Source: Anaerolineae bacterium
Lineage (GTDB): Bacteria; Chloroflexota; Anaerolineae; Caldilineales; Caldilineaceae
DNA length: 64,000 nucleotides
Reading direction: 5' to 3'
Assembly: GCA_030432295.1 (NCBI GenBank)
Contig: JAUIHI010000015.1
Location: 1 to 64,000, forward strand
A model generated the notes under the pieces. That model had not been told where the DNA came from, made no database searches, and worked only from the letters and a program-made list of their open reading frames with translations. Below are positions 1 to 64,000 of this stretch, piece after piece; position 1 is the stretch's first letter; each line of letters starts with the position of its first letter. The translations under genes and the position numbers were made by a program.

Positions 1-62
1 ATCCAGTACATCAGTAATGGAATGTCGTCGATCCGTTCCGAGTCAATTGTTCCAGTCGCCAT
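1..62 (-). CDS. Transposase N-terminus, probable IS1634/DUF4277 type (partial, runs off window)
   Basis: On the minus strand an ATG at 62 follows a strong Shine-Dalgarno (AAGGAGG, 7 nt upstream). It opens a frame reading MATGTIDSERIDDIPLLMYW before the window ends. As I recall, a start of this kind (short leader, then LDDIPLL) is typical of the DUF4277 N-terminal domain of IS1634-family DDE transposases, which cut and paste their own element. Only 20 residues are visible, so family and intactness rest on one short motif. The 90 bp before it (63-153) would hold one IS end, but I could not define an inverted repeat. Confidence 0.42.
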   Translation of the reverse strand, partial: MATGTIDSERIDDIPLLMYW

Positions 63-153
63 TTCTCTCCCTCCTTCACGCTATCTATTGGAGGGTATAC
101 ACCACAACTGCTATTGCGTCAAGCACCTCAAAAAATGAGCGAAACCACCGCCA

Positions 154-537
154 TCAGGCTTGGATTTCCACAATTTCGCCAGGGCCATCCAGGGTGATGC
201 GCCACTGGTTGAGAACGTCGCGGCCGAGGATGATTTCGTTACTGCCACGTGTAGCAATAGCCCGTATGCCGTAGGAGATGCCAACGGGCATGTGAATCAC
301 CACTCGATATGCGTCAGCGATCGTTGGGCCACCCGTTACACCGCGAAAACTCACTTGCTCGCCGCTGTAAACACTGATTTGTTGAAGCATTGTCAGCGGA
401 ATCAGCGTTGCGTCAGAACCGGAGTCGATCAACGCCTGTACAGGCAACGGCGGTCTATCATCATCTGGATTGCCAACGCCAATTTTGATCACAGGCGCAG
501 GCGGATCATAAGAAAAATCGTAGTTAAACTGAGCCAT
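154..537 (-). CDS. Retropepsin-like aspartic protease domain protein
   Basis: This 127-residue protein has the retroviral-protease-like signature ALIDSGSDATLIP near residues 35-47. DSG replaces the usual DTG, with a hydrophobic beta-hairpin before it. A later EIILGRDVLNQWRITLDG segment (about residues 101-118) matches the ILGxDxL second half of the fold. Such single-lobe proteases act as dimers; the substrate here is unknown. The start ATG lies 1 nt after the stop of the upstream gene (539-928), so the two are almost certainly co-translated. No signal peptide is seen, so it is probably cytoplasmic. Family call is good; biological role is unknown. Confidence 0.72.
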   Translation of the reverse strand: MAQFNYDFSYDPPAPVIKIGVGNPDDDRPPLPVQALIDSGSDATLIPLTMLQQISVYSGEQVSFRGVTGGPTIADAYRVVIHMPVGISYGIRAIATRGSNEIILGRDVLNQWRITLDGPGEIVEIQA

Positions 538-538
538 T

Positions 539-928
539 CTATCGTTCCCGAAGGAGACGAGCTGATCGATACCTGACTTCCCTGAGAGGGACTTGCTGCA
601 CTTGTTTGAGTAGGACTATTTCGTTGGGGAAACGAGCATTGACTCTAGCCGCAAGAGCGAGTTCATCCCTGTCTGCATCCACCAACCCACCGTTGTGGAA
701 TGCCACGAATTGCCCGGCATACTTTTTAAACAACTCTTCGTGCATAGCCCGATAAGCAGCTTCCTCGCGACTCATTGCTTCGGAATGCACGAGTTCAAAC
801 GGCTGATCTTCCACCAGCGCCAGCGCCTTTTCAAGCACATAAGCCGCCGACTCCTCCCGCACAGCCGCCAGCCGCTCGATGCGTTCGTAGAGTTCCGCAG
901 GGATTTCGAGTGTTCGATTGTCGCCCAT
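539..928 (-). CDS. Hypothetical protein with DUF5678-like C-terminus, partner of the retropepsin-like gene
   Basis: This 129-residue protein begins with a ribbon-helix-helix-like stretch (LEIPAELYERIERLA, residues 7-21). It ends with KYAGQFVAFHNGG...NEIVLLKQV (about 69-112), which resembles the small DUF5678 domain from memory. DUF5678-like genes placed directly before retropepsin-like genes are, I believe, a recurring pair. The start follows an AGAGGTGGAG purine stretch, and the gene lies 14 nt after the glycosyltransferase stop. An antitoxin or adaptor role is possible but not shown. Function unknown. Confidence 0.6.
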   Translation of the reverse strand: MGDNRTLEIPAELYERIERLAAVREESAAYVLEKALALVEDQPFELVHSEAMSREEAAYRAMHEELFKKYAGQFVAFHNGGLVDADRDELALAARVNARFPNEIVLLKQVQQVPLREVRYRSARLLRER

Positions 929-942
929 CGCTCCACCTCTTC

Positions 943-1938
943 CTATGCGCTGCGCACCACATCCACCGGACCTTTGCCGTTGGCCCCGCGCACGCTCGGC
1001 TCTTTCTCGGCTTTTTCACTGCTGCGCGCCTTCACGTCCCGCACATTCTGCTTCTGGCTCCAGGCCATATCCCACACAACGTGGCGGTCGCCCTTCACCG
1101 CGAAATCGTACCAGCCCAGCAGACGGCTCCAACTTTCCAGCACGGCCAGCAGGAAGAATATCCACAAGAACTGGACAACCCCCCAGACTTCTTTGAAGGC
1201 GATCTTCAACACACGGCGGTTCTGGATGCTGCTCACCGCATAGCCATATTTGTGTTTCAGATAGAGATGGCCTGCGTGATTTCGCCGTCGTTGCTTGATG
1301 AAATCAGGGACTGTATCCGGTCCGGTGTTGTAGACGACGGCATCCGGCGCGTACTGCACCCGCATCCCTCGCTCCACGACAATCGCCTCGACAAACGCCT
1401 CGTCCATCGCCACATCCGGCGGGATGCGCTCGAAGACTTTGCGGAAGGCGATCATCTCGCCCAGGCGGGGAATCTCCAGGCAGAGGGTGTGCTCCATGCG
1501 CAGGCGGATGTGGCTGAGCAGACCAGCGATGTGATCCGGTGTGTTGACCGCCACCTTCTGTGCGCCCACCATTCCCACGTCCGGGTCGGCGAACATCCGC
1601 ACCAGATGCTCCACTGCGTATTCGTCGGGCAGGGTGTCGCCGCTTTCCAGCACGCAGATATCGGTGGTGGCCGCGGCCAGGAAGAGATTGATGGCGCTGG
1701 TCTTGCCCTCCCGCCGCTCCTGCTCGATGAGCTTGACCCGGGGGTCCAGGGCTGCGTATTCCTGCACAATCGGCACAGTGCGGTCCGTGCAGGCGCTGGC
1801 AACCACAATAATCTCGGCAATCTCCGCCTGATGCACGTGCTGATCCAGCAGCGCCTGCATCAGCGGGCCGATGTTCTCTTCTTCGTTATAGGCCGTCACG
1901 CCGACGCTACAGCGGATGATCTCTTTGGGTGGAATCAC
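943..1938 (-). CDS. Family 2 glycosyltransferase with a C-terminal hydrophobic segment
   Basis: The 331-residue protein is a GT-A fold glycosyltransferase. It has the N-terminal SVGVTAYNEEENIGPLM nucleotide-sugar site (residues 11-27), a DXD-like region around LESGDTLPDE (about 96-105), and a Q/RRRxxH acceptor region (QRRRNHAGH). A hydrophobic stretch (VWGVVQFLWIFFLLAVL) near residues 251-267 suggests membrane attachment. The start is GTG at 1938, preceded by GGGAG. Sugar donor and acceptor cannot be read from sequence. It is the first gene of a three-gene minus-strand run with the two small genes downstream, though these need not share its job. Confidence 0.78.
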   Translation of the reverse strand: MIPPKEIIRCSVGVTAYNEEENIGPLMQALLDQHVHQAEIAEIIVVASACTDRTVPIVQEYAALDPRVKLIEQERREGKTSAINLFLAAATTDICVLESGDTLPDEYAVEHLVRMFADPDVGMVGAQKVAVNTPDHIAGLLSHIRLRMEHTLCLEIPRLGEMIAFRKVFERIPPDVAMDEAFVEAIVVERGMRVQYAPDAVVYNTGPDTVPDFIKQRRRNHAGHLYLKHKYGYAVSSIQNRRVLKIAFKEVWGVVQFLWIFFLLAVLESWSRLLGWYDFAVKGDRHVVWDMAWSQKQNVRDVKARSSEKAEKEPSVRGANGKGPVDVVRSA

Positions 1939-1957
1939 GTATATTCTCCCGGTGGTC

Positions 1958-2031
1958 GAATAGTTGATTGGTTGAATAGTTGATTGGTTGGGTGTTCAGT
2001 CAACCAATCAACTATTCAACCAATCAACCAA
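1958..2031. repeat. Word-array palindrome, family GGTTGATTGG
   Basis: About 74 bp built from the words TTGATTGGTTG and GAATAGTTGATTGG, followed by their reverse complements. The whole can fold into one long hairpin. It fills the gap between mutS2 and the glycosyltransferase. The TGA stop of mutS2 (2024-2026) lies inside the array. Related arrays occur at 46242-46324 and 47658-47731. Confidence 0.85.
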
Positions 2032-4507
2032 TGTTGTCCGTCACCAAATGGGCCACAGTCACACCGTCGCCCCCTTCGCCCAGATCGCCGGAGCGATATT
2101 TGCTCACCAGCGGATGCTCGCGCAGGATATTGCGCACAGCGTCGCGCATGGCCCCGGTCCCTTTGCCGTGGATGATACGCACCCAGGGCAGATTGCCCAA
2201 ATAGGCGTTGTCCAGATAGTCGTCGAGTTGGGCCAGACCCGAATCGACCCGTTCGCCGCGCAGGTCCAGTTCCATCCGGTTGCCGTCGGTGCTGCGGTTC
2301 GAGCGCATCTGGATTTTGATTGGATTGGGCGCGACCTGCTCTTTCGGCGCTTTGCTGCGCAGTTCCAGACGGCGGATAGGCAGTTTCAGGCGGAAGTTGC
2401 CCACCTGCACGTCGGCCTCTTTGGCCTCGCCGCCACGGAAGTCGATGCCCAGCACTTCGCCGCTGGCCTGGAGGGTGGGCACAAAGACCCGATCCCCCAC
2501 TTCAATCGGCCCGGCCAGCCGCTCTGCCGGGGACTGGGGCGTAGCCACGTCCCGCTCCACCCGGCCCTCGACTTCGCCTTCCCGTTGGTTGAGAATCTCC
2601 CGGGCCTCGGCCAGGAACTGTTCGTGGACTGTCTCGCCACCCACCAGCCCGCCCCGTTCCATCTGGCGGCGGAAGTTTTCGATCTCCCGGCGGATTTCGG
2701 CCAGTTCGTTCTGCATTGTCTGGCGGGTCTCGGCGATGACCTCCCGCCGCACCTCTTCGATCTTTGCCAACTGATAGCGCAGATCGGATTCGATGGCCTG
2801 GACGTGGCGTTCCCGCTCTTTCGTCTGTTCCAGAACCCGATGGGCCTCCTGGCGGGTGCTGCGCACGTCGTCCAGCAGAGAATCGACTTCCAATGCTTCG
2901 GGACGCACAATCGACTCGGCTTTGTCCACAATCACCGGGTTCAGCCCCAGACGCCGGGCAATCGTCAGCGCATTCGAGCGCCCCGGCAGACCGATGCTCA
3001 ACTCAAAAGTCGGGCTGAGGCTCTGTACATCGAACTCCACCGATGCGTTGCGCACGCCGGGGGTGTTGTGGGCGTAGAGTTTCAGGTCGCTGTAGTGGGT
3101 GGTGGCCAGGGTCGTAATGCCCCGATCGCGCAGATTGTCCAGCAACGCCATCGCCAACGCCGAGCCTTCGTCCGGGTCGGTCCCTGCGCCCAACTCGTCC
3201 AGCAGGACAAGACTGCTGGGGTCGGCCTCTTCCAGCACCCGGATGATATTCGTCATGTGGCTGCTGAATGTGCTGAGATTCTGCTCAATCGACTGTTCGT
3301 CGCCGATGTCCGCATACACGCCCTCAAAGACGGCCAGTTCGCTGCCATCCTCCACGGGAATCATCAGCCCGGACTGGGCCATCAGTGTGAGCAGGCCGAC
3401 GGTCTTCAATGTGACCGTCTTGCCGCCGGTGTTGGGGCCGGTGACGACGAGCATATAATAGTCGTCGCCAAAATAGACATCGATGGGGACGACCGTCTCC
3501 TGGTCCAGCAGGGGGTGGCGGGCCTGGCGGAAGTCCAGCACCGAACCGGGATGGGCCATCGGCTCCAATTCGTCGCCGTCCTCGTCCGTGCCCATTGGGA
3601 TGAGCGGCGGCTTGGCCTGAAAGCCCCGAATCTTTGGCGCACGGGCGTCCAGGGCGTAGGCGTATTTGGCCTTGGCAAAGGTGAAGTCGAGGAGGGAAAG
3701 GGTGTTGACGTTGCGGATAATATAGGGCGCTTCGTCGGCGACCAGATCAGAAAGCTCGGCCAGAATGCGCCGCACTTCCTTCTCCTCCTCCAATTCCAAT
3801 TCTCGCACCGCGTTGTTCTGTTCCACCACCTTAATCGGTTCAATGAAAAAGGTGGCGCCGCTGGAGGACTGGTCGTGGACGATGCCCTGAATGTGGCCTT
3901 TGTGCTCGGCCCGCACGGGGATCACATAGCGGCCCTGGCGCTGGGTGACAATCGCCTCTTGCAAATATTCTTTGATACCGCTGCTCTGGACCAGCCGGTC
4001 CAGCGTGCTGAGCAGCCTGTCCTGGGCCACCCGCAGTTGGGAGCGAATTCTGGAAAGTTCCGCGCTGGCCCCGTCCACCACTTCGCCCCGGCCGTTGATG
4101 CAGCGGCTGATCTCGGCGATGACGTGATCGCAGGGTTCGATGACAAAGGCGATGTCCGAGAGGCGGGGGAACTGGCGACCCAGCCGGGTGAGGGTCTGGC
4201 GCAAGCTGCGGGCGCGCAGAAGCGTCGTGCGGATGTCTACCATTTCCATAGGCAGCAGACCCGCTCCCCGCTCGGCCCGGTTGACCAGCGAGCGCACGTC
4301 GTGGACGCCGCCGAAATGGATGTCCGTCTTCTGGTCGAGCAGACGCCAGGCCTCGTCGGTCTGCTGCATGGACTCCTGCACCGTGCGCAGGTCGTCGCTG
4401 GGCAGCAACGAACGGGCCAGTTCCATCCCGCCTTCAAAGGAGCAGAATGTGACCAGCCGTTCGAGGATTTTGTTATATTCCAGAACGCGTATTGTATGTG
4501 GATTCAT
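2024..4507 (-). CDS. mutS2: Endonuclease MutS2 / ribosome-rescue ATPase
   Basis: The 827-residue protein has the MutS2 order: N-terminal core/lever region starting MNPHTIRVLEYNKILERL, and an ABC-type ATPase with Walker A GPNTGGKTVTLKT at about residue 353. The Walker B LVLLDELGAGTDPDEGSAL follows. Then come a long charged coiled coil (about 510-640) and a C-terminal Smr nuclease domain (ELDLRGERV, then IIHGKGTGAMRDAV; about 745-820). Known members suppress recombination, or split collided ribosomes using the Smr domain. Length is slightly above the usual 780-790. There is no clear Shine-Dalgarno, but the start fits the family. The reading frame is intact. Confidence 0.96.
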   Translation of the reverse strand: MNPHTIRVLEYNKILERLVTFCSFEGGMELARSLLPSDDLRTVQESMQQTDEAWRLLDQKTDIHFGGVHDVRSLVNRAERGAGLLPMEMVDIRTTLLRARSLRQTLTRLGRQFPRLSDIAFVIEPCDHVIAEISRCINGRGEVVDGASAELSRIRSQLRVAQDRLLSTLDRLVQSSGIKEYLQEAIVTQRQGRYVIPVRAEHKGHIQGIVHDQSSSGATFFIEPIKVVEQNNAVRELELEEEKEVRRILAELSDLVADEAPYIIRNVNTLSLLDFTFAKAKYAYALDARAPKIRGFQAKPPLIPMGTDEDGDELEPMAHPGSVLDFRQARHPLLDQETVVPIDVYFGDDYYMLVVTGPNTGGKTVTLKTVGLLTLMAQSGLMIPVEDGSELAVFEGVYADIGDEQSIEQNLSTFSSHMTNIIRVLEEADPSSLVLLDELGAGTDPDEGSALAMALLDNLRDRGITTLATTHYSDLKLYAHNTPGVRNASVEFDVQSLSPTFELSIGLPGRSNALTIARRLGLNPVIVDKAESIVRPEALEVDSLLDDVRSTRQEAHRVLEQTKERERHVQAIESDLRYQLAKIEEVRREVIAETRQTMQNELAEIRREIENFRRQMERGGLVGGETVHEQFLAEAREILNQREGEVEGRVERDVATPQSPAERLAGPIEVGDRVFVPTLQASGEVLGIDFRGGEAKEADVQVGNFRLKLPIRRLELRSKAPKEQVAPNPIKIQMRSNRSTDGNRMELDLRGERVDSGLAQLDDYLDNAYLGNLPWVRIIHGKGTGAMRDAVRNILREHPLVSKYRSGDLGEGGDGVTVAHLVTDNIG

Positions 4508-4555
4508 ATCTGTTGCGTCAGTCTAGTGAGCGCTGATTGAGTGCCGAGTCTTCGA

Positions 4556-4661
4556 GGCGTATCGAAATCAAACGAATGGGTCTACAGACAGATTTGAGTA
4601 TAACCCGCTTGGTTTCGATACGGCTGGAAACAGCCCCAGCCTACTCAACCGGCGCTGGTCT
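4556..4661. repeat. Dispersed repeat, family GGTTTCGATACG
   Basis: The core (4602-4661) contains AACCCGCTTGGTTTCGATAC and, after a small inner hairpin, CTACTCAACCGGCGCTGGTC. Both segments recur at 49421-49469 with a different loop between them. An inverted partial copy (CGTATCGAAATCAAACG) lies at about 4558-4574. The repeat occupies the gap upstream of mutS2 (minus), downstream of which lies era. Confidence 0.8.
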
Positions 4662-4757
4662 TCATTGTATCCGTATTTCGTCGCCGCGTCGGGCTGATCA
4701 TAGCACAGCGGAGCGGTGAAAGAAAAGAGCAGCGGGAGATGCAAATCGAAAGTTGCA

Positions 4758-4810
4758 GGTGGCAGCGGATGATCCTCCATTCCGCATTCTTCACTCTGCA
4801 TTTCGCATTA
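4758..4810. repeat. Word array, family GAATGC, at the 3' end of era
   Basis: On the minus strand, right at the era stop codon (TAA, 4808-4810), the sequence runs TAATGCGAAATGCAGAGTGA and continues AGAATGCGGAATGGAGG. It is built from iterated GAATGC-like words, and the stop codon itself is part of the array. A short frame here (4568-4801) looks accidental. Nothing else is seen between 4662 and 4757. Confidence 0.6.
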
Positions 4811-5860
4811 GCTGTATCCCATCCGGTGCAGCAGATTCTCCTTCGCCCGCCATTTTTCCAGCACTTTCACCCAAAGCTCCAAATAGACTTTTGTGCCCAC
4901 CAGTTCTTCGATCTGGGGACGAGCAGCCTGGCCCAGTTGTTTGATCATCGACCCCTTCTGGCCTAAGACAATCCCCTTCTGGGAATGGCGTTCCACATAA
5001 ATGGTGGCCGCAATGTACGTCATATTTTCGTCCCGCTCCTCCCAGTCTGTGACACCCACCGCGATGCTGTGGGGCACTTCCTGATGGAGCAGATTCAGCG
5101 CCTGCTCCCGGATGGCCTCTGTGACCAGAAAGCGCAGGTTGAGATTCGTCACCTGATCGTCGGGGTAGTAGCCGGGACCTTCGGGCAAAAACTCCCGCAG
5201 GTCAATCAGTAGATCGTCCACGCCCTGGCCGCTGGCCGCGCTGATCAGATAGATGGGAATCTCCTCCTGGCCGTCGTCGTCGTCCTCGTCCATCAGCCAA
5301 CCCAGCAGCGCCCGGTACTCAGCGGCCCGCTGGTGCAGGAGTTCGTCGCCCCTGTGCCAGCCGTCCACTTTGTTGAAACCAAAGAGCAGCAGGGGCAGGG
5401 GGGTGATGCTGTGCAGTACCCGCAGCCGTTCGCTAATCATCCGGTCCTCGTCCGTGGGCGGGGTGTTCACATCCACCAGCCAGAGGACCACATCCGCGTC
5501 ACGGGAAATCGTATCTTCGGCCACCTGCACCATCCGTTTGCCCAGTTTGTTCTTGGGGTTGTGGATGCCCGGCGTGTCCAGAAAGATAATCTGCGCGTTC
5601 TCGCCCGTGTGGATGCCCAGAATGCGGTCGCGAGTGGTCTGGGGCTTGTTGCTGGTGATGGCGATCTTCTGGCCCAGCACCCGGTTCAGGAAGGTGGACT
5701 TGCCCACATTCGGGCGGCCAATCACCGCCACGTAGCCGCTGCGGTGATCCTCCCTGGGCGGGGCGATATTGCCCCCTTCTCCAAAGAACTCGGCCAGATC
5801 GATGGCCCGACCCTGCACCATCTCAAATTCAGAAATATCAAAGCGATGTTCTTCCGACAC
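4808..5860 (-). CDS. era: GTPase Era
   Basis: This is Era, the GTPase that binds 16S rRNA near its 3' end during 30S assembly. Visible motifs: G1 GRPNVGKS, the G2 region NKPQTTRDRI, G3 DTPGIH, G4 NKVD, and a C-terminal KH domain with GIVLGQKGSMIKQLG. I chose GTG at 5860 because GGAG lies 7 nt upstream. This gives 350 residues, about 50 more than typical, with an acidic N-terminal extension (SEFEMVQGRAIDLAEFFGEG). A GTG at 5902 is also in frame, but its first codons lie in repeat-like DNA. An acidic insert, MDEDDDDGQEE, lies between G4 and the KH domain. Confidence 0.95.
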   Translation of the reverse strand: MSEEHRFDISEFEMVQGRAIDLAEFFGEGGNIAPPREDHRSGYVAVIGRPNVGKSTFLNRVLGQKIAITSNKPQTTRDRILGIHTGENAQIIFLDTPGIHNPKNKLGKRMVQVAEDTISRDADVVLWLVDVNTPPTDEDRMISERLRVLHSITPLPLLLFGFNKVDGWHRGDELLHQRAAEYRALLGWLMDEDDDDGQEEIPIYLISAASGQGVDDLLIDLREFLPEGPGYYPDDQVTNLNLRFLVTEAIREQALNLLHQEVPHSIAVGVTDWEERDENMTYIAATIYVERHSQKGIVLGQKGSMIKQLGQAARPQIEELVGTKVYLELWVKVLEKWRAKENLLHRMGYS

Positions 5861-6004
5861 AGGCAAACTCCAAGCAGGCAAACCAGAAAGATGCAAAGAC
5901 ACGAAAAAAACAGAGGGAAATCAGCGCGGCTCAATACAAATTACGAAAATCTCCGCCACCTGTTTCTCGGGTAAAATCAACCGATCCAGTATACCACAGA
6001 GAAC

Positions 6005-6048
6005 GCAAAAAGAGACCTGCCGGGTTCCAAAAATACCGGCAGGTCTCT
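6005..6048 (-). terminator. Rho-independent terminator of pckA
   Basis: A 13-bp stem (AGAGACCTGCCGG paired with its complement) is followed on the minus strand by TCTTTTTG. It lies about 70 nt beyond the pckA stop at 6120. Confidence 0.85.
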
Positions 6049-6119
6049 ATTGTTCTACGTTACAGTTTGTGGCGTGCTATCGAAGATTACGATTTGTCCA
6101 CGCACAACAAACTACGTCC

Positions 6120-7742
6120 CTATCCCAATTCCAACCCTACCCTCGGCCCTGCGGCCGCAATCTCCGGGGTCACGCCGCTGACAAACTGTTCGAAGTTCTT
6201 GACAAACATCTGGGCCAGTTTCAACGACTGGGCGTCGTAGGCCACCGGGTCGGTCCAGGTCAGCTTGGGCTGCAACACTTTGTCCGGCACGCCCTCAATG
6301 TGGGCGGGAATCGCCAGGCCAAAGACCGGGTCGGTGACTGTCGCCACGTCGTCCAACTCGCCATTCAGGGCAGCTTCGATCATCCGCCGGGTGTGGGCCA
6401 GTTTCATGCGGTTACCCACCCCATAGGGACCACCTGTCCAGCCTGTGTTGACCAGCCAGACCGATGCGTTCTGTTCGTCAATCTTTTCGCCCAGCAGTTT
6501 GGCATAGACGCCGGGGTGCAGGGGCATAAAGGGTGCGCCGAAGCAGGCGGAGAAGACGGGTGACGGCTCTGTCACGCCACGCTCGGTGCCGGCCACTTTG
6601 GCTGTGTAGCCGCTCAGGAAGTGATACATCGCCTGCTCCCGGGTCAGTTTGCTGATTGGGGGCAGCACGCCAAAGGCGTCGGCGGTCAGAAAGACGATAT
6701 TCTTGGGATGGCCAGCCACACCGCTGGGGTCCGCGCTGTCGATATGGCTAATCGGGTAGCTGGCCCGGGTGTTTTCGGTCAGAGAGTCGTCGTCCAAATC
6801 AACTCGACGGGTTGTGCGATCGTAGGCGACATTCTCCAAAATTGTGCCAAAGCGACGGGTCGTCTCGAAAATTTCGGGTTCGCCTTTCGGGTCTAGCCGG
6901 ATGACTTTGGCATAGCAGCCACCTTCCAGATTGAATACGCCGTCATCGCTCCAGCCGTGTTCGTCGTCGCCGATGAGGGTGCGCCCGGCAGCCGCGCTGA
7001 GGGTCGTCTTGCCTGTGCCGCTCAGCCCAAAGAAGAGGGCCACGTCGTCTTTGTCTGTGCCGTAGTTGGCGCTGCAATGCATACTCATCACACCCGCTTT
7101 GGGCAGCAGATAGTTCATAGCGCTGAAGATCGATTTCTTCATCTCGCCGCTGTAGGCTGTGCCGCCGATCAGCACCATCCGCTCGGCAAAGTTGAGCAGA
7201 ATAAATGCCTGGCTGCGAGTCCCATCTTCCTCTGGGTTGGCGTGGAAGGAGGGCACATCGATGACCGTGAAATCTGGCTCGAATGTGCGCAGTTTCTCCT
7301 GATTCGTCTCCCGGATGAACATATTGCGGGCAAAGAGGTTTTGGGAGGCCAACTCATTGATCACCCGCACTTTGCGCTGGTAACGGGTGTCTGCGCCCAC
7401 ATAACCGTCGAAAACAAAGAGTTCCTTGTGCTGCAAATAGGCCCGCACCCGCTGGTAGAGATTTTTGAACTGGCTTTCTTCAAAAGGCGAATTGATTTTT
7501 CCCCACCAGATGTCCTTTTCGGTGGACTCTTCCCGCACGATAAATCGGTCGTTGGGCGAGCGCCCCATGTGGTCGCCTGTGCGCATCAGCAGCGCGCCCA
7601 GGTGGGCCAATGTGGCTTCCCGGCGGCGAATAGCTTCTTCGTACAGGGCGGGGGTGGGCAAATTCCAATGGACTACATCTGCGTTGGTGATGCCGTGGAT
7701 TTCCAGGCCGTTGACTTCGTTGACAATACCGATGTTCTGCAT
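6120..7742 (-). CDS. pckA: Phosphoenolpyruvate carboxykinase (ATP)
   Basis: The enzyme converts oxaloacetate and ATP to PEP, CO2 and ADP, the entry step of gluconeogenesis. The 540-residue length equals the E. coli enzyme. Motifs: GLSGTGKTTLSA (P-loop, about residue 240), IGDDEHGWSDDGVFNLEGG (kinase-2/metal site) and RTGDHMGRSPNDRF near the N-terminus. ATG at 7742 was chosen over a longer in-frame option because GGAGGGGATT precedes it. It has its own terminator (6005-6048) and two AACCGGTT palindromes upstream, so it is probably monocistronic and repressor-controlled. Confidence 0.97.
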   Translation of the reverse strand: MQNIGIVNEVNGLEIHGITNADVVHWNLPTPALYEEAIRRREATLAHLGALLMRTGDHMGRSPNDRFIVREESTEKDIWWGKINSPFEESQFKNLYQRVRAYLQHKELFVFDGYVGADTRYQRKVRVINELASQNLFARNMFIRETNQEKLRTFEPDFTVIDVPSFHANPEEDGTRSQAFILLNFAERMVLIGGTAYSGEMKKSIFSAMNYLLPKAGVMSMHCSANYGTDKDDVALFFGLSGTGKTTLSAAAGRTLIGDDEHGWSDDGVFNLEGGCYAKVIRLDPKGEPEIFETTRRFGTILENVAYDRTTRRVDLDDDSLTENTRASYPISHIDSADPSGVAGHPKNIVFLTADAFGVLPPISKLTREQAMYHFLSGYTAKVAGTERGVTEPSPVFSACFGAPFMPLHPGVYAKLLGEKIDEQNASVWLVNTGWTGGPYGVGNRMKLAHTRRMIEAALNGELDDVATVTDPVFGLAIPAHIEGVPDKVLQPKLTWTDPVAYDAQSLKLAQMFVKNFEQFVSGVTPEIAAAGPRVGLELG

Positions 7743-7787
7743 AATCCCCTCCTCGCGGGAATTCAAAACGTTCGATTCACAGTTCAC

Positions 7788-7841
7788 AACCGGTTTCCTC
7801 ATATTCCGGTTGCCAGCCACATTGTACCAATACAACCGGTT
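7788..7841 (-). promoter_or_regulatory. Candidate repressor operators and promoter of pckA
   Basis: Two perfect AACCGGTT palindromes lie at 7788-7795 and 7834-7841, with a half site (CCGGTT) at 7806-7811. AAnCGnTT-type palindromes are typical of LacI-family operators. On the minus strand a possible -10 (TACAAT) sits just downstream of the distal palindrome, so a bound repressor could block it. No regulator gene is adjacent. Confidence 0.38.
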
Positions 7842-7898
7842 GCATAACCCGGACAGACGTTCGGTTTTCCGGCTGGTCAGGTGGATAGTCTGGCGGGG

Positions 7899-7955
7899 GA
7901 TAGAACGCGGATCACCGCGGATTCTCGCCGATTGAACCAGCGGTAATCCGCGTTT
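7899..7955. repeat. Dispersed repeat, family ATAGAACGCGGAT (46-nt type)
   Basis: GATAGAACGCGGATCACCGC begins a unit collinear with the 46-nt repeats at 52095-52140 and 54150-54195. It is followed by an inverted partial copy ending TAATCCGCGTTT. The repeat stands between pckA and the SDR terminator. The remainder of 7743-8042 holds the pckA upstream region and the terminator at 7977-8016. Confidence 0.7.
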
Positions 7956-7976
7956 CCGCTTGCGTCTTGGCCAGCT

Positions 7977-8016
7977 AAAACAGCGAGACCGATAGCGTTG
8001 GCTACCGGTCTCGCTG
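7977..8016 (-). terminator. Rho-independent terminator of the SDR gene 8043-8864
   Basis: On the minus strand CAGCGAGACCGGTAGCC and its complement form a stem, followed by TTTTAG, 27 nt beyond the SDR stop codon. Confidence 0.75.
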
Positions 8017-8042
8017 TGCGGCTTGCTTCTGGTTGGCGGCCT

Positions 8043-8864
8043 TTAGACTCCGCTGAAAGCCGAGAATCCTCCATCCACCGGCACGACGATACCGGTGACA
8101 AAGCGGGCCGAGTCGCTGGCTAGCCAGACCGCCGCGCCGATCAGCTCCTCCGGTTCGCCAAAGCGGCCCATGGGGGTGTGGTCCACAATCGTCTTGCCGC
8201 GGGGGCTGGGCGTGCCGTCGTCGTTGAGCAGGAAGCCCCGATTCTGGTCGCCGATGAAGAAGCCGGGCGCAATCGCGTTGACCCGCAGCCCTTCGCCGTA
8301 CTTCTGGGCAAAGTCCACAGCCAGCCAGCGGGTGAAGATGTCGATGGCCGATTTGGCCGCGCTGTAGCCCAGCACACGGGTCAGGGCACGCTGGGAGGCC
8401 ATGGAAGAAATGTTGATAATCGAGCCAGCTTTCTGCTCCATCATCACTTCCCCAAAGACCTGTGTGGGTAGTACACTTCCGTTAAAATTGAGGGCCATCA
8501 CCTGATTGACCGCGGATTCGGGCATATTGAAAAAAGTCACATCGCCCACAATTGTCGAGCCGGGGATATTGCCCCCTGCGCCGTTGACCAGAATATCGAC
8601 CCGGCCCCACTTGTCCAGCAGCGTCTGGCGGGCTGTGTGCAACTGTTCCATATTGAGCACATCTGCGGGCAGACCGATGGCCGTGCCGCCCGCGGCTACA
8701 ATCTCCGCGGCCACACCGTCGGCCACATCACCCCGGCGGCCCAGAATGCCCACATTGGCACCGGCTGCGGCCAGGCCCCGGGCAATCGCCCCGCCCAGCA
8801 CGCCCGTGCCGCCAGTGACGACCGCGACTTTGCCTTCCAACGAAAAAAGAGATTGAAGATTCAC
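8043..8864 (-). CDS. SDR oxidoreductase, probable D-mannonate oxidoreductase (UxuB/YjmF type)
   Basis: This 273-residue classical SDR has TGGTGVLGGAIARGLAAAG (cofactor site), NGAGGN, catalytic Ser in INISSMAS and YSAAKSA. A long C-terminal insert (GDQNRGFLLNDDGTPSPRGK) resembles SDR-type mannonate/fructuronate oxidoreductases, which reduce D-fructuronate to D-mannonate. Proximity to uxaC supports this role. Start GTG at 8864 has AGGAG 6 nt upstream. The SDR superfamily call is certain, the substrate less so. No uxuA homologue is visible nearby. Confidence 0.82.
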   Translation of the reverse strand: MNLQSLFSLEGKVAVVTGGTGVLGGAIARGLAAAGANVGILGRRGDVADGVAAEIVAAGGTAIGLPADVLNMEQLHTARQTLLDKWGRVDILVNGAGGNIPGSTIVGDVTFFNMPESAVNQVMALNFNGSVLPTQVFGEVMMEQKAGSIINISSMASQRALTRVLGYSAAKSAIDIFTRWLAVDFAQKYGEGLRVNAIAPGFFIGDQNRGFLLNDDGTPSPRGKTIVDHTPMGRFGEPEELIGAAVWLASDSARFVTGIVVPVDGGFSAFSGV

Positions 8865-8910
8865 AAAATGCTCCTATGGGATGATGTAGTGATGAACAGA
8901 TCAATTTTTC

Positions 8911-9333
8911 TTATGTAGTCGGCGGATGCCATCCAGCAAGAATCCATTGGCGTCGCGCAGGCAGAATGTATTCGTTGTTCAGCCGCAATGCTGCAACAGT
9001 TGCTCGTCCGGTAGCGGATATCCCGACTATCTCCGCGCCATCGGCACTCCACTGGAAATGTTCCTGCCAAATTTGGCTCCGGGGATTGAATAGCGGGACT
9101 TCACTTCCACTCAGTGGATCGACGGCGTGGGTTTGCGCGCCTTTGAAACTGTTGCACCAGGCGCACGAAAGCCAGAGATTTGACTCATCCGACGCTCCGC
9201 CACGCGCCAAAGGGATTATATGTTCGATATGCATCTGTCCGCCGCTGATATGTTGGGCCGTCAAGCAATAACCGCAGCGGTTTTGAGCATCGGCAATCAC
9301 TTTCTGGCGCAACTGGCGCGAAATGTAGGCCAT
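8911..9333 (-). CDS. HNH endonuclease domain protein
   Basis: The 140-residue protein has an HNH core: CGYC (residues 20-23), HIEHIIPLARGG, then NLWLSCAWCNSFKG. The two CxxC pairs bind the structural zinc and HIEHIIP contributes the catalytic His. Such stand-alone HNH proteins cut DNA in many contexts, including restriction and phage defence; this one has no recognisable partner. It starts 9 nt after the stop of the small gene 9343-9750, suggesting co-transcription. Confidence 0.85.
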   Translation of the reverse strand: MAYISRQLRQKVIADAQNRCGYCLTAQHISGGQMHIEHIIPLARGGASDESNLWLSCAWCNSFKGAQTHAVDPLSGSEVPLFNPRSQIWQEHFQWSADGAEIVGISATGRATVAALRLNNEYILPARRQWILAGWHPPTT

Positions 9334-9342
9334 GGGAGCGCA

Positions 9343-9750
9343 TTAATTCTCAGCGAGTAATGGGCGTCCGCTGCGCAGGCTCAAGAGAGCAAAGGCACGC
9401 GCTTTGCGCAATGTCGTGCTTCCGTATTCACGGCGCAGGTCATCTATCGCCCTCTCCTCCTCCCGATTCAGCACCCGCTGGTGTTGAAGTAGAGTCAAGT
9501 CGTGCAGTCGCTCTTGCTTTTCGCTGGGCATCTCGCTGCGCGCGATCGTCCAAAGTGCCTGATCGTCCAGCCAGGTCATACGGGCCAAATCAGTCTGCAA
9601 TTCGGGGGGCGCGTCCGCCACTGTGGGCAGGGCAGATTCCAGGACATCCGCCAGCATCTTTTCCAATGGGATTTGCAGCACACTGGCGGCAAGTTTGGCC
9701 CGGCTCATCACTGAGTCTGACAACGAAAGTGTGATGGTTTGGATGGACAT
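9343..9750 (-). CDS. Hypothetical protein upstream of the HNH gene
   Basis: A 135-residue soluble protein of unknown function. Residues 1-35 (IQTITLSLSDSVMSRAKLAA) look like a short beta-strand plus helix, as in ribbon-helix-helix antitoxins. The rest is helical and charged, with RVLNREEERAIDDLRREYG. ATG at 9750 was chosen because GAGGAG precedes it. It is divergent from uxaC and is followed 9 nt later by the HNH gene. A toxin-antitoxin-like pairing is conceivable but not supported further. Confidence 0.55.
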   Translation of the reverse strand: MSIQTITLSLSDSVMSRAKLAASVLQIPLEKMLADVLESALPTVADAPPELQTDLARMTWLDDQALWTIARSEMPSEKQERLHDLTLLQHQRVLNREEERAIDDLRREYGSTTLRKARAFALLSLRSGRPLLAEN

Positions 9751-9799
9751 AACTACACTCCTCAAATTCGTCTCGTCTGTCAGGTACTGTTCTTCAGTA

Positions 9800-9827
9800 T
9801 TGCGACGAAGCGTAGAACGCGTATAAT
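9800..9827 (+). promoter_or_regulatory. Probable promoter of uxaC
   Basis: TTGCGA (9800-9805) and TATAAT (9822-9827) are separated by 16 nt and lie about 67 nt upstream of the uxaC start. The -10 box is a perfect consensus. Confidence 0.6.
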
Positions 9828-9894
9828 AAGATTGTACTATCCCAGGCGAAAATGTCAATCTTCGTCAATCTCACGCCCCATGAAAGGAACCGCC

Positions 9895-11346
9895 GTGACC
9901 CACACCACCTCCCACGCACCCGACCGGCAGGACCGCTACTTCAGCGCAGAGCCGGGTCAGCGGGCCATCGCCCGTCAACTCTTCCAGCAGGTGGGCGGTC
10001 TGCCCCTCATCTGTCCCCACGGCCACGTGGACCCCAAACTCTTCGCCGATCCCGACTACCGCTTTGGATCGCCCACAGAGATGTTTCTGATCCCGGACCA
10101 CTACATCTTTCGGATGCTCTATTCCCAGGGAATCTCGATGGAATCGGTCGCCATTCCCCTTCGACAGGCTCAGGACACTGCCCGGCGGGACGGCGGCCCG
10201 GTGGAGACGGATCACCGCAAGGCGTGGCAGATTTTCGCCGAGAACTTCTATCTGTTCCGAGCCACGCCCACGGGGATGTGGCTGGTGGATGAACTGCACG
10301 ATCTTTTTGGCATCACCGAAAAGCTGAATGGCAAAAGTGGACAAGCCATCTACGACGCCATCGACGCTGCATTGCGCACGCCCGAATTCAGCCCCCGGCG
10401 AATGTTCGAGCGTTTCAATGTGGAAGCCCTGACCACCACCGACCCGGCCACCGCCACCCTGGCCGACCACAAGACCATCCAGGAATCCGACTGGTCCGGG
10501 CGCATTCTGCCCACCTTCCGCCCGGATGCGGTGGTGAACATCGATATGGACGGCTGGCGCCAGGAGATCGACCGCTTGGGCCAAGTCTCCGGCGTGGATG
10601 TGCGGGACTATCCCTCCTACATTCAGGCGTTGGAGCAGCGCCGGGCCTTTTTCGTAGAGATGGGCGCGACTGCCACGGATCACGCGGCGCTGACCGCCCA
10701 CACGGAGATTCTGAGCAGCCGGGATGCCGAGGCGATCTTCCAGCGGGCGCTGGCAGCCAAGACGACAGGCGATGACGCCCGCCGCTTCACCGGACATATG
10801 CTGGTGGAGATGGCCCGGATGTCTTCGGAGGATGGGCTGGTGATGCAGTTGCACATCGGCTCCTACCGTAACCACAACCCGTCTATCTACCAGCAGTTTG
10901 GCCGGGATATGGGCGCGGACATCCCCATCGCCGCGGAGTTCACCCGCAATCTCAAGCCGCTGCTGGATCGCTTTGGCAACGCATCAAATCTGACTCTCAT
11001 CCTTTTCAATCTGGACGAGACGACCTACGGACGGGAGCTGGCTCCCCTGGCCGGTCACTACCCGGCCCTGCGTCTGGGGCCGCCCTGGTGGTACTTCGAC
11101 AGCATCAACGGGATTCGCCACTTCTTCGATGCAGTGGTGGAGACCGCGGGGATTTACAACACAGTCGGCTTCAACGACGACACCCGGGCCTTCCCCTCCA
11201 TCCCCACCCGCCACGAACTGTGGCGGCGGGTCGCCTGCGATTGGGTGGCCGGGCTGGTCGTTCAGGGCATTGTGGACGAGGAAGACGCCTCCGAAATGGC
11301 CCACGATCTGGCCTACGGGCTGGCGAAGAAGGCGTATCGATTGTAA
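9895..11346 (+). CDS. uxaC: Glucuronate/galacturonate isomerase (uronate isomerase)
   Basis: UxaC converts D-glucuronate to D-fructuronate (and galacturonate to tagaturonate) in an amidohydrolase-fold barrel. The family signature LICPHGHVDPKLFADPDYRF carries the HxH metal ligands near the N-terminus. GSYRNHNPSIYQQFG and NGIRHFFDA are further conserved segments. GTG at 9895 (AAAGGA 6 nt upstream) gives 483 residues. ATG at 9880 is in frame but lacks a Shine-Dalgarno. It is the only uxa/uxu hydrolytic gene here, but the SDR at 8043-8864 would catalyse the next step. Confidence 0.95.
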   Translation: MTHTTSHAPDRQDRYFSAEPGQRAIARQLFQQVGGLPLICPHGHVDPKLFADPDYRFGSPTEMFLIPDHYIFRMLYSQGISMESVAIPLRQAQDTARRDGGPVETDHRKAWQIFAENFYLFRATPTGMWLVDELHDLFGITEKLNGKSGQAIYDAIDAALRTPEFSPRRMFERFNVEALTTTDPATATLADHKTIQESDWSGRILPTFRPDAVVNIDMDGWRQEIDRLGQVSGVDVRDYPSYIQALEQRRAFFVEMGATATDHAALTAHTEILSSRDAEAIFQRALAAKTTGDDARRFTGHMLVEMARMSSEDGLVMQLHIGSYRNHNPSIYQQFGRDMGADIPIAAEFTRNLKPLLDRFGNASNLTLILFNLDETTYGRELAPLAGHYPALRLGPPWWYFDSINGIRHFFDAVVETAGIYNTVGFNDDTRAFPSIPTRHELWRRVACDWVAGLVVQGIVDEEDASEMAHDLAYGLAKKAYRL

Positions 11347-11421
11347 AGAACGACGGCAGACCGCGGACGGAGGACGAACCAGTGGTGAATTGGTTCGTCC
11401 TCCGTCCGTCGTCTTTCGACC
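11345..11421. repeat. Long palindrome between uxaC and a convergent gene, family CCGTCCGTC
   Basis: GACGGAGGACGAACCA at 11370-11385 is repeated inverted after an 8-nt loop, giving a long hairpin in the 79-bp convergent gap. It could terminate transcription from both sides, although no strong T-run follows. Similar CCGCCGTCTGC words occur inside ileS at 18419-18455. Confidence 0.75.
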
Positions 11422-11425
11422 AAAA

Positions 11426-12184
11426 TTACAGCCAGCCTCGCAGCGCCGCCGCATCGGCCAGGAACTGGGCCGGGTCGTCGTCGCGCACAAATTCGATAAG
11501 CGCGTAACGTTCCCCGCCCAGTGCGTCGATGCGGGCCAGATATTCTTTCCATTGAATCGCATACTCGTCCAGGGGCAGGCGGATCGTCTGCCCCTCTTCG
11601 ATCCGCCAGGAAAAGGTGTGGATGTGGCTGATCCAGGATGCAAGAGTGTCGATACCGGCCCGGTTTTCCTCGACGGTTGAGCCTTTGGGCGGCTGCCAGA
11701 GAGTGCGGAGCGTGGACCTGTCCACTGCTTCCAGCAGACGGCGGGCCGATTCCGCGCTGTCTGTCAGTGTGTTGCCGTGGAATTCGTAGGCGATGCCGAT
11801 CCCTTCCGTCGCGGCCAGATCGACGATGCGTTGGCTGTCCGCTATTACTGCATTCCAATAGGCTGTATCCGCTTCTGCCGACCCCACTTTGCCAGCCCAG
11901 ACGCGGATGGTCGGCGTCCCCAGCGCGACGGCGCTCACCAAAACGTCTGGGAAGGGCACATCTGCCCGATGGCCGACCCGATAGTAGGAGCCGTAGGTGG
12001 GCATAGCCAGGCCCGCGTCTGCCGTCATCTGCGCGATCCCCTGGGCTTTTGCCACATCCCCGTGGGGCGCGTGGACATCCCCGCCCCATTCGATGGCGTC
12101 CAATCCGGCCTGCACGACCAGATCGACGATCTGTCGGGGGGATAGCTTGCGAAAAGTAATCGAGACCAGTCCGGGGTGAATCAT
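11426..12184 (-). CDS. Sugar phosphate isomerase/epimerase-like TIM-barrel protein
   Basis: The 252-residue protein has the xylose-isomerase-like (AP endonuclease 2) barrel: LVSITFRKLSPRQIVDLVVQ at the start, then DAIEWGGDVHAP, IAYEFHGNT (metal-ligand Glu), HIHTFSW and YALIEFVRDD (second Glu). Family members isomerise or epimerise keto sugars and inositol derivatives with a divalent metal; the substrate here is unknown. ATG at 12184 has AGGAGG 5 nt upstream, directly next to the repeat at 12195-12247. It is the last gene of a four-gene minus-strand run. Confidence 0.82.
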   Translation of the reverse strand: MIHPGLVSITFRKLSPRQIVDLVVQAGLDAIEWGGDVHAPHGDVAKAQGIAQMTADAGLAMPTYGSYYRVGHRADVPFPDVLVSAVALGTPTIRVWAGKVGSAEADTAYWNAVIADSQRIVDLAATEGIGIAYEFHGNTLTDSAESARRLLEAVDRSTLRTLWQPPKGSTVEENRAGIDTLASWISHIHTFSWRIEEGQTIRLPLDEYAIQWKEYLARIDALGGERYALIEFVRDDDPAQFLADAAALRGWL

Positions 12185-12194
12185 TCGTTCCTCC

Positions 12195-12247
12195 TGTAAC
12201 ACAAGCTGTCAGCTTGCGCTGATTGCGGGCTAACAGCCCGCATTACA
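12195..12247. repeat. 53-bp palindromic repeat, family TGTAACGCAAGC (copy 1)
   Basis: Two hairpins lie inside one larger inverted repeat: outer arms TGTAAC and ATTACA, inner arms around AAGCTGTCAGCTT and GGGCTAACAGCCC. It fills the gap between the M20 gene and the isomerase gene. The M20 stop codon (12243-12245) lies within it. Other copies: 14956-15008 and 29532-29586. Confidence 0.9.
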
Positions 12248-13388
12248 ATAACGCACTGGCAATGGCCGCGTAGCCCTGGGCCGCGGCCAGCAATTCGTGG
12301 AGTTGCAGCTTTTCGTTGATGACGTGGGCGTCCCGCTCTGCGCCGGGGCCGAAGCCGAGGGTGGGAATCCCCGCCACGCCCGCGCTGTAGGCGGCGTTTG
12401 TGCAGAAGCGATAGGCTCCTGTTTCCGCTTCGATGCCGCTGTTGTGCAGGGCGCTCAGCGCACTCTGCACGAACGGATCCTCCTCGGCCAACTCCCAGGC
12501 CGGGAAGAACTTCTCCTGCACAAATTTGTAGTCCGTGTGACTGCTGTATTCGCCCACCCCAATTGTGGCGTTTAGACGGATGTCGACCAGTTCGCTGCGT
12601 CCGCTGATGACCGAAAGCACATCCTCCGCGCTTTCGCCCGGAAGCAGGCGGCGGTCGTAGGTGGCCCGACAGATGCTGGGGATGACCGAATGGCCGGGGT
12701 AGGGGTCGGAAATAATATCAGTCAGGGCGAGGATGGCCGGCCCCATCAGCGGATGGCTGGGCAGTTGGAGCGACTCCACCGCGGCGATGACACGCAGCAT
12801 ATCCAGCACTGCGTTGCGGCCCAGATGGGGCGCGGAAGAGTGGGAGGGCTGCCCGATTGTTTCCAGATGGATTTCGGCCCGGCCTCGCCCGCCGCGCGCC
12901 AGTTGCAGTTCAGTGGCCTCGCCGATGACGACAAAATCCGCGCCGGTCTGTTCGATGACCTTCGCCAGAGCTACCCCTTCCAGCACCTCTTCCAGCACCG
13001 ACGCGCTGACCACCGCCCGCCCGGCCAGACGGCTTCTGTCCAGCCCGGCGATGCCGTGGACCATCGCGGCCAGCGCCCCTTTCATATCCGCGCTGCCCCG
13101 CCCGTGGAGCGCGCCGTCGGCCACCGCGCCACTGTGGGGGTCCCGCTCCCAGGGCACGCCAGGCGAGACGCCGACGGTATCCGTGTGCGCGTCGTAGAGA
13201 ATCGTCGGTCCGGGCGCGGCACCCTCCACAACGCCGATGACATTGCCGCACTCGTCGCTCCACACCCGGTCGAAGCCAAGCGCTCGCATCTCCTCCTCCA
13301 CCCGCCGGGCCACCCCGCCCTCCTGCCCGCTCAGGCTGGGAATGCGCACCAGGTCTTGGGTGAAGGCGATCAGTTTTTCGTTGTTCAC
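12243..13388 (-). CDS. M20 family metallopeptidase (ArgE/DapE/YgeY-like)
   Basis: A 381-residue di-zinc M20 hydrolase. It has LYDAHTDTVGV (first zinc ligands), GRGSADMKGALAAM, VLEEVLEGVA (catalytic Glu region), IGEATEL, and a dimerisation domain with GRGRAEIHLETIGQPSHSSAPHLG split over residues 190-215. The latter most resembles YgeY-type hydrolases, but substrate class (peptide, N-acyl amino acid, carbamoyl) is not determined. GTG at 13388 has AGGAGG 4 nt upstream. It lies between the ceramidase-like and isomerase genes in the same direction. The last two codons and the stop adjoin the TGTAACGC repeat. Confidence 0.88.
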   Translation of the reverse strand: MNNEKLIAFTQDLVRIPSLSGQEGGVARRVEEEMRALGFDRVWSDECGNVIGVVEGAAPGPTILYDAHTDTVGVSPGVPWERDPHSGAVADGALHGRGSADMKGALAAMVHGIAGLDRSRLAGRAVVSASVLEEVLEGVALAKVIEQTGADFVVIGEATELQLARGGRGRAEIHLETIGQPSHSSAPHLGRNAVLDMLRVIAAVESLQLPSHPLMGPAILALTDIISDPYPGHSVIPSICRATYDRRLLPGESAEDVLSVISGRSELVDIRLNATIGVGEYSSHTDYKFVQEKFFPAWELAEEDPFVQSALSALHNSGIEAETGAYRFCTNAAYSAGVAGIPTLGFGPGAERDAHVINEKLQLHELLAAAQGYAAIASALL

Positions 13389-13404
13389 AATTCCTCCTGT
13401 CAAA

Positions 13405-13498
13405 AAAAGCACACGGATTGGCACGGATGGGATAGATTCACACGGATTCCCTCTGCGCAATCTGCGTTTATCTGCGAAAATCTGCGTCCCATTTTTTG
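13405..13498. repeat. Word array, family AATCTGCG / CACGGATT
   Basis: Iterated words CACACGGATT, AATCTGCGTTTATCTGCG and AATCTGCGTCC fill the gap between the ceramidase-like stop (13500) and the M20 start. It is less symmetrical than the other arrays. Related words occur at 16994-17057. Confidence 0.65.
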
Positions 13499-13499
13499 T

Positions 13500-14939
13500 T
13501 TAGCGCAGCGTCTGAATCCGCTCGGCGATAGCGTCGATCAGCCCTTCCAGGCAGCCGGGAGCCAGAATCGACGGCTCCTCCTGATAGAGTCCCAGCCCGT
13601 AGCGATCTTTGGGTAGCAGATAGGCCACGTGCATATCCCCGGAGAGGGGCGAGACGAAAATTGTCTCGTCCGGGAAGCGGCGGCGCAATTCGGTTTGGAG
13701 CAGGCTGTAGGGTTCGCCACCACAGGTGATCCACAGGGCGTCGCCCAGGCGGTAGACCGCACAGTGAACCGGGACCAGCCCACCCGCGGGAATGTGGCGT
13801 AGACGCCCCAACCAGCGCCGGGCGCGCTCGGCCCTGGCTCTGGCATCCCTGGCCTCCGTCTCCTGGCCGGCATCGATGGCCTCCTGCCAGCGGGTTTCCC
13901 ATTCCTCCAAATCCGCGCTGAGGGTGTCGGGATTGGGCCTGGCTTTGGCTGGCAGAGGCACGGCCAATGCGCCGCCGCTGAACCGGCTGCTTTCGGCAAC
14001 GCGAGGGTCGTCCTGGGGAACGAAAGCCCACGCGCCCAGTGTGGCCCCAGAGACAACCGGCCCACTGTAGGCGAAATCCGCGGTGGGCGGTCCCAGGCTG
14101 GAGAGGGCGGAGAGTGCGGCGTAGGCCACTTCCCGTCCGTTGCGGTCGGCTACTGCCGTGTCGCCCACAAAGCCATTCGTCGGCCCCAACTCTCCACACG
14201 CGCCCAGCAGAAAGAAGCAGGCCGCGCCGGTGGCTTCTTCCACCGTTTCCCGCAGGCTGCCCACATAATCCGGGCTGATCAGTTGATTGTCCCAGGCCAG
14301 TGTCGTCGGGTGGCAGGCGTAGTTGACGAGGGTTGCCAGCACTTTTCCGTCGGCATCCGCCACCCGTCCAACCAGCAGTGTATCGTCGGCGGGGGTGGAC
14401 TGATTGTAGCCGCAGACAAAAATCCCGGCGTCGTCGTCCCAACAGTCCCGGTTGGCGGCCATCCCGCAACGCCCGGTTGCGTAGGAAATCACCGCGTCCT
14501 GCGCGTTCTCCACTGCCTCCCGGCTGATGCGGGCGACGGCTGTGTTCAGGTCGGTCAGATAGCCGGGGATGAGATCGCCGCCGGGCAGGGGAACCCGATC
14601 CGGTGTCATCATTCCCGCAGAGTGGGTGTGGGAGAAGGTGACGACGACATTCTCTACGGGGATTCCGCTGGCGTCAGCGGCTGCCTGTACCAGTCCGTCC
14701 AGTTCGTTTTTGCCCAGCCCCACCAGATCGATGAGCAGACGGAGTAGCCCCGGCCCGCTGCCGTCAAGCGGGAGAAGGGCAATGGCATCGGCGAAGAGGG
14801 GGCGATGGACGCCCGCGGCCCGGTCGTGGCTGGCCGCGCCCCACATTCGGTGATAGATGCCTATGGGCTGGGTGATGTCGGCACGGGCCGCGCCAAAGCG
14901 CAGGCGGGAGGTGGGTGTTTTGCGGGTAGTTGTGGTCAT
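13500..14939 (-). CDS. Neutral/alkaline non-lysosomal ceramidase-like hydrolase
   Basis: The 479-residue protein resembles the N-terminal catalytic domain of neutral ceramidase: FGAARADITQPIG at the start, TFSHTHSAGMMTP (zinc His residues), VNYACHPTTLAWDN, and LGACGELGPTN. Neutral ceramidases release sphingosine from ceramide. Bacterial proteins of this short form, without the C-terminal domain or a signal peptide, often have unknown amide substrates. ATG at 14939 follows AAAGGA at about 11 nt. It is second in the four-gene run after the VOC gene, separated by a TGTAACGC repeat. A signal peptide is not seen. Confidence 0.8.
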   Translation of the reverse strand: MTTTTRKTPTSRLRFGAARADITQPIGIYHRMWGAASHDRAAGVHRPLFADAIALLPLDGSGPGLLRLLIDLVGLGKNELDGLVQAAADASGIPVENVVVTFSHTHSAGMMTPDRVPLPGGDLIPGYLTDLNTAVARISREAVENAQDAVISYATGRCGMAANRDCWDDDAGIFVCGYNQSTPADDTLLVGRVADADGKVLATLVNYACHPTTLAWDNQLISPDYVGSLRETVEEATGAACFFLLGACGELGPTNGFVGDTAVADRNGREVAYAALSALSSLGPPTADFAYSGPVVSGATLGAWAFVPQDDPRVAESSRFSGGALAVPLPAKARPNPDTLSADLEEWETRWQEAIDAGQETEARDARARAERARRWLGRLRHIPAGGLVPVHCAVYRLGDALWITCGGEPYSLLQTELRRRFPDETIFVSPLSGDMHVAYLLPKDRYGLGLYQEEPSILAPGCLEGLIDAIAERIQTLR

Positions 14940-14955
14940 TTTTCACTGTTCCTTT

Positions 14956-15008
14956 TGTAACGCAAGCTGTTAGCTTGCGCTGGATGCGGGCTAACAGCCC
15001 GCGTTACA
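14956..15008. repeat. 53-bp palindromic repeat, family TGTAACGCAAGC (copy 2)
   Basis: Same length and layout as copy 1 at 12195-12247, with only a handful of differences. The stop codon of the VOC gene (15004-15006) lies at the same position within the repeat as the M20 stop in copy 1. The Shine-Dalgarno of the next gene follows at once. Confidence 0.92.
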
Positions 15009-15852
15009 ATAGCAGATCGCGCATCCGTTCGTTGCCCGGCGCGGCGGGATAGAATTCAAATTCCCAGTAGTGGTCCTCCGGGTCGAAGCCGTAGAAGAAT
15101 TCCAACTGCCCGGCCACGTCCTCCACATCCAGCGTCTGCAAGCGGAAGGCAGGGATGGCCTGCAAATGGGCACGCCAGGCGGGCAGGTCGTCGGTGATCA
15201 GACCGATTGTCACCAGTTTGTCCGGCGCATAGGGATGCAGCCCCACACCCGCTTCCACCGGGCCGATAAAACTCGTGCCGCCCGCGGCGTAGACCTTCGC
15301 CCAGCCCTGATCCACGACCATTTCCAGCCCCAACTGATCGGCCAGAAAGTGCTGTGCGGCGGCCATCTCTTTGTAGTAGAGCCAGAGGACAGTAGCCGAT
15401 AGGGGCAGGTTGTCGGGTGTGGTGGTGATCAGCGGATCGATTTTCGCCAGTTGGGGAAGCAGCCGCTCATTTTCCGGGTGGGGATTGAAGCGCTCGAATT
15501 CGAGAAAGTAGCCCGCCGGGTCCAGGGCGACAAATCCCTCGTGGGCTTTCGTTCTGTCCGATTTCAGCGGGTGGCGGATGGGTACGTTCTGGCTTTGCAG
15601 ATGGGCGTACCAGCCCTCGACTTCTTCCGTGACAAAGGCCAGAGTCACGGCTTTGGGTTCGTCGGGACTGTGCAAGCTGTGGGCGATGTCCATCAGCGTC
15701 AGGAAGGATGTGGGCGATGTACGAATCGTGCGGGCGATGCCGAAATCCGCCACCAGTTCCAGGCCGAGGGTTTCGGTGTAGAAGCGGGTGGCTGCGTCTA
15801 GGTTCGCATAGTAGAAAAATGGATTGGCTGCCAGTAGAGAGTGGAGAGACAT
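15004..15852 (-). CDS. VOC family protein with two glyoxalase-like modules
   Basis: A 282-residue vicinal-oxygen-chelate protein built of two similar halves. FFYYANLDAATRFYTETLGLELVADFG starts the first (split after residue 11 here), and YYKEMAAAQHFLADQLGLE starts the second. Members bind a metal and act as dioxygenases, glyoxalases or binding proteins; nothing here fixes the reaction. It opens a four-gene minus-strand run with ceramidase-like, M20 and isomerase genes. GGAG lies 8 nt before the ATG. Confidence 0.82.
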   Translation of the reverse strand: MSLHSLLAANPFFYYANLDAATRFYTETLGLELVADFGIARTIRTSPTSFLTLMDIAHSLHSPDEPKAVTLAFVTEEVEGWYAHLQSQNVPIRHPLKSDRTKAHEGFVALDPAGYFLEFERFNPHPENERLLPQLAKIDPLITTTPDNLPLSATVLWLYYKEMAAAQHFLADQLGLEMVVDQGWAKVYAAGGTSFIGPVEAGVGLHPYAPDKLVTIGLITDDLPAWRAHLQAIPAFRLQTLDVEDVAGQLEFFYGFDPEDHYWEFEFYPAAPGNERMRDLLL

Positions 15853-16021
15853 TCGTTCGCTCCGTGAGTGGATAAAAATCTTCTGTTGAAAAGTAATGCA
15901 GAGTTACAGCAATGTCAATTCCCCAAAATGTATACTTAGATTGTGGAACACAGGCTGTTCCCAATTCTGGCTCGACCAGCCAGGGTTCTTTTGTGAATGC
16001 ATTATTCGTTGGAGACAGAGA

Positions 16022-16963
16022 ATGTCAAATCAGAAAAAGTGGGACGTGACCCAAATGCCCGATCAGACGGGACGGGTGGCGATTGTGACCGGCGCCAACA
16101 GCGGCATCGGCTTCGAGACAGCCAAAGCGCTGGCCCAGAAGGGGGCGACCGTTGTGATGGCCTGCCGCAATCAGGCCAAAGGCGAGGCTGCCGCGGAGGC
16201 CATCCGCAAGGAAGAGCCGCGGGGCAGCGTCCAGGTGATGGCCCTGGACCTCTCCAGTCTGGACTCTGTGCGCGACTTTGCCGGGAAATACTCCAATAAA
16301 TTCGAGCGGTTGGACCTGCTCGTCAACAACGCGGGGGTGATGGCCCTGCCCAAGCGTCTCGAAACTGTCGATGGCTTCGAGATGCAGTTCGGCACAAACC
16401 ACCTGGGCCACTTTGCCCTGACCGGTCTTCTGTTCGATCTGCTGGCCAAGACGTCGGGTAGTCGGATCGTCAATGTGAGTAGCGGTGCGCATCGGCCCGG
16501 GCGCATGGCCTGGGACGATCTCCAGTCCCAGCGCTCTTACAGCCCTTTCGTGGCCTACAGCCAGAGTAAATTGGCGAATCTGCTCTTTACCAATGAATTG
16601 CAGCGGCGGGTGGACAAAGCAGGGCAAAAGGTAATGGTCACGGCGGCCCATCCGGGCTGGACTGCCACCAATTTGCAGGCCCATTGGGGCATTGCCGAAT
16701 TGTTCAACCCACTCTTTGGGCAAAAGCCGCCGATGGGTGCGTTGCCTACACTCTTTGCAGCCACTGGGCTGGAAGCCATTCCCGCTGGCTATTATGGCCC
16801 GGATGGGTTTATGGAGATGCGGGGCTATCCCAAGCCGGTAGGCACAAGCAGCACGGCCCAGGATCAGGCTGCGGCTGCGCGGCTGTGGGATGTCTCCGAA
16901 GCGCTGACCGGTGTGGCTTTCCTGTCCGAGACTGCACCACAGGCCGAGCCGACAAGCGCGTAG
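16022..16963 (+). CDS. Short-chain dehydrogenase/reductase (retinol-dehydrogenase-like)
   Basis: The 313-residue protein has TGANSGIGFETAKALAQKGA (NAD(P) site), VNNAGVMALP, VNVSSGAH (Ser) and YSQSKLANL (Tyr/Lys). Length and the QFGTNHLGHFALTGLL segment match the RDH11-14/protochlorophyllide-reductase-like SDR branch, which usually prefers NADPH. The substrate is unknown. ATG at 16022 has GGAG about 8 nt upstream; a longer in-frame start is not supported. It stands alone on the plus strand. Confidence 0.85.
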   Translation: MSNQKKWDVTQMPDQTGRVAIVTGANSGIGFETAKALAQKGATVVMACRNQAKGEAAAEAIRKEEPRGSVQVMALDLSSLDSVRDFAGKYSNKFERLDLLVNNAGVMALPKRLETVDGFEMQFGTNHLGHFALTGLLFDLLAKTSGSRIVNVSSGAHRPGRMAWDDLQSQRSYSPFVAYSQSKLANLLFTNELQRRVDKAGQKVMVTAAHPGWTATNLQAHWGIAELFNPLFGQKPPMGALPTLFAATGLEAIPAGYYGPDGFMEMRGYPKPVGTSSTAQDQAAAARLWDVSEALTGVAFLSETAPQAEPTSA

Positions 16964-16993
16964 TGGATAGGTAAGGTGCATTCAAGTAAATAA

Positions 16994-17222
16994 TTATCCA
17001 CAGATTTCGCAGATTTTCACAGAGAAAATCGATGAGAATCTGCGAAATCTGTAGTAGTCAAGAAGATGGTGGAAGTTTCAACGCAAAGACGCAAAGGAGC
17101 AGAGACGCAAAGAAATTGCTTTTCTCTCTGTGCCTTTGCCTCTTTGCCTCTTTGCGTTAAGAAATAGCCATTCCACCATCCCGTTGACCAGTACAAGAAT
17201 CTGCGAAATCTGTGGATAGTTT
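16994..17222. repeat. Nested word arrays (families TTCGCAGATT and AACGCAAAGACGC)
   Basis: The 336-bp stretch 16964-17299 has no gene. Its outer arms are ATCCACAGATTTCGCAGATT (16997-17016) and the reverse complement AATCTGCGAAATCTGTGGAT (17199-17218). Nested inside (17068-17178) is an array of AACGCAAAGACGCAAAGG words with its complement CTCTTTGCCTCTTTGCG. The inner family recurs at 41090-41174. This looks like one repeat inserted into another. Confidence 0.8.
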
Positions 17223-17239
17223 AATCTTGGGAATAGCCT

Positions 17240-17280
17240 AAACGACACTGCCCCGGCAAGCGGCCGGGGCAGTGTCGTTT
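17240..17280 (-). terminator. Terminator-like hairpin after ileS
   Basis: A 16-bp GC-rich stem, ACGACACTGCCCCGGC with its complement around a short loop, lies about 20 nt beyond the ileS stop. The T-run is short (CGTTTAG), so termination strength is uncertain. Confidence 0.65.
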
Positions 17281-17299
17281 GGTAAATCATCTGTTCTGG

Positions 17300-20200
17300 C
17301 TATCCCCGTTTGGAGACACCCACCGCAATCGTTTCTCCGTCCAGATCGAACTCGACCCGATCCGTTGGCAGTTTTCCGCTCTTCCAGACAGTTTCCACAG
17401 CCAGCACCTCATCGGCGACGTATGCGCCGTGCTGCTCGAACATTGCACGCAGCAGGGCCGACTCGCCCAGATGCAGAACGATGCGGTCGCTGATGTCCAG
17501 CCCCGCGTCCTTGCGTAGCTGCTGCACCCGACGCACGACCTCCCGGGCCTGGCCCTCCAGCACCAGTTCCGGCGTCAGGTCGGTGGTCACGGCCACCAGA
17601 TAGCCGCCATCCTCGGCCACACTGAACCCGGCGCGAGGAGCGCTGCGCACTTCCACATCTTCCGGTGCGACTTCGTAGCTGGTTCCGTCCACTTCCACCG
17701 TTACCGATTCCCCAGCGCCGAAGCGGGCGGCCAGATCGCTCTGATCCATCCCGGCCAACGCCTGGCGTATAATCGGGAAGCCCCGGCCAAACTTCTGTCC
17801 CAGTTGCTTGGGCAGGGGATGCACCTGCACGTCCACCAGTTCCCCCGCGGCGTCGGCAAAGGCCAGTTCTTTCACATTCAACTCCACCAGCAGGGTCTCG
17901 GCCATCCGTTCCAGCCCCGCCTTTTCTTCGGGGGAGCGGGTGCGTGCGACGACCTGACGCAGGGGCTGGCGCACTTTCAGGCTGGCGTTTTCCCGGGCGG
18001 CCCGGCCCAGTGTGGTGACCTTTTGGGCCAGGTCCATATCCGCGCTGAGTTGCTCGTCGATGGCGCTCTCGTCCACGCTCGGCCAGCGGGAGAGATGGAC
18101 CGAATCGGGCGCGCTGGCGTCCACACTGGAGACCAGATTCTGGTAGAGTTCGTCGGCCACAAAGGGCGTGGCCGGGGCCAGCAGTTGGCTCACTGTCACC
18201 AGCGCCTGGTGCAGCGTCGCCAAAGCCGCCGGGTCCCCGTCCCAGAAGCGGCGACGGTTCAGGCGCACGTACCAGTTACTCAGGCTGTCCACAAAATCGG
18301 CCACGGGTCGGGTCGCGCCCAGCACGTCGTAGTTTTCGTAGGCCGCGGTCACGTCCCGCACCAGCCGGTTGAGTTCGCTGACGACCCAGCGGTCGAGCAG
18401 ATTCTCGGACGACTGCACTTCCGCCGTCTGCTGTCCGCCGTCTGCGGTCCATCCCTCACTCAGATTCGCATACGTCACAAAGAAACTGTACGTATTCCAG
18501 AGCGTATTCAGGAAGCGGCGCACCACCTCGCCCACCAGCGCGCTGCTGAAGCGGCGGCTGTTGCCGGGAGGCCCCGCGGTGTACATATACCAGCGGGTGG
18601 CGTCTGCGCCGTGCTCCTTGAAGATGGCCCAGGGGTTGACGACGTTGCCTTTGGATTTGCTCATCTTCGAGCCGTCGTCGGCCAGGATGTGGCCCAGGCA
18701 GATGACATTTTTGAAGGCGGGCCGGTCGAAGAGCAGCGTACTCACCGCGTGGAGCGTGTAGAACCAGCCGCGAGTCTGGTCGATGGCCTCGCAGATGAAG
18801 TCGGCTTGCTTGTACTTTTCGTACTCGGCCTGGTTTTCAAAGGGGTAGTGCCACTGGGCGATGGGCATGGATCCGCTGTCAAACCAGACGTCGCAGACTT
18901 CGTTGACCCGGCGCATTGTGCCGCCGTCGGGCGCGGGCCAGGTCACCTCATCCACGTGGGGGCGATGCAACTCCAGCGCGCTCTGATCCACCCCTGTCTT
19001 CTCGGAAAGCTCGGCGATGCTGCCCACGCACTCGGTGTAGGTGCTGCCCGGCGCGTCGCTCTGCCAGATGGGCAGAGGGGTGGCCCAGTAACGGTCCCGG
19101 CCCATTGCCCAGTCCACATTGTTTTCCAGCCAGCGGCCAAAGCGCCCGTCTTTGATGTGGTCGGGAACCCAGTTGATCTGCTGGTTGACGGCGACGAGCC
19201 GCTCTTTGTATTCGCTGGTGCGCACGTACCAGGTCTCTTTGGCCCAGTAGATCAGGGGCGTGTCGCAGCGCCAGCAGAAGGGATAGGTGTGTTCGTATGT
19301 GCCCGAACTATAGAGCAGCCCCCGCTCCTTTAGTTCTTCGGTGATGGCCGGGTCGGCCTCTTTGACGAAGACCCCAGCCCAGGGGGTCACCTCCGGCTTG
19401 AACTGACCTGCCGCGTCCACTGTATGGATAACGGGCAGGTCATTCTCCTTGCCCACATTCAGGTCCTCCGCGCCAAAGGCCGGCGCGATGTGGACGATAC
19501 CCGTGCCGTCTTCCGTGCTGACAAAATCGGCGGCCACGACGTAAGCGTACTCTTTGTCCACAGGCAGGAAGCGGTAGAGGGGTTCGTAGCGCTTGCCCAC
19601 CAGATCGCTCCCCTTCATCTCCGCCTGGACTGTATAGCCGGGCCGCAGTACTTTTTCCGCCAGTTCTTTGGCCAGATAGAGCTTTGCGCCGGATTCGTCC
19701 AGCACCTGCACGTAGTCCACCTTTGCGCCCACAGCCAGGGCCACATTGCCGGGCAGGGTCCAGGGGGTCGTCGTCCAGGCAAGGAGGAATGTATCCTCCT
19801 CGCCCTGCACAGCGAATTTGACGAAGACACTGGGATCGACGGTTCCTTCTTTGTAGCCGAGAGAAAGCTCGTGGCTGCTCAGGGGTGTGCCACAACGGGG
19901 GCAGTAGGGCACGACTTTGTAGCCCTGATAGAGCAGTCCTTTGTCCCAGAACTGTTTGAGGATCCACCAGAGGGACTCCACGTATTCGGTTTTCATCGTC
20001 ACGTAGGCGTCTTCCAGCGTTACCCAGAAGGCCATGCGCTCGGTGAGTGCTTCCCAATCGGTCAGGTATTCCCAGACCGATTCCTTGCACATTTCGTTGA
20101 AGGCGGCCACGCCGTAGGCTTCGATCTGCTCTTTGCCGGTCATGCCCAGCCGCTTTTCCACATCCAATTCCACGGGCAGGCCGTGGGTGTCCCAGCCACC

Positions 20201-20461
20201 CTTGCGCAGGACGTGATAGCCCTGCATTGTCTTGTATCGGGGGAACATATCCTTGAAGGCGCGAGCCAGCACGTGATGGATGCCGGGGCGTCCATTGGCT
20301 GTGGGCGGGCCTTCGTAGAAGACGAATTCCGGTCCGCCTTCCCGCTCGCTCATCGAGCGCTGGAAGACATTCTTCTGCTTCCAGCGCTTCTGCACATTCT
20401 CTTCCATCTCCGGGAAAGAGACGGCTGGTTTTACTTCCTGAAATTGTGGTTTGCTTGCCAT
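17300..20461 (-). CDS. ileS: Isoleucine--tRNA ligase
   Basis: A 1053-residue class I synthetase charging tRNA-Ile. Visible: the HIGH region as [20 protein letters not shown] (residues 52-71), a CP1 editing domain with [24 protein letters not shown] within [17 protein letters not shown] (about residue 600), and an anticodon-binding domain. Length and the GIHH form of the motif fit the eukaryote-like type 2 IleRS, which is usually mupirocin-insensitive (family knowledge). An odd segment, [15 protein letters not shown] (about 668-682), is encoded by CCGTCTGC-type repeat words. AGGAG lies 9 nt before ATG. It is probably the last gene of the T-box unit. Confidence 0.97.
18419..18455. repeat. Repeat words inside the ileS coding region
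   Basis: TTCCGCCGTCTGCTGTCCGC and the following CGTCTGCGGTCC are iterated words like those of the palindrome at 11345-11421. Read in the ileS frame they encode the low-complexity ADGGQQTAE stretch before the anticodon-binding domain. Confidence 0.5.
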
Positions 20462-20521
20462 TTGGGTCTACTCCTGTCGATTGAAGGATCAATCGCTCTG
20501 GGATATTATCTCAATGAGTAT

Positions 20522-21052
20522 CTATTTCTGCTTTTCCAACCGCTCTGGCTCACTCCATCCCCAGCCCAACTTGTACAATCCCCGCTCCACCCAGGCCCCA
20601 TAGCTGCTCTGAACCCATTCCTCCGGGCGGGTGACCAGCCCGTGACCCACCGGGTCGTAGTGGATCGTATCCATTCGTGTAGCGAATGTCTCCGCATCGC
20701 CTATTGCTTCCAGTCCGTAGCGCGGTTCCCAGACCACCATTTCTGCTGGGCTGCCCATCAACTGGGCGTAGTCTGCTGCGTAGCGGTGGCGCACCCGACG
20801 CACGATCTCGTCTGCGCTGCCCTCTGCGCTGGGTTGAATCAGCAGGTGACTGTGTTCGGGCAGTATCACCCAGGCGTGCATTGTGAACGGCGATCCCTGG
20901 CGCACTTCCCGCAGCACCGAACGCAGCAGATGGGCTGTCTCGGCCCGGTGAAAGATGCGTTCCCCACGCACGCCGGTCAGCGTAACAAAGACGAGACCCG
21001 TGTGGAAGTGGGTTTCATAGGCGGAGAGCGGCGGGTCGGGAATAATGGGCAT
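20522..21052 (-). CDS. REP-associated tyrosine transposase (RAYT), Y1 family
   Basis: The 176-residue protein has the Y1_Tnp (IS200-like) fold without recognisable IS ends. It has the HUH-type metal site MHAWVILPEHSHLLIQPS (about residues 58-75), here with H-S-H rather than H-hydrophobic-H, and a catalytic Tyr in DTIHYDPVGHGLV. RAYTs nick and join short palindromic REP sequences. It lies between alaX and ileS, within the presumed T-box unit, and is flanked upstream by repeat words at 21064-21240. No start Shine-Dalgarno is obvious. Confidence 0.85.
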   Translation of the reverse strand: MPIIPDPPLSAYETHFHTGLVFVTLTGVRGERIFHRAETAHLLRSVLREVRQGSPFTMHAWVILPEHSHLLIQPSAEGSADEIVRRVRHRYAADYAQLMGSPAEMVVWEPRYGLEAIGDAETFATRMDTIHYDPVGHGLVTRPEEWVQSSYGAWVERGLYKLGWGWSEPERLEKQK

Positions 21053-21063
21053 AGGGGGTGCTC

Positions 21064-21238
21064 CGTATTTCGTACTGCGTAAGTAGTGATGATTGGCGCG
21101 TTGCTGAGATAAGAATCGTAATGAACGTTGAAACAGGCAATCTTTTCTACAGTCGCTCTTTCTTTGTCCCCCACAAACGCTGTGTAATGGATCAAACGTC
21201 CATTACCTACGAAATACGCAGTACGCAATACACAATCG
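21064..21238. repeat. Repeat words flanking the RAYT gene, family TACGCAATACGC
   Basis: CGTATTTCGTACTGCGTAAG (21064-21083, continuing to 21096) and TACGAAATACGCAGTACGCA (21209-21228) face each other as inverted copies at the two ends of the 187-bp gap between RAYT and alaX. The first aligns with the reverse complement of 49479-49515 with five C/T or similar differences in about 31 positions. The right copy begins straight after the alaX stop. Confidence 0.78.
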
Positions 21239-21239
21239 C

Positions 21240-21962
21240 TCAGCCCAATTCGATGTAAATCCGTTTGTTGATCGCGCCTTTGCTCTTGTAATCCGTTACC
21301 CGCATACGCCCCACTTCGGATGTGTTGTGGACGTGGGTTCCGCCGTCGGCTTGCAGGTCCAGCCCTACCAGTTCGATGGTGCGGATTTCGCTGATACCCT
21401 CCGGCAGCAGGTTGATTTTCGTGCGGATCAGGTCGGGTATCTGAAAGGCTTCCTCCCTGGGCAGCGTCTGTTCACGCACGGGCCGGGCCGCGGCGATCTC
21501 CGCGTTGCACTTCTCCTCGATCTCCGTGACCAGCTCCCGGCTCATCGCGGCAAACTCGAAATCCATGCGCCCCGATCCGGGGTCCATATTGCCGCCGGTG
21601 ACAGACGCCTGGTAGTCCCGCCAGACGACGCCGCAGAGGATGTGCATGGCCGTGTGGGTACGCATCAGCGCATAGCGCCGATCCCAGTCCAACTCGCCGT
21701 GGACCGGCTGGCCGACAGGTATCTCTGGCAGGCCGCCGTCGGTCCCGACGAGGGTGTGCCAGACGCCAGCGCCCGCTTTCTTGACTTTCGCCACCCGCAG
21801 GCGCACGCCGCCAACCGTCAACCAGCCTTCGTCGTTGAGCTGACCGCCCCCGCCGGGATAGAAGGCGGTGCAATCCAAGGCCACCCGGTCGCCGTCCACG
21901 GCGGTGACGGTGGCGTCGAATTCCTGCAAGTACGCGTCGTTGTAATAGAGCAATTCAGTCAT
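21240..21962 (-). CDS. alaX: Alanyl-tRNA editing protein AlaX
   Basis: A 240-residue trans-editing hydrolase that removes Ser or Gly from mischarged tRNA-Ala. Motifs: CTAFYPGGGGQLNDEG, zinc HxxxH in RTHTAMHIL, GGNMDPGSGRMDFEF, and ADGGTHVHNTSEVG. The last motif carries Asp where AlaRS has Cys (CGGTH); I believe a sub-group of AlaX shares this, but could not check. The start overlaps the GNAT gene by 8 nt (ATGACTGA), so the two are co-translated downstream of the T-box. Confidence 0.93.
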   Translation of the reverse strand: MTELLYYNDAYLQEFDATVTAVDGDRVALDCTAFYPGGGGQLNDEGWLTVGGVRLRVAKVKKAGAGVWHTLVGTDGGLPEIPVGQPVHGELDWDRRYALMRTHTAMHILCGVVWRDYQASVTGGNMDPGSGRMDFEFAAMSRELVTEIEEKCNAEIAAARPVREQTLPREEAFQIPDLIRTKINLLPEGISEIRTIELVGLDLQADGGTHVHNTSEVGRMRVTDYKSKGAINKRIYIELG

Positions 21963-22488
21963 TTTCTGACTCCTGTCGCAATAATAACGTCATCCAGTCG
22001 ATGTCGTAGTAGCGGTCGTCGATTTTGATGTAGCGCGGCTCCCGGTGGGAGAAGACAAAGCCGAAGCGCTCGTATAGCCGACGGGCGGGCTCGTTGCCAA
22101 CGGTCACCGCCAGATTGATCTCTTCCAGACCGGGCAGTTGGCGGGTGTGATTGACCGCGTGTTCCAACAGCAGTCGCCCCAATCCTCTGCCTCGCTGTGT
22201 CGGCGTCACATACATCTGATAGATGCCGCCCCGGTGGCGCACCTTCAGTCCGCCGTCCCGGCCAAAGCCGATCAGCCCGTTCAGTTCGTCTTCGACAAAG
22301 ACGCCGAAGAGGGAAAAGCGTTCGCTCTGGGAGCGCAGCCGATCCGCCACATCGCCCAACGGCTGCACGGCGAAATCCTCGGCGGAGGAGCCAAAGGCTT
22401 CCGGGTGTTCCTGCAATGCCTGCAAACGCACCCGTCGATAGGCGGCTGCGTCGTCTGCGGTCAACAGGCGTACGATTGCTTGATCCAT
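21955..22488 (-). CDS. GNAT family N-acetyltransferase
   Basis: A 177-residue GNAT protein with the acetyl-CoA loop TQRGRGLGRLLLEHAV (about 107-122, R/QxxGxG/A) and EINLAVTVGNEPARRLYERFGF. Substrate unknown; the C-terminal RYIKIDDRYYDIDWMTLLL is common among GNATs acting on small amines or protein N-termini. It is the first gene after the T-box terminator. GGGGGAAGAG precedes the ATG. A small hairpin (22502-22537) separates it from the T-box terminator. Confidence 0.85.
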   Translation of the reverse strand: MDQAIVRLLTADDAAAYRRVRLQALQEHPEAFGSSAEDFAVQPLGDVADRLRSQSERFSLFGVFVEDELNGLIGFGRDGGLKVRHRGGIYQMYVTPTQRGRGLGRLLLEHAVNHTRQLPGLEEINLAVTVGNEPARRLYERFGFVFSHREPRYIKIDDRYYDIDWMTLLLRQESEND

Positions 22489-22501
22489 TGCTCTTCCCCC
22501 T

Positions 22502-22537
22502 CAGAAGTTCGATTTTTTCCGAAAAGTCGAACTTCTC
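22502..22537. repeat. Hairpin between T-box terminator and GNAT gene
   Basis: AGAAGTTCGA and its complement TCGAACTTCT form the arms around a short A/T-rich loop. It lies after the leader terminator and just before the GNAT Shine-Dalgarno, so it would be transcribed only upon readthrough. Confidence 0.55.
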
Positions 22538-22547
22538 AAACCAATAG

Positions 22548-22911
22548 AAAAAGCCCATCCCCAAACGGGGACGGGCCTTAAGGTCCGCGATACCACCCCG
22601 GTTCCCGGCGACTGCTCAATGCCGGACACCTCGCTGCGAGACAAACGCTACACGTAATGCGTAAAACGTAAGTGCTACCGTACAATCTTTTTACGTTTTA
22701 CGGAATACGCTTTACGTAATCCGCTGTGACTGGTAACGGTTCACAATACCGGCGGCGTCTACTGGACATTACGAAAGAACAGTCGTCGTTGGGGCCGCTG
22801 CTCAGGAGGGATATTCGTTTCTGGCTGTGCGATCCGGCTTCCACCATCCCGGACTCTCTGGCCGACAACCCAGAAACTACTCGTCTCCGTCAACGCGTTT
22901 TGTTTCAGATT
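22548..22911 (-). promoter_or_regulatory. T-box leader (isoleucine-type), transcriptional attenuator
   Basis: Reading the minus strand: Stem I starts near GGAGACGAGTA, and its upper helix is GTTTCTGG paired with CCAGAAAC. Apical motifs AGAGAG and GGTGGAAGCCGG follow. The 3' side of the specifier loop is GAATATCCC; the best reading of the specifier is ATC (Ile), at 22810-22812. The T-box GGGGTGGTATCGCGGA lies at 22584-22599, and the terminator stem GCCCGTCCCC/GGGGATGGGC is followed by TTTTT (22548-22552). Uncharged tRNA-Ile would favour the antiterminator. Unusually, repeat words form a palindrome at 22640-22727 between Stem I and the antiterminator, and the first gene is not ileS. Confidence 0.9.
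22640..22727. repeat. Palindromic word array inside the T-box leader
   Basis: ACGTAATGCGTAAAACGTAA on one side and TTACGTTTTACGGAATACGC on the other form an imperfect inverted repeat. The words belong to the same TACGCAATACG class as those near RAYT (21064-21238) and nuoG (49479-49517). Confidence 0.8.
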
Positions 22912-22917
22912 AAGTAC

Positions 22918-22946
22918 AGTGTAGCAATAGAATAGCGGATTGTCAA
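22918..22946 (-). promoter_or_regulatory. Promoter of the T-box/GNAT/alaX/ileS unit
   Basis: On the minus strand TTGACA (22946-22941) and TACACT (22923-22918) are 17 nt apart, just before the T-box leader. The -35 overlaps the stop codon of the CNNM-type gene, showing a separate transcription unit. Confidence 0.75.
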
Positions 22947-24313
22947 TCCGTGAATTCTCTGCCGAATTGATTGTCGTCCTCATCCTCTTCATCAACCGGC
23001 GGTTCGGGCAGGAGAACCCGTACAGATTCCACAGCCCGTCCCTCCACCGTCTCTACGGTAAAGGTCACACCGTCTACTTCTGCCTTGTCGTCTGCTTCGG
23101 GAATACGCCCCAAAACGCTCATAAGCAGACCGCCTACTGTGTGAACCTCTGGGTGTTCCAGTTGCAGGTCGAAATGCTGGTTGAGTTCGTCCAGCAGCAG
23201 TGAGCCTTGCACCCGCAATTCCCGATCGCCCAAAATCTCAAAGGGGGCGCGCTCTTCGTCGAACTCGTCCTGAATCTCGCCCACCACCTCTTCGATCAGG
23301 TCTTCGGTGGTGACAATCCCGGCTGTGCCGCCAAATTCGTCAATGACGACAGCCAGCGTCGCCTTTTCCCGGCGGAAACGTTCCAGCATTGATTCCAGGG
23401 AAAGGGTTTCCGGCACGACAATCACTGGGCGGCGCAGGGCCATTTCGCGTAAATTCAGGGGGCCGCCGCCGTCCAACTGCTGGCGGGCCAGGTCTTTGAT
23501 GTGCAGCAATCCAATAATCGTATCCAGATTGTCCTGGTAAATGGGATAGCGGGAATGGAGTGAATCACAGGCCATTTCCAGAGCCCGGGTCGGGTCTTCG
23601 TCCACGGGGATACCCTCAATGCGGGTGCGGGGTGTCATTACCTGTCCCACTGTGCGCTCCCGCATATCCAGGATATTCTCAATGTACAACTGTTCAGCCG
23701 ATTCAATTAACCCGCTCTCATAACTCTCCCCGACAATAATCTCCAGCTCTGCGGCAGAAAAGAGGCGATCGTGGGCGTTGGCTTGGGGAATGCCCACAAG
23801 CCGCATAATTCCACTGGCGATCACATTGAGGACAAAGATGGCCGGGGAGAAGATGCGTTCGATAAACGAAACCGGGCCAATCACCCGCAGGGCCGTGGCT
23901 TCCGGGGCTTGCAGCGCAATCGATTTAGGCACGACTTCGCCCAGAACCACATGCAGATAGGTCATCAGCGCGATGGCGAGCACCGAGGCCACACTGTGCG
24001 CGGTGACTTCGGCCAGCCAGTGGGTCTCTTCCAGGGGGGCGAGAATCCACTCGGCAATTGTATGCTCGCCGTACATACCCAGGCCCAGGCTGGCCAGGGT
24101 GATGCCCAGTTGGGCCATAATGATAAAGCGGGTCTGCCATTTTGTGTCGCTCAAAATGAGCAGGACCCGTTTGGCCGCGCCGGAGCCTTCGTCCGCCAAT
24201 TGGGCCAGGCGTGTGCGCGAGGAAGCAACCACCGCAAATTCTACGGACACAAAGAGGCCATTCAACGCAATTAAGGCCAGGATGATAGCTAGAGGCAGCA
24301 CGACTTCGGTCAT
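22943..24313 (-). CDS. CNNM/CorC-HlyC family membrane protein with CBS pair
   Basis: The 456-residue protein has a DUF21/CNNM membrane domain (about 1-190, several hydrophobic helices beginning VVLPLAIILALIALNGLFVS), a CBS pair (VMTPRTRIEGIPVDEDP onward, to about 335) and a C-terminal CorC_HlyC domain (about 360-440). Homologues take part in Mg2+/Co2+ transport or Na+/Mg2+ exchange; hemolysin is a historical label. Its ATG overlaps the upstream paralogue stop by 4 nt (ATGA). The C-terminus is acidic (PPVDEEDEDDNQ). Confidence 0.9.
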   Translation of the reverse strand: MTEVVLPLAIILALIALNGLFVSVEFAVVASSRTRLAQLADEGSGAAKRVLLILSDTKWQTRFIIMAQLGITLASLGLGMYGEHTIAEWILAPLEETHWLAEVTAHSVASVLAIALMTYLHVVLGEVVPKSIALQAPEATALRVIGPVSFIERIFSPAIFVLNVIASGIMRLVGIPQANAHDRLFSAAELEIIVGESYESGLIESAEQLYIENILDMRERTVGQVMTPRTRIEGIPVDEDPTRALEMACDSLHSRYPIYQDNLDTIIGLLHIKDLARQQLDGGGPLNLREMALRRPVIVVPETLSLESMLERFRREKATLAVVIDEFGGTAGIVTTEDLIEEVVGEIQDEFDEERAPFEILGDRELRVQGSLLLDELNQHFDLQLEHPEVHTVGGLLMSVLGRIPEADDKAEVDGVTFTVETVEGRAVESVRVLLPEPPVDEEDEDDNQFGREFTD

Positions 24314-25647
24314 TGCAGCGCCTCCTCAATCGATTCCATTTGTTCCGGGGAGACCCGCAGGCTGACCTGGGAGACTGCGTAGCCATTTACCTCTTCCACC
24401 CGGAAGGTGATCCCGCTTAGTTCCACTTCGTCTCCTGGGGTGGGAATCGCGCCCAATTCAGCGACAATCAATCCCCCGATAGTGTCCACATCCTCGGATG
24501 GGAAGTCGTGGCCCAGGAACTGTTCGAGACGGTCCAGGGATGTGTCCCCGTCCAGAGCAATGCGCTCGTCGGCTTCAATGCGCACTTCGTTGTCTTCCCG
24601 GTCGAACTCGTCCTGAATCTCGCCAAATATCTCTTCGATCAGGTCTTCAAAAGCAACCACCCCGGCAGTGCCTCCGTATTCGTCGATGACGACGGCCATA
24701 TGAAAGTGGCCCTTTTGCAACATCCCAAAGACATCTTCCACGGGCACACTGTCTGGCACGTAGGGGGGGACACGCATAACTTTCTGCACATCCGCGCCGC
24801 CCTGACCACTTATGCGCAGGCAGAGCAGGTCCTTCAGATGGACGATACCGACGATATTGTCGATGGAGCCTTTGTAGAGGGGCATACGGGAGTAGGTGGA
24901 ATTGGCCAGAATCGAGAAGAGTTCGTCGCAGGTGGCATCTACCGGCGCGGCCAGCAATTGGGTGCGGGGGACCATCACCCGGCGCACCGGGCGTTGGCGC
25001 AGTTGCAGCGTATTTTCCAACAGCCGTCTTTCCGAAATTTCCAACAGCCCACCCCGGCTGCTCTCCTGCACAAGCATCAGAATCTCTTCTGGCGCGTGGA
25101 CGTGGACCCCTTCCGAGACCGCTGGCATTCCCAACAGACGCAGAAAGAGGCGTCCGCTGCCGTTGAAAAACCAGATGAGCGGGCGCATTAGAGCCATCGC
25201 CCAGCCCACGGGCAGAATCATAAAGAGTGCGGTCTGTTCCGGGTATTGAATACCTACGGATTTGGGGGCCAGTTCACTCAGCGCAACTTGAATGACAGTT
25301 AAAACGACGAGGACGCCTGTGGCGGAGATGGAAATCGCCGCGGCTTGGGAGATAAAACCCAGGCCGCCCAGCCAGGGTTCGACCAGCGGGGTGATGGCTG
25401 CCTGTCCATAGAAACCCAAAATCAGGCTGGAAAGAGTGATGCCTAACTGGCAGGCGGCGATGTAACTATCGAGCAGGTGGGGGTTTTCCAGTATAGGCAA
25501 CAGCAACTTGGCCATGCGGTCGCCGTCGTTGGCCGCCTGGGAGATTCGTGCCCGGCGTGCGCCGATGGTTCCAATCTCTGCCGCGACAAAAATGCCGTTC
25601 AGCGTAATTAGAACGACAACAACTGCAATGACGATCAATACGTCCAT
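24310..25647 (-). CDS. CNNM/CorC-HlyC family membrane protein with CBS pair (paralogue)
   Basis: A 445-residue paralogue of the next gene with the same order: membrane CNNM domain (IVIAVVVVLITLNGIFVAAE at the start), CBS pair containing VMVPRTQLLAAPVDATCDE, and CorC_HlyC domain ending at ESIEEALQ. Tandem pairs of this family are common and may form heterodimers. It shares an ATGA overlap with the downstream copy, so the two are translationally coupled. The ion handled is not readable from sequence. Confidence 0.9.
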   Translation of the reverse strand: MDVLIVIAVVVVLITLNGIFVAAEIGTIGARRARISQAANDGDRMAKLLLPILENPHLLDSYIAACQLGITLSSLILGFYGQAAITPLVEPWLGGLGFISQAAAISISATGVLVVLTVIQVALSELAPKSVGIQYPEQTALFMILPVGWAMALMRPLIWFFNGSGRLFLRLLGMPAVSEGVHVHAPEEILMLVQESSRGGLLEISERRLLENTLQLRQRPVRRVMVPRTQLLAAPVDATCDELFSILANSTYSRMPLYKGSIDNIVGIVHLKDLLCLRISGQGGADVQKVMRVPPYVPDSVPVEDVFGMLQKGHFHMAVVIDEYGGTAGVVAFEDLIEEIFGEIQDEFDREDNEVRIEADERIALDGDTSLDRLEQFLGHDFPSEDVDTIGGLIVAELGAIPTPGDEVELSGITFRVEEVNGYAVSQVSLRVSPEQMESIEEALQ

Positions 25648-25816
25648 CTGGCTTTTGTATCCGATTACGAAAATTGGTAGTCAGAAACTCAAGAAACATA
25701 ATAGCACAGAAGGTTGAATTGAGTCGAACATTCCTTTGACTCTGCAACAAAAAACCGGCTCTACCCTTTTGGGAGGTGTATTTCAGTTTTAGGGCGGGGT
25801 GGAATCGTCCGTGCCA

Positions 25817-25868
25817 CCCGGTGCTAAAGACACCGGGCTACTGAGCTACGCCCCCTGAACGGGGCTAC
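25817..25868 (-). repeat. Pair of GTAG-headed hairpins (candidate REP units)
   Basis: On the minus strand GTAGCCCCGTTCAGGGGGC (25868-25850) and GTAGCCCGGTGTC with its complement GCACCGGG (25841-25817) are two hairpins in the same orientation, each preceded by GTAG. A GTAG/GGAG tetranucleotide next to a short palindrome is the hallmark of REP units used by RAYTs. The segment also contains GTAGCTCAGT, which resembles a tRNA D-arm by chance. The rest of 25648-25939 shows nothing else. Confidence 0.55.
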
Positions 25869-25939
25869 TGCACCCTTTTTGGGATGAGAGCCGGGTATAT
25901 CTTCTGGCCTTTTAACCTGCCTGGGACAACCCACCGGCC

Positions 25940-28354
25940 CTATCTTTGCACGCTGGGCAAATAGAGAGCGGAAGCGGTTTGGGTCGATGTGGGTGTCGCG
26001 GTCGGTGTTACCGTTGGCGTCACGGTCGGCGTCCCATTGCTGGGGACGGTAGACGACGGCGTGGGTGTCATCGTTGCAGTGGCAGTAGCGGTAGCGGTTG
26101 CAGTTGTGGTCGGTGTGACAGTCGGTGTTGTGACCGGCTGCTCTGCTTTCCACACTTTTAACAACTGGCGCAGGGCTTCGGGTGGATTCTGGGGTGCGGT
26201 CTGGCCTTTCTGGTCCAACTCACTCAGCCCGTGACAGGCCGCACAAACCCGCACTTCGCCGGGCTGGAAGGTGAGCCAGTAACGCTCCCGCACCACACCG
26301 GTCCCCGCGCCGTCGGTAAGCTGCCAGCTCATCGCCCGCCGGGCCGGGACAAAGGCCGCCATCGAGCCATCCGCCGCGATTTCGACGGCAGCGGGCACAT
26401 CTTCGTCCAGTGTATTGGCCGCCACGGCTGCCGGGTCGTGCATATACTGGGCCAGCACCCGGCGACCGGCCCGGGGCTGGCTGCTGCCAAAGCTCAGCCC
26501 CCGCAACTGATCCGCCTGGAAAAACTGCATATAGGCAATCTCGTAGACTGTACCCGGTTTGCCGATTGTCTCCGCACCGCCACCCCGCACGCGCAGATTG
26601 AAGGGCTGTTGGCGGTCGAAGTCATCCCGGGTCGTCACATTGCGGCTGACGGCCAGAGCCAGATTGCGCTGGCGCATAAACGCCTGCAAATCGGCCAGAA
26701 GCACCCCCTCTTCGGCAAAAATCTGTTGCTCTGGCGCTTGCAGGGGCGTCGTCAACCGGGGCGTACGGGCGCGGGCAACCACCTCCACCGGCTGCAACTC
26801 CCAGAGATAGCCGCTGTATGTCACCTTCACGTCGGGACTCCAAAAGCTGATGGTCTCGCTGATGCCGGTCGTCAACTCCGCCCCGGCTGCGAAGATGCCG
26901 TCGCCCCGGTCGGCCACAAAACGCAGACGGAAATCGTAGCGGGAGCGGGGACTGGCGGTGGTTCCGTCATTGCTATCGGCCCGGGTCTCCGGGGTGTGGG
27001 TGGCAATCAGCCGCCCGTCCGAGAGGGGGGACGGGTCCCGGTAGAGGCCGGAATGATCGGCGCTGGGGCTGTCGCTGGGCGAAGATGTGTCCCGGTGGGT
27101 GACGTAGACGACGGCGATGTGATCGGCGTCCAGGCTGGGCGGCGCGTCCACATAGATGATCTGGCCGGCGGCGTGGGTCTGGAATTCGGGCGCGTCCACC
27201 CCGTAATAGCGGCCTGGGCTGTTGGGGTCTTCCCGGATTTGCAGAAAATTCTGGATTTCGTTGGGGTTGAAGCGGCTGTACTGGCCGTAATATTCCACCA
27301 GATTGGGGTCATCGGTCAGGCTGGGGGGGATGTAATCGTGCAATTCGTGGCGGCCCAGATGGTTGAGCACTTCGCTTTCTGTGCCGTCCTCGTTGATTGT
27401 CCACGGGAAGAAGTGGTTGATTATGTGGCCCCAGAGATTGGTCCCCACCAGGTCGTGATCGGCCCGGGGTTCGGGGTAGACTTCCGCCCGGCTGGCCAGG
27501 GGAACAGAATCCGCGGCTTCGCTGCTGTAGTTGAATGTGCAATAGCCGCAGCTTCCCCCGCTGGCTTCGTCGGCGTTGTCGCCGTCGGCCTGCTGGTCCC
27601 GCTGCAAATGGTCCCACTGGGTGAAGATTACCCGCCCGAAGCTGTCGATGGAAGGGGTGAAATCGCCCGAAGGCGCGTGGTTGAGCAGGAAGAGATCGCC
27701 TGTGGCCGGGTCCAGGCTCCACAGACCGCTGACCGTCGGTGCTTCCTCGTACTCATCCAGTTGGGGATAGAGATGGCGCTCGCCGCTGCGGGGGCGGTCG
27801 GTGGTGAAGATAATGCGGTCGTCGGTGCCGTAGATGGGGCTGATGTTGTTGAAATTGGCGGGCTGGTTGGCTACTTTTGTGATGACCGGCGTCTGGTTCT
27901 GGCCCAACCCGCTGATTTCGTATATCTGCCAGTAGTAGGCGTTGACCTGATACTGCTGGGTCGGCGCGCCGATTGTCATACTGAAGAGCGCCTTTGTGCC
28001 GTCCCAATGGACAGACGGGTCGCGCACGGCGATGGCAGTCGCGCCCTGTAGTCCATCCACCCCATAGCCCGCGGCTGCGGTCAGGTTCTTCTGGCTGCCG
28101 TCGGGATAGCGAATCCACAGATCGCCGCCTCGCCCCACAGAATCCATTGCGGCCCGGTGGTTGCCAAAGACCGATCCAATCGTTGTGAAGTCTGCGGCAA
28201 TCGGGAATTGGGTGACAAAGAGAATGGGGTTGGGCAGTTGGCTGTTTTGGCCGTGCAGGGAGATGGGACGAGCCGGAACAACAGAAAAAGCGACGGCCAG
28301 GGCAAAGAGTATGCGGACAAAAGCACGGGTAAAAAAGTGTGTACGAGCGGGCAT
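25940..28354 (-). CDS. Secreted beta-propeller-like protein with one CxxCH haem site (HzsA-like)
   Basis: An 804-residue exported protein: signal peptide (FVRILFALAVAFSVVPARP, residues 9-27), propeller-like repeats with DLWIRYPDGSQKNLT and GDDRIIFTTDR-type strands, and a C-terminal CAACHGLSELDQKG haem-c motif (about 705). A Pro/Thr linker (about 735-793) and a final ALYLPSVQR follow. The overall pattern recalls the hydrazine synthase alpha-subunit family as used by automated annotation, but there is no reason to infer anammox chemistry. ATG at 28354 follows AGGAG. The substrate is unknown; it is probably extracytoplasmic redox or binding. Confidence 0.72.
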   Translation of the reverse strand: MPARTHFFTRAFVRILFALAVAFSVVPARPISLHGQNSQLPNPILFVTQFPIAADFTTIGSVFGNHRAAMDSVGRGGDLWIRYPDGSQKNLTAAAGYGVDGLQGATAIAVRDPSVHWDGTKALFSMTIGAPTQQYQVNAYYWQIYEISGLGQNQTPVITKVANQPANFNNISPIYGTDDRIIFTTDRPRSGERHLYPQLDEYEEAPTVSGLWSLDPATGDLFLLNHAPSGDFTPSIDSFGRVIFTQWDHLQRDQQADGDNADEASGGSCGYCTFNYSSEAADSVPLASRAEVYPEPRADHDLVGTNLWGHIINHFFPWTINEDGTESEVLNHLGRHELHDYIPPSLTDDPNLVEYYGQYSRFNPNEIQNFLQIREDPNSPGRYYGVDAPEFQTHAAGQIIYVDAPPSLDADHIAVVYVTHRDTSSPSDSPSADHSGLYRDPSPLSDGRLIATHTPETRADSNDGTTASPRSRYDFRLRFVADRGDGIFAAGAELTTGISETISFWSPDVKVTYSGYLWELQPVEVVARARTPRLTTPLQAPEQQIFAEEGVLLADLQAFMRQRNLALAVSRNVTTRDDFDRQQPFNLRVRGGGAETIGKPGTVYEIAYMQFFQADQLRGLSFGSSQPRAGRRVLAQYMHDPAAVAANTLDEDVPAAVEIAADGSMAAFVPARRAMSWQLTDGAGTGVVRERYWLTFQPGEVRVCAACHGLSELDQKGQTAPQNPPEALRQLLKVWKAEQPVTTPTVTPTTTATATATATATMTPTPSSTVPSNGTPTVTPTVTPTATPTSTQTASALYLPSVQR

Positions 28355-28658
28355 AGAGTCATCTCCTGGAACGAACACCGGCACCGATTGTGCATTTGCC
28401 GCAACAGAGTATCACATCCCCGATCAGATGTCAGTAGCCCTGTGCGTCGCCAAAAAGTGACGCAGAACACAACTTGCCCAGAGTTGTCTCCGGGAATCTG
28501 GGCGCGCTTCATTCCACCCTCCCACCTCTGGATAGATGCGCTTTTCGGAGTGGAGTGATAAGATTCTCTTGGCGGCGGAAACACAAATTTTCCCCCATCC
28601 TTCTTTTCCGCCATCATCAATTGGACCAAACAGTTCCATCAGTCAAGGGAGACATTTT
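28355..28658. other. Divergent intergenic region
   Basis: A 304-bp gap between the divergent haem-protein and isomerase genes. A small hairpin (TGCGTC, loop, GACGCA) lies near 28442-28463. AAGGGAG precedes the isomerase start. Possible -10 boxes exist on both strands, but no convincing pair was found. Confidence 0.4.
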
Positions 28659-29528
28659 ATGCAAACACGAACTGGTAACTTTCCCATCGGTTTTCGGCGG
28701 GGGGGCGGTGAATGGCAAAAGGATTTGCCGAAGCTGATCGACTGGGCCAAAGCTAACGATCTGGGCGTCATCGACCTGACCCGCAACGCCGCCGCGGAGA
28801 TGGGCACGGCCATTGACGCGGGTATGCGCATCGGATCGGTGGACCTGGCGGACAACAAAGGGATGATTGCAGCGGACAAAGGGCGTCGGGCCGAGGCCAT
28901 CGCCCGCAACAGCGAACACATCCGGGCCTGCGCAGCCCACGGCCCGGTCAACCACTTTCTGGTGATGCTGCCGGAAAACCCGGCTCTGCCCCGGCGGGAA
29001 AACTTTGGCTATCTGGTGGAGAGCTTTGGGGAACTGATGCCCGTGCTGGAAGCCAACGACGCCCGGCTGGTTATCGAAGGCTGGCCCGGCCCCGGCGCAC
29101 TCTGCTGCACGCCCGAAGGCTACCGGGCCGCGTTTAAGGAATTGCCCTCCAGTGCGATGGGCATCAACTACGACCCCTCCCATCTGATCCGCCAGGGCAT
29201 CGATCCCATGCGCTTTCTGCGGGAGTTTGTGGATCGGGTCTATCACGTCCACGGCAAAGACACGGAACTGATCAGCGAAGGGCTGTACGAATACGGCCAC
29301 GAGCAGCCCGCCACTTTTGCCAGCCCAATCGCCTACGGCGCGCACGCCTGGCGTTATACCATCCCCGGCCACGGCATCTTCCGCTGGACCACCGGCCTGG
29401 GTATTCTGGTCGAAAACGGCTACAGCGGCGCGGTTTCGATTGAACTGGAAGACACCAACTTCCACAAAATTGCCGAGGCCGAGCAGTTGGGGATTGTGCA
29501 GGGCGCAAAGTTCCTGACTGGCTGCTGA
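28659..29528 (+). CDS. Sugar phosphate isomerase/epimerase-like TIM-barrel protein
   Basis: The 289-residue protein has the xylose-isomerase-like barrel with metal-ligand segments ARLVIEGWPGPG (Glu), GINYDPSHLIRQG (Asp/His), VYHVHGKDTEL (His/Asp) and SIELEDTNF (Glu). It resembles IolE/IolI-like and 3-ketosugar isomerases; substrate unknown. ATG at 28659 has AAGGGAG 7 nt upstream. The gene is followed, across a TGTAACGC repeat, by the HD hydrolase-like gene. It is a different branch from the isomerase at 11426-12184. Confidence 0.84.
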   Translation: MQTRTGNFPIGFRRGGGEWQKDLPKLIDWAKANDLGVIDLTRNAAAEMGTAIDAGMRIGSVDLADNKGMIAADKGRRAEAIARNSEHIRACAAHGPVNHFLVMLPENPALPRRENFGYLVESFGELMPVLEANDARLVIEGWPGPGALCCTPEGYRAAFKELPSSAMGINYDPSHLIRQGIDPMRFLREFVDRVYHVHGKDTELISEGLYEYGHEQPATFASPIAYGAHAWRYTIPGHGIFRWTTGLGILVENGYSGAVSIELEDTNFHKIAEAEQLGIVQGAKFLTGC

Positions 29529-29531
29529 TGC

Positions 29532-29586
29532 TGTAACGCAAGCTGTTGGCTTGCGATGCCTGCGCAAGCTAACAGCTTGCGTTACA
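29532..29586. repeat. 55-bp palindromic repeat, family TGTAACGCAAGC (copy 3)
   Basis: TGTAACGCAAGCTGTTGGCT begins the left arm and AACAGCTTGCGTTACA ends the right arm. It starts 4 nt after a stop codon and ends 14 nt before the next start (29600). It is more symmetrical than copies 1 and 2, because both halves use the AAGCTT version. Confidence 0.92.
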
Positions 29587-29599
29587 AATGGAGAGTCTT

Positions 29600-30133
29600 A
29601 TGTGGTCTCCAGATTCCTATCTATCCGCCTGGAACTACGCCGCGGCTATGCACGGCGAGCAGAAAGTGCCGGGCACGCAACTGCCCTATCTGACCCACGT
29701 GGGCGCGGTGGCCATGGAAGTGATGACGGCCATTGCGCAAGGGAGCCGGACGACTGATCCGAATCTGGCCGTGCAATGCAGCCTGCTCCACGACGTCATC
29801 GAGGACACGCCCGCCACCTACGCTGATGTGGCGGCGCGTTTCGGCTTGGCTGTGGCGGACGGGGTGCTGGCGTTGACCAAAAATAAGGCGCTGCCCTCCA
29901 AAGCGGAACAGATGGCCGACAGTCTGGCCCGCATCCGCCAGCAGCCGCCGGAGGTGTGGATGGTGAAGCTGGCGGATCGCATCACCAATCTCCAGCCCCC
30001 ACCCGCCCATTGGGATGATACAAAAATCGCCGCCTATCGGGCCGAGGCCGGGACGATTCTGGACGCGCTGGGCAAAGCGGACGAATGGCTGGCAGAACGG
30101 CTGCGGGGGAAAATTGTGGGGTATCCGGGATAG
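29600..30133 (+). CDS. HD domain protein, (p)ppGpp hydrolase (MESH1/SpoT-like)
   Basis: A 177-residue HD hydrolase with AAAMHGEQKVPGTQLPYLTHVG-type N-terminus (split around residue 20), LLHDVIEDTPATY (HD and ED) and VKLADRITNLQPP. This pattern matches stand-alone small alarmone hydrolases that remove the 3'-pyrophosphate of (p)ppGpp; there is no synthetase domain. ATG at 29600 was chosen over 29588 because GGAGAG precedes it. It is followed by a strong terminator at 30146-30190. Confidence 0.83.
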   Translation: MWSPDSYLSAWNYAAAMHGEQKVPGTQLPYLTHVGAVAMEVMTAIAQGSRTTDPNLAVQCSLLHDVIEDTPATYADVAARFGLAVADGVLALTKNKALPSKAEQMADSLARIRQQPPEVWMVKLADRITNLQPPPAHWDDTKIAAYRAEAGTILDALGKADEWLAERLRGKIVGYPG

Positions 30134-30145
30134 ATATCCGGGGCA

Positions 30146-30190
30146 AAAAAGGGCTGCCAGGTTTCAAAAACCTGGCAGCCCTTTTTGTTT
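30146..30190. terminator. Bidirectional Rho-independent terminator
   Basis: GGGCTGCCAGGTTT, a short loop and AACCTGGCAGCCC form a 13-bp stem with A-run before and TTTTTGTTT after. It lies between the HD gene (plus) and the end of the STAND regulator (minus, 30204), so it can serve both. Confidence 0.92.
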
Positions 30191-30203
30191 GGATGCAAAA
30201 CTT

Positions 30204-30626
30204 TCAATCGACTACGTCCACTGCGCCCAGGGCCAGCAGATTGTTCTTCTGGGCCGGGGTCAACCCCTGAACGCTGTGGATGTTTGTGCCCCAGAAGGGG
30301 CCGGGCGTATACCAGACAGCCAGAGAAGCACCGGTGTTGGAATCCCACAGCCGCACGCTGCCATCGGCGCCGGTACTGGCAAGCACAGGCCGGTGGGGGT
30401 GGAGTTGCAGATTGCTGATGCGGGCGCTGTGTCCGGACAATGTGTGCTGATTGGTGATGCTTCCGTCTGCCTCTAGCCGATAGAGAGAGATAGCACCGCT
30501 ATCGCTGCCTACGGCGATCCGATCATTCTCCAGAAAGTTAACTTTGCCTGTCTCGCCATTCGACAGTTGAAGACTGTAAGACACGCGCCCCTCTTGTAGC
30601 TGCCAAACCAGGCAAAACCCGCTTGA
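30204..30626 (-). pseudogene. C-terminal WD40 continuation of the STAND regulator, in a shifted frame
   Basis: About 140 residues continue the WD40 propeller of the upstream frame: GFCLVWQLQEG, a central GAISLYRLEADGS blade, GADGSVRLWDSNTGASLAVW, ending at VDVVD. The coding sequence changes frame near a run of four T (minus strand) at 30614-30617, where one extra T would restore continuity. This part has no start of its own. It may be expressed only if the shift is a base-calling error or a recoding event. Confidence 0.7.
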
Positions 30627-33600
30627 TCGTCGCCACCGCTGGCCGCCAAGGGTTTCTGGGGATGTACAGCCAATGCCCACAGACCCATTTTGTGGGCTTG
30701 AATGCGGTGGAGTGGATGGGAGCCGAGCAGCCGATCGTCGTCTAGCTCCCAAATGTAGAGTTCTCCCCATTCGCTGCCTGTGAGTAAATGCTGCTCATCC
30801 GGCGTTATCAGCAGTCGAGACAGCCCAGACATCACCTGAGGAAACTCCTGAACCAGATGCAACTCGACCTCATCCGCGCTCCCATCCGCGGCGCTGATCT
30901 GATTCCAGAGTCGAATTGTCCCGTGATGTGACGCTGTGATCAGCCGGGTCCCGTCAGCCGTGTATTCCATACTGCGCATAATCTGACGATGCATTTGGTG
31001 GACGAGAACAGGCAGCCGCAATTCAGGCTTTTCCATGTCCCACATGCGCATCACGCCATCCTTCCCGCCCGCGACCACCCAGCGCTCGCTGGGGTGAAAG
31101 GTCACCCGCTCTTGGTTGGCCGTCCATCTGTGCAGGGCAAATGTACACGCCCCACTCCGGATATCCCAGCGTTGCAGTGGGATATTGTCCCCGGCGCTGA
31201 GCAATTCCCAATGATTGTCCGCCAGGAGCAGACTCCATACTTGTGGGGCTGTGCTGACTGTTGCTTGCAGTTGGCGGATCGGCTGCCAGCTCCCCGTCTC
31301 CCACACTTGGATAGTTGGGCCGTGGCCTGCGCTGAAGAGGAGTCGTCCATCGAGGCTGAAGGTCACGCAGAGCAAGGGTTTGCGCTGGTGATCCAGCACC
31401 GCCTTACATACGCCAGTCTGCATTTCCCACAGCCGAATGTCTGTATCCACCCCGCCGCTGACCAGAAGCTGCCCATCCGGGGAGAAAGCCAGACCGGCAA
31501 TGCGCTCTGTATGGCCGGCCAGGGTCCAGCGGCACGCCCCAGTCGCTGAATCCCAGACGCGTATGTCGCTGTCCGCTCCGGCACTGGCCAGCAGAGAGCC
31601 ATCCCGGTTGTAGACCACCCGGAAGAGCCGGTCCGTGTGGTCGGTCAGCACGTGTTCGGACTGAAATTCGGGGTTTTCTTTATGGGAAGGGACGATGGCC
31701 CACAGGTGGACGGTCCCATCCTCGCTGGCGCTGGCCAACTGGGCACCATCTGGCCGGAAGGCGACAGAACGCACTGTGCGACGATGGCCGGCGAGTGTCT
31801 GCCAGGGGACGAGCACAATGGCGTCGCCCTCTGCCACCACACGCCAAAGATAGATGTGGCTGTCGCCCGCACCACAGGCCAGCAGCTTTCCGTCCGGGCT
31901 GAAGGCGACGGACCAGATCTCCCCAGCCTGGGGGTACAAACGGGCGATCTGCTGGTTGTCCTGCCGTCGCCACACCAGCACTTCCCCATGCAATGTGCCC
32001 GCGGCCAGAAAGCGGTCGTCGGGGCTTATGGACAGAGAGACTACAGGCCCAAAGGTGTCGGTGAATCGGCAATCGATGAGGGTGGCACGGGATAGATTGA
32101 CCCGGATCAGTTGGACATTTTGTAAATCGGCCTGGCGTATGGTCAGCCCGGAAAAATCCATCCCTTGGAGGTCAAATTCGGCGTGGAGCATCAGGTTGAG
32201 AATGTTGCCTGCCGCGTAGCCGTTTTGGGTGGTGTCTGCCAGCCGTAGACCCTTGGCAATGGCTGCAAGCCGCTCCTGCAATCCGTTGATGCTATCTTGT
32301 GCGGTCAGCTTCTCCACAACAGGCTGCAAGAGCATACGCCGCTGGCTTTCGCATACATAGGCTTCGGCGGTGGCTTTGAGCAGGGCATGGCTTTCCAGCA
32401 GGGTTGTCTCCCCGGCTTCTATCTCCCCACACACCGCCCCGATCAGACGCTCAGTCACATATTCGGTGATCACATTCTGCAAATAGAAGAGCGTTCCATC
32501 CTCGCTGCTCGCCTGCTCGACCAGCGAGCGATGGATGAGACCGCGCAGGGCAGCCAGCACCTCGGGATGGGATTGGGGCGGGTGCAGATCCGTGACCAGG
32601 AGATCAACCGTGCGCGGCTCCCGTTCCACGGCCAGCCAGAAGAGGAGAGTGCGCTCCAACGCGGTCAGCCGACGAAACTGCTGATCCAGCACATCGGAAA
32701 TAGCCCCAAAAAGGGTGACAGGCATGCGCAGAAACGCGGCTGTGTCCCCATCGTAGAGGGTGTCCACAGTTTCGGCGATCAGTTCCAGGGCCAGGGGATT
32801 GCCTGAGTAGCGCTCCGACAGGTTGTCCAGGGATTGGTTGTCCCCAATCAGGGACCAGCGGCTGAATATGTGGCGGCTGGCCTCCCCATCCAGACCCAAC
32901 AGGGGGAGGGTGCAGACGCCCGACCTGCCCCTGTTCAGCCGGGCCAGCAGGCGGGGCTTCTCCCGGGAGGTCAGGAGCAGGCAGCTACGGTGTTCCCGCT
33001 CGGCCACAGCCTGGAGCAGGTATGCGTAGTCGGTGTACCCTTCTCGAAAATAACCCCTGCGCTGGCCCTGTTCGAGAATACTTTCCAGATTGTCCAGCAC
33101 CAGCAGGGCGGGGTGCTCGCTTAAGAGTGTCACCAGCAGATCGACCTGATCCTCTGGGGAGCCGGGTATGGAATCCCCTGGATGGCCAGTGAGGACTTGC
33201 AGCCATTCTGTCAATACTTGGGCCAGGGGCGGCCCATTGACCAGAGAGCGCCAAAGCACGTGTTGGTAGACCCGCTCGCTGCCAGCGCTGTTGGCGGCGG
33301 TGTTGGCCGCCGCATTGCGGGCAGCGTGGATGGCCAGGGAGCTTTTGCCGATGCCGCCCATGCCCAGGATTGACACAAGCTGCACCTGTGGGCTGCCCAG
33401 CCAGGCCTCCAACTGCGCCAATTCCTCACGGCGTCCAAAGAGGGTTTCGGCTCTAGGCAGACGGGAGGCGGCTATATTCTGAGGGGAGACATGGATTGGG
33501 CCAGGCCCAGACCCATTCTGTGGGGGCGGGAATTGGCCCGTGCGGATCTGCTCGGCCAATTCTTGGGTAGCTGCCTCAGGCTCAGTCCCCAATTCCTGGG

Positions 33601-34312
33601 CGAGGGTTTGGCGGCAAGCTTCAAATTGCTTGAGAGCCGCAGCGGGCTGGCCGTCCAGGGCCAACACCTGCATCAACTGGCGGTGATCTTCTTCCCGCCA
33701 AGGTTCAAAGGCCAGGAGACGGCGCAGGGCAAGGGCGGCCTCTGCGTGGGCCTGGCGGTGGCGATAGTAGGCGCTGAGTTGTTCCAGGGCTGTGATGGCC
33801 TGGCGGTGGAGCCATTCCTGTGTGACAAGACGCCACTCGTCCAGGGTTGGGGCCGGGGGCAATTCCAGTCCGGTCAGGAAATCGCCCTGGTAGAGGTCCA
33901 GGGCGGTCTGCAAACGCAGCATACAGTCGGCGCAGTTCTCCAATTCCCGATGGGCGTGGGTGTTGTTAGCCTCCAGCAGCGCCCCGAAATCAAGGACATC
34001 GATCTGGAAGTCGCTCTCCGGGTTGAAGCCCAGGCTGCCGTGGCCCATACGCAGAAAGGGCTGTTCGGCCTCGGCATCACCCAGCAACTGGCGCAGATTA
34101 TACAGGGTCTGGCGCAGGCTGGTGTTGGCCGCGGCGGGCGCTGCCTCGGGCCAGAGCATAGCGGCGAGGAAGGGTCGGTTATAGAAATCACCGGCGTGCA
34201 TGGCGAGGTAGACCAGTAGCACCCGGGCGTTGTTGGTGCGGAATTTGGTGAGGGGTTGGCCGTCCAGACTTATTTGAACGGGGCCGAGCAGGGAGAGCGA
34301 AAGTCGGGCCAT
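30509..34312 (-). CDS. SARP-type STAND regulator with BTAD, NB-ARC and WD40 repeats (frameshifted)
   Basis: About 1267 residues from ATG 34312. Order: winged-helix and BTAD domains of SARP type (MARLSLSLLGPVQISLDGQP, then about 1-250), a STAND/NB-ARC ATPase with Walker A GMGGIGKSSLAIHAARN (about 318) and Walker B PALLVLDNLESI, a helical region with PLALELIAET, a few pentapeptide-like repeats (MDFSGLTIRQADLQNVQL), then about ten WD40 blades from about 750. The frame ends early, after SGGDDQAGFAW; the remaining blades are in another frame (30204-30626). STAND proteins oligomerise after ligand sensing; SARPs activate nearby operons. It is divergent from the surface-protein cluster. Confidence 0.85.
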   Translation of the reverse strand: MARLSLSLLGPVQISLDGQPLTKFRTNNARVLLVYLAMHAGDFYNRPFLAAMLWPEAAPAAANTSLRQTLYNLRQLLGDAEAEQPFLRMGHGSLGFNPESDFQIDVLDFGALLEANNTHAHRELENCADCMLRLQTALDLYQGDFLTGLELPPAPTLDEWRLVTQEWLHRQAITALEQLSAYYRHRQAHAEAALALRRLLAFEPWREEDHRQLMQVLALDGQPAAALKQFEACRQTLAQELGTEPEAATQELAEQIRTGQFPPPQNGSGPGPIHVSPQNIAASRLPRAETLFGRREELAQLEAWLGSPQVQLVSILGMGGIGKSSLAIHAARNAAANTAANSAGSERVYQHVLWRSLVNGPPLAQVLTEWLQVLTGHPGDSIPGSPEDQVDLLVTLLSEHPALLVLDNLESILEQGQRRGYFREGYTDYAYLLQAVAEREHRSCLLLTSREKPRLLARLNRGRSGVCTLPLLGLDGEASRHIFSRWSLIGDNQSLDNLSERYSGNPLALELIAETVDTLYDGDTAAFLRMPVTLFGAISDVLDQQFRRLTALERTLLFWLAVEREPRTVDLLVTDLHPPQSHPEVLAALRGLIHRSLVEQASSEDGTLFYLQNVITEYVTERLIGAVCGEIEAGETTLLESHALLKATAEAYVCESQRRMLLQPVVEKLTAQDSINGLQERLAAIAKGLRLADTTQNGYAAGNILNLMLHAEFDLQGMDFSGLTIRQADLQNVQLIRVNLSRATLIDCRFTDTFGPVVSLSISPDDRFLAAGTLHGEVLVWRRQDNQQIARLYPQAGEIWSVAFSPDGKLLACGAGDSHIYLWRVVAEGDAIVLVPWQTLAGHRRTVRSVAFRPDGAQLASASEDGTVHLWAIVPSHKENPEFQSEHVLTDHTDRLFRVVYNRDGSLLASAGADSDIRVWDSATGACRWTLAGHTERIAGLAFSPDGQLLVSGGVDTDIRLWEMQTGVCKAVLDHQRKPLLCVTFSLDGRLLFSAGHGPTIQVWETGSWQPIRQLQATVSTAPQVWSLLLADNHWELLSAGDNIPLQRWDIRSGACTFALHRWTANQERVTFHPSERWVVAGGKDGVMRMWDMEKPELRLPVLVHQMHRQIMRSMEYTADGTRLITASHHGTIRLWNQISAADGSADEVELHLVQEFPQVMSGLSRLLITPDEQHLLTGSEWGELYIWELDDDRLLGSHPLHRIQAHKMGLWALAVHPQKPLAASGGDDQAGFAWFGSYKRGACLTVFNCRMARQAKLTFWRMIGSP

Positions 34313-34320
34313 GGGCAATG

Positions 34321-34362
34321 TCACGTTTTTATAACGCGGCGCTGGTACTATAGGGCTACTGG
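34321..34362 (+). promoter_or_regulatory. Conserved upstream box (copy 1) between the STAND gene and the small gene
   Basis: TCACGTTTTTATAACGC, then GGTACTATAGGGCTACTGG. The pattern TCACGTTT-TAACGC-GTACTAT-CnAGTAG or its variant recurs at 34736-34781, again before a small paralogous gene. It could be a shared promoter or operator for the regulator. Confidence 0.45.
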
Positions 34363-34383
34363 AGCGCCGCGCGTGCGGGTGCG

Positions 34384-34407
34384 ATAGTAACCCCAATAGT
34401 AACCCCA
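34384..34407 (+). promoter_or_regulatory. Direct repeat, candidate SARP binding site
   Basis: Two perfect 12-bp tandem copies of ATAGTAACCCCA lie between the divergent regulator and the first small gene. SARP-type activators are known to bind heptamer direct repeats spaced about 11 bp apart, so the position and spacing are suggestive. Confidence 0.42.
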
Positions 34408-34482
34408 GTATAGCGCAAGCAGAATCAGAACAGAATTACAGGGCAAATCAGAAGAAAGTGATGCAGCATAAGGGGAGTTGAC

Positions 34483-34728
34483 ATGCCACCTGAAAGCCGA
34501 AAGCCGACATCCCCGCCCGCGCAGCGGGTGGACTACCACTCCTATCTGCTGCGTCTGCGCCGGGTGACGGAAGGGGGACGGGAGAAGCGTCAAGCCTGGC
34601 TGCGGGACATTCCCAGCAACGAGGAGTTCTATTTCAAGAGCCTGGGCGAGCTGGTGGACTATTTGCAGGCCCAGGGAACTCTGCACTGGGATATGGCCTG
34701 GAACGAGGAGGACGAAGTAGAGGATTGA
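34483..34728 (+). CDS. Small protein of the island, paralogue of 34869-35102 (unknown function)
   Basis: An 81-residue protein not recognised as a known family. It contains VDYHSYLLRLRRVTEGGREK, then RDIPSNEEFYFKSLGELVDYL. The same pattern (YHSYLLR, about 15 residues, RDIPS, E, YF, L, EL, DYL) is repeated in the next gene and, weakly, at the C-terminus of the exported protein 40325-41035. GGGGAG precedes the ATG. It has no signal peptide and an acidic C-terminus (EEDEVED). It may be a sensor or adaptor for the divergent STAND regulator (inference). Confidence 0.7.
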   Translation: MPPESRKPTSPPAQRVDYHSYLLRLRRVTEGGREKRQAWLRDIPSNEEFYFKSLGELVDYLQAQGTLHWDMAWNEEDEVED

Positions 34729-34735
34729 AGCTATG

Positions 34736-34781
34736 TTCACGTTTATGTAACGCCCTATTAGTACTATGGAACCAGTAGTCC
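34736..34781 (+). promoter_or_regulatory. Conserved upstream box (copy 2)
   Basis: TTCACGTTTATGTAACGCCC and TAGTACTATGGAACCAGTAG follow the same order as the box at 34321-34362. It lies about 90 nt before the second small gene. Confidence 0.45.
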
Positions 34782-34868
34782 GATTGCAACGCCCTTTTGG
34801 CTTCCCCCAAGTCCACAGTTCCCATCTGGCCGAGCCGACAGTGACAAGCGCCAGGAAGGCAGTCAGCG

Positions 34869-35102
34869 ATGACATCTGAGCAGGCAACACCCCAGCCCTG
34901 GCGACAGGTGGACTATCACTCCTACCTGCTGCGTGTGCTGACGATTCCCGACGGGGATCGGGTCGTCAGACAACTGCATGTGCGGGATATCCCCAGCGGC
35001 CAGGAACTCTACTTCGACAACCTGCGCGAGTTGATGGACTATCTGCGGGCGCAGGGGCGGTTGTCGAGAGAGGAGGATAGCGACACGGCTTTAGACTATT
35101 GA
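34869..35102 (+). CDS. Small protein of the island, paralogue of 34483-34728 (unknown function)
   Basis: A 77-residue paralogue: VDYHSYLLRVLTIPDGDRVV, then HVRDIPSGQELYFDNLRELMDYLRAQG. Identity to its neighbour is high in the YHSYLLR and DIPS...YF...EL.DYL segments. The family is unrecognised; predicted as a small beta-strand/helix domain. No export signal. It is 72 nt before the large surface-protein gene, which has its own Shine-Dalgarno. Duplication of both the gene and its upstream box suggests a tandem duplication. Confidence 0.7.
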   Translation: MTSEQATPQPWRQVDYHSYLLRVLTIPDGDRVVRQLHVRDIPSGQELYFDNLRELMDYLRAQGRLSREEDSDTALDY

Positions 35103-35173
35103 TAAAGTACTACTGTCTATTTATGAAATCTCTCACCACTACACATCAGATTCTTTTCTGAAAGGAGAATAAG

Positions 35174-38100
35174 ATGAGAGGTATAGCAAATTATGTATGG
35201 ATTGCGACCATTTTGTTGGGACTGGTTGTGACAATGGCGGTCATACTGGCACAGACCGCCCCTGTTCTTGCCGACACCGACATCTCTACCACTTATACCT
35301 GGGATAACGACAGCGGTGACAGCAACATGAGAAATGGTATCAACTGGGATCCTGACTACGATACTAATCTACCGAATGCGTGGGATCGGGGTGATACATT
35401 CATGATTGGTAGCACCGGAGGCCAGGCCTGGGTAATTAATGCCACTTTCTTGGACGACATTATTGTAACCAACGGCGGGTACATTTCTTTTCATGGGCCA
35501 GCCGCTCTGGGGCATATCTACTTCCAGGATGACTCCAGGATGTATGGAGATTATGTAAACCCAAGTACTGCTACGTTCCATGTGGACGGCACAACATTGT
35601 GGGAAATGCGCCCTGACCATCAGACTTATCTAGCCAATGTCACGATCACAGGAGCGGGCACGATCCGCTGGCGGGGTGGCTACGAAAGCCAGAACCAGGG
35701 TGACAACGCTGGGTTTACGGGTAACTGGTATATTGGATACGGGGAAACGCCCAATCCGTCTACCAGCTACTCGTCTCAGGCCATCAAGGGCCTGGGACCC
35801 ACCAGCCTTGGGATTAATCCGGACATAACGATTGTGCAAGGTCAATCGGTGGGTTTGAACCTTGCGTATAGCTTTGGAACGCTGACGTTGATCGACTCGC
35901 TCTACGGTGAGCAGCATTTCCCCATCGGTAGTTACAATATCGATCAGACATATACGTCACTAGAAGGCAACCCAATCGACTTCAATACGTATTTCTATGG
36001 TTCCCAGAGGACCATAAGCGTATCGTCCATTATTGTTACCGATAGCGACGGCGACGATATTGCCGACACTGAAGACAACTGTCCTACCGTATCCAATCCC
36101 GGTCAAGAAGACGTTGACGGCGACGGCTTTGGCGATGTCTGCGACCCGGATGCTGACAACGACGGCACTCCGAATATCGACGACCCGGATCCGCTGACCC
36201 CGCCCGACATCTTCGTGAACCTGGGCGGCGATGACATTCGACGGGCGGTCAGCAATGGAACCATTCACGGGGTGGCAGGCGAAGCTGTTGCCATTCCGGT
36301 GGTCTACAAAGCTTACGGAGCCGAGGTCAATTCCTTTGATGTGACTGTCTCCTACGACGCCACCTGTCTGACCCTGATTCCGAACGGTGTACGTCTGGAT
36401 AGTGGACAGGATAACAGTGCGCTGACTTCAACCCCAGCCCCTGGCAGTGTGCAAGTTGTTTTGAACAACCCGGGGGTGACGCTGGGCAGCGCCCTGGAAA
36501 ACGGCAGCACCGTCTTCTGGCTGGACTTTACGGTCGCTCCTGCGGTGTCCCCCACCTGTGCCCGGGGCAGCACGGATATCGACCTGACCTTCCACTCCTT
36601 CGGTAACATTGACGGTAACAGCATTGCCGGCACGACAGCCGGAGACACCCTCTATCTCAACAGCCGACCTGTGGCGGTGGACGATGCAGCCGAGACCGAC
36701 GAAGACAATTCTGTGGTCATCTTTGTGGAGGGCAACGACTCGGATGCAGACGCCCTGCCGAATCTCATTTATCCCGCTGAGGCCATCGACGTGACCGGGG
36801 TAGGTTCCCCAGCTCCCGGCGGTACAGCGAGCAAGATTACTTCTCTGGACAATCAGAACGAGATCGACGACACGATTCTGTTTGACCCTGCGGGGGCGTT
36901 TGATTACCTGGCCCAGGGCGAATCGGCAATCGCCACCTTCGAGTACACAATTTCCGACGTACCCGCAGGCCAGAACACCTATCAAGACGCTGCATTTGAT
37001 GGCCTGGTGGACAGTGATGCCGGTCTGGTCACAGTGACGATTCTGGGCGTGAACGACGACCCGATGGCGAACCCGGACACGGCCAACACCGACGAAGATA
37101 GTGTAGTGACAGTCTACGTCCTGGCCAACGACAGCGACCCGGACACATCGGACACGGGCCACTTCGTCTCGGCGGTAGACACCAGCAGCACGAACGGCAC
37201 TGTCATCAACAACAACGGCACAGTGACCTACGACCCGCGGGCCTACTACCAATACCTGGCCGTGGGTGAGACAGCCACAGACAGCTTTGGCTACACAATC
37301 AGCGATGGCAAGGGCGGCACAGCGGTTGGCACAGTGACTGTCACCGTGACCGGGGTGAACGACAGCCCCACTGCTGTGGACAACACAGCCACCCAGGCCC
37401 CTTACCTGATCACCGCTCCAGGGGCCGCCATCAACATCTACGTGCTGGACAACGACCTGGACCCGGACACCAGCAATATGAACAGCATGACCATCACCGA
37501 AAACGAAGGTGATGTGGCGGTGGTGGTGCAGGCAGGGGAAGACTATCTGGTCTATACCCCGGCACCAGGCTTCCACGGAGTCCGGGAATTTGACTACACC
37601 ATCGACGACGGCTATGGCACGCCATCCACAGCCACAGTGACCGTCGCCGTGGGTATGCGGGGCGACTGCAACAAGGATGGCAAAGTCGATGCCGGTGACC
37701 TCTCGGCCTGTGTCCTGGAGATTCTGGACGATGCAGGCAGCGACAGCAGCGGCCAGCCCGGTGGCTGGTTGACAGCGGGCAATGGCAGCTTTGCGGGCAG
37801 CCCGGTGGGCTGCGATTCCAACCGGGACGAAGTAGTCAACGCGGGTGACCTGGCCTGTAAGGTCAATATGCTCATGGGTGTGAACGCCGAGTGTGTGGCC
37901 CAAGCCCGTAGCGCCAGCAAGGCCAGCCTGGCTCTGAGCAGCGGAGCCGAAGGTATGAGCCTGGGCTTCAGCGCCAATGGCAACGGCGTCTCCGCCGCGG
38001 TCATCAGCCTGGCGGTGGATGCGGATGCCAGCTTCGAGAGCGTGGCCTGGAACCTGCCAGCTGGCTTCGAGAGTGCTTCCATCTACGCGGATGGCAAGCT

Positions 38101-38329
38101 GACCCTCATCGCCTACTCCCTGAGCCTGGCGGCACTGCCCGATGGCAACTTCGCCAGTCTGCGCTTCAACGGCGCAACCGCCAGTGACAGCGTCACCATC
38201 AGTGCCGAGGCCAGTTCTCTGGGTGGTGTGGACGGCAGCAGTGTCGCCTTCACAGTGGAAGATGCGCCTGATGGCACATCTGCCCCGGAACTCAACATCC
38301 ACCTCTTCCTTCCTGCCGTCGTTCGGTAG
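35174..38329 (+). CDS. Exported multidomain protein: TSP3, cohesin-like, cadherin-like and dockerin domains
   Basis: A 1051-residue exported protein. Signal peptide 1-34 (hydrophobic VWIATILLGLVVTMAVIL). The N-terminal beta-rich region (35-285) is of unknown family. One thrombospondin-3 Ca2+ repeat follows (DSDGDDIADTEDNCP, about 290-340), then a cohesin-like module (about 345-492) and three cadherin/VCBS-like modules (about 498-825; repeated NDSDPD and GxFxYxxxDG). A dockerin-like region with two Ca2+ loops (GDCNKDGKVDAGDLSACV and CDSNRDEVVNAGDLACKV, about 828-908) precedes a last beta-domain ending LNIHLFLPAVVR. AAAGGAG precedes ATG. Having cohesin-like and dockerin parts in one chain suggests self-assembly on the surface. 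Confidence 0.82.
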   Translation: MRGIANYVWIATILLGLVVTMAVILAQTAPVLADTDISTTYTWDNDSGDSNMRNGINWDPDYDTNLPNAWDRGDTFMIGSTGGQAWVINATFLDDIIVTNGGYISFHGPAALGHIYFQDDSRMYGDYVNPSTATFHVDGTTLWEMRPDHQTYLANVTITGAGTIRWRGGYESQNQGDNAGFTGNWYIGYGETPNPSTSYSSQAIKGLGPTSLGINPDITIVQGQSVGLNLAYSFGTLTLIDSLYGEQHFPIGSYNIDQTYTSLEGNPIDFNTYFYGSQRTISVSSIIVTDSDGDDIADTEDNCPTVSNPGQEDVDGDGFGDVCDPDADNDGTPNIDDPDPLTPPDIFVNLGGDDIRRAVSNGTIHGVAGEAVAIPVVYKAYGAEVNSFDVTVSYDATCLTLIPNGVRLDSGQDNSALTSTPAPGSVQVVLNNPGVTLGSALENGSTVFWLDFTVAPAVSPTCARGSTDIDLTFHSFGNIDGNSIAGTTAGDTLYLNSRPVAVDDAAETDEDNSVVIFVEGNDSDADALPNLIYPAEAIDVTGVGSPAPGGTASKITSLDNQNEIDDTILFDPAGAFDYLAQGESAIATFEYTISDVPAGQNTYQDAAFDGLVDSDAGLVTVTILGVNDDPMANPDTANTDEDSVVTVYVLANDSDPDTSDTGHFVSAVDTSSTNGTVINNNGTVTYDPRAYYQYLAVGETATDSFGYTISDGKGGTAVGTVTVTVTGVNDSPTAVDNTATQAPYLITAPGAAINIYVLDNDLDPDTSNMNSMTITENEGDVAVVVQAGEDYLVYTPAPGFHGVREFDYTIDDGYGTPSTATVTVAVGMRGDCNKDGKVDAGDLSACVLEILDDAGSDSSGQPGGWLTAGNGSFAGSPVGCDSNRDEVVNAGDLACKVNMLMGVNAECVAQARSASKASLALSSGAEGMSLGFSANGNGVSAAVISLAVDADASFESVAWNLPAGFESASIYADGKLTLIAYSLSLAALPDGNFASLRFNGATASDSVTISAEASSLGGVDGSSVAFTVEDAPDGTSAPELNIHLFLPAVVR

Positions 38330-38344
38330 CGATACTATAAACAG

Positions 38345-38374
38345 CGAGCCGGTCACTGAAAGGTGACCGGCTCG
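38345..38374. terminator. Hairpin between the two large surface-protein genes
   Basis: CGAGCCGGTCAC, loop TGAAAG, GTGACCGGCTCG gives a perfect 12-bp stem 15 nt after the stop codon. It has no T-run, so it may limit or stabilise the transcript rather than end it. Confidence 0.5.
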
Positions 38375-38396
38375 TCAATCCTGCGAGGTGAGCAAA

Positions 38397-40313
38397 ATGC
38401 GCACACCAACCCAAATAACTACTATCAGCATCCTTCTCTGCCTGTTCCTGACTGTGGCTTTTTGGGGTGCCCAAGCAAAGACCCTGGCCTCACCCGCTGA
38501 TACTCAGCCGTTGGTCCAAGTCCAAGATGCTCTGGTCTTTTACCAGAACGAAAGCGCCAAGGTACCGATTCTACTGCAGACCGGCGGCCAGCAGATTTCT
38601 GCCCTCGTCTTTGCCCTTGTCTTCGACCCGGCCCGACTGAGCCTGGACAAAGCCAGCGATGTGGTCTTCAGCCTGCCCAACGGCGTCTCCGGCTCGGCTA
38701 CCTTTGCGGAAGGGCGCACAGACACGTTGAATGTGATTATTTTTTCGATCGGCAATGTGACGATCCCATCCAGCACGATTCTGACCATCCCCTTTTCCCC
38801 CATCTGTCAGAATGCAGGCAGCAGCCACTCGACAACTGTCGGCTTTGGCGAAAGTCCCCCTCTCTCCTTCGGCGGGCCAGACGGTGCCCAGATTGCCGGG
38901 ACCAGTGTCGGCGCACGGGTCAGCCTTATCTGTCGGGATGCGCCCAACACGCCCACACCCACAGCCACGGCCACCGATATCCCTGGCACTACCCGGACGC
39001 CCACGGCTACACCGACGGGCGGTCCCTCCGGCACAGCCGGGGATGCGGATGGCGATGGTGTCACTGATCTGGCCGAATGTCCCGGCGGCATCCCCTGCCC
39101 GGACCTGGACAAGGATGGGGTCTCGGATGTCTACGAGTCGAACATCGACGACTTCGACGGCGACGGCATCCCCGACTATCGGGATGAGGACGACGACGGC
39201 GATTCCATTCCCACCGCGGCCGAGAACCCGGACCCCAACGGCGACGGCATCCCTCTGGACGCCCAGGACACGGACGGGGACAAACGGCCCGATTATCTGG
39301 ACGTGGACGACGACAACGATGGGGTCTATACTATCAATGAAGTGATACGGGGCCGGGTCAGCGACGCGGGCCGGGACACAGACGCCGATGGCATCCCCGA
39401 CTATCTGGACACAGATGACGACGGCGACACCGTGCCCACCATCTGGGAAAAGCCCAACGCCAACGGCAGCGGCCAGGACACAGACGGCGATGGAACCCCC
39501 GACTATCTGGACAGTGACGACGACAACGACCGCATCGCCACCCGGCGCGAGGACATCAACGGCGACGGCAACCCCCGCAACGACGACACGGATGACGACG
39601 GCATTCCCAACTATCTGGATGCCGACGACGACAACGACGGCGTGCCCACCGTGCGCGAAGACCCGGACAACAACAACTCACCCCTGAACGACGACACCGA
39701 CGGCGACGGCATCCCCAACTATCTGGACCCGGACGACGACAACGACGGCGTGCCCACCTTTATCGAGGGCGAGTACGACGAAGATGGCGACGGCATCCCC
39801 GACTATCTGGACCCGGATACCCTGGGCAAGCGGCGGGTCTGGCTGGCCCTGGTGGGGCGAAACAGCGGCGGAACCAGCGGCACAGCCCAGACATTCCCTG
39901 ATTTGGTGGTGGAGAGTCTGCAAGCCACCGGCGCAGGTGTTCTTGTGGTCATTCGTAATCAAGGCCAGGCCCCGGTGACGAGCGGCTTCTGGGTGGATGT
40001 CTACATCAATCCCAACAGCCCGCCCACAGCGGTCAACCAGCGCTGGAACGATATCGGCACACTGGGTATGGCCTGGGGAGTTGGGGGCGAAGCGTTGCCT
40101 CTGGCTCCGGGCGCGGCGTTGACGCTGATCAGTTTCGGTCAACACTACAGCTCCGAACGGTCCAACTTTGCGGGCGTTGTGCCGGTCAGTGCCCAGCTTT
40201 GGGCACAGGCTGACGCCTATCGGGTGGATTCAATCTACGGCAATGTGGAGGAAGTGGACGAACAGGGCGGTGGCGTTTACAATAACATCACTGGACCAGT
40301 GACTACACCGTAG
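38397..40313 (+). CDS. Exported cohesin-like / thrombospondin type 3 / CARDB protein
   Basis: A 638-residue exported protein. Signal peptide (ITTISILLCLFLTVAFWGAQA), cohesin-like module (about 41-181; ESAKVPILLQTGGQQISALV...), and Thr/Pro linker (TPTPTATATDIPGT). A long series of Ca2+-binding TSP3 repeats follows (about 215-478; DGDGIPDYLDxDDDNDGVPT repeated). After RRVWLALVGRN comes a CARDB-like C-terminal domain (PDLVVESLQATGAGVLVVI). ATG at 38397 was preferred over GTG 38388 because GAGGTGA precedes it. The CARDB end would face outward. It probably interacts with the dockerin of the preceding protein (inference). Confidence 0.82.
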   Translation: MRTPTQITTISILLCLFLTVAFWGAQAKTLASPADTQPLVQVQDALVFYQNESAKVPILLQTGGQQISALVFALVFDPARLSLDKASDVVFSLPNGVSGSATFAEGRTDTLNVIIFSIGNVTIPSSTILTIPFSPICQNAGSSHSTTVGFGESPPLSFGGPDGAQIAGTSVGARVSLICRDAPNTPTPTATATDIPGTTRTPTATPTGGPSGTAGDADGDGVTDLAECPGGIPCPDLDKDGVSDVYESNIDDFDGDGIPDYRDEDDDGDSIPTAAENPDPNGDGIPLDAQDTDGDKRPDYLDVDDDNDGVYTINEVIRGRVSDAGRDTDADGIPDYLDTDDDGDTVPTIWEKPNANGSGQDTDGDGTPDYLDSDDDNDRIATRREDINGDGNPRNDDTDDDGIPNYLDADDDNDGVPTVREDPDNNNSPLNDDTDGDGIPNYLDPDDDNDGVPTFIEGEYDEDGDGIPDYLDPDTLGKRRVWLALVGRNSGGTSGTAQTFPDLVVESLQATGAGVLVVIRNQGQAPVTSGFWVDVYINPNSPPTAVNQRWNDIGTLGMAWGVGGEALPLAPGAALTLISFGQHYSSERSNFAGVVPVSAQLWAQADAYRVDSIYGNVEEVDEQGGGVYNNITGPVTTP

Positions 40314-40324
40314 GGGAGAGTTGT

Positions 40325-41035
40325 GTGAAGAATCGTATGGCTTTTTTATGTGTATTTGGGTTGGGGCTGCTCACTGGGTTGTGGGCTCGGCCGCTTACAG
40401 ATGTGGCTGTGGCTCAGGAACCGCCGCCCCGGGTCACAGTGACGCCCACAAATCCGGCGGATGTGCCGCCTCGTCCCACACTTACGCCTACATCTGCCCC
40501 TACCCCTGCCCCAGCCTCCACCGACTCCCCTGACGCCGCCCAGGAGAGTCGGGCTCAAATCATACTGGTCGCCGGTCAAGAAAACAATGGCCGATGGTCA
40601 GTGGTGCAATGGCTGGATGGTAGGGGTGTCTGGCAAAATGTAGAAGGGTGGGAGGGACACATCCGCCAAGGGCAGGTTCGCTGGCGGGTCTTGACGCCAG
40701 ATTTTGGCAAAAGCCCCTATCGCTGGACTGTACTGGACAAACCGGACGGTGCGCTTTTATGTGCCAGTGAGCCGTTCCAGTTGCCTGTCGACTGGCTGGA
40801 CCAGGTCACAGTAGAGATAGACGACTGCACTGGAATAGATTCCGTCCAACAGCTATCACAGTCGCCCCCTCCGGCTGGCCCGGCCCAAAACGAAACCATT
40901 TATGTGCTTCGCGTGCGTCACAGCCCCGATGGTTCCCCCCAGTTTACAATCCATAATATCGATACTTTTGAAACCTGGTTCTTCTCTTCCTTTGACAATC
41001 TGCGCGATTTTCTGGCAGAAGACTCGGCGCAATAG
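40325..41035 (+). CDS. Exported Pro/Thr-linker protein with the small-paralogue domain
   Basis: A 236-residue protein starting with GTG (GGGGAG 6 nt upstream), 11 nt after the preceding stop. N-terminal signal or anchor (MAFLCVFGLGLLTGLWA), Pro/Thr linker (TPTSAPTPAPASTDSPD), a central beta-rich domain (about 80-180) and a C-terminal part YVLRVRHSPDGSPQFTIHNI then FSSFDNLRDFLAE. The last part follows the pattern of the two small proteins at 34483 and 34869. An extracellular copy of a domain also found in the cytosol next to a STAND sensor is unusual. Function unknown. Confidence 0.7.
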   Translation: MKNRMAFLCVFGLGLLTGLWARPLTDVAVAQEPPPRVTVTPTNPADVPPRPTLTPTSAPTPAPASTDSPDAAQESRAQIILVAGQENNGRWSVVQWLDGRGVWQNVEGWEGHIRQGQVRWRVLTPDFGKSPYRWTVLDKPDGALLCASEPFQLPVDWLDQVTVEIDDCTGIDSVQQLSQSPPPAGPAQNETIYVLRVRHSPDGSPQFTIHNIDTFETWFFSSFDNLRDFLAEDSAQ

Positions 41036-41089
41036 GCAGCGAATCAATGTCACCCACACAGCACAGGGAATTGTATTGGTCAGGTAGAT

Positions 41090-41174
41090 GTTGAAATTCA
41101 ACGCAAAGACGTAGGGACGCAAAGGCGCAGAGAACCGCTTTGCCTCTTTCCATCTTTGCGCCATCGCGTTGAAG
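41090..41174. repeat. Word array, family AACGCAAAGACGC (copy 2)
   Basis: TTCAACGCAAAGACG at the left and ATCGCGTTGAAG at the right are the arms of a long imperfect hairpin. It is wrapped in TTGTATTGGTCA / TGACCAATATAA outer arms (41072-41083 and about 41196-41207). A similar boundary (GTTGACCAGTACAAG) occurs near 17183. The remaining DNA to 41294 holds the terminator. Confidence 0.78.
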
Positions 41175-41231
41175 ATCGGCAGTTTAAGCTGTTTTTGACC
41201 AATATAAAATAGTACGAATAGTCGCTGAAAT

Positions 41232-41275
41232 CAAAAAGAGCTGCCGAGTTTTCAAAACTCGACAGCTCTTTTTGA
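41232..41275. terminator. Bidirectional terminator between the surface island and the nuo operon
   Basis: AAAAAGAGCTG..., stem GAGCTGCCGAGTTT with complement AAACTCGACAGCTC, then TTTTTG. It lies 20 nt beyond the nuoN stop and can end transcription from both sides. Confidence 0.92.
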
Positions 41276-41294
41276 TTCGCAAAATAAATAATTT

Positions 41295-42731
41295 CTACAG
41301 CCCGCCCAGCAGCCCCGTCCACACACTGGGATAGAGGCCGATAACAACCGTAGCCACCGCTGCGATGACTACACTGGCATTGAGACCGGCCCAGACCCGC
41401 CGCTCGACTGTCTCCGTGGCGTCGCTGAAGTACATCGTCACCGTCACCCGCAGGTAGTAGTAGGCACTGATGGCGCTGTTGAGGACACCCACGGCCACCA
41501 GCCACGCCCAGCCCCCATCCACTGCCGCTTTGAAGAGGAATAATTTGCCGAAGAAACCGGCCAGTGGGGGGATACCGGCCAGACTGAGCATGAAAATTGC
41601 CATCGCCAGGGCCAGCATCGGATAGCGGGCCGATACACCAGCCAGACGGCTCTGGTCAACGTCGCCCTCACCCGCCTTCTCCATCGCAATCGCCACAGCA
41701 AAGGCACCGATATTCATAAAGGCATAGGCGAAGAGATAGAACAGTGCCGCGCTGCTGCCTTCCGTCGTGCCGGGGACGATGCCCACCAGCAGATAACCGG
41801 CGTGGGCCACACTAGAATAGGCCAGCATCCGTTTGAGGCTGGTCTGGCGCAGGGCGGTCAGATTGCCGACGGTCATTGTGACGACGGCCAGGATAGCCAG
41901 GGCCATTCCCCATTGGGGTTGCAGACTGGGCAGGGCTATCAGCAGCACCCGGATGAAACCGGCGAAGGCTGCGGTCTTTGTGCCCACACTCATAAAGGCA
42001 GTAATCGGTGTGGGTGCGCCCTGGTAGACATCTGGGGTCCACATGTGGAAGGGGACAAGGCTGACTTTGAAGCCGAAGCCCACTACCAGCAAGGCGATGC
42101 CGGGTAGGGCCAGGCTTGCGTTGCCGCCGCCGCTGCTCAGCGCCGTGCCGATGGCCGCATAGTTCGTGCTGCCTGCTGCGCCGTAGATCAGTGCCGCGCC
42201 GTAGACGAAGAAGCTGCTGGCGAAGGCTCCCAACAGGAAATACTTCATTGCTGCTTCAGTGCTGCGGGGATTCTCCCGGTAGAAGCCGCTGAGAATGTAG
42301 AGGCCCAGGGAGAAGATTTCCAGGGCGACGAAAAGCACAATCAGGTCCGTGGCGCTGCCCATCAGCATCATCCCGCTGGCCGTCAGCAGGAGCAGGGAGT
42401 AGTACTCGCCGCTCTGCTTGCGGATGATGGGCAGATAGTCGCCGCTGAGCAGCACGCCAAAGATGGCCGCAATCCCTACCACCAGGCGCACGCCCAGGGA
42501 GAAGGCGTCCGAGGTGGCCCCGCCCATATACGAAGCGGTGGGTTGTCCCCAAATGTAGACCGCCGCGCCGATACTGAGCAGCAACGTAACCAAAGAGAGG
42601 CCCGGCAGAATGCCAGCCTCACCCTGACGACGGCGAAAAATGTCAGCCATCATCACAACCATCGCGCCCACAATCAGCACGATTTCGGGCAAAAGCACAG
42701 AGAGATTTTCAAAGAGTGCGGACGTATTCAT
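41295..42731 (-). CDS. nuoN: NADH:quinone oxidoreductase subunit N
   Basis: A 478-residue antiporter-like membrane subunit in the complex I proton-pumping arm. It has about 14 hydrophobic helices; the conserved core is FGFKVSLVPFHMWTPDVYQGAP with the lysine/histidine channel residues, followed by MLAYSSVAHAGYLLVG. GGAGCAGGA precedes the ATG. It is the last gene of the minus-strand nuo operon, followed by a terminator. The gap to nuoM holds a TGCGTGG word array. Confidence 0.96.
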   Translation of the reverse strand: MNTSALFENLSVLLPEIVLIVGAMVVMMADIFRRRQGEAGILPGLSLVTLLLSIGAAVYIWGQPTASYMGGATSDAFSLGVRLVVGIAAIFGVLLSGDYLPIIRKQSGEYYSLLLLTASGMMLMGSATDLIVLFVALEIFSLGLYILSGFYRENPRSTEAAMKYFLLGAFASSFFVYGAALIYGAAGSTNYAAIGTALSSGGGNASLALPGIALLVVGFGFKVSLVPFHMWTPDVYQGAPTPITAFMSVGTKTAAFAGFIRVLLIALPSLQPQWGMALAILAVVTMTVGNLTALRQTSLKRMLAYSSVAHAGYLLVGIVPGTTEGSSAALFYLFAYAFMNIGAFAVAIAMEKAGEGDVDQSRLAGVSARYPMLALAMAIFMLSLAGIPPLAGFFGKLFLFKAAVDGGWAWLVAVGVLNSAISAYYYLRVTVTMYFSDATETVERRVWAGLNASVVIAAVATVVIGLYPSVWTGLLGGL

Positions 42732-42743
42732 TCCTGCTCCAAC

Positions 42744-42816
42744 AAACGTGGAACGTGGAACGTGGTGCGTGGTGCGTGAACTAATTCACGTACCACGCAC
42801 CACGCACCACGCATTA
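42744..42816. repeat. Word array, family GTGGTGCGTGG, between nuoM and nuoN
   Basis: CGTGGAACGTGGTGCGTGGT on the left is answered by CGTACCACGCACCACGCACC on the right, giving a near-perfect hairpin. The nuoM stop codon (42814-42816) is its last element. Confidence 0.9.
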
Positions 42817-44298
42817 TCGTTGCAACACAACTGCAGGCGCATTCGCCTGCAATACCTGCATCGCTTCCACCGACGGGTTGATCTTGTCCAGGAAGAGATT
42901 GGGGAAGAGGCCGATGACAAAGAAAAGGACCACCAGCGGAATCAGCATCGCCAGCTCGCCCCGGTTCAAATCAGGCAGGACATCAGCCTCGTTCTTCGGA
43001 TTGGTCAACGGCCCTTGCGCCACCTTGCGGAAAGCAACGAGCAAATACCAGGCGGCTAAGATAATCCCTGCCGTGCCCAACACCGCGTAGAGCGGGTTGT
43101 GGGCGTAGGCCCCCAGCAGAATCGTGAACTCACCCACAAAGCCATTGAGACCTGGCAACCCAGCGCTGCTCATCGCCACCACCAGCAAGAAGAAAGAGAA
43201 GACCGGAATGCTCTTCCACAGACCGCCAAATTCGCTGAGCAGCCGGGTGTGGCGCCGTTCGTAGAGCATACCCACCATCAAAAAGAGCGCCCCGGTGCTC
43301 AGGCCGTGGTTGACCATTTGCAGGACTGCACCGCTCATTCCCTGCTGGTTGAAGGCGAAGATGCCCAACATCACAAAGCCCAAGTGGGCCACAGAACTAT
43401 AGGCAACGAGTGATTTGAAATCCTTTTGCACCAGCGCCACCAGCGCGCCGTAGAGGATGCCAATAATCGCCAGGACGGCGAAAAGCTCACCGTAGCCCAC
43501 CGCGGCCTCCGGGAAGATGGGCAGGGCAAAGCGCACAAAGCCGTAGGTTCCCATCTTCAGCAGCACACCGGCCAGAATCACCGAACCGGCTGTCGGAGCC
43601 TGGACGTGGGCATCGGGCAGCCAGGTGTGCAGGGGGAAGATAGGCACTTTGATGGCAAAGCCCAAGGCAAAGGCCAGGAAAGCGAACTGCTGGATCGTCA
43701 CGGGCAGGTCGGCTCCCTGCAACTCCAGCACATTGAAAGTACCTGTGTTGAAGTAGACGAGCAGAATCGCCACCAGCATCAGCGCCGAACCGGCCAGCGT
43801 ATACAGGAAAAACTTCAGCGCGGCATAGACCCGTTTCTGGCTGCCCCACTTGCCGATGAGGAAGTACATCGGGATCAGGCTGAACTCCCAGAAGACGTAG
43901 AAGAGCACCAGGTCCAGAGCTAGGAAGACGCCGATCATCGCCGTCTGCATCAGGAGCATCAGGGCCATATAGCTGCCCACGCTCTCTTTGATGTGCTGGT
44001 TGCTGAAGGCCACGGCAATCGGCATCAGGAACGTCGTCAGCAGCACCAGCCAGAGACTGATCCCGTCCACGCCCAGGTGGTAGAAGATGTCCAGATCAGG
44101 GATCCAGGCGTATTTCTCTTCCAGTACCATCCCCGCCGCGCCGTCGGGCCAGTTGACCAGCAGGAGCAGGCTGACCAGAAAGGTGGCGAGGGTTGTGCCC
44201 AGGGCGATGTTCTTTTTGGCCCCGTCGCCGGGCGCGGCCAGGACAATCAGTGCGCCGAGGAGGGGTAGAAATGTGATAATCGAAAGTAGGAAGTTCAT
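42814..44298 (-). CDS. nuoM: NADH:quinone oxidoreductase subunit M
   Basis: A 494-residue antiporter-like subunit. Conserved pieces: YHLGVDGISLWLVLLTTFLMP, FYVFWEFSLIPMYFLIG (catalytic Glu), KVPIFPLHTWLPDAHVQAPT and SLVAYSSVAHLGFVMLG. It pumps one of the protons in complex I. It follows nuoL by 28 nt. The stop codon falls inside the following word array. Confidence 0.97.
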   Translation of the reverse strand: MNFLLSIITFLPLLGALIVLAAPGDGAKKNIALGTTLATFLVSLLLLVNWPDGAAGMVLEEKYAWIPDLDIFYHLGVDGISLWLVLLTTFLMPIAVAFSNQHIKESVGSYMALMLLMQTAMIGVFLALDLVLFYVFWEFSLIPMYFLIGKWGSQKRVYAALKFFLYTLAGSALMLVAILLVYFNTGTFNVLELQGADLPVTIQQFAFLAFALGFAIKVPIFPLHTWLPDAHVQAPTAGSVILAGVLLKMGTYGFVRFALPIFPEAAVGYGELFAVLAIIGILYGALVALVQKDFKSLVAYSSVAHLGFVMLGIFAFNQQGMSGAVLQMVNHGLSTGALFLMVGMLYERRHTRLLSEFGGLWKSIPVFSFFLLVVAMSSAGLPGLNGFVGEFTILLGAYAHNPLYAVLGTAGIILAAWYLLVAFRKVAQGPLTNPKNEADVLPDLNRGELAMLIPLVVLFFVIGLFPNLFLDKINPSVEAMQVLQANAPAVVLQR

Positions 44299-44326
44299 TG
44301 GATTACTTCACTCCGAAGTGGAGGGA

Positions 44327-46219
44327 TTACACAAAAACAAAATAGAGCAGCACCGCCACCACACCCACAAAGAGACTCAGCGCATAGGTGGGAACCAGCC
44401 CGTTATGCACCCGGCGCAGCAGATTGCCCGCGGCCAGATGGGCCGTCCCCAGCAGATTGACCGAGCCGTCGATGGCCCGCTGGTCGATGATGCCCGCTAG
44501 AAAAGCGGCCAGCCCACGCAGGGGTTCGACGATAACAGTCATATAGAATTCGTCGATGTACCACTTGTGCTGGGCTGGGCCTTCCAGCGGCTTAAGGATT
44601 GCTGTGATGCGCTTGGCCCAGGCTGCGTCCTGCACATAGCGGCCATAGGCCAGGCCGATACCGGCGACCGAAACCAGCGCGCTCACCAGCAGCAGACCGA
44701 TTTCCAGACCGACCGACGGGTGGAAAGTCGCGGGGCCGACTGCCTCTTCCAGCCAGTGTTCCAGGGTCAGGACAAAGGGCAGGTTGAGCAGACCACCGAT
44801 GAGGGCCAACGCCGCCAGCACCCACAGGGTAGAGGTCATCATCCCGTGGCTCTCGTGGGCGTGGTCGAAGACGTGCTTGTCCCGCTGCTTGCCCCAGAAA
44901 GCCACAAAGACGGCCCGGAAGCTGTAGAAAGCCGTGAGCAGCGCGGTGAAAAGTCCCAGCACATAGAGCAGCAGATTGCTGTCGAAGGTGCTGAGCAAAA
45001 TCGCATCCTTCGAGAAGAAGCCGGAGGTCAGCGGGAAACCAGCCAGGGCCAGCGCACCGATGGCGAACAATTTGTAGGTCGTCGGCATCTTCTCCCGCAG
45101 GTTGCCCATTTTGTTGATATTCAATTCGCCGCCGGGCAGCCCGTGCATCACATTGCCCGCGCTCAGGAAGAGCAGGGCCTTGAAGAAGGCGTGGGTGACC
45201 AGATGGAAGATGGCAAAAGCATACGCGCCCACGCCCACGCCCAGAATCATATAGCCCAACTGGGAGATGGTGGAGTAGGCGAGAATCTTCTTCAGGTCGG
45301 TCTGCACCAGGGCAATCGACGCGCCCAGCAACGCGGTCAAGACACCCACCCAGGCCGTCGTCGCCATCACATTGGGGGCCAAGGCAAAGAGGACGTGGGT
45401 ACGGGCAATCATATAGACGCCGGCTGTGACCATTGTGGCCGCGTGGATCAGGGCGGAGACGGGCGTGGGGCCAGCCATCGCATCGGGCAGCCAGACGAAA
45501 AGGGGCAGTTGCGCGCTCTTGCCTGTGGCGGCCAGCAGGAGTAGGAAGCAGACCGCGCCTGCCACCCCCGCGCTCAGTTCGCCCGCGTGCTCGAAGACAC
45601 CCTCAAAGGTAATCGTGCCCAGGCTCGTCCACAGGGCCATCATCGCCAGCATCATCCCAAAGTCGCCGATGCGGTTGACGATAAAGGCTTTCTTGCCCGC
45701 ATCTGCATAGGAGCCGTAGGTGCTGTCCTCTTTGTCAAAGTAGAAGCCGATGAGCAGGTAGGAAGCCAGACCCACCCCTTCCCAGCCCACGAACATCCCC
45801 AGGAAGTTGTCGCTGAGAATCAGAATCAGCATCGCGAAGACGAAGAAGTTTAGGTAGACGAAGAAGCGCTGGAAGCGTTCCTCGTCGTGCATATAGCCCG
45901 TGGCATAGAGATGGATGAGCGCGCCCACACCGGTGACGACCAGAGCCATTGTCACGCTCAGGCTGTCGACGAGCATCGCAGCCGGTGCGTGGAAATTGCC
46001 AATGTCGATCCAGTCCCACAGGTGGATGGTGGCTTCCCGGTGGTGGGGGTCCATCCCCAGCAGACTGAAGAGCAGCCCCACGGCCACAAGGAATGCACCG
46101 ATCACCGCGCCGGATGCGATCCAGCCGATGGCGTTTTTGCTCAGCCGCGGGCCGAAGAACAGATTGATCAGCGCGCCCGCAGCAGGGAAGGCGAAGATAA
46201 GCCAGGCGAAGTCGAGCAT
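44327..46219 (-). CDS. nuoL: NADH:quinone oxidoreductase subunit L
   Basis: A 630-residue distal antiporter-like subunit with the conserved FVGWEGVGLASYLLIGFYFD, KSAQLPLFVWLPDAMAGPTP and [18 protein letters not shown]. The C-terminal end (about 560-630) would carry the lateral helix HL. Length is normal. In the window it has a paralogue (61206-63440); this copy lacks the His-rich loop of that paralogue. The gap to nuoK contains a GGTTGATTAG array. Confidence 0.97.
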   Translation of the reverse strand: MLDFAWLIFAFPAAGALINLFFGPRLSKNAIGWIASGAVIGAFLVAVGLLFSLLGMDPHHREATIHLWDWIDIGNFHAPAAMLVDSLSVTMALVVTGVGALIHLYATGYMHDEERFQRFFVYLNFFVFAMLILILSDNFLGMFVGWEGVGLASYLLIGFYFDKEDSTYGSYADAGKKAFIVNRIGDFGMMLAMMALWTSLGTITFEGVFEHAGELSAGVAGAVCFLLLLAATGKSAQLPLFVWLPDAMAGPTPVSALIHAATMVTAGVYMIARTHVLFALAPNVMATTAWVGVLTALLGASIALVQTDLKKILAYSTISQLGYMILGVGVGAYAFAIFHLVTHAFFKALLFLSAGNVMHGLPGGELNINKMGNLREKMPTTYKLFAIGALALAGFPLTSGFFSKDAILLSTFDSNLLLYVLGLFTALLTAFYSFRAVFVAFWGKQRDKHVFDHAHESHGMMTSTLWVLAALALIGGLLNLPFVLTLEHWLEEAVGPATFHPSVGLEIGLLLVSALVSVAGIGLAYGRYVQDAAWAKRITAILKPLEGPAQHKWYIDEFYMTVIVEPLRGLAAFLAGIIDQRAIDGSVNLLGTAHLAAGNLLRRVHNGLVPTYALSLFVGVVAVLLYFVFV

Positions 46220-46241
46220 AAGTCAAGAATCTCCAAGCGGA

Positions 46242-46324
46242 GGTTGACTGGTTGATTGGTTTATTAGTTGATTGGGTGACTGATGCGCAAGTCCTAATCA
46301 ACCATTGAACTAATCAACCAATTA
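46242..46324. repeat. Word array, family GGTTGATTGG, between nuoK and nuoL
   Basis: TTGACTGGTTGATTGGTTTA and later TAATCAACCATTGAACTAAT form arms of an imperfect palindrome. The nuoK stop (TAA, 46322-46324) is joined to its end. Confidence 0.85.
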
Positions 46325-46624
46325 CCACTTCAGTAAATTAATCTCGTCAATATTAATACTCTTCCGATGCCGGGTGTTGGCAATCAGAATCGCCAGCCCC
46401 ACGGCTACCTCAGCCGCGGCCACGGCCATAATCATAAAGACAAAGACCTGGCCGTTGAGATTGCCCCACTGGCGGCTGAGCGCGATGAGAGTCAGATTGA
46501 CGCTGTTTAGCATCATTTCCACGCACATAAAGATAATCAGCGCGTTGCGGCGCACAAGCACGCCCGTCGCGCCGATGGCAAAGATCAGGGCAGCCAGAAT
46601 CAGATAGTAACTGGTCGGAATCAT
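46322..46624 (-). CDS. nuoK: NADH:quinone oxidoreductase subunit K
   Basis: A 100-residue three-helix subunit (MIPTSYYLILAALIFAIGAT...) with the conserved membrane Glu residues in ECMMLNSVNLTL-like context (CVEMMLNSVNLTLIALS) and VAAAEVAVGLAILI. It transfers protons next to the E-channel. It overlaps nuoJ by 4 nt. Confidence 0.96.
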   Translation of the reverse strand: MIPTSYYLILAALIFAIGATGVLVRRNALIIFMCVEMMLNSVNLTLIALSRQWGNLNGQVFVFMIMAVAAAEVAVGLAILIANTRHRKSINIDEINLLKW

Positions 46625-47169
46625 CGGTCGCTCGCTTTCAACGAAGCAATGCCTTCGCCCGCGCCTTCGGGTTGGCGGCCCATCACCAGCGCGCCGAGCA
46701 GCGCCACCAGCAGCAGGATACCCACCAATTCAAAGGGCAGGATGTAGTTGGTAAAGAGTTCCAGACCGACGGTCTTGGGTGCGCCGCCTTGCAGGACTGC
46801 GTTGGGGTCCGCAGGCAGGGGCAACAATTTCTGCACAGCGCTGTAGCTCAGCCCCGCCAGCAGAATCAGCCCCAGCCCCAGTCCGACCAGACGGCTCCAC
46901 GTGCGCTGATGGGCCTTGAAATCGTTCGTCTCGCCCCCGATGAGCATAATCACAAAGAGGATGAGAATGACGATACCGCCGGCGTAGATGATCACCTGGG
47001 CCGCGGCCAGAAACTGGGCGTCCAGTGTCACGTAGAGGACGGCCAGGCTGGCGAAGTTCACCAGAAGAAAGAGCGCGCTGTGAACGGGTTGGCGACTGAT
47101 CACCACCCCAAAAGCCGCGGCCAGACAGACAGCCCCGATTACCAGAAAGAAGAGTAGAGAAAGACTCAT
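46621..47169 (-). CDS. nuoJ: NADH:quinone oxidoreductase subunit J
   Basis: A 182-residue membrane subunit: VICLAAAFGVVISRQPVHS-like start (VGVVI region), LYVTLDAQFLAAAQVIIYAG with the conserved Tyr/Gly that marks the pi-bulge helix, and VGILLLVALLGALVMGR. ATG at 47169 was preferred because GGAG lies 9 nt upstream; a GTG at 47175 is also possible. It overlaps nuoK and lies directly after nuoI. Confidence 0.94.
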   Translation of the reverse strand: MSLSLLFFLVIGAVCLAAAFGVVISRQPVHSALFLLVNFASLAVLYVTLDAQFLAAAQVIIYAGGIVILILFVIMLIGGETNDFKAHQRTWSRLVGLGLGLILLAGLSYSAVQKLLPLPADPNAVLQGGAPKTVGLELFTNYILPFELVGILLLVALLGALVMGRQPEGAGEGIASLKASDR

Positions 47170-47175
47170 AGCCAC

Positions 47176-47646
47176 TTACTCCGGGCGGATGATGACGTTG
47201 GGTTCGCCGGGATTGAGCAATTGCTCTTTGGTCAGAACAAAATCCTTGCGTTCGTAGTTGGCCATGGCGAAATCGTGGCCCAGCACAATCGCTTCCACCG
47301 GGCAGGCTTCCTCGCAGTCGCCACAGAAGACGCAGCGCAGCAGATTGACCTCGTAGACCTTCGCATAGCGCTCGCCGGGGGAAGTCGGGTTGAGCGGATC
47401 GTTCTCATCCGCTTCCACGTAAATCGCGCCGGTGGGGCAGGCCGCCTCGCAGAGCATACAGCCGATGCAGCGCTCCATCCCGTTGGCATAACGCCGCAGT
47501 TCGTGCTTGCCCCGGAAACGGGGGTACATCGGGACTGAATCCCGGGGGTATTCGGTTGTCACCGGCTTTTCGGCCAGGTGCTTTAACGTCACACCCATCG
47601 CCTTGCCGATGTCGATTGCGCCTTTGATGTAGTCGCCGAGTGCCAT
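47176..47646 (-). CDS. nuoI: NADH:quinone oxidoreductase subunit I
   Basis: A 156-residue iron-sulphur subunit with two [4Fe-4S] motifs, CIGCMLCEAACP and CVFCGDCEEACP, carrying clusters N6a and N6b from the peripheral arm to N2. ATG at 47646 begins MALGDYIKGAID. Upstream in-frame codons lie in the repeat array (47658-47731) and are probably not translated. Confidence 0.97.
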   Translation of the reverse strand: MALGDYIKGAIDIGKAMGVTLKHLAEKPVTTEYPRDSVPMYPRFRGKHELRRYANGMERCIGCMLCEAACPTGAIYVEADENDPLNPTSPGERYAKVYEVNLLRCVFCGDCEEACPVEAIVLGHDFAMANYERKDFVLTKEQLLNPGEPNVIIRPE

Positions 47647-47657
47647 AGTAGAGCCTT

Positions 47658-47731
47658 GTTTATTGGTTGAATAGTTGATTGGTTGATTGGATGTGTAAGT
47701 CACTCAACCAATCAACCAGTAAACCAATCAT
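47658..47731. repeat. Word array, family GGTTGATTGG, between nuoH and nuoI
   Basis: TATTGGTTGAATAGTTGATT and CAACCAATCAACCAGTAAAC are the two arms. It begins directly after the nuoH stop codon (TAG, 47732-47734) and ends about 12 nt before nuoI. Confidence 0.88.
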
Positions 47732-48712
47732 CTATTTCAAAAATACTGCCAACAGCGCCGAAATCACCATATATCCGATGCTCAAAGGCAGCAGGAACTG
47801 CCAGCAGAAAGTCATCAGTTGGTCGTAGCGGGGGCGGCTGACGCTGGCCCGCACCCAAATGAAGAGACAGAGCAGGATGAAGATTTTCGCCAGCAGATAG
47901 ATCGGGCCGAGCCAGACGATCTCCTCGGCGAAGGGTCCCCGCCAGCCGCCGAAGAAGAGGGTGGCCATAATTGCGCTGGTGGTGATCATATTGGTATATT
48001 CGGCCATCATAAAGAGGGCGAATTTCATACCGCCGTATTCGGTCTGGAAACCAGCCACCAGTTCGTTTTCGGTCTCCGGCAGGTCAAAGGGGCTGCGGTT
48101 GGTTTCGGCCAGAATACAGATGAAGAAGAAGGGGAAGGCCAGCCAGAGCCATATCCACTCCCACCAGGGCCGGGCATTGTCCACCAGATTGACCAGACTG
48201 AAATCCCCGGCCAGAATCAGAATGCTGACCAGAAACATTCCCATTGGCAACTCATAGGAGACCATCTGGGCCGACGAGCGCAGTGCGCCCAGCAGGGAGT
48301 AGTTGTTATTGCTGCTCCACCCGGCCAGGATAATGCCGTAGCCTTCCACGCCCGCAATCGCCAGAATCCACAGGAAGCCGATGCTCACATCCGCCACCGC
48401 GGGCATACCGCTGGCAATCGGAATCACCGCCCAGATGAGCAGGGCGGGGACCAGTGCCAACGCCGGCGCGATGACGTAAATCGGCTTGTCCACATGGTTG
48501 GGGATGATCTCTTCTTTGAAGAGCGCCTTGACCGCATCGGCCAGAGGCTGCATCAGACCAAACTTGCCCGCCCGGTTGGGGCCATAGCGGACCTGAAATC
48601 GGCCCAGCAGCTTGCGCTCCAGCAGGGTCAGATAGGCAAAGCCCGTCAACAGCACCACAAAGAGCACGACGATGCGGATTACAGGAAAAACGACCAAATT
48701 GAGCCAGTCCAT
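47732..48712 (-). CDS. nuoH: NADH:quinone oxidoreductase subunit H
   Basis: A 326-residue quinone-site membrane subunit with the family loops ERKLLGRFQVRYGPNRAGKF and AETNRSPFDLPETENELVAG, followed by FQTEYGGMKFALF. It forms the quinone chamber with NuoB and NuoD. GAGGAA precedes the ATG. It is immediately preceded by a PIN toxin gene (48722-49117), an odd neighbour for a complex I gene. Compare the diverged copy at 58392-59633. Confidence 0.97.
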   Translation of the reverse strand: MDWLNLVVFPVIRIVVLFVVLLTGFAYLTLLERKLLGRFQVRYGPNRAGKFGLMQPLADAVKALFKEEIIPNHVDKPIYVIAPALALVPALLIWAVIPIASGMPAVADVSIGFLWILAIAGVEGYGIILAGWSSNNNYSLLGALRSSAQMVSYELPMGMFLVSILILAGDFSLVNLVDNARPWWEWIWLWLAFPFFFICILAETNRSPFDLPETENELVAGFQTEYGGMKFALFMMAEYTNMITTSAIMATLFFGGWRGPFAEEIVWLGPIYLLAKIFILLCLFIWVRASVSRPRYDQLMTFCWQFLLPLSIGYMVISALLAVFLK

Positions 48713-48721
48713 ACGGCTTCC

Positions 48722-49117
48722 TCAGTGTTGCACTTTCTGAACGTGTGGATATGCCTGTATTAGCTCATCCACCGTTAGAAGCGGGATTTGATAAATGCGG
48801 GCCGTCGCGACCAGAATGCGATCCGCAGGGTCTCTGTGAAAATCACCCGGCAGTTGTGTTGATGTAACCGCAATCTCAGGTGTCATATCCATCAATTGCA
48901 CGCCGGGATAACCCAATGCTATCGAAACCCAATCACGGACAGAACGCCCCAATCGAATGCGGTTTCGTTCCACCAGATTGGCAACTTCCCAACACGAAAT
49001 GACACTTACGCCAATGCCGCCCTGAATGTTGTTAAGCAGCGATTCCTGCAAATCCAGGGTCAGTCGCTTGCTTTCACTTACCCACCAAACCCAGATGTGG
49101 GTATCGATGAGAATCAT
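48722..49117 (-). CDS. PIN-domain toxin (VapC-like RNase)
   Basis: A 131-residue PIN domain: MILIDTHIWVWW (first Asp), SCWEVANLV (Glu), and DPADRILVATARI (Asp). PIN toxins cut RNA, often tRNA or rRNA, with Mg2+. Its start overlaps the antitoxin stop by 4 nt (ATGA), the usual order. The pair lies between nuoG and nuoH in the same direction, so it is probably expressed with complex I. Confidence 0.9.
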   Translation of the reverse strand: MILIDTHIWVWWVSESKRLTLDLQESLLNNIQGGIGVSVISCWEVANLVERNRIRLGRSVRDWVSIALGYPGVQLMDMTPEIAVTSTQLPGDFHRDPADRILVATARIYQIPLLTVDELIQAYPHVQKVQH

Positions 49118-49356
49118 TGAATCGCTTCCCAGTCTTCGACGGCCACCGGCTCAGTCGGATCGTCATAGCGCAAAACGCTATCTTTCAATTCGTGATCGCC
49201 GAATATGTCATCGACTGTCCTATAGCTCACTGGCGAACGCGGAAGCACAATTACTTCCACCAGATCACCGGGCTGATAGGGCAATGTACGCAAACGTAGT
49301 TCGCCGTTTGGCTCAATGATTGCATCAGTATGAAACGCTTGAACGATTTTAGACAT
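49114..49356 (-). CDS. Antitoxin partner of the PIN toxin
   Basis: An 80-residue protein with a short AbrB/AF2212-like beta segment (TDAIIEPNGELRLRTLPYQP, then GDLVEVIVLP) and an acidic helical tail (about 48-80) that would wrap the toxin. ATG at 49356 has AAAGGAGAA 6 nt upstream; an in-frame start at 49398 is unlikely. It lies after nuoG and the repeat at 49421-49515. Confidence 0.8.
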   Translation of the reverse strand: MSKIVQAFHTDAIIEPNGELRLRTLPYQPGDLVEVIVLPRSPVSYRTVDDIFGDHELKDSVLRYDDPTEPVAVEDWEAIQ

Positions 49357-49420
49357 TCTCGTTCTCCTTTCACTCCCAGTCACACTGTCCGGCTGCAAGC
49401 CAAACCTACACCCTACACGC

Positions 49421-49517
49421 TCAACCCGCTTGGTTTCGATACGCTGCGCTACTCAACCGGCGCTGGTCTGGTACACATCCATCGTCACTGCTTACGCAAT
49501 ACGAAGTACGCATTACG
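49421..49517. repeat. Two repeat families in tandem after nuoG
   Basis: CAACCCGCTTGGTTTCGATA (49421-49440 and on to 49469) matches 4602-4661, including CTACTCAACCGGCGCTGGTC. Next to it, 49479-49517 has the TACGCAATACGAAGTACGCA family also present near RAYT. The nuoG stop codon is the last word (CATTACGC). Confidence 0.85.
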
Positions 49518-52077
49518 CAGCTTTTTCCACCTTCACGCGCTGCACCACACTGCCGTTGAGCAGCGCCCCCACCGGCGCACCGGGCAGGCTTTCGGGAATC
49601 CACGCGCTGCCGGGTTGCACCTGCTCGCTGATGTGCACAGTCAGGGAAAGCGAACCCTCTGGGCTGCTCACGGCTACAGCCGCGCCTTCGGTCAATCCCA
49701 GCTTTGTGGCATCTGCCGGGCTGAGACCGACGACCGGGCCGACAGTCACGCCGTCCAGCTTTTCCGTCGCGCCAAAGAGTGTGCCGCCGTCGAAAAGGAC
49801 TGTGCCGGTGACGAGGGTCAGCGGATATTCTTTACTGCCCTTCGCCATCTTCTGGCGAACTTCCTTCAGTTCCGGCTTGCTCTTCAGAGCGGAAGCGTCC
49901 CACTGTAAGCCCTGGTCGCCCAACGCTTCCCAGGTCAGTCCCCGGTAGATGGGAGCGGCTTTGCCGATCTCGGCTTCCAACGCTTTTGCATCGGCGAAGT
50001 GCCATTTGGCTCCCAACTTCTGGGCCAGATGGCTCAAAATTGCCCAGTCGGCCGCGGCACGGCTCTGGGGCAGGGCGACGGCTTTGGGCGCACGCTGCAC
50101 CCGGCGTTCCAAATTGGTGAAGGTGGCGTCGGTCTCGGACCAGCCCAAGGCAGGCAGGACCACATCGGCCCGTTTCGCCGTCTCGGTCAAATAGAGTTCC
50201 TGGACGACCAGCAGATCCAATCCGTCCAGCTTCTCCGCCCATTCGGGCCGCTCGCTGGCCGGGTCCGCACCCATCACATAGAGGGCCTTGACGCCACCGT
50301 CGAGCATCTGCTTGTAGCTCTGGCCCGCTGCGGTGGGCAGTTTGCACTCCCACAGGTGTTCCAGCCGCTTGACCGCATCGCTGCTGCCAATGCTTGCGTG
50401 GCCGGGCAGCCGGTCGGGCAGGACGCCCATATCCCGTGCGCCCTGGCTGTTGGCCTCCAGCCCCACAAAGGCCAGACGGTCCTGATGGCCGGTGAGGAAG
50501 GCCAGATTGGCCAGCCCGTCGCGGATGGCCGGGCCATCGCTGCCCCGGGCCGCCTGGGGACCGTAGATAATCAGTGCTTTCTCGCTCTTGGCCAGCATCG
50601 CCGCCGCGGCTTTGACCGCCGCGGGGTCTGTGCGGCAGAGGTCGGCCAATGCCCGGTCGTCGGCCTCCTCGGTCCACTTCTTCACATCGGCCAGATGGGA
50701 GACCGCCGTGCTGTTCAGCCCCTCTTTTTGTCCCGCCGCGGCCCGTAGCAGCCCGTTGAGGAGCGTCGCTTCGGTTCCCGGCTCGTAGGCCAGATAGGGG
50801 CCGTTGTAGCGGGTCAGTTCAATCTTGCGCGGGTGGGCGATAATCAGCTTTGCCCCGCCCTTTTTGACCGCCCGCTTCAGGTGCAGGTCGAGAATCGGCA
50901 GTTCCTCGCTGGGGTCGATGCCAAAGAGGAAAATCGTGTCCACCTGGGGGTTCGGCCCGTATTGGGGCTTCATCACCCCGGCCAGAGAGGGCAGACCCGT
51001 CGCTAGACCGGCCACATCTGCGCCGTCCCGGTGGTCGATATTATTGGTGCCGATGACGCTGCGGAAGAGCCGTTGCAGAGCGTAGTTGCTTTCGTTGCCG
51101 ATTTTGGCGCTGCCAATCGCGCCGATGGCCGATGCGCCGTGCTGCTGCTTCACCGCCTGCAATTTTTCTGCGATAAAGTCCAGGGCTTCGCTCCACTGCA
51201 CAGGAACCAGTTCGCCGTTCTTGCGCAGGAGGGGCGTCTCCAGCCGGTTCTCGCCGTTGACCCAGGCGTGGGCAAAGCGCCCTTTGTCGCAGATCCACTG
51301 GTCGTTGACCTGCATATTCTCCCGGCCAATGATGCGGCGGACCGTGTGGGTGCGGGTGTCTACCCGGATGTTGCAGCCGACGGAGCAGTGGTTGCAGACG
51401 CTGGCCGTGCGCTCAACTTCCCAGGGGCGGTAGGCGAAGCGGGAAATTTGGTTGGTCAGCGCGCCCACCGGACAGATGTCGATGATATTGCCACTGGTTT
51501 TGGCGTCTACGGGCTGGCCGTCCTGGATGTCGATGACCGTCTCGTTGCCCCGGTTGTGCAGACCCAGTTGGGGCTTGTCTTCCCACTCTTCCAGATAGCG
51601 GATGCAGCGCCAGCAGAGCACGCAGCGCTCCTGGTCCAGGACAATCATATCCGAGATGTCGTAGTTCTTCTGCTTGAGCCGCTTGGGTTCCACCAGTTGG
51701 CTGATCCCCGGCCCAAAACGCATCGTCTGGTCCTGCAGGGGGCACTCGCCGCCTTTGTCACAGATGGGGCAGTCCAGCGGGTGGTTGAGCAGAATGAAGC
51801 CCAGATTGGCTTCCTGCACTTCCGCCACCTGTGGGGTATTGGTGTGGACCACCATTCCTTCGGCCACAGGTGTAGTGCAGGCGGTCATCAGCCGAGAGCC
51901 ACGGGGGCCTTCGATCTCTACCATACACATCCGGCAGCAGCCCACCGGGTCCAGCTTGGGGTGGGAGCAGAAGACGGGAATCTCGATATTAGCTATCTCC
52001 GCTGCATCCACCAGTAGCATACCGGGCGCTGCGGAGACCTGCTTGCCGTCGATTGTCAGGGTTACGTTGTCAGCCAT
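49513..52077 (-). CDS. nuoG: NADH:quinone oxidoreductase subunit G
   Basis: An 854-residue iron-sulphur subunit: N-terminal ferredoxin domain with [2Fe-2S] Cys residues around FCSHPKLDPVGCCRMC, an HxxxC-type cluster (HPLDCPICDKGGECPLQDQ), and a CVLCWRCIRY...CPVGAL cluster. A further CNHCSVGCN...CDKGRF motif corresponds to the extra N7 cluster. These are followed by a molybdopterin-oxidoreductase-like domain. It accepts electrons from NuoF. It ends VEKAA; the stop lies in a repeat. Confidence 0.97.
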   Translation of the reverse strand: MADNVTLTIDGKQVSAAPGMLLVDAAEIANIEIPVFCSHPKLDPVGCCRMCMVEIEGPRGSRLMTACTTPVAEGMVVHTNTPQVAEVQEANLGFILLNHPLDCPICDKGGECPLQDQTMRFGPGISQLVEPKRLKQKNYDISDMIVLDQERCVLCWRCIRYLEEWEDKPQLGLHNRGNETVIDIQDGQPVDAKTSGNIIDICPVGALTNQISRFAYRPWEVERTASVCNHCSVGCNIRVDTRTHTVRRIIGRENMQVNDQWICDKGRFAHAWVNGENRLETPLLRKNGELVPVQWSEALDFIAEKLQAVKQQHGASAIGAIGSAKIGNESNYALQRLFRSVIGTNNIDHRDGADVAGLATGLPSLAGVMKPQYGPNPQVDTIFLFGIDPSEELPILDLHLKRAVKKGGAKLIIAHPRKIELTRYNGPYLAYEPGTEATLLNGLLRAAAGQKEGLNSTAVSHLADVKKWTEEADDRALADLCRTDPAAVKAAAAMLAKSEKALIIYGPQAARGSDGPAIRDGLANLAFLTGHQDRLAFVGLEANSQGARDMGVLPDRLPGHASIGSSDAVKRLEHLWECKLPTAAGQSYKQMLDGGVKALYVMGADPASERPEWAEKLDGLDLLVVQELYLTETAKRADVVLPALGWSETDATFTNLERRVQRAPKAVALPQSRAAADWAILSHLAQKLGAKWHFADAKALEAEIGKAAPIYRGLTWEALGDQGLQWDASALKSKPELKEVRQKMAKGSKEYPLTLVTGTVLFDGGTLFGATEKLDGVTVGPVVGLSPADATKLGLTEGAAVAVSSPEGSLSLTVHISEQVQPGSAWIPESLPGAPVGALLNGSVVQRVKVEKAA

Positions 52078-52094
52078 TAAAGTTCGTTCCTAAA

Positions 52095-52140
52095 GAATAG
52101 AACGCGGATTTAGCGGATCGGGCGGATTCCCGCGGATATT
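52095..52140. repeat. 46-nt solo repeat, family GAATAGAACGCGGAT, between nuoEF and nuoG
   Basis: GAATAGAACGCGGATTTAGC begins a 46-nt unit that aligns without gaps to the terminal repeats of the GxxExxY cassette (54150-54195), with about 38 of 46 identical. Confidence 0.85.
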
Positions 52141-52165
52141 GACAGTACAAAAGGAGCCGGATTGC

Positions 52166-54139
52166 TCAGTCCCCCGGCACAAACTCGTCGTGGAGGACAA
52201 TCCGCTCGCCCTGGGGCTTCTGCTCGTTCTGGTGCAGGCCGCTGGGCGTGTGGGTGTCGGGCCGGTAGATGGGACGGATGGGAATATCCGGGCCGACGCT
52301 CGACGGGTTCGTCGCTTCGATGTGATCCAGGAATTCGTGGCGGAACTTGGCCAGATTGCTCTGCATCCCCCACACCGATGCTTCGCCAAAGGGGCAGAAG
52401 CTCTTGCCAGCGATATTGCGGGCGATATATTCGAGCAGTTCCAGGTCTTTCTCCCGGCCCTGGCCCTCTTCGATGCGCAGCATAATTTTTTCCAGCCACG
52501 CGCCCCCTTCCCGACAGGGGGTGCATTTGCCGCAGCTTTCTTCCCGGTAGAAGGAAAGGGTGCGCCGGGCGATCTCCACCATCGAAAAGCGCTCGTCGAT
52601 GACAATCACACCGGCAGAGCCGAGCAGGGAACCGGCCGCGGCTACGCTCTCGTAGTCCAGGGGCGTGTCCATCTGGTCGGGCGTGAGCAGTTTCATCGAC
52701 AGGCCGCCGGGGACAATTGCTTTGATGGGCACGTCGTCCAACTCCGGTCCGCCGCCGTATTCGTAGATCAGGTCGCGCAGGGTAGTGGCGTGGGGGAGTT
52801 CGTATAGTCCCGGTCGCTTCACATTGCCGCTGAGACAGAAGATGCGCATCCCCGCGCTCTGCTCTGTGCCGTAGCTGCGATACCACTCGACGCCGTGGCG
52901 CATGACGTGGGTGACGTTGGCGATGGATTCCACATTGTTGACAATTGTAGGCTTGGCGTACAACCCTTCCACCGCGGGGAAGGGGGGCTTGAGCCGGGGC
53001 TGGCCCCGATAGCCTTCCAGACTGGAAAGCTGGGCAGTCTCTTCGCCGCACTCGTAGGCGCCCGCGCCTCGGTGCATCACTACTTCCAGTTTCTTACCTG
53101 TGCCGAAGCAGTTGTCGCCCAGATAGCCCGCGGCTTTGGCCTCGGCAATGGCTGCCTGCATCCGGGTGTAGGCAAAGTAGTATTCACCCCGAATATAGAC
53201 GTATGCCTGCTCCGCCTCGATGGCGAAGGCGCTCATAACAATCCCCTCCAACAATTGGTGGGGGTCGTATTCCATAATCATCCGGTCTTTGAAGGTTCCC
53301 GGCTCGGATTCGTCGGCGTTGACCACCAGATAGCGGGGGAAGACGCCTTTGGGCAGAAAGCCCCATTTGACGCCGGTGGGGAAGCCCGCGCCGCCCCGGC
53401 CGCGAATGCCACTGGCCTTCACCTGCTCGATCACCGCTGCAGATTCCATTTCGCTCAGCACCCGTTTGGCCGTGGCATAGCCGCCGTCGGCCTCGTAGCT
53501 GGCGAGGGTATGGCTGTCGGGCGTCTTGACCCGGGCGAGCAGATATTTGGGGTCCATCCCGCCGTGGTTGTAAGGACCAGCGGTGACACCCGCGTTTTCC
53601 GGGTCGCCTTCCGGGGTCCAGCGCTCCAGCGTCGTGAAACCCTTGCCCGATTTGAGCAGATCGACGACCTTCTCCACATCTTCCGCCGAGTCCAGATTTT
53701 CGAAGTAGCGAATCTGACCGGTCTTCTGGTCAGTTACAGCCGCCATCGGCGCGGTGCCGCAGGAGCCGAGACATTCCATGTGGTCCAGGCCAAACTGGCC
53801 GTCTTCGGTCTTCTGGCCGTGATGGACGCCGAGGGTCTCCTCGAAGTGGTGCATACACTGGCGGCTGCCCCGCAACAGACAGGGGACGTTCGTGCAGACT
53901 TCCACGTGGTATTCGCCCTTCGGCTCCTCGTGGAACATATTGTAGAAACCGACGACCGCGGAGACCTCCACAGGGGCGATGCCCAGGATTTCGGCCAGTT
54001 CGTTCTGGGCCTCCACCGGGCAATAGCCGAACTCCCGCTGGATGACGTAGAGCGCAGGCAACACCGCCGAGCGCTGCCGTCCGGCAGGGTAGCGGGTCAT
54101 AATTTCGTCGATTTCTGAACGTATAGAATCTGTAATCAT
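52166..54139 (-). CDS. nuoEF: NADH:quinone oxidoreductase subunits E and F, fused
   Basis: A 657-residue fusion. Residues 1-190 are NuoE: helical start (ITDSIRSEIDEIMTRYP), [2Fe-2S] ligands in CTNVPC and CLGSC. Residues 200-657 are NuoF: GIRGRGGAGFPTGVKW (NADH/FMN site), then GAYECGEETAQLSSLEG and SCGKCTPCREGG for the N3 cluster. Fusing E and F guarantees equal amounts of the NADH-oxidising module. ATG at 54139 has GAGG 6 nt upstream. Separate nuoE and nuoF are usual, so the fusion is notable but occurs elsewhere. Confidence 0.96.
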   Translation of the reverse strand: MITDSIRSEIDEIMTRYPAGRQRSAVLPALYVIQREFGYCPVEAQNELAEILGIAPVEVSAVVGFYNMFHEEPKGEYHVEVCTNVPCLLRGSRQCMHHFEETLGVHHGQKTEDGQFGLDHMECLGSCGTAPMAAVTDQKTGQIRYFENLDSAEDVEKVVDLLKSGKGFTTLERWTPEGDPENAGVTAGPYNHGGMDPKYLLARVKTPDSHTLASYEADGGYATAKRVLSEMESAAVIEQVKASGIRGRGGAGFPTGVKWGFLPKGVFPRYLVVNADESEPGTFKDRMIMEYDPHQLLEGIVMSAFAIEAEQAYVYIRGEYYFAYTRMQAAIAEAKAAGYLGDNCFGTGKKLEVVMHRGAGAYECGEETAQLSSLEGYRGQPRLKPPFPAVEGLYAKPTIVNNVESIANVTHVMRHGVEWYRSYGTEQSAGMRIFCLSGNVKRPGLYELPHATTLRDLIYEYGGGPELDDVPIKAIVPGGLSMKLLTPDQMDTPLDYESVAAAGSLLGSAGVIVIDERFSMVEIARRTLSFYREESCGKCTPCREGGAWLEKIMLRIEEGQGREKDLELLEYIARNIAGKSFCPFGEASVWGMQSNLAKFRHEFLDHIEATNPSSVGPDIPIRPIYRPDTHTPSGLHQNEQKPQGERIVLHDEFVPGD

Positions 54140-54149
54140 AAAGACCTCA

Positions 54150-54650
54150 GAATAGAACGCGGATGACGCGGATTGGGCTGATTCAGGCGGATTTTGTTTG
54201 GAGATGCTTCTTGCGCCGGTTGCTGAAAATGCGACGTTCAAATTCGGGCTTTTTCCCGAAATTGAAAACAAAGCCGATTTCGCAATGGGTGGCGCGCAGG
54301 TAGTTCTGCAACTGGGCGACGAAAGAATCGTGCATTGCTTCCGCTGCTTTGATCTCCAAAATAACCCGATTCTCTACCACCAAATCCGCATAATAATCTC
54401 CGACGAGTTTTCCGCTGAAATAGACTTCGATATTCCGCTGTTGTTCCACCTGCAAGCCGCGCCGCTCAAATTCCTGTAGCATTGCGGTCTCGTACACTTT
54501 TTCTAGAAAACCATATCCAAGCGCGTTGTAGACAGTGTAATATACGTTGATGATCTGATCTGTCAGCTCGGCTTGCCGTAAAGCCATTGCGAATCCCCTA
54601 CTTAAAAATCCGCGTCAATCAGCCTAATCCGCGTCATCCGCGTTCTATTC
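54150..54650. mobile_element. Candidate GxxExxY cassette bounded by 46-bp inverted repeats
   Basis: A 501-bp unit: a GxxExxY gene between 54150-54195 (starts GAATAGAACGCGGATGACGC) and 54605-54650, whose reverse complement is identical at 43 of 46 positions. The right end touches the nuoCD stop codon; the left end lies just before the nuoEF Shine-Dalgarno and overlaps the last codons of the gene. Solo copies of the repeat occur at 52095-52140 and 7899-7955. No target-site duplication was identified. Confidence 0.62.
54183..54587 (-). CDS. GxxExxY protein (PD-(D/E)XK nuclease-like)
   Basis: A 134-residue protein with the signature ALGYGFLEKVYETAM (GxxExxY, residues 23-37), then DYYADLVVENRVILEIKAAE (residues 64-83), where D...E-x-K is the PD-(D/E)XK nuclease site, and AQLQNYLRAT. 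The basic C-terminus RRKKHLQTKSA is encoded partly by the flanking repeat. Many genomes carry numerous copies of this family with unknown function. It interrupts the nuo operon between nuoCD and nuoEF, in the same direction. No clear Shine-Dalgarno was defined. Confidence 0.88.
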   Translation of the reverse strand: MALRQAELTDQIINVYYTVYNALGYGFLEKVYETAMLQEFERRGLQVEQQRNIEVYFSGKLVGDYYADLVVENRVILEIKAAEAMHDSFVAQLQNYLRATHCEIGFVFNFGKKPEFERRIFSNRRKKHLQTKSA

Positions 54651-56489
54651 TTACCTGTCCACTTCCCCCAGCACAATATCAATCGATCCGATATTTGTCA
54701 CAATATCCGACAACATTTCTCCCCGGCTCATTGTATTGATGGCGTATAAGTTATTATAGCTCGGCCCGTGGATGTGCAGGCGATAGGGGCGGGGCGAGCC
54801 GTCGCTGTAGAGATAGAAGCCCAGTTCGCCTTTGCTGCTTTCGACCCCGTGATAGTAGAAACCGGGGTTGACGTGAAAGCCTTCGGTCATCAGTTTGAAG
54901 TGATGAATGAGGGACTCCATACTCAGGTCCAGCTCGGCCCGGGGCGGCAGAGAAACTTTGCGGTTGTCGGTCTTGTAAATGCCGTCAGGCAGATTTGCGA
55001 TGGCCTGGCTGATAATGCGCAGACTCTGGCGCATCTCTTCCATGCGCACCAGATAGCGGGCGAAGCCGTCGCCGTCGGTCTGCACCGGCACTTTGAAGTC
55101 GTAGTTTTCGTAGCCGCTGTAGGGCATATCCCGGCGCAGGTCCCAGTCCACGCCGCTGCCCCGCAGCATCGGGCCAGTCAGCCCCATTTCCATCACCTGC
55201 TCCCGGCTGAGAACGCCGATGCCCTGCAAACGCTCCTGCCAGACGGCCTGATCAGTCAGCATCCGCTCGTAGTCGTCGATTTTGCCAGGCATCACCCGCA
55301 CAAAATCCTGCAAATGGGTGAGGAAGGCTTCGGGCAGATCGGCCCAGACGCCACCGACACGAATGTAGCTGACGGTCAGCCGTGCGCCGCAGACCATTTC
55401 GAAGAGGTCGAGAATCCGTTCCCGCTCTCGGGTGGCGTACATTAATAAGGACATCCCCGTGCCGGAAACGTCCAGCACGTGGGTGGAAAGCCAGAAGAGA
55501 TGGGAAGAGATGCGCTGCAACTCGCCCATAATCACCCGAATGACCTGCGCCCGTTCGGGAATCTCCACGCCCAGCATATGCTCCACAGTCAGGACATAGG
55601 CCAGATTGTTGTTCATCCCGGAGAGATAGTCCATCCGGTCGGTGTAGTAGACAAAATCTTTGTAGCGTTTGGTCTCGCCGGTCTTCTCAAAGCCGCTGTG
55701 CAGATAGCCCAGGTCCGGGTCGATGCTCACTACGCGCTCGCCGTCCAACTCCACCACCAGACGCAGCACGCCGTGGGTGCTGGGGTGGTGGGGACCCATA
55801 TTGATCACCATATTTTCCCGGTTCATGCCGGGGGGCATATCGGGCGCGTGGCTCAAGGCGGGGAGAATCTGCGTGCCCAGGGTTTCAAACTCCGGGTCGT
55901 CCCAGGTCAGGGAAAAGGGGACTTCCTCGCCGCCCACAGGGATATGTTTTTGTAGGGGGTGATTGGGCCACTGTTTGGGCATGAGAATGCGGCGGGGGTC
56001 CGGGTGACCGGTGTAGCTGATGCCCATCAGGTCGGCGCATTCCCGCTCTGGCCACTCCGCGCCTTGATAGGCGGCGGTCAAGCTGGGAATACTGGGTTTG
56101 TCGCCGCCCGCGCAGTCGGCCACCAGTGTGATGTGCTGCTTGCGGCTGTAGGAGCGCAACTGGGCAACCGACTGAAAGCGGGCCGCGCCAGCGCCGATGG
56201 GTAATTCCTTGCGGTCCAGGCCGGTCACGTCGATCAGAGACTCGTAGCGCAGTTGGGGATCGCTCTTGAGAAACTGGGCGACTTCCACCAGTTTTTCCGG
56301 CTTGACGTAGAGGACCTGATTGCCGTTGTGCATCCCCGCAGCCAGCACATCCCCGCCGAAGCGCTCGGCCACGCGGGTGGTGTCGGCGCTTTCGCCGCTG
56401 GGCATAGGGGCCACGGCAGGAATCCCCGGCACATTCAGGCTGGGCAGGGTTTCGTAGGGACGGACGCGGGGTGATGTGTTCAGTGGCAT
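54651..56489 (-). CDS. nuoCD: NADH:quinone oxidoreductase subunits C and D, fused
   Basis: A 612-residue fusion: NuoC (about 40-200; GAEWPERECADLMGISYTGHPDPRR, split at residue 142 onward) followed by NuoD (about 225-612; MVINMGPHHPSTHGVLRLVV, RGSGVDWDLRRDMPYSGYEN) ending DIVLGEVDR. NuoD carries the quinone-site His and Tyr. As in E. coli, the fusion is known from several phyla. The gene is followed at once (stop 54651-54653) by the 46-nt repeat. Confidence 0.96.
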   Translation of the reverse strand: MPLNTSPRVRPYETLPSLNVPGIPAVAPMPSGESADTTRVAERFGGDVLAAGMHNGNQVLYVKPEKLVEVAQFLKSDPQLRYESLIDVTGLDRKELPIGAGAARFQSVAQLRSYSRKQHITLVADCAGGDKPSIPSLTAAYQGAEWPERECADLMGISYTGHPDPRRILMPKQWPNHPLQKHIPVGGEEVPFSLTWDDPEFETLGTQILPALSHAPDMPPGMNRENMVINMGPHHPSTHGVLRLVVELDGERVVSIDPDLGYLHSGFEKTGETKRYKDFVYYTDRMDYLSGMNNNLAYVLTVEHMLGVEIPERAQVIRVIMGELQRISSHLFWLSTHVLDVSGTGMSLLMYATRERERILDLFEMVCGARLTVSYIRVGGVWADLPEAFLTHLQDFVRVMPGKIDDYERMLTDQAVWQERLQGIGVLSREQVMEMGLTGPMLRGSGVDWDLRRDMPYSGYENYDFKVPVQTDGDGFARYLVRMEEMRQSLRIISQAIANLPDGIYKTDNRKVSLPPRAELDLSMESLIHHFKLMTEGFHVNPGFYYHGVESSKGELGFYLYSDGSPRPYRLHIHGPSYNNLYAINTMSRGEMLSDIVTNIGSIDIVLGEVDR

Positions 56490-56510
56490 ACTAGTGAACT
56501 CCGGTTTGGA

Positions 56511-56571
56511 GTGAGCAGTGAACAGTTATCAGTGCCGAGACATCCGACTGATTACCGATAACTGATTACTT
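56511..56571. repeat. Word array, family CAGTTATCAG/GATAACTG, between nuoB and nuoCD
   Basis: GTGAGCAGTGAACAGTTATC then CTGATTACCGATAACTGATT: arms of an imperfect palindrome in the 90-bp gap. The same family recurs at 57170-57236 and 60295-60376. Confidence 0.8.
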
Positions 56572-56579
56572 CTTTTTAG

Positions 56580-57113
56580 TTAGTGCGCGCCCAAGGGCAG
56601 GATCTCATCTACCGTCGGGGCAATCGGCTTGGCCTTGCGCCAGTCGTCGATGCTCTCCCGGCCCTGCTTCTCCCGCAGCTTCTCCAACGCAAAGAGCAGC
56701 GCTTCTGGGCGGGGCGGGCAGCCGGGAACGTAGACATCGACCGGAATGATTTTGTCCACGCCCTGAATGATGGCGTAGTTGTTGAAGGGACCGCCGGCGC
56801 TGGCGCAGATGCCCATTGCAATCACCCATTTGGGCGCTGACATCTGATCGTAGATGCGCTTGATGACCGGGGCCATTTTGTTGCTCACCCGGCCAGAGAC
56901 GATCATCAGATCGGCCTGGCGGGGGCTGGCCCGGAAGAGTTCGGAGCCGTTGCGGGCGATGTCGTGGCGGGCTGTGCCCGTGGCGATCATCTCAATGGCG
57001 CAACAGGCCAGACCGAAGAGGAGCGGCCAGGTGCTGTTGGCTCTGCCCCAATTAATAAGGCTATCTAATGTGGTTGTAACAATGCCATCGGGTGCTTTTT
57101 GTTCAATACCCAT
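56580..57113 (-). CDS. nuoB: NADH:quinone oxidoreductase subunit B
   Basis: A 177-residue subunit holding cluster N2 with tandem Cys in [10 protein letters not shown], then [10 protein letters not shown] and [12 protein letters not shown]. It hands electrons to quinone. GAGG precedes ATG 57113. Copies of nuoB occur only in the minus-strand operon within this window. Confidence 0.97.
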
Positions 57114-57169
57114 GAATGCCTCGTAGTGCGTGATGCGTGAACAGGTAGACGCACAAACCCATTTGCGGA

Positions 57170-57236
57170 AGTAATCAGTGAACAGTTACCAGTGGCTCAA
57201 CTCAACTGATTACTGTTGACCGATAACCGATAACTT
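57170..57236. repeat. Word array, family CAGTTATCAG/GATAACTG, between nuoA and nuoB
   Basis: GTAATCAGTGAACAGTTACC and TGATTACTGTTGACCGATAA with CCGATAACTTTTTT fill the gap directly after the nuoA stop (57239-57241). Part of 57124-57155 shows TGCGTGATGCGTG words of another family. Confidence 0.8.
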
Positions 57237-57238
57237 TT

Positions 57239-57598
57239 TTACTCTCCCCACTTCAGCGCGCCCTTCTTCCATTCGTATATAAAACCGACGAGCAGTACAA
57301 GCAGGAAGGGGGCCATCGCCACCAGCGCGAAAACCCGCAGGTCACGCAGAACCGCGGCCCAGGGATAGAGAAATATGACTTCAATGTCAAAGATGAGAAA
57401 GAGCATCGCCACCAGATAATACTTAACTGGGAAGCGGCGGCGGGCATCGGAGAAGGGAATGATGCCCGATTCGTAGGGTTCCAGCTTTTGGGAGTTCGTC
57501 TCTTTCGGCCCCAGAATCGCGGGCAGAATCAGAACCAGTGCGCCAAAGCCAGCGCCAAGCACAATCATAATCAGCAGAGGCAAGTAATCAATTGCCAT
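57239..57598 (-). CDS. nuoA: NADH:quinone oxidoreductase subunit A
   Basis: A 119-residue three-helix membrane subunit; conserved core KLEPYESGIIPFSDARRRFP, then YYLVAMLFLIFDIEVIFLYPWA. It forms the membrane anchor near NuoH. ATG at 57598 has AAGG 9 nt upstream; further upstream codons are unlikely. First gene of the minus-strand operon. Confidence 0.95.
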   Translation of the reverse strand: MAIDYLPLLIMIVLGAGFGALVLILPAILGPKETNSQKLEPYESGIIPFSDARRRFPVKYYLVAMLFLIFDIEVIFLYPWAAVLRDLRVFALVAMAPFLLVLLVGFIYEWKKGALKWGE

Positions 57599-57723
57599 CG
57601 TGCATCCCTTTCGCTGCGACAGGCGCGGCAAACGCCACCATTTCAAGACAAAACGCCCACTCGGACTTTATTTGTAAGAGAGGGCGTCAGCGTTGACCGG
57701 AACCAGAGTTTTGGGGCTGGATT

Positions 57724-57781
57724 CGTTCGTGCATTTTTACACGAACGGGGCCATTGTAGCACGGATGGAAGGGGCTGTCAA
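57724..57781 (-). promoter_or_regulatory. Promoter of the minus-strand nuo operon with a palindrome at the start site
   Basis: On the minus strand TTGACA (57781-57776) and TACAAT (57758-57753) are exactly 17 nt apart. Right after the -10, CGTTCGTG / CACGAACG (57724-57747) makes an 8-bp palindrome covering the expected start site. It could be an operator or a 5' stabilising hairpin. Confidence 0.78.
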
Positions 57782-57870
57782 AGCCATATCCAGTTTTGTG
57801 AAATTTGGAGCTTTGTTGTAGTGTAGACACCAATCTTTGCCTTGCAGACTTTTCCAAATCAGAACCCCTA

Positions 57871-57879
57871 TGCTATACT
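57871..57879 (+). promoter_or_regulatory. Extended -10 promoter of the plus-strand nuo cluster
   Basis: TGCTATACT is an extended -10 (TGn plus TATACT) 52 nt before nuoA2. No clear -35 is seen at 17 nt. Confidence 0.45.
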
Positions 57880-57930
57880 GCTTGGCGTTTGTACTTTTCC
57901 ACACAATCGGAATTTGAAGGAGCGGCACGT

Positions 57931-58287
57931 ATGCTGTCTCAGTACGCATTTATTCTTATTATGGCGGCGATTGCGCTTGTATTGCCGCTGGCTGCGATTA
58001 TTCTGGGCCACATTCTGGGACCACGACGACCCGATGCGGTGAAGAACGCGGTCTACGAAAGCGGTGTGGAAACCATCGGTGATACGTGGGTCCAATTCCG
58101 TGCCCAATATTATCTGATTGGTCTCGTCTTTGTCGTCTTTGATGTGGAAGCGATTTTTCTCTTCCCCATCGCCATCGCCTACAGCCAATTGAGTCTGTTC
58201 GCAGTTTTTGCGACGATCTTTTTTATTGTGTTGCTGGTCATCGGCCTGCTCTACGATTGGCGCAAGGGTGCATTGGAGTGGCAATAA
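57931..58287 (+). CDS. nuoA: NADH:quinone oxidoreductase subunit A, second copy
   Basis: A 118-residue paralogue of the nuoA at 57239-57598: NAVYESGVETIGDTWVQFRA, QYYLIGLVFVVFDVEAIFLF. AAGGAG precedes ATG 57931. It opens the divergent, plus-strand cluster, and is followed by a hairpin at 58300-58334. It lacks adjacent nuoB-nuoG partners and may assemble with the other operon, or form a distinct membrane module. Confidence 0.94.
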   Translation: MLSQYAFILIMAAIALVLPLAAIILGHILGPRRPDAVKNAVYESGVETIGDTWVQFRAQYYLIGLVFVVFDVEAIFLFPIAIAYSQLSLFAVFATIFFIVLLVIGLLYDWRKGALEWQ

Positions 58288-58299
58288 AGGCGTAACGTA

Positions 58300-58334
58300 C
58301 AAGCCGAGTTTTTTGAAAAACTCGGCTTGTTTTG
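58300..58334 (+). terminator. Terminator-like hairpin between nuoA2 and nuoH2
   Basis: CAAGCCGAGTTTTTTGAAAA then CTCGGCTTGTTTTG forms a 10-bp stem with T-run after it. It would reduce transcription of nuoH2 onwards, an intra-operon attenuator. Confidence 0.7.
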
Positions 58335-58391
58335 GGTGAATTTTTCTGGAATTATCGATTTGCGCACGCCCCTGGGGTTGGAGGCAAACGG

Positions 58392-59633
58392 ATGCAAGGT
58401 TCAACTTGGAGTGATGGAATTGTCGGGCTTCTGACCGGATTGGGTCTGCCTGATATGTTGGCGCTGGGGATCGCCTATGGAATTGGCGCATTTATCCTCG
58501 TCAACTTTGGGATGGTTTCGGCCCTGCTGCTGATTTGGATCACCCGCAAGGCCATCAGCCGGATGCAGGACCGTCTCGGGCCCAATCGGCTCGGCCCCTA
58601 CGGTCTCTTTCAGACTGTGGCTGATGCGGCCAAACTTATTTCCAAAGAGATTATTACGCCCAGCCAGTCTGATTTTCTGGCCTACAATGCGGCGCCCATT
58701 CTCTCTGTGTTTGGTGTGCTGATTCTGTTGGCTGTCGTTCCCTTCGCTCCCGGTCTGGTCGGTATGGACCTGAACGTCGGCGTCCTCTTTGTGGTGGCGC
58801 TTGGCTCCATCGGTGTGATGGCCGCATTGATGGCGGGCTGGGGCAGCAACAACAAATACGCCCTGCTGGCCGGTTTCCGGGTGGTGGCCCAGTTGCTCAG
58901 CTACGAAATCCCGATGGTGCTCTCGATTCTGACTGTCGTGCTGGTCACGGGCACAATGAGCTTTGGTCGGATTACCGAATTTCAATCCCTGACAATCGGT
59001 GGCTTCAATCTGGGCATCGGCTGGCTGGGAATTATGATGCCGGCGGCAATGCTTATCTTCTTCATCAGTTCTCTGGCCGAGGCCGAACTGACCCCCTTCG
59101 ACCTGCTGGAAGCCGAATCCGAACTTATCGCTGGTTTTCACATCGAATATTCGGGCATGAAATTCGCGATGTTCTTCCTGGCCCAGTTTGTCAACGCCTG
59201 GGTGCTGTCGGCGCTGATGGCGGTTCTCTTCTTGGGTGGTTGGCAAGGACCGGGTGTGGGTCTGCCCGTTATCGGTCCGATTTTGGGGCTTGGCTACTTC
59301 TTTATTAAGAGCTACGCCATCTACGTGCTACAGCAGTGGGTGCGCGGCACATTCCCCCGCATCCGCATCGACCAAATGATGTACTTTGCCTGGAAGGTGC
59401 TGGTCCCAGCCAGTGTCGCTCTGATTGTTGTGCAGGCGATTGTTCAGAAATTGCCCGTCCCGGACCCGGTCATCTATGCCTTTATCTTCTTGGCAAATAT
59501 CGGTGTGATCTGGGTGGTGGTGACAGCACTGCAACGCTACATCAAGAGCGCCACAATGGGAACCAAACGTTCCTTCGAGCCTGCCGGTCTGATCGGCACA
59601 ATGCAAAAGGCCGATACGTACGCGATGTATTAA
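58392..59633 (+). CDS. nuoH: NADH:quinone oxidoreductase subunit H, second copy (diverged)
   Basis: A 413-residue NuoH paralogue, longer than the other copy (326). The first loop, [20 protein letters not shown], is conserved. The second is altered to [20 protein letters not shown] where the usual form is AETNRxPFDLPEAExELVAG, so the conserved Asn-Arg and Pro are missing. It has a C-terminal extension ([20 protein letters not shown]). GGAGG precedes ATG 58392. The changes raise doubt about a normal quinone site. Confidence 0.93.
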
Positions 59634-59639
59634 AGATGG

Positions 59640-59700
59640 CGAGTGCTGCGTGAAACGTGAGAGGGTTCGAACGATCTCGCGCAGCACGTTTTACGTTTCT
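59640..59700. repeat. Word array between nuoH2 and nuoJ2
   Basis: GAGTGCTGCGTGAAACGTGA and GCGCAGCACGTTTTACGTTT: left and right arms of an imperfect hairpin, with TGCGTGAAACG words related to the 42744-42816 array. Confidence 0.7.
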
Positions 59701-59770
59701 ACAAGGCGAAAAATTGTCATCGCCCTGAATTATTCTCGAATCATTTCATGCAGGAAGCGCAGGTTTTTCA

Positions 59771-60292
59771 ATGCCAGAATTGCCTCCCCTACCCACGATT
59801 AGCCAACTGGTCTTTACTGGCTTTGCTCTCTTCACCTGTGCTTCGGCGCTGGGTGTGGTGCTGGCCCGCAATCTGTTCCACGGCGCGCTGGCTTTGGTGG
59901 CAACGCTCTTTGGCGTGGCGGGTCTTTATGTGATGCTGGAAGCTGAGTTTCTGGCCGTCAGCCAGGTGCTGGTCTATGTGGGCGCGATTGCCACCCTTAT
60001 CACTTTTGCCATTATGCTCACCCGTTCGATGATGTACGGCAAGACTTCGCCGCTCAACCGGCAGTGGGGCAAGACCGGACTCTTTGCGGTGATGATCTTT
60101 CTGGCTCTCTACGGTTTTGTCGGCTCGATTCCCTGGGCAGACAGCGCTCCGGCGGTGCTGGCTGACGAGTCGATGATTGCCGCGTTGGGTGTGGAATTTG
60201 TCACCAACTACGTCGTCGCCTTTGAGGTAATGGGTCTGTTGTTGCTGGTGGCGCTGGTCGGCGCGGTGATGCTGGCCCGGGATAACAATTAG
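59771..60292 (+). CDS. nuoJ: NADH:quinone oxidoreductase subunit J, second copy
   Basis: A 173-residue NuoJ paralogue: LYVMLEAEFLAVSQVLVYVG, then AIATLITFAIMLTRSMMYG and LLLLVALVGAVMLARDNN. The pi-bulge helix with the conserved Tyr/Gly is kept. It follows nuoH2 after a repeat and precedes nuoK2, the usual J-K order. Confidence 0.93.
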   Translation: MPELPPLPTISQLVFTGFALFTCASALGVVLARNLFHGALALVATLFGVAGLYVMLEAEFLAVSQVLVYVGAIATLITFAIMLTRSMMYGKTSPLNRQWGKTGLFAVMIFLALYGFVGSIPWADSAPAVLADESMIAALGVEFVTNYVVAFEVMGLLLLVALVGAVMLARDNN

Positions 60293-60294
60293 GT

Positions 60295-60376
60295 GAAGTG
60301 ACCAGTTGCCAGTAATCGGTGGTGCGAGAACGCTTCACTGGTCACTGATAACTGATTTACTGATAACTGCTCACTT
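60295..60376. repeat. Word array, family CAGTTATCAG/GATAACTG, between nuoJ2 and nuoK2
   Basis: AAGTGACCAGTTGCCAGTAA and later ACTGGTCACTGATAACTGAT, with further ACTGATAACTGCTCACTT words, fill the gap. The same family is used twice in the opposite operon. Confidence 0.82.
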
Positions 60377-60396
60377 GTACGCAGGAGGACTCATCC

Positions 60397-60708
60397 GTGG
60401 TTCCATTGACCGGATATTTACTGGTAGGCGCATTTCTCTTCTCGGCGGGTCTCTATGGCGCGCTGGCCCGCAAGAATGCCATCGCTGTGCTGATGAGCAT
60501 TGAACTGATGCTCAACGCGGCCAACATCAATCTGGTGGCCTTCTGGCGCTATGGCGACACCCCAGCCGATCTGACGGGGCAAGTCTTCGCTGTGCTGATC
60601 ATCGCCCTGGCCGCGGCGGAAGCTGCTGTGGGTCTGGCGCTGATTATCTCCGTCTACCGGGAGCGCAAGACGGTGGATTTGGATGAGCTAGACCTTTTGG
60701 CCGGGTAA
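60397..60708 (+). CDS. nuoK: NADH:quinone oxidoreductase subunit K, second copy
   Basis: A 103-residue paralogue starting at GTG (AGGAGG 8 nt upstream): [40 protein letters not shown], and [20 protein letters not shown]. Both conserved membrane Glu residues are present. Confidence 0.95.
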
Positions 60709-60742
60709 GTTTCGTAGGCCCGATTCCTGGAATCAGAAACCT

Positions 60743-61108
60743 ATGCCCAAACAGTTATTGACGGGTACACTGGAAGAACAGTGTGATTTTCTCTTCGAGA
60801 TGGCCCAGGAAAAGATGCGTGAAGGTAATTTCACTGGTGCCTATCACGCGTTGAAGGAAGTAGTGAAGTACGCGCCAGAGCGCAAGGAAGCAGTTGCGCT
60901 CCTGGCCCTTGCCAAAGAGCGTAAATCTGAGCAGAGCCGTTTGTTGTTCGTTTCGCTCGCTGGTGCAATTCTCTTTATTGGTCTCGGATCCTTCGCTCGT
61001 CTATCGAATGATCTGTGGCTGCTGGCGCTCGGTTTTGTTGGCCTGCTCGTCGGCTATGGTGTGGGCAATCTGCTCAACAGTCTGCGCCGCCAACCGAAGT
61101 CGGTTTGA
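60743..61108 (+). CDS. Hypothetical membrane protein with TPR-like N-terminus in the nuo cluster
   Basis: A 121-residue protein between nuoK2 and nuoL2. Residues 10-58 look like one or two tetratricopeptide helices (CDFLFEMAQEKMREGNFTGA, ALKEVVKYAPERKEAV), followed by two membrane helices (LLFVSLAGAILFIGLGSFAR and LWLLALGFVGLLVGYGVGNL). Not recognised as a known complex I subunit. It may be an accessory or assembly factor for this second cluster. The start was not confirmed by a Shine-Dalgarno. Confidence 0.72.
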   Translation: MPKQLLTGTLEEQCDFLFEMAQEKMREGNFTGAYHALKEVVKYAPERKEAVALLALAKERKSEQSRLLFVSLAGAILFIGLGSFARLSNDLWLLALGFVGLLVGYGVGNLLNSLRRQPKSV

Positions 61109-61205
61109 AGTAGAAGGTTTGGACGCATTATTGTAGTCTGTGTCCCTATTTTCTTGACTCATTTGAACTATCAATTGTCGTAACGCACGCCAATGAGGTC
61201 TGTCT

Positions 61206-63440
<2,235 letters not shown>

Positions 63441-63573
63441 GAAAGCGGACGCAGATTTTGATGATGTATCTGTCAAGGTAATCAGTAAAACCTGCGTCCT
63501 CCCAGAAGTTGATCAAGACTCTTTGAGTCACGAAATATTAGTACACCTCGTCCGTTCCTGAGGAGAAGATTTC

Positions 63574-64000
63574 ATGGAATCGCTTGATTCGATTGTTTTA
63601 ACCGTCATTTTGTTTTGGCCGGTGGTGTCGGCGCTGCTGGTGCTGCTCTTTGGCAGCAACGACAAACTCATCAAAAATGGGTCGATTGTCGCCAGTCTGC
63701 TTCCGCTGGGGCTGAGCATCTATCTGTTGACCGCCTACGACTTCACAGTCGGTGGGATGCAGTTCAGTGTGAATGCCGAGTGGATCCCCCAGCTCAACGC
63801 CAGCTTCCACCTGGGCGTGGATGGGTTGAGCGTTCCGTTGATCTTCCTGACCGCGCTGCTCTCGACACTGAGCCTTTTCTACAGCGCGGGGGTCATCGGC
63901 AAGCGGGTCAAGGAATACTACTTCCTGATGCACCTGTTGCAGATGAGTATGCTGGGCGTCTTTATGGCCCTGGACTACGTGCTCTTCTACGTCTTCTGGG
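63574..64000 (+). CDS. nuoM: NADH:quinone oxidoreductase subunit M, second copy (partial, runs off window)
   Basis: ATG at 63574 (AGGAG upstream) opens MESLDSIVLTVILFWPVVSA. Later FHLGVDGLSVPLIFLTALLS and FYSAGVIGKRVKEYYFLMHL are NuoM features. About 142 residues are visible up to LDYVLFYVFW. It shows the second cluster continues to the right. The gap 63441-63573 holds nothing recognised. Confidence 0.93.
   Translation, partial: MESLDSIVLTVILFWPVVSALLVLLFGSNDKLIKNGSIVASLLPLGLSIYLLTAYDFTVGGMQFSVNAEWIPQLNASFHLGVDGLSVPLIFLTALLSTLSLFYSAGVIGKRVKEYYFLMHLLQMSMLGVFMALDYVLFYVFW

Follow-up and report, generated by a model that had tools for sequence, protein, structure and literature searches.

The nuo locus

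In the window (the whole analysed stretch of 64,000 nt from a Caldilineaceae genome, Chloroflexota), a gene of the GxxExxY family with inverted flanking repeats is inserted between nuoCD (54651..56489, minus strand), its upstream operon neighbour, and nuoEF (52166..54139, minus strand; start set at the ATG beside the repeat), its downstream neighbour. The gene (54183..54587, minus strand) encodes a protein of 134 aa assigned to the family by profile match (PF13366/TIGR04256). The repeats, hereafter arms, are 47 nt long and identical at 44/47 positions. The left arm (54149..54195, plus strand) is a word array GCGGAT-GCGGAT-GCTGAT-GCGGAT with the outer end AGAATAGAAC, and the right arm (54605..54651, minus strand) is its inverted copy. 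The repeats are real; the first-pass annotation had described them as 46 bp with 43/46 identities. It had also placed their boundaries at the nuoCD stop codon and just before nuoEF, and the last codons of the gene within the left repeat, and the coordinates agree: the right arm begins on the final base of the nuoCD stop codon, the distance from the left arm end to the nuoE ATG is about 10-12 nt, and the final codons of the gene (from 54183) lie inside the left arm (to 54195).

A solo arm of the same family is located between nuoEF and nuoG (52094..52140, plus strand; local score 29 versus a shuffled 99th percentile of 12; E 8.6e-6 genome-wide), essentially as proposed at first (52095-52140). 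It is orthologous in three congeners and therefore old. In two congeneric contigs, G004:C13 and G006:C8, the orthologue of this solo arm is followed by an extra insert roughly 800 bp long; in G004 it starts with GGACACGGATTACACGGAT. The degenerate copy suspected near 7899 also exists (7900..7959, plus strand; score 21) and is apparently a decayed inverted pair. Altogether, the core arm pattern has six matches in the window, with 0.9 expected.

The GxxExxY protein

The window protein scores 130 bits against PF13366 (cut-off 22) and 125 bits against TIGR04256 (cut-off 35). PF13366 is its sole profile match, and there is no match to the HUH-type Y1 domain (PF01797). In an alignment of 71 proteins, positions G24, G26, E29, D68, E78, Q92 and N109 are invariant, Y96 is nearly invariant, and K80 is present in at least 90% of the sequences. 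The conserved motif set is D68, E78-x-K80 and Q92-x3-Y96, and the combination of D...ExK with QxxxY is that of RecB/Cas4-type nucleases. No relatives were found in PDB by sequence, the single match having E 0.095. The AlphaFold model (pLDDT 92) has a PD-(D/E)XK fold, and the closest structures are Cas4 SSO0001 (4ic1), with Foldseek E 3e-4 and VIA Z 9.3, and exonucleases of phages; the remaining VIA rows have Z 8.1 or below. Because of the conserved D...ExK/QxxxY residues and the similarity of the model to Cas4 and exonucleases, the protein is likely to be an active nuclease.

Longer GxxExxY proteins (about 270-305 aa), with two domains in tandem, are encoded in G001:C311, G006:C142, G058:C30, G042:C10, G016:C511 and G020:C130.

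Distribution of the family

GxxExxY genes were found in 40/61 Chloroflexota relatives and in 39/80 genomes of a Bacteroidota sample, and they occur at many different sites. They are present in 6 of 72,556 plasmid records and in none of 50,697 phage records. A contig scan with the window protein as a single query yielded few loci. Three loci are known from viral contigs; all three have flanks resembling arms, and the word of one is unusual. An archaeal genome from the phylum of G068 contains six GxxExxY genes (G166:C1), among them two pairs with identical scores, which suggests recent duplication.

Arms at other GxxExxY genes

The arms were analysed in 112 loci from four phyla. Of these, 72 come from the same genus, family and class, and the 40 further loci are mostly from Bacteroidota, with an Auribacterota MAG and a Methanophagales archaeon. 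The arms are inverted arrays in which one short word, C[AG]C-N-[AG]A-[GTA] (short form CRC-N-NAK), is repeated 3-5 times at a spacing of 8-10 nt (mode 9). Examples of the words are CGCGGAT, CACGGAT, CGCTGAT, CACGAAT, CACGAAG, CGCAAAG, CGCAGAG and CACGAAA. Under a single rule for all loci, which required four or more words of the same class no farther than 230 bp from the domain, arms were found in 78/112 loci versus 5/98 control windows taken from these loci at a distance of 700-900 bp (Fisher 5e-24). About 30% of the loci have no clear arms. The left and right arms of one locus match each other better than the 95th percentile of mismatched left/right pairs in 73% of 71 loci.

Eight independent loci were added afterwards, from viral contigs, Fusobacteriota, Gemmatimonadota, Persicobacter, Sphingomonas and Treponema, and so also from Alphaproteobacteria and Spirochaetota. 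They repeat the architecture in most cases; in one of them the arms are direct instead of inverted. Their words, which were assigned by eye and not blind, mostly agree with those of the nearest labelled protein. The Sphingomonas parapaucimobilis plasmid carries a GxxExxY gene with CGCGAAG arms between fabD and fabG (L323). The fab operon, like nuo, is an essential operon.

Co-variation of words and proteins

A maximum-likelihood tree was constructed for 72 labelled proteins, and the word class mapped on it was compared with 2000 shuffles. The word class changes 19 times on the tree, versus a shuffle mean of 38 and minimum of 30 (0/2000), and shuffling inside phyla has the same outcome. The last letter of the word changes 7 times versus 26 in shuffled data. 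One clade combines 23 proteins from Chloroflexota, Bacteroidota and Auribacterota, and 22/23 of them have GAT words. Of 23 proteins from outside Chloroflexota, 22 share the last letter of the word with the Chloroflexota protein nearest to them (expected 10.7). Clades with T-words and clades with G-words are separated by residues at protein positions 116, 95, 27, 30, 66 and 21. The co-variation holds between phyla, and therefore shared genomic background is not the explanation.

Copies of the arms in the genome

The 6.7-Mb genome that contains the window (G000), whose nearest named relatives are MAGs of Caldilineaceae and Litorilinea, has three PF13366 genes, all with arms. For the first-pass annotation, absence of its 46-nt repeats from other GxxExxY genes of the genome would have been a refutation. 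The other two genes do lack this sequence, but they have inverted arms of their own, GCCACTGATGAACACTGAT... and TAGGACGCTGATGAACGC..., with the same grammar. A single genome-wide 46-nt family serving every GxxExxY gene is thus ruled out, as each gene has its own arm sequence.

About 50 further matches to the window arm were found in the genome. Solo repeats scattered in gaps had been expected; solos do exist, and the copies elsewhere are largely inverted pairs. Gene-less inverted pairs of the window arm occur in 14 places, with partners a few to about 110 nt apart. All 14 are head-out, that is, the AGAATAGAAC end faces outward as in the gene element. One of them folds as a 91-nt hairpin (z -11). 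An ORF-based estimate of intergenic placement was discarded because of ORF overprediction.

The window contains further gene-less pairs. One of them, at 13413..13485, has GAT-class words (a CACGGAT arm and a CGCAGAT arm) and differs from the sequence at the matching site in G004. Another, formed by GGACGCAGAT... and ...CTGCGTCC, is at 63447..63499, and its site has a short form in the congener G005. A third pair, at 17083..17155, has AAG-class words (AACGCAAAGACGCAAAG...). AAG-word inverted pairs are orphans in this genome, having no cognate gene there; besides the latter pair they were observed in G000:C24 at 4059-4131, 59740-59812 and 191509-191569. The orphan pairs of the AACGCAAAG type match, in type, the arms of the GxxExxY gene L058 in the congener G003. 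This is the pattern expected after loss of a cognate gene.

Comparison of sites between genomes

The nuoCD-nuoEF site carries CGCGGAT arms in G000, G005 and G004, and CACGGAT arms with a diverged protein in G001 and G006. It is also occupied in two genomes from other genera (G017 and G010), and a gene-less remnant is present in G015. The first-pass annotation had proposed looking for an empty site in sister genomes, and one exists: in the congener G003 there are 3 nt from the stop to the start codon. The remaining readable genomes have plain spacers, and GCGTAATGCGTA-type repeats occupy nuo spacers elsewhere. No target-site duplication was seen at the empty site of G003, whose flanks have diverged. 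The insertion ends are not sharp at the base level, the congeners being too different. As the diverged protein has both arms altered, the left and right arms have changed together with the protein at this site, either by replacement or by concerted evolution. Vertical inheritance of a single insertion may be the less likely history, as monophyly of the nuo-site proteins is weakly rejected (AU p 0.04).

Gene-less arms also differ or are absent between congeners at matching sites. In G004:C13, a CGCAGAT/CGCGGAT pair is situated at 22125-22196, where the three congeners G000, G005 and G006 have a palindromic repeat of the CAGTTATCAGT type. CGCGGAT pairs are present in 9/12 genomes with a gene from the GAT clade versus 6/25 genomes without it (one family; Fisher 0.005). 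Gene-less pairs are rare in 20 other genomes, each sampled over 80 kb, which makes the dispersal lineage-specific. Matching word class to gene class across genomes in the 80-kb samples was abandoned: arms are too scarce in most samples, and coding repeats are caught as well by loose word chains. In G018, a member of the family and an 89% complete MAG, a first look produced about 400 candidate CGCGGAT pairs, and a GxxExxY gene was not found.

The only near-identical double copy of a gene element is L186/L188 in a Chitinophagales MAG (G065), where a block of 800 bp is 100% identical, arms included; one flank of the block is unrelated and the other is 65% similar. The block could result from recent copying or be an assembly artefact. 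It gives no exact transposition boundaries, as the identical block runs beyond the arms and stems from a MAG.

Four-helix-bundle genes with a similar layout

A similar layout was observed at genes of the four-helix-bundle family (S23/IVS, PF05635). In G000, 7/9 such genes (loci L325-L333, in contigs C23, C44, C54, C61, C47, C45, C25, C13 and C12) have inverted arms on both sides, built of 7-8-nt words such as GGGGATT, GGCGGAC, AAGGCAAA and TGCTGCG. Plasmid genes of this family were found in Gemmatirosa (L334), Anabaena sp. 90 (L335), Picosynechococcus (L336) and Nostoc ATCC 53789 (L337), with inverted arms of the words GGCAGGAG, AGGTGAC, AAGGAGAT and AGTCAGA. Two of them are inside CRISPR operons, in the orders cas6-gene-cas4 (L335) and cas10-gene-cmr3 (L336). 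The observed four-helix-bundle genes are situated in ordinary gene clusters.

Four-helix-bundle proteins are not known to be nucleases. That their genes share the layout is the main caution for the mechanism discussed below: the architecture may not require nuclease activity, and the copying step common to both kinds of genes may be independent of the nuclease. The heptamer repeats of Xanthomonas and Nostoc (PMC4692102) may belong with the four-helix-bundle genes and not with GxxExxY, and the intervening sequence (IVS) of Coxiella (PMC4990558) may belong with the former as well. A more general idea, which we offer tentatively and with slightly less than even confidence, is that GxxExxY and four-helix-bundle proteins, independently of one another, each have a code of short DNA words of their own, which co-evolves with the protein and is therefore readable from sequence, and form a large, domain-spanning class of elements whose gene-less derivatives account for many unexplained interspersed repeats.

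Candidate mechanism and alternatives

On balance, the locus is probably one copy of an undescribed element that consists of a small PD-(D/E)XK gene and inverted word-array arms, with REPIN-like copying of arm pairs. The most likely reading is that the word arrays are recognised by the cognate GxxExxY protein, which would drive their copying within the genome. The protein would read its word by direct contacts and bind the arrays as an oligomer. It may process the arms, either as duplex or as a single-strand hairpin of the paired arms, and this processing would promote copying of arm pairs into further intergenic gaps within the genome, in the way proposed for RAYTs and REPINs. Whole gene elements would be copied rarely and arm pairs more often, and the element would be mainly chromosomal and vertically inherited.

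One alternative, which we consider unlikely, is autoregulation or a regulon: the protein could bind the arrays as operators or RNA-hairpin sites, and the scattered copies would be regulatory, with no mobilisation. Indeed, the arms are directly at the start and stop of the gene, in transcribed intergenic gaps; the pairs form stable hairpins, and the co-variation of arms and protein would fit this as well. However, an operator needs no inverted copy behind the gene. Besides, the gene-less pairs, being head-out with constant outer ends, resemble a replicating unit, and at one and the same site congeners can have different copies or none.

Another possibility is that GxxExxY rides along as cargo, whereas the hairpin arrays are copied by a transposase (RAYT or other), by a reverse transcriptase or in the course of host replication and repair. 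The layout shared with the four-helix-bundle genes and their heptamer words suggests a common copying process, and gene-less pairs are present in genomes where the gene was not detected. Nevertheless, this seems quite improbable, as a third-party mover gives no reason for the word to track GxxExxY clades from phylum to phylum, and each protein family has its own grammar. A RAYT was rejected as the owner of the arms: none of the seven Y1 (PF01797) matches in G000 has them.

There is still less to be said for homing, in which the nuclease would cut empty alleles or sites, the element would be copied in by recombination repair, and the arms would mark the boundaries and the cut site. The PD-(D/E)XK fold, the occupation of the nuo site in several genera by diverged proteins, and the identity of the L186/L188 block, including flanking sequence, between otherwise diverged loci could be understood in this way, but it leaves tens of gene-less copies at unrelated sites unexplained, and the genes themselves are at many different sites; we consider it very improbable. 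Finally, intergenic repeats are common and several other palindromic families fill the same gaps, but that GxxExxY genes are merely among them by composition or chance is hardly conceivable given the rarity of arms in the control windows, the left/right matching and the co-variation on the tree.

For the preferred reading, a mobile word-array element with its own enzyme, the cognate repeat provides a substrate for testing the very common, uncharacterised GxxExxY family. It also proposes an owner for interspersed repeats such as the CGCAGAG, CACGAAG and CGCGGAT arrays, and the co-variation of protein and word is a natural data set on the DNA-recognition code of a tiny nuclease fold.

Comparison with known systems

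A link between GxxExxY and repeats was not found in the open papers searched, where GxxExxY and PF13366 have only passing mentions.

The closest parallel is the RAYT/REP system. RAYTs are flanked by two inverted REPs and co-evolve with them, and the abundance of the repeats is correlated with whether the gene is present (PMC2817692); doublets of REPs (REPINs) are the replicating units (PMC3116915). Two of these hallmarks, own inverted repeats and their co-variation with the protein, are observed here. The third, correlation with repeat abundance, may apply in one family (9/12 versus 6/25 genomes), the pairs being sparse in the 80-kb samples elsewhere. The gene-less unit in both systems is an inverted doublet forming a hairpin. 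However, RAYTs are IS200/IS605-like Y1 (HUH tyrosine) enzymes, whereas GxxExxY has the PD-(D/E)XK nuclease fold, and a REP is one palindrome with a GTAG-type tag, whereas the GxxExxY arms are phased arrays of short words. A parallel to RAYT/REP with an unrelated enzyme, as suggested by the first-pass annotation, gains support from the arms in other genera and phyla, the co-variation of word and protein, the empty nuo site in a sister genome and the lack of arms at the RAYTs of G000.

The intervening sequences of 23S rRNA that contain an S23 ORF have been called selfish, and in Coxiella GACAGAT heptamers were described beside the ORF (PMC4990558). They are similar in having a small ORF between terminal inverted repeats, but the protein is unrelated, the words are heptamers, and the described cases are within rRNA. 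MITEs and insertion sequences likewise have inverted ends and gene-less derivatives resembling internal deletions. In contrast, the GxxExxY element has no DDE or other transposase, its arms are word arrays, and no target-site duplication was seen. With Cas4, RecB and lambda exonuclease, the protein shares the fold and the D...ExK...QxxxY motifs, but it is much shorter, stand-alone and associated with cognate flanking repeats. The heptamers GGGAATC and GGGGA(T/C)T of Xanthomonas and Nostoc form dispersed short-word arrays, often convergent inverted pairs, and in the accessible part of their description no gene is assigned to them (PMC4692102); their period is 7, versus 8-10 in the GxxExxY arms.

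The GxxExxY element is thus neither a RAYT, its protein being a different one, nor an IVS, and no target duplication was seen that would mark it as an insertion sequence. If the proposed copying is true, the REP/RAYT lifestyle would have been reached a second time, by an independent route.
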